DNA of 11,152 nucleotides, taken from the NCBI GenBank assembly GCA_002746275.1, contig NVWR01000001.1, positions 365,073 through 376,224 on the forward strand, read 5' to 3'. Shown one piece after another: positions 1 to 11,152 of the stretch. Below the pieces are notes generated by a model, which was given only the letters and a program-made list of their open reading frames with translations, had not been told where the DNA came from and did no database searches. Each line of letters begins with the position of its first letter. Position 1 is the stretch's first letter. A program made the position numbers and the translations under genes. Source of the DNA: Rhodobiaceae bacterium. Its GTDB lineage: Bacteria > Pseudomonadota > Alphaproteobacteria > Parvibaculales > Parvibaculaceae.

Positions 1-222
1 ATCCACGGAGACAGCGACAATATTGTATTTGTCTGCGATATAGCGGCGGATCATTGATGAGTAGTGGGCGTCCGTTTCACCACCCATACCGGGAATGATA
101 AAGACCAGGCCGTCTGCGGCTTCTGTCTCCGGTGTCTCAACAAGAAGCGTGACCGGATGGCTACGATCGCTGCCGAGTTCGAAATCCGGCTGACCTGGGA
201 TTTGAAATTGACTAGAGGGCAT
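1..222 (-). CDS. DUF2920-like alpha/beta hydrolase, N-terminal part (runs off window)
   Basis: Partial gene: 74 codons are open from the ATG at 222 to the window edge, so the C-terminal part and the catalytic triad are not visible. The visible part aligns without gaps to the start of the complete hydrolase at 2500-3696, with 41 of 74 residues identical by hand count. It includes the first-strand glycine motif FIIPGMGG (residues 41-48), a likely oxyanion-hole region, and the segment DKYNIVAVSV. The start is supported by GGAG 8 nt upstream and by the alignment of both N-termini. It overlaps the end of the ACP gene by 11 nt, so the two are probably translationally coupled. The family call rests on its full-length paralogue. 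The biochemical activity is unknown; an esterase, thioesterase or acyltransferase acting with the adjacent ligase and ACP is an inference. Confidence 0.8.
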   Translation of the reverse strand, partial: MPSSQFQIPGQPDFELGSDRSHPVTLLVETPETEAADGLVFIIPGMGGETDAHYSSMIRRYIADKYNIVAVSVD

Positions 223-481
223 TCGTTTGCTCCGGTGAGGTTCTGCAATCGTCGACCAGCGAGACGATGTCACCAACACATCCGAGGTCAAAGAGCTTGT
301 TCCCCGGAAACCGGAGGTTGAGGTCTGTTTCAATGCGCAAGATCAGTCGGGCATGTGCGAGAGAGTCCCATCCATCAATATCGTCTGCAGCCGTGGCAAG
401 TTCGATGGCTGCGGGATCGCATGACAGTTCTTCGCCGATGATCGCAGCGACTTCTTGCAAGGTTTTTGTTTTATTGGGCAC
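212..481 (-). CDS. Stand-alone acyl carrier protein
   Basis: An 89-residue acidic, helical protein of the phosphopantetheine-binding ACP family. Ser40 in the motif GWDSLAH (residues 37-43) is the expected 4'-phosphopantetheine attachment site, followed by the hydrophobic helix ARLILRIE. Length matches free ACPs. The start is GTG, with a strong GGAGGA Shine-Dalgarno about 8 nt upstream that lies inside the 3' end of the ligase gene; the two genes overlap by 11 nt. This is not the housekeeping acpP: it lacks a fab neighbourhood and the usual acpP motif DSLDTVE. Its partner is most likely the adenylating enzyme encoded just upstream, which would load an acyl or aminoacyl group on the pantetheine arm. 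The loaded group and the acceptor cannot be read from the sequence. Confidence 0.88.
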   Translation of the reverse strand: MPNKTKTLQEVAAIIGEELSCDPAAIELATAADDIDGWDSLAHARLILRIETDLNLRFPGNKLFDLGCVGDIVSLVDDCRTSPEQTNAL

Positions 482-2174
482 CTGAAATTTCCTCCTCGGA
501 GGCGGTCAATAATTTTTCTCTCGTCGCATGTCGACTAATCTTCCCGCTCGTGCTTTTAATCAACCATTGCGGAGGCATGAGATGGATGACGGATGGCACC
601 AGTGCTGTTTCATCCACCATTGCATCGCGAATGGATTTTTTTATGAGTTTGAGAGCTGCAGCATCGGTCTCACGGGTTTCGGCAAGAATGATCAATGTGT
701 CGCTGCCAATTTCTTCCTTGTAGACGGAAAGCGCCATCACCCGCCCGGGCACAACGCCAGGGATATCTTTCAAAGAAAACTCAAGATCGTGGGCATAATG
801 ATTACGCCCATTTAAAATGAGAAGGTCGTCCATCCGGCCAATGACAAACAGCTCGCCGTTTGTCATGTACCCAAGATCGCCGGAATGATATCGCCCTGCC
901 CGAAAAGCCTCAGCAGTCTTCTCAGGCTGTTGGTCATAACCACGCGCCAGGCTCGGCCCTGTAATACACACTTCCCCTATCCGCCGATCAGGCAGTCTGT
1001 TGCCGTCACTGTCCATTACCAGTACCGAAAACCCGTCGATTGGCTTGCCGCATGAAAGGACATTTGTGGTCGGGCAGTAACTGGGCAATGTGGGCCGCGC
1101 GACAGCTTCTTCGATAAGAGCCCGCGTTTCGATGGTCTCAGTCCGTGGCGTTACAGACAGGTCGCTCTGCGTCACGCCGAATACAGTTTCGGCCATGGCA
1201 TAACAGGTATGCAGCTTCGTCTTTCCGACCCCAAAGCGACCGACCGCTGCCGCAAAAGCGTCCAAGGTCTCCGGGCGGGCTTTTTCCGAGCAATCAATGA
1301 AGGCTCGGACTGAGGAGAGATCCCATTCATCCTCACTGTGGCCCAAACAATTCGTCAAATGTTGAAAGGCAAAATTGGGCTGCCAGATCAGCGTTGCTTT
1401 CGTCTGCTCAATGACATCGAAGAGAATTGTGGGTCGAACGACCCAGTCAAAGGGGCTCATGAGGGTGACAGGAACGCCTGTGAGCACCGGCAGCAAACAG
1501 GAGGTTATCAGCCCCATGTCATGGTAGAGCGGCAACCAGCTGGCGATGCGATCGCTTTCGCTGAGTTGTATGGAGCGCGCATAAGCATCGACCTGATGCA
1601 GCAGGGCTGCATGAGAAATCATAACGCCCTTTTTCGTGCCCGTCGTACCAGAGCTGTGTTGCAGGAAGGCAATGTCTTCTGAGGCGATAGCAACACTGGG
1701 AAGCTGTGTCTCGTCAGGCAATGTCTCAGGCGTGACGGTGCAAATGCCATGATCTGGCGCCACGCTGTCCAGCGTCGATCTGAGCTTCGTGTTTGTGAAT
1801 AGGATTTTCGCATTGACCCGGTTGATGACCTGCATCTGTTCACGCCAGAAATGTGCCGGATGTTGTCGCGGACTTGGTGGCGACATAAGGGTCGGCACGA
1901 TACCGGCCAGCATTGATCCAAAAAACGCATACAACAGATCTGGCCCGTGATCGAAAAGGATGAGCGCGCGGTCCCCCGGTACCAATCCATTTTCCTTGCA
2001 GGCTGCCGCGTAAGGCGCCGCACACAAGGCAAGTTGTTGATAGCTGATGCTGGTGTTCTGCTCGTTGACCTGAACACGGGCATAAAGGCGATTTGGCGTC
2101 TCTTCAATGCGACGCAGGATCCGTGCTGCCGCCGTATCCCTGCCCGATTTCTTCCAAAAAGAGAGTAACGCCAT
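471..2174 (-). CDS. Fatty-acyl-AMP ligase-like adenylating enzyme (ANL superfamily)
   Basis: A 567-residue adenylate-forming enzyme expected to activate a carboxylic acid as acyl-AMP and pass it to a carrier thiol, here most likely the ACP encoded next. Motifs in order: P-loop HSSGTTGTKKG (173-183), WLPLYHDMGLI (213-223), A5-type CYAMAET (324-330), A7 YHSGDLG (429-435), the hinge GRMDDLLILNGRNHY (446-460) and A10 STSGK with catalytic Lys545. The YHDMGLI and GRNHY segments are typical of fatty-acyl-AMP ligases rather than acyl-CoA synthetases. I could not confirm the FAAL-specific insertion by eye, so an amino-acid or other carboxylate substrate stays possible. I chose the ATG at 2174; in-frame upstream starts (ATG at 2210, TTG at 2255) would add residues that look non-conserved. 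The TTG lies in a predicted hairpin loop. Its stop overlaps the ACP start by 11 nt. Confidence 0.87.
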   Translation of the reverse strand: MALLSFWKKSGRDTAAARILRRIEETPNRLYARVQVNEQNTSISYQQLALCAAPYAAACKENGLVPGDRALILFDHGPDLLYAFFGSMLAGIVPTLMSPPSPRQHPAHFWREQMQVINRVNAKILFTNTKLRSTLDSVAPDHGICTVTPETLPDETQLPSVAIASEDIAFLQHSSGTTGTKKGVMISHAALLHQVDAYARSIQLSESDRIASWLPLYHDMGLITSCLLPVLTGVPVTLMSPFDWVVRPTILFDVIEQTKATLIWQPNFAFQHLTNCLGHSEDEWDLSSVRAFIDCSEKARPETLDAFAAAVGRFGVGKTKLHTCYAMAETVFGVTQSDLSVTPRTETIETRALIEEAVARPTLPSYCPTTNVLSCGKPIDGFSVLVMDSDGNRLPDRRIGEVCITGPSLARGYDQQPEKTAEAFRAGRYHSGDLGYMTNGELFVIGRMDDLLILNGRNHYAHDLEFSLKDIPGVVPGRVMALSVYKEEIGSDTLIILAETRETDAAALKLIKKSIRDAMVDETALVPSVIHLMPPQWLIKSTSGKISRHATREKLLTASEEEISGAQ

Positions 2175-2243
2175 GGTGCACCCTGCTGAACGCTGTAAGC
2201 CAACGTTCATTCCAGCCAAACAGGGTAAATTTTGAGTAAACAG

Positions 2244-2262
2244 ACCGGCCAACAAGGCCGAT
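2244..2262 (-). terminator. Possible weak terminator or 5'-UTR hairpin after tRNA-Lys
   Basis: On the minus strand CGGCC, loop TTGTT, GGCCG forms a 5-bp GC stem. One G-U and one A-T pair extend it to 7 bp. It is followed by GTCTGTTTACT, only a poor U-tract. It sits between the tRNA 3' end and the ligase gene, so it could end the tRNA transcript or fold in the ligase leader. No other clear signal was seen between 2175 and 2296. Confidence 0.35.
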
Positions 2263-2296
2263 TAAAACAATGATATTGCTTAAATACGGAGAAAAG

Positions 2297-2372
2297 TGGT
2301 GAGCCCAGCAAGGTTCGAACTTGCGACAACCTGATTAAAAGTCAGGTGCTCTACCAGCTGAGCTATGGGCCC
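2297..2372 (-). tRNA. tRNA-Lys (anticodon UUU)
   Basis: A 76-nt cloverleaf. The acceptor GGGCCCA pairs with TGGGCTC (one G-U pair); discriminator A73 and the 3' CCA are encoded in the DNA. The anticodon stem CCTGA/TCAGG closes the loop CTTTTAA, giving anticodon TTT at 2339-2337. The T arm contains GTTCGAAC. It has its own promoter upstream. Its 3' end faces the ligase-ACP-hydrolase cassette, an arrangement often seen where accessory DNA joins the chromosome, although no direct repeat of the tRNA end was found in the window. Confidence 0.97.
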
Positions 2373-2409
2373 GTCACTATCGCGCGAGAATCCCGCGCTG
2401 GACGGGCGG

Positions 2410-2438
2410 AAACTAGTCACCCTTGGCCAAGCGGTCAA
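2410..2438 (-). promoter_or_regulatory. Sigma-70-type promoter for tRNA-Lys
   Basis: On the minus strand, TTGACC (2438-2433) and TAGTTT (2415-2410) are separated by exactly 17 nt. Transcription would start near 2403, about 30 nt before the mature tRNA 5' end. Position and spacing fit a stable-RNA promoter. It implies the tRNA does not depend on read-through from the gyrA operon. The rest of the gap between the hydrolase stop and the tRNA holds no convincing terminator. Confidence 0.6.
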
Positions 2439-2499
2439 CTGATTTGGGGGCAAATTACCCGGTTTTGAGTGACAAAGTGCCCTGCGGCAGCGTCCTTGC

Positions 2500-3696
2500 T
2501 CACTTTATCGAAATAGAGGCTGAAAGGGACGCCGCTTCATCGCCCGATTTGCCCCGATGTTCCACCCGGTAACTCTTATGGATACCCTCGAATTCAAGAC
2601 TGGTTTCTGCTTCCCGGTCGGTGATTCCTGGCTGTAAGGAGAGTGTTGGATAGTACCGGTCAAAGAGCTTGTTGAGGCCAATCCCCAATCCGTGCTCCAG
2701 GGTCGTCACAAAATCGCCATCAACGTCACCCTCCCCCATTTCGTCCAGAACAACGTCATACCCAAACCGGGATAGGATCTTTGCCTGGCGACGTTTAAGC
2801 GCAATATCAACCAAACTGTCCTTAGTGGAATGAACGAGGCGAAACTGGCAGCGCCGCGCTTGTGTGTTTACAGCAAGTGTCTGGAGATGACCGGGATGCG
2901 CAACGTCGCGGATCAAGGCCTCATCAGTTCCAAAATAATTCGCTGCACCGACTTCTCTATTTGTCCACGCTGTTCGTGTGGTGCAGAGGTAATCAAGGTT
3001 CCCGTCTGGCTGGGTATATTCAAAGTCACCGAACCCAAGAAATTTTGGCATGGTCTCGGAATACCCCGAGGAGTCAATAACAGCGGAAATATTGTTGGGT
3101 GCAAATTTGTGGATGAGGTGAGAGATATAGCCGCCGTGGGACGTCCCCAGACACACAACATTGTCATGGGCAAAAGAAACATCCTGATCCATCAGATGAT
3201 AAAGCACCCTTAGATGGTCTAGAGCTGCCAACACGCCGAAATTCTGATAGTCGCTGCAAGGCGGTAGAATAGTCGCCTTGAGTTCAAACCGTTGAGGCCG
3301 AAGGGTCTTCAGATATGCGAGGACAGCATCAGGACTAAGTGCTGTGAGCCCCTCAAAAGTGGATCCCTGAAGTAAAAGGGATCCGAGAGCGAGAGTAACC
3401 GCTTCGGGGTCGATATTTAATGCCGCCTTCAACCCATCGACAGCTGGGCCCAGCCGACAGATATGACAATGGGCCCGAACAGAGACCGCCACGAGATTAT
3501 ATTTGGCGGCGATATGCCGCCGCACCATTGTTGAGAATACCTCGTCTCTGTCACCCCCAAAACCGGGGATCAGAAACACCAACCCATCGGCCGGACCATC
3601 CTCCGGGATTTCAGCCGTGAACGTGACCGGCACGGTGCGCGGGATTTTGAGCTCAAAATCTTCCTGCCCCTCGATACGCCCCGACATCGTCGCCAT
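2500..3696 (-). CDS. DUF2920-like alpha/beta hydrolase (complete)
   Basis: A 398-residue predicted soluble alpha/beta hydrolase that I recognise as like the DUF2920 (Campylobacter '617') family. Shared-looking segments are KYNLVAVSV (65-73), the PPCSDYQNFG block (145-154) and AVIDSSGY (205-212). A catalytic triad can be proposed: Ser186 in the nucleophile elbow GTSHGG, Asp293 in HSTKD and His335 in LEHG. LIPGFGG (42-48) is a likely oxyanion region. The frame is open to an ATG at 3777 that overlaps the tgt stop by one base. I chose the ATG at 3696 because it has GGAG and TGGA upstream and aligns exactly with the start of the paralogue at 222; the upstream ATG lacks a ribosome-binding site. It follows tgt in the gyrA operon but does not belong to that pathway. 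Substrate unknown; acyl transfer or hydrolysis linked to the nearby ACP module is an inference. Confidence 0.82.
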   Translation of the reverse strand: MATMSGRIEGQEDFELKIPRTVPVTFTAEIPEDGPADGLVFLIPGFGGDRDEVFSTMVRRHIAAKYNLVAVSVRAHCHICRLGPAVDGLKAALNIDPEAVTLALGSLLLQGSTFEGLTALSPDAVLAYLKTLRPQRFELKATILPPCSDYQNFGVLAALDHLRVLYHLMDQDVSFAHDNVVCLGTSHGGYISHLIHKFAPNNISAVIDSSGYSETMPKFLGFGDFEYTQPDGNLDYLCTTRTAWTNREVGAANYFGTDEALIRDVAHPGHLQTLAVNTQARRCQFRLVHSTKDSLVDIALKRRQAKILSRFGYDVVLDEMGEGDVDGDFVTTLEHGLGIGLNKLFDRYYPTLSLQPGITDREAETSLEFEGIHKSYRVEHRGKSGDEAASLSASISIK

Positions 3697-3776
3697 TGTT
3701 TTCCAAGCTCCAGCTTCGTGAATAAGCCGATTGGGACGCAACATGGTTAAAAATGTTTGAAGATTGGAGGACCTCA

Positions 3777-4916
3777 TCACAGAGGTGGTAGATCACCCGC
3801 CAACTGCTCGGCTTTAAACTGCTCAACAAAAGCAGCGAAGGTGCCCTCTCCTATGGCAGTCCGCATTCCCGCCATCAGTGTCTGGTAATAGGAAATATTG
3901 CTCCAGGAGAGCAGCATCATGCCCAGAATTTCTCCGTTCTTGAGGAGATGGTGCAGGTAGGCCCGTGAATAGTCCCGTGCGGCGGGACACGAACTGGTCT
4001 CATCCAGAGGTCGCGGATCGGCCGCATGCCGGGCGTTCTTCAGATTGATCTTACCAAAGCGCGTAAACGCCTGCCCGTGCCGCCCGGACCTTGTGGGCAT
4101 CACACAGTCAAACATGTCTATACCGCGCCTCACGGCCTCCACAAGGTCGTCTGGTGTGCCAACCCCCATCAGATAGCGAGGGCGCTCTCGTGGCAGCATA
4201 GGAACGGTGAAATCGAGGACCTTGAGCATCTCCGCCTGGCCCTCTCCCACCGCGAGCCCACCGACCGCATATCCATCAAAACCTATCTCGATCAAAGCAT
4301 CTGCGCTGGTACGACGAAGGTCTTCGTAAGTACTGCCCTGAACAATTCCAAAAAGAGCCTGCCCGTCTTTTCGGTGGGGCTGAGAGAGAAAGGCATCTTG
4401 GGAGCGTTTTGCCCACCGGGACGAAAGCTGCATGGAGGACGCGGCTTCCTCGTGGGTCGCAGGAAACGGTGTGCACTCATCCAGCACCATCTGAATGTCC
4501 GCCCCGAGCAGACATTGAATTTCAATACTGCGTTCTGGTGACAAAGAGTGGGAGGAGCCATCAATATGGCTCTGAAAGGTAACTCCCTCCTCGTTCATTT
4601 TGCGCAGTTTGGAAAGCGACATCACCTGAAAGCCACCGCTGTCGGTGAGGATGGGGCCTTGCCAGTTCATGAAGGAATGAAGCCCTCCAAGAGCTGCCAT
4701 CTCCTCCGCCCCTGGTCGCAACATCAAATGATAGGTATTGCCAAGAACAATGTCGGCACCGGCGTCACGTACCTGATCCGTGTAGAGCGCCTTCACCGTG
4801 CCTGATGTGCCCACGGGCATGAAGGCAGGCGTTTGGATGTCGCCCCGGGGGGTATGGATAACACCGCGCCGTGCAGCCCCGTCTTCCGCCTGCAGGTCGT
4901 AACTGAATGAACTCAC
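3777..4916 (-). CDS. tgt: tRNA-guanine transglycosylase (queuosine biosynthesis)
   Basis: Tgt exchanges guanine 34 of GUN-anticodon tRNAs for preQ1 in the cytoplasm, the step before QueA. The 379-residue protein has normal family length. Visible are [12 protein letters not shown] with the general acid/base Asp92, the substrate loop GGLAVGE (219-225), [11 protein letters not shown] with nucleophile Asp270, and SRAYLHHL (317-324). The zinc site is degenerate: the usual CxCxxC reads S308-S-C310-P-A-A313, and the distal His is Ser339. Three of four ligands are therefore absent, although the fold and active site look intact. I recall similar losses in rhizobial Tgt proteins. The GTG start overlaps the queA stop by 4 nt (GTGA), indicating coupled translation. 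Confidence 0.95.
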
Positions 4917-5971
4917 GAAGCGTCTTTCTCAGGAAAAATCAGGCAGGCATCGCCATAGGAATAGAACCGGTATTCGGCCTGGATAGCATGAGCGTAGGCG
5001 TTTTGCATCTCGCCGAGCGAGCGAAAGGCTGACACCAACATGAAAAGCGTTGATTTCGGCAGATGAAAATTGGTCATCAGCACATCAATCGCTCGAAAAC
5101 GGTAGCCGGGCGTGATGAAAATATCCGTCGCTCCTGACCAGGGTTGAACCTCGCCCGTTTCTGTTGTGGCGGACTCAAGCAACCGCAGGCTTGTCGTGCC
5201 GACAGCAATGATGCGGCCACCCTTTTTGCGCGTGGTATTCAACATGTCCGCCGTGGCCTCAGAGACAGACCCAACTTCCGAATGCATCTTGTGATCGTCC
5301 GTATCATCGACAGACATGGGCAGGAAGGTACCTGCCCCCACGTGCAGCGTTACCTTGGCAAAGCCAATCCCTTTTGCCTCAAGGCTATCCAGCAAGCTTT
5401 GCGTGAAATGCAGCCCGGCTGTGGGGGCCGCAACTGCACCTGGCTCACGCGCAAAATAAGTCTGGTAGTCCGCCGCGTCCGCTTCATCCGTTGCCCGCTT
5501 GCTCGCAATGTAGGGCGGTAGGGGCATGACTCCCACGGCCGCAATAGCGGCATCAAGCATCGCCCCCGTCTGGGAGAACTGAAAATGGACTTCGCCCCCT
5601 TCTCGCCCCATCACCTCAGCCGAAAGCGCTTCAGAGAATTGAACCCGGTCTCCCGGCGCCAATCGTTTGGCTGGTTTAGCAAAGGCCAACCATTCATTCG
5701 GGGAAAGCCGCTGATGGAGGGTTATCTCAATTTTGGCAACGACGTCTCCCCGGCTCCGTGTTCCAGATAACCGCGCAGGAATAACCTTGGTGTCGTTGAA
5801 AACCAGAACGTCGCCCGGCACTAGCCAGTCAGCAAGAGCCGAAACCGAAGCATCCTGAAGTACGCCCTGCTCTGGCCCAATAACCAGTAGGCGTGCAGCG
5901 TCACGAGGCCGCGCTGGCCGGAGGGCTATGCGCGCCTCCGGCAAGTCAAAATCAAATGCGTCAACGCGCAT
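4913..5971 (-). CDS. queA: S-adenosylmethionine:tRNA ribosyltransferase-isomerase QueA
   Basis: QueA transfers and isomerises the ribosyl group of S-adenosylmethionine onto preQ1-tRNA, giving epoxyqueuosine in the cytoplasm. The 352-residue protein has family length and motifs: [11 protein letters not shown] (58-68), PTAGLHFT (183-190), [10 protein letters not shown] (207-216), [10 protein letters not shown] (258-267), [10 protein letters not shown] (300-309) and YSYGDACLI (337-345). The ATG start has GAAGG 6 nt upstream. It directly precedes tgt with a 4-nt overlap, so both queuosine enzymes are made together. The final reduction to queuosine (QueG or QueH) is not encoded in the window. Confidence 0.97.
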
Positions 5972-6000
5972 GTGCGACCTTCGTGAAAAGAGGAGCGCGC

Positions 6001-6474
6001 TTACTCAGCGTCAGCGGCGACCTGCATCTTGATGATCTTGTCGGGGTCCACTGGGGGCTCACCGCGCTTAAGCGCATCAACATGTTCCATGCCGTCGATG
6101 ACCTGACCCCAAAACGTATATTGGTTGTCGAGAAAACGGGCATCGCCAAAACAGATGAAGAACTGACTATCTGCACTGTTTGGATCCTGTGAGCGTGCCA
6201 TCGAGCAGGACCCTCGCACATGCGGCTCCGCTGAGAACTCAGCATCGATGTTCTTGCCAGAACCACTTGTGCCCGTTCCCGTTGGATCACCACCCTGTGC
6301 CATGAAACCCTCAATGACCCGGTGAAAAACGATCCCGTCGTAAAATCCTTCGCGGGCAAGTTCTTTAATCCGCGCCGCATGCTTGGGCGCAAGATCAGGA
6401 CGGAGTTCAATTGTGACCCGACCGTTTGCAAGGTCGAGGAAGAGTGCGTTTTCGGGATCTTTGATATCAGCCAT
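6001..6474 (-). CDS. Cytoplasmic cyclophilin-type peptidyl-prolyl isomerase
   Basis: Catalyses cis-trans isomerisation of Xaa-Pro bonds in protein folding. The 157-residue single cyclophilin domain shows FHRVI with catalytic Arg52, [12 protein letters not shown] (57-68), SQFFI (103-107) and [10 protein letters not shown] (114-123). Phe114 sits where human cyclophilin A has Trp121, as is usual in bacterial, poorly cyclosporin-sensitive members. It lacks a signal peptide, so it is probably cytoplasmic (PpiB-like). I chose the ATG at 6474 over a TTG at 6492 because the protein then starts [11 protein letters not shown], just ahead of the conserved domain; the GAGG about 12 nt upstream is rather distant. 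It is a tandem homologue of the neighbour at 6498-7037, with a 23-nt gap. Confidence 0.93.
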
Positions 6475-6497
6475 AGCTAACTTATTCCTCAAGTGAT

Positions 6498-7037
6498 TTA
6501 TTCGGTGACGTCAGAGGCAACTTGCATCCGGACCATTGTGTCTGGGTTCACCGGTGGCTCACCCAGTGTGATATTGTCGACAAATTCCATGCCTTCCACG
6601 ACACGGCCCCAGACGGTGTATTGGCCATCGAGAAAGTTGGAATCATCTAACACGATAAAAAATTGGCTGTTGGCGCTGTCCGGGTGGCGCGAGCGAGCGG
6701 CCCCGATAACACCGCGCTGGAAAGGCACGCTGGAAAATTCCTGGCGGATGTCGGGATAATCCGATCCGCCGGCACCCGTGCCGGTTGGGTCCCCGGTCTG
6801 CGCCATGAAACCATCAATGACACGATGGAACACAATGCCATCGTAAAATTTCTCACGGGTCAGTGTCTTGATCCGCGCCACATGCCGAGGGGCAATGTCT
6901 GGCAGCAATTCAATCACCACACGACCGTCTTTCAGGTCCAGATATAGGGTGTTTTCAGGATCACCAGCGCTCGCCGGCGTAAGCGCCAGGATTATGGTGA
7001 AACACAAGGCAAAGGCAGCAGCGGCTAGTCGATACAT
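6498..7037 (-). CDS. Exported cyclophilin-type peptidyl-prolyl isomerase
   Basis: A 179-residue cyclophilin with an N-terminal signal peptide: Arg3, a hydrophobic run through residue 20, and PASA ending at residue 24 as a likely signal peptidase I site. It should therefore act in the periplasm (PpiA-like). The mature domain keeps FHRVI with Arg72, FMAQTGDPTGTG (77-88), SQFFI (124-128) and FLDGQYTVWG (135-144). Its ATG has AGGAG 6 nt upstream, which rules against the TTG one codon earlier. It forms a tandem pair with the cytoplasmic copy, so this operon supplies both compartments. The gap from coaD is 30 nt. Confidence 0.94.
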   Translation of the reverse strand: MYRLAAAAFALCFTIILALTPASAGDPENTLYLDLKDGRVVIELLPDIAPRHVARIKTLTREKFYDGIVFHRVIDGFMAQTGDPTGTGAGGSDYPDIRQEFSSVPFQRGVIGAARSRHPDSANSQFFIVLDDSNFLDGQYTVWGRVVEGMEFVDNITLGEPPVNPDTMVRMQVASDVTE

Positions 7038-7067
7038 CAATAACTCCTGAGATACAGAACCGGTTGA

Positions 7068-7568
7068 TTAGGCGTCTTTTACCCGAGCAAGGACCATCTC
7101 GGCTACCCGTGCTGGGACGAACTGCGAAATATCTCCACCCATTGTGGCAATTTGACGAACAAGTGTGGACGAAATAAAGCCAACATTAGGTGTCGCAGAC
7201 AGAAAAACGGTCTCAACATTCGGATTCATGGCGGTATTCATGCCCACCATCTGGGTTTCATATTCATAATCGACAGCTCCCCGGAGCCCCCGAATGATAA
7301 TTCCAGCACCTGCCGCATCAGCCGCATCAACCACCAACCCAGAGAAGGATTGAACTTCCAGGGTCGACCCCACCTCCTTTGCCAGAGGCTTCATTTCAGC
7401 TTCAATCAGCTCTGCACGCTCCTCGAAGCTGAGCATTGGTTTTTTTGACGAGTTAATGCCAATGCCAATGACCAGATGATCGACCAGACGAAAGGCCCGA
7501 CGCATAATATCGGTATGCCCATAGGTAACGGGGTCGAAGGTGCCTGGATAAAGCCCTATACGTTTCAT
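7068..7568 (-). CDS. coaD: Phosphopantetheine adenylyltransferase
   Basis: CoaD makes dephospho-CoA from 4'-phosphopantetheine and ATP, the penultimate step of CoA synthesis. The 166-residue protein has normal length and the nucleotidyltransferase motifs [12 protein letters not shown] (7-18, His18 in the TxGH site), the RGLRG loop (93-97), DYEYE (100-104) and ISSTLVR (132-138). The ATG overlaps the gyrA stop as ATGA (4 nt), so it is co-transcribed and coupled with gyrA. CoA is also the donor of the phosphopantetheine arm needed by the ACP at 212-481, but this adjacency is probably incidental because gyrA-coaD is a conserved alphaproteobacterial order. Confidence 0.97.
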
Positions 7569-10414
7569 GACGGTTCGGATCCCTCACCGCTGGAGCTGGC
7601 GTCCTCTCCGTCTTCCTCATCTGAGCTTTCCCCCAAATGTTCCACAGAAACGACTTTCTCGTCAGGCCCTGTGCGGAAAACGGTGACACCTTGTGTCGAG
7701 CGGCCTGCAACCCGGATGCCATCAACAGGACACCGGATCAACTGACCTCCATCGGTTACCAGCATGATTTCATCGTCATTCGCAACCGGGAAAGAGGCAA
7801 CCAGCGGACCGTTGCGAGCCGAGACAGACATGGCGATAATGCCCTTGCCGCCGCGGCCAGAGGTCCGGTACTCAAACGACGAACTGCGTTTGCCATAGCC
7901 CTTCTCGCTGACGGTCAGAACAAACTGCTCGTGAGCGCCAAGTTCAGCATATCTCTCTTGCGAGAGGGAGGTAATTTCCCCTTCATCGCCACTCTCCGCA
8001 GGCTCATCAGCCTGCTCCACACTCTCCTCGTGCTCTTCACCTGTAAGAGCCCGACGAGCGATCGCAGCCTGCTTGAGGTAGGCACGAGATTCTGGTGGCG
8101 TTACCTCCAGATGACGCAGGATGGTCATCGAAATCGTCCGGTCGCCTTTGCCGAGCCTTACGCCACGCACGCCGGTTGAATTGCGGCTGGAGAAAACCCG
8201 GACGTCGGTGACGGGGAAGCGAATGCATCGCCCGCCCTCATTGGTCAACAAAACGTCGTCATTCTCGGTACAGATTTGAACGCCGACAATGCCGTCGCCC
8301 TCGTCCAGCTTCATCGCGATTTTGCCGTTTCGATTAATCTGAACAAAATCGGAAAGCTTATTGCGACGCACGCTACCTGAGCGGGTTGCGAACATAATAT
8401 CCAGAGCATCCCAACTTTTCTCGTCCTCTGGCAGCGGCATGATTGTCGTGATCCGCTCATCGGTCTTGAGCGGCAACAGATTGACCAGTGCTTTGCCACG
8501 GGACTGCGGTGTTGCCTGAGGCAGGCGCCATACTTTCATCTTGTAGGCCATGCCTGTTGATGAGAAGAACAGCATTGGCGAATGGGTGCTCGCGACAAAA
8601 ATCCGCGCGACGAAATCTTCGTCCTTCGTCGCCATGCCCGAACGGCCTTTGCCACCGCGCTTCTGTGCCCGATAGGTCGAAAGCGGTACGCGCTTGATGT
8701 AACCCTGATGGCTAACGGTAACGACCATGTCTTCGCGCTGGATGAGGTCTTCATCTTCCATGTCATCCACAGCGTCGCCAAGGGCGGTGCGACGTGGCGT
8801 CGCAAACTCGTCACGAACATTGCCGAGTTCCTCTCGGAGGATGCTCAAGATGCGGGCGCGTGATCGCAGGATGTCGAGATAGTCGGAAATCCTTCCACCC
8901 AGCACTTTAACTTCGTCGCCGATTTCATCGCGACCAAGAGCTGTCAGGCGTTGCAGGCGAAGCTCAAGAATAGCCCGCGCCTGCGTTTCGGAAAGACGGT
9001 ATGTGCCGTCCTCCGCAATCTTGTGACGAGGGTCATCGATCAGCTGAATAATGGGCGCAATGTCCATCGCTGGCCAATGGCGTTCCATCAATTGCGCTCT
9101 CGCGGTCGCAGGGTCCGGGGCGCTTCGGATCAGTGCAATCACTTCATCAATATTGGCAACCGCAATCGCCAACCCGACCAACACGTGCGCACGGTCCCGC
9201 GCCTTCTTCAGCTCAAATTTGGTGCGCCTGGCAACAACCAGCTCTCTGAAATCAAGAAACGCCGCAAGCATCTGCTTGAGGTTCATCTGCTGTGGACGCC
9301 CATAATCCAGAGCCACCATGTTGGCACTGAAAGGCGTTTGAAGCTGAGAGAACCGGTAGAGCTGGTTCAAAATTACATCAGGCACCGCGTCACGCTTCAG
9401 TTCCACAACGACCCGCATGCCGAGCCGCGAACTTTCATCCCGAATATCCGAGATGCCCTCAATGCGTTTGTCGCGCACGAGTTCCGCGATCTTCTCAATC
9501 ATCGTCGCCTTGTTCACCTGATAGGGAATTTCGGTAATGATGATCGCCATGCGGTCTTTCCGCACTTCTTCAATCTCGGTAACGCCCCGCATCATAATCG
9601 AGCCGCGTCCCAGATGGTATGTCGAGCGAATGCCCTGGCGCCCCAGAATGATCCCGCCGGTGGGGAAATCAGGCCCAGGAACAATGTCGATCAGTCGATC
9701 AATGCCAATGTCAGGGTCATCCATGATGGCGAAGCAGGCATCAATCGTCTCACCCAGATTGTGCGGGGGAATATTGGTCGCCATGCCAACGGCAATGCCG
9801 CCCGCCCCGTTCACCAGCAGGTTTGGAAACTCAGCCGGAAGGACTTCAGGTTCACTCTCTGAATTATCGTAATTGTCTTTGAAATCGACCGTGTCTTTGT
9901 CGATGTCCGTGAGCAGGCCGTGCGCAGACTTGCCCATGCGCACTTCGGTGTAACGCATGGCAGCCGGTGGATCACCGTCCACAGAGCCAAAGTTACCCTG
10001 GCCATCCAGCAAGGGAAGTCGAAGCGAAAAGTCCTGCGCCATCCGCACCAACGCATCATAGATCGCCTTGTCGCCATGAGGGTGATACTTACCCATGACG
10101 TCACCGACAATACGCGCCGACTTGCGATACGGTTTATTCCAGTCATAGCCACTCTCATGCATCGCATAGAGGATGCGGCGGTGAACAGGTTTCAACCCAT
10201 CACGCACGTCTGGTAGCGCTCGACTGACGATGACGCTCATTGCGTAATCGAGATAGGAACGCTTCATCTCTTCTTCGATGGAGATCGGGGTTACATTTGG
10301 CTCCGGAGGCAATCCACCAGCGCTGACGGCATCGCCGCCGTCGCCATTTGAATTCCCATTTCCCCCAGCACCCGTGGGTTCCCCAGAGGTATCCGTATCA
10401 TTCGTATCGGACAA
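7565..10414 (-). CDS. gyrA: DNA gyrase subunit A
   Basis: GyrA is the cleavage-religation subunit that, with GyrB, supercoils DNA. With the chosen TTG start it has 949 residues. A Gly/Asn/Ser-rich leader (about 1-42) precedes the core [18 protein letters not shown]. Tyr155 in AAMRYTEV is the DNA-cleaving tyrosine. The gyrase box QKRGGKG (584-590) sets it apart from ParC, and the beta-pinwheel C-terminal domain ends in an acidic tail. An acidic insertion of about 55 residues (772-826) lies in the C-terminal domain. Lys116 occupies the E. coli Ser83 position; Asp120 matches Asp87. The start is uncertain: TTG at 10414 gives MSDTNDTD with AAGG 8 nt upstream, while a TTG at 10489 would add 25 residues that look non-coding. 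It heads the operon. Confidence 0.95.
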
Positions 10415-10493
10415 AATTCGAACCTTCAAAGAAGCTGTCTGCGGACAACGCGACCGCTTCGATTGATTGAAAAATAGGGGCTTCGGCAACCAT
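10398..10493 (-). other. Possible upstream ORF overlapping the gyrA start
   Basis: An ATG preceded by GGGGA (5-nt spacing) opens a 31-codon frame beginning [16 protein letters not shown]. It ends at a TGA 12 nt inside the gyrA coding region, counted from the proposed TTG. The frame differs from gyrA. It has a better start codon than any gyrA candidate, and the geometry would suit translational coupling. Short length and lack of known homologues keep this tentative. Confidence 0.3.
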
Positions 10494-10622
10494 CCGAATC
10501 CCCTGATTTATAAGCAGCAAGCTTATCATTCAGCTGTCAGATACGCAACCAAGACGCGGACCAAGGCGGCCTCCTAACCCGTTGAAATAAAATAACTAAA
10601 TGCGATATCCCAAGTCAGCTCG
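10490..10622 (-). promoter_or_regulatory. gyrA leader region with inverted repeat
   Basis: This non-coding stretch lies between the DUF2269 stop and gyrA. A perfect dyad, ATAAGC-AGCAA-GCTTAT, occupies 10510-10526. Candidate -35/-10 pairs can be drawn on the minus strand, such as TTGCGT, 17 nt, TAAGCT, but none is close to consensus, so I do not place the promoter. A TTG with AGGAGG 5 nt upstream (10564) opens a 12-codon frame that ends in TGA directly at the dyad. The dyad could be an operator or an attenuator stem. No clear terminator for the upstream genes was found. Confidence 0.3.
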
Positions 10623-11096
10623 TCAAGCAAAGCTAGGCTTGGAAACCATCAGCCAGAAAATGACCAGAATGGCGCCGAAAGCAGGCCATCCAAACCAGAA
10701 CCAGATGCGCATAAAACGATGGTATCGATTCGGCAAAGGCGCATCTAACGACGCTGCGATCTCGGCCATTTTGCGCATTTCGTTCTGCAACCAGACCACA
10801 GGTAACCAAAACGCCCCGATAGCCACGTAGAGCACCAGTGACAGAATAATCCACCCTTCGCACAACGACCTGCCTGTTAATATCACAAGCCCAACCCCCG
10901 TCGCTGGCTGCACAAGGACCGCTGTTGCAGTAAAAAGAAAATCAGCGATAACAACGGTTCTGGCCGTTGCTGCGATCACCCGAGCATCGCCTGTTCGATC
11001 TGCAACAAACATAAAAAAGGCAATCCCAAGACCGGTCCCGAACAACACTGCAGCGCTCAGGATATGGATGAATTCCATAACGAAATAGAGATCCAT
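10623..11096 (-). CDS. DUF2269-type integral membrane protein
   Basis: A 157-residue protein that resembles the DUF2269 family of predicted inner-membrane proteins, whose function is unknown. Four hydrophobic segments are visible: about 5-32, 46-72, 81-103 and 131-152. The N-terminal EFIHILSAAVLFGTGLG segment with His11 is the part that suggests the family. A polar, charged stretch (104-128) separates the third and fourth segments. The ATG has a strong AGGAGG 7 nt upstream. Its start overlaps the stop of the previous gene by one base (TAATG), so the two are co-translated. It is separated from gyrA by about 200 bases and is probably a different transcription unit. Confidence 0.75.
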   Translation of the reverse strand: MDLYFVMEFIHILSAAVLFGTGLGIAFFMFVADRTGDARVIAATARTVVIADFLFTATAVLVQPATGVGLVILTGRSLCEGWIILSLVLYVAIGAFWLPVVWLQNEMRKMAEIAASLDAPLPNRYHRFMRIWFWFGWPAFGAILVIFWLMVSKPSFA

Positions 11097-11152
11097 TATC
11101 GGTCCTCCTGCGTCGCCACAAGCACCAGCGTTGCTGCAATCACTGGCACAGT
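11096..11152 (-). CDS. C-terminal end of an unidentified protein (runs off window)
   Basis: Eighteen codons and a TAA stop are in frame at the window edge; they end TVPVIAATLVLVATQEDR. The hydrophobic run followed by a charged tail suggests a membrane segment or a buried strand. The one-base overlap with the DUF2269 gene and the Shine-Dalgarno of that gene inside this frame support a real coding end. Too little is present to name it. Confidence 0.5.
   Translation of the reverse strand, partial: TVPVIAATLVLVATQEDR

Follow-up and report, generated by a model that had tools for sequence, protein, structure and literature searches.

The Dlt system uses an adenylating enzyme (DltA) and a carrier protein (DltC) in esterifying a surface glycan, and the exosortase-A-associated set consists of a ligase (TIGR03098), two alpha/beta hydrolases and an acyl carrier protein (ACP) near sugar genes. 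Fatty acyl-AMP ligases (FAALs) are marked by an insertion after the AET motif of the AMP-binding domain; they make acyl-AMP and acyl-ACP from fatty acids and work poorly with CoA. A free FAAL and a free ACP, DptE and DptF of daptomycin, are a known loading pair according to the available parts of the source (PMC9113097). In Campylobacter, several genes of the DUF2920 (Cj0617) family have phase-variable tracts and lie within the flagellin-glycosylation locus, and the excerpts covered here leave their function open (PMC7099621, PMC3068675, PMC13130089). The excerpted text of one of these sources reports that the DUF2920 genes Cj1305 and Cj1306 of C. jejuni are switched on or off with Cj1295 between flagellin-mobility variants, and describes acylated pseudaminic acids, N-acetylglutamine-substituted and di-O-methylglyceroyl, in this species (PMC3068675). 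Among the literature matches listed, Cj1308 was not mentioned, Cj1307 occurred only as a PCR primer site and no title or abstract concerned a FAAL arranged with flagellin or LPS acylation; no biochemical activity of any DUF2920 protein was found in the literature searched.

In the Campylobacter arrangement of the Cj1305c-Cj1310c type, DUF2920 stands beside an adenylating ligase and then a free ACP. The initial annotation had pointed to this arrangement, which was indeed seen in C. aviculae (L149; ligase 7286-8797, ACP 8807-9034, DUF2920 9108-10322); the genes of C. jejuni 414 (L148) are ordered similarly. A like set is present in the window, by which we mean the whole stretch of 11,152 nucleotides analysed here, from a Rhodobiaceae bacterium:

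3777..4916, minus strand: tgt, the conserved upstream neighbour, outside the cassette and adjoining it in relatives too
2500..3696, minus strand: DUF2920-A, an alpha/beta hydrolase whose gene opens the cassette; reading frame from 3780, likely ATG at 3696
2175..2499, minus strand: gap between DUF2920-A and the ligase, without a long gene
471..2174, minus strand: FAAL-type acyl-AMP ligase (PF00501) with the insertion and the motifs SWLPLYHDMGLI and GRNHY; ATG at 2174
212..481, minus strand: free-standing ACP (PF00550) with Ser40; GTG start at 481
1..222, minus strand: first part of DUF2920-B, with PF11144 on both of its pieces; ATG at 222, running on to genome position C1:364138

With start codons judged from relatives (for DUF2920-A from P0002), the ligase and ACP genes overlap by 11 bases, as do those of the ACP and DUF2920-B, confirming the earlier picture of a ligase with FAAL-type motifs, an ACP with Ser40 and a DUF2920-like hydrolase packed in one direction with overlaps. 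The likely ATG of DUF2920-A lies about 80 bases past the tgt stop, so this gene has no clear overlap with tgt. The order ligase-ACP-DUF2920-B was found again in five relatives (L022, L023, L024, L025 and L071), each with an ACP orthologue, indicating that the grouping is not due to chance. At the place of the gap, L022, L023 and L071 encode what we take, by eye, to be a YHYH-motif protein, partial in L025, and in L024 an acyl-CoA dehydrogenase gene directly precedes that of the ligase. The same locus has 13 bases between its ACP and DUF2920-B genes instead of an overlap, which counts against the reading preferred below. The window genome's own copy of DUF2920-B contains 104 N in 1334 bases, so its intactness is not readable from that sequence; complete reading frames are present in relatives.

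The ligase scored 200.6 bits against Pfam AMP-binding (PF00501). Among NCBIfam models it scored best with those for fatty acyl-AMP ligases, all below their cut-offs (PRK09192, 330.2 versus 600), indicating a FAAL-type enzyme outside the named subfamilies of NCBIfam, and its best PDB sequence matches include chains of a fatty-acyl-adenylate ligase, FadD32, FadD23 and FadD28. The window ligase and its five cassette relatives share an insertion behind the 'YAMAET' motif, at the place where FAALs have theirs; it is missing from the two ligases compared from Phenylobacterium and Campylobacter. Orthologues in six other members of the genus are 64-66% identical; one internal stop was reported in four of the seven ligase matches of the genus, in G143 (L022) before the chosen start, and the frames of L022, L023 and L025 are complete from that start. 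On the amino-acid-adenylation model TIGR01733 (cut-off 317.4) the window ligase reached 156.9 bits and the C. aviculae ligase 321.5; the latter is amino-acid-adenylation/DltA-like and lacks the FAAL-type insertion. The suggestion that this is the same three-part set as in Campylobacter is therefore not supported, the ligases being of different types. Scores were also far below cut-off on the exosortase-A ligase model TIGR03098 (105.8 versus 592.35) and the DltA model TIGR01734 (102.6 versus 559.85). The ligase-ACP-DUF2920 arrangement is already known in kind from Campylobacter, where it is uncharacterised, and the FAAL-type version is new.

The ACP scored 25.8 bits against PF00550 (cut-off 20.8), and its attachment serine is residue 40 in the motif DGWDSL. 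We propose that the ligase would use ATP to convert a carboxylic acid into an acyl-AMP and would then load the acyl group onto the free ACP at its phosphopantetheine arm; the acid would be a fatty or hydroxy-fatty one, as opposed to an amino acid. Such loading is likely, since a free FAAL with a free ACP is a known pair elsewhere and the FAAL-type insertion is present. Acyl-AMP formation and free-ACP loading would match DptE/DptF-like starter modules; however, no NRPS condensation gene was recognised at the window, and the recipient of the acyl group would in this case be DUF2920. Lipopeptide synthesis is started by FAAL-ACP pairs and, in the parts of the source available, some of these clusters have acyl-CoA dehydrogenases between FAAL and ACP (PMC9113097), which recalls the dehydrogenase of L024 and would fit a set that produces a small molecule or lipid in free form, from a FAAL-ACP starter to thioesterase release, with no flagellar role. 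This is quite improbable: no NRPS, PKS or condensation gene was seen by eye in the window or in the 16 kb of downstream reading frames, part of which were compared with family models, and no mapped DUF2920 locus was recognised as such a cluster from the part of its genes that is annotated.

Both hydrolase genes belong to DUF2920, as the initial annotation had supposed. Against PF11144 (curated cut-off 24.7 bits), DUF2920-A (2500-3780) scored 199.4, the in-window part of DUF2920-B (1-333) 38.2 and the rest of it 133.2; at E 0.001 the DUF2920 proteins had no match among the NCBIfam families, and a PDB sequence search with them gave nothing significant. They have an alpha/beta-hydrolase fold with canonical Ser-Asp-His placement, seen in the AlphaFold model of DUF2920-A (pLDDT 90.5; Ser213-Asp320-His362, P0001 numbering) and in that of P0032, a relative of DUF2920-B (pLDDT 91.2; Ser187-Asp293-His335). 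Among 97 aligned DUF2920 sequences, not all independent, the Ser is kept in 95, the Asp in 97 and the His in 94. The five rows without a readable triad are P0046 (Q for H), P0051 (G for S), L064_9511 (C for S), L024_12780 (X) and L027_7581 (gap; row ended at 450 residues). At the level of sequence, then, the parts, their order and overlaps, their family membership and the active-site residues of relatives are established. DUF2920-A is an old paralogue specific to the genus.

The best fold matches of DUF2920 are acylaminoacyl peptidases, DPP-like enzymes (S9 peptidases) and cinnamoyl esterases, and fold scores do not tell peptidase, esterase and acyltransferase apart, so hydrolysis is as compatible with the fold as transfer. 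With these folds, a canonical triad and two paralogues that leave room for one of each activity, the DUF2920 proteins could be hydrolases, acting as a thioesterase that edits by clearing the ACP, as an esterase that takes acyl groups off the glycan, or as both. The cassette would then be left without an acyltransferase, and this argues against such a role, which we consider improbable: in 13 FAAL relatives, the best of the matches in 56 genomes of the class outside the genus, an acyltransferase domain lies within the same reading frame in five (none in the other eight). It is of the Hexapep type in L107 and L108 and of the PlsC type (PF01553) in L114, L115 and L117; four of the five also have a Pfam PP-binding domain, and their FAALs are 33-39% identical to the window ligase. 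In these proteins ligase and acyltransferase are fused, whereas the window has separate genes, with DUF2920 instead. DUF2920-B, whose gene overlaps that of the ACP, fills the slot held there by the acyltransferase, and we give acyl transfer by DUF2920 about an even chance. DUF2920-B would accept the acyl group on its catalytic serine and pass it to an acceptor; DUF2920-A would carry out a second acyl step, either at a second position or as removal of an acyl ester.

To see where DUF2920 occurs elsewhere, a census of 48 loci was made with phmmer at fixed thresholds; several flanks end at contig ends, and records near the window genome may be left out. A nonulosonic-acid gene (13/48), a flagellin gene (13/48) or Maf or a Maf fusion (10/48) accompanied DUF2920 at 20 of the 48 loci, and four loci have single-ORF DUF2920-Maf fusions, Pfam-confirmed in L034, L042 and P0048. 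The other 28 loci, including the four cassette loci, have none of the three in their flanks, some of which are short; this counts against the reading preferred below. The family has been called specific to Campylobacter in the accessible text of one paper (PMC11878206), and by record title 18 of the 48 loci lie outside Campylobacterota. The initial annotation's link between DUF2920, nonulosonic acids and flagellin is borne out by these loci and by the window genome, which holds both kinds of gene. The single-ORF fusion of DUF2920 with Maf also points to action on the glycan itself, against the hydrolase role.

Based on these loci, the Maf fusions, the nonulosonic-acid genes of the window genome and the acylated pseudaminic acids of C. 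jejuni, the acceptor would most likely be a legionaminic-type nonulosonic acid, acylated on a hydroxyl or amino group while free, CMP-bound or already on flagellin; a nonulosonic-acid or flagellin acceptor is about as probable as not. Taken together, we read the cassette as an ACP-dependent acyl-transfer module acting on a nonulosonic-acid/flagellin glycan, with a probability of roughly 0.45. A cj1305c mutant is cited as motile with unchanged glycan charge in the excerpt available (PMC11980577), and we count this against it. Most probably the compact set activates an acid of the fatty or a similar type, loads it on a carrier protein and hands it to DUF2920, a family that is elsewhere associated with the decoration of flagella by sugars. 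Overlapping genes, an assayable loading step and the DUF2920-Maf fusions elsewhere make a role of DUF2920 in acyl transfer directly testable in this stand-alone cassette. More broadly, and doubtful at present, DUF2920 could be a family of acyl-ACP:nonulosonic-acid acyltransferases with exchangeable donors, aminoacyl-type in Campylobacter through an amino-acid-adenylating ligase and ACP, and fatty or hydroxy-fatty in the marine genus through a FAAL and ACP; if so, there would be a flagellum with acyl chains on its sialic-acid-like sugars.

The carriers form a small marine group: of 40 family genomes, the same seven have DUF2920 and the ligase, all seven belong to one genus, and the set lies at one site between tgt and a SPOR gene. 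In G419, G386, G393 and G404, four genomes from three further genera, tgt stands without the cassette, and tblastn on the DNA around it gave no match to any cassette gene. The portability proposed at first was accordingly rejected for the orthologous set, which does not recur outside close relatives, although a role-for-role set does, in Campylobacter. Confinement to one genus and one site, with a single DUF2920 match in each of G009 and G390, is what unrelated housekeeping-like genes lying side by side might give, but such coincidence is very improbable given overlapping genes and an order kept among genus members with ligases 64-66% identical to that of the window. Weak DUF2920 matches in other alphaproteobacteria were assigned to general alpha/beta hydrolases, since most of them cover little beyond the surroundings of the nucleophile; of the 16 positive genomes, 11 fell below the DUF2920 cut-off and G073 was barely above it (25.7 bits). 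The DUF2920-like gene of G277, on a long branch, was set aside as well; phmmer with the window ligase and ACP gave no match for either on its 5.6 kb contig.

The nonulosonic-acid or flagellin genes expected just beyond position 1 were not there; the genes downstream of the cassette encode a SPOR protein, an APS-kinase/CysN-like protein, GalE, a PglF-like protein, GlmU and GlmS. With the same loading chemistry, the acceptor could be a surface polysaccharide or an LPS sugar, with precursors supplied by the GlmS, GlmU, GalE, PglF-like and APS-kinase neighbours, which lie directly downstream in the window genome and in relatives; in L108 (FAAL-ACP-Hexapep), moreover, the adjoining gene is phmmer-similar to the sugar amidotransferase PseA/PtmG, with no Pfam match. 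We regard this acceptor as unlikely. The GlmS-to-SPOR neighbours are found in the same order near the cassette-free tgt of G419 and partially in G393 and G404, so their linkage to the cassette reflects inherited position and a role read from them was rejected, and DUF2920 elsewhere is often accompanied by nonulosonic-acid and flagellin genes.

In the window genome, NeuB, NeuC and a LegC-family aminotransferase scored above NCBIfam cut-offs (C1:908-914.5 kb), in a set that presumably also includes PtmE-like and CMP-nonulosonic-acid-synthetase-like genes. This set is probably legionaminic-type, judging from the LegC match and the PtmE-like label; the NeuB and NeuC models are sialic-acid-named. 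It lies about 26 kb from three flagellins (C1:879-882 kb). Some 510 kb separate the cassette (C1:364-369 kb) from the flagellins and some 540 kb separate it from the nonulosonic-acid genes, which counts against a nonulosonic-acid/flagellin acceptor; the C. jejuni set, in contrast, lies among nonulosonic-acid genes. Unlike the Campylobacter flagellin-modification module, for which Maf is a criterion, the window genome had no Maf match (PF01973; 0/10 family genomes, this one included), a further point against the preferred reading. NeuB is present in all seven genus members and in 17 of the 33 family genomes without the cassette (p ~0.02 if independent); as it is common in cassette-free genomes and the carriers are all of one genus, this co-occurrence is weak. 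Conservation across the genus and the nearness of nonulosonic-acid genes to flagellins are apparent from the genomes themselves. The flagellins are adjoined by a TPR protein of 614 aa that we take to be FlmG-like. Its resemblance to FlmG is in length and in the TPR half only (PMC7591256).

Mapping placed the window at G000:C1:365073-376224 in its own 3.45 Mb genome, whose nearest named relatives are Rhodobiaceae bacterium, Parvibaculaceae bacterium and 'Alpha proteobacterium Mf 1.05b.01'. The overlapping ligase-ACP-DUF2920 cassette proposed in the initial annotation was confirmed and is a little larger than that annotation stated, with a second DUF2920 gene (DUF2920-A) upstream and a DUF2920-B gene that runs past the window.

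Cassette genes and tgt, in reading order (window coordinates unless marked C1, the contig)
4916-3777, minus strand: tgt, first
2500-3696, minus strand: DUF2920-A, after tgt
2174-471, minus strand: FAAL-type ligase, after DUF2920-A
481-212, minus strand: ACP, after the ligase
222 onward, beyond the window to C1:364138, minus strand: DUF2920-B, last

The ligase and ACP genes overlap by 11 bases in the window, as do the ACP and DUF2920-B genes. Both overlaps are 4 bases in L022, a cassette relative from the same genus; in L024, another such relative, the ligase-ACP overlap is 4 bases, and a 13-base gap separates ACP from DUF2920-B. The 325 bases between DUF2920-A and the ligase correspond to a slot that holds a YHYH-motif protein or an acyl-CoA dehydrogenase (L024) in relatives. 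The dehydrogenase gene (L024:9521-10723) was seen in this one genus member, and the portion of PMC9113097 consulted places such dehydrogenases between FAAL and ACP in some lipopeptide clusters. The DUF2920-B copy of our genome contains 104 N within 1334 bases. Elsewhere in the window (6001-7040, minus strand), a tandem pair of adjacent cyclophilin-like peptidyl-prolyl isomerase genes was recognized by eye.

The AMP-binding domain of the window ligase scored 200.6 bits, and its best PDB sequence relatives, 7r7e/f/g and 3kxw, align over nearly the whole chain. Aligning eight ligases revealed, downstream of the AET motif, about 30 additional residues in the window ligase and five orthologues; these are largely missing from a Phenylobacterium ligase and from the C. 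aviculae ligase. An insertion after this motif is a hallmark of FAALs. Since the NCBIfam FAAL models match with scores below their cut-offs, the ligase is classified from its sequence as FAAL-type without a named subfamily.

A likeness to the Campylobacter flagellin-modification module had been suggested; it holds for parts and roles but not for ligase family or location. An ACP search of 16 DUF2920 genomes gave weak below-cut-off matches directly adjoining DUF2920 in two, C. aviculae and C. estrildidarum. Fetched C. aviculae DNA (L149) showed a role-for-role set in the order ligase, ACP, DUF2920, in which the ACP scored 21.4 bits against a cut-off of 20.8 and the ligase is an amino-acid-adenylation enzyme, over its cut-off. 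In C. jejuni 414 (L148, a stretch rich in N), a DUF2920 gene comes first, followed by a ligase piece, an ACP-like ORF without a Pfam match at 1e-3, one further gene, a second DUF2920 gene and a gene resembling CMP-NulO synthetases. Because the parts are common but the ligase subfamilies differ, the simplest reading would be that different donors feed one DUF2920 role.

The searches did not show the cassette to be portable. Of 385 genomes sampled across the class, five had DUF2920 above its cut-off (one, G073, barely), as did 7 of 40 family genomes, all from one genus. The ligase (E <= 1e-100) was found in the same seven, and identity does not exceed 39% among the best class-sample ligases from outside the genus. 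One genome (G388) keeps the window's order of two DUF2920 matches, ligase and tgt, and another (G009) has DUF2920-B, ACP and ligase with a single DUF2920 match. In four genomes from three other family genera, tblastn (E 1e-6) gave no match to DUF2920-A, DUF2920-B, ligase or ACP in the 13 kb after tgt. One of them, G419, has tgt, SPOR, CysN/APS-kinase-like, GalE, PglF-like, GlmU and GlmS genes ordered as in our genome, plus genes for a carbonic anhydrase and a PAPS reductase. A CysN-like, GalE, GlmU and GlmS group stands about 7 kb from tgt in G404, CysN-like and GalE genes stand about 9 kb from it in G393, and G386 has none of the SPOR, CysN-like, GalE, PglF-like, GlmU or GlmS neighbours within 13 kb. 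Because these tgt regions are cassette-free and the neighbours are partly kept, the cassette was either acquired within one genus or lost outside it, and its sugar-metabolism neighbours reflect an inherited position, a view that the tblastn result strengthens. An APS-kinase protein whose front half is CysN-like by NCBIfam (L004:13511-15211 and relatives, cluster c9) adjoins GalE in several family genera; this front half had no Pfam match.

A census of one genome per species yielded 48 DUF2920 loci, by title 30 from Campylobacterota and 18 from alpha-, beta- and gammaproteobacteria, Desulfurivibrio and Phycisphaeraceae, four of the 18 being members of the window's genus. These 18 contradict the statement, in the part of PMC11878206 available to us, that the family is Campylobacter-specific. 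The flanks contained a NulO gene at 13 of 48 loci, flagellin at 13 and Maf or a Maf fusion at 10; any of the three occurred at 20 and none at 28. Ligase and ACP together flanked four, all in the window's genus. DUF2920 and Maf share a single ORF by phmmer at four Campylobacterota loci (L042:7992-11216, L036:8067-11273, L038:101-3340 and L034:7953-9749). Pfam confirmed both parts in L034 and L042, the two loci scanned, and in protein P0048, possibly identical to the L034 fusion. In Campylobacter sp. TTU_617 (L065:7980-9228), a DUF2920 gene divided between two frames, flanked by a fabG-like gene and by ACP, ketoacyl synthase and accA-like genes, looks to lie inside a fatty-acid operon. Another DUF2920 protein, P0046, has an LPG_synthase_TM match at its end and is perhaps a chimera or misassembly.

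A search for nonulosonic-acid or flagellin genes just beyond position 1 had been proposed; the genome's own NulO set lies about 540 kb from the cassette instead, with the flagellins (three matches) at a distance of about 26 kb. This set looks legionaminic-type in gene content: NeuB, NeuC and a LegC-family aminotransferase exceed NCBIfam cut-offs, the PseF model matches a cytidylyltransferase-like gene at a score under its cut-off, and a dehydratase/epimerase and a nucleotidyltransferase that we take to be PtmE-like are also nearby. NeuB occurs in 7/7 genus members versus 17/33 other family members (hypergeometric 0.019, with all cassette carriers in one lineage). Maf (PF01973) was not found in 10 family genomes. 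A 614-aa TPR protein adjoining the flagellins is reminiscent of Caulobacter FlmG, which the consulted section of PMC7591256 describes as 596 aa with TPR and GT-B domains in a species without Maf; among the PDB matches listed, those of the 614-aa protein fall mainly in the TPR part. At a Sterolibacterium NulO locus (L027), a TPR protein directly adjoining DUF2920 is 29.5% identical to it, a value that TPR repeats may inflate.

A FAAL working with a free ACP is an established loading arrangement, as in DptE/DptF (PMC9113097, in the portion consulted). Of 13 FAAL relatives taken from elsewhere in the class, five carry a Hexapep- or PlsC-type acyltransferase domain in the same ORF and eight have no acyltransferase domain by Pfam. 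In the cassette, DUF2920-B would fill the acyltransferase place, and this, taken together with the fusions to Maf and the NulO genes near DUF2920, gives as the best reading an acyl-ACP-dependent step that acylates a NulO or flagellin glycan. Excerpts of PMC3068675 report acylated C. jejuni pseudaminic acids (N-acetylglutamine-substituted and di-O-methylglyceroyl) and flagellin-mobility variants in which two DUF2920 genes and Cj1295 switched on/off state, Cj1295 alone being tested afterwards. A 2026 survey (PMC13130089, in part) lists cj1305 and cj1306 as putative transferases correlated with pse genes. A passage of PMC11980577 cites a cj1305c mutant of 81-176 that is motile and whose glycan charge did not change, evidence against a role that is essential or alters charge. 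The open-access literature, as far as it was covered, yielded no account of an activity for DUF2920 or of FAAL, ACP and DUF2920 as a set. Two FAAL proteins (L107:517-3195 and L108:1405-4020) have a C-terminal Hexapep acyltransferase, with a carrier domain by Pfam in L108, and the L108 gene adjoins one with phmmer similarity to PseA/PtmG, a sugar amidotransferase.
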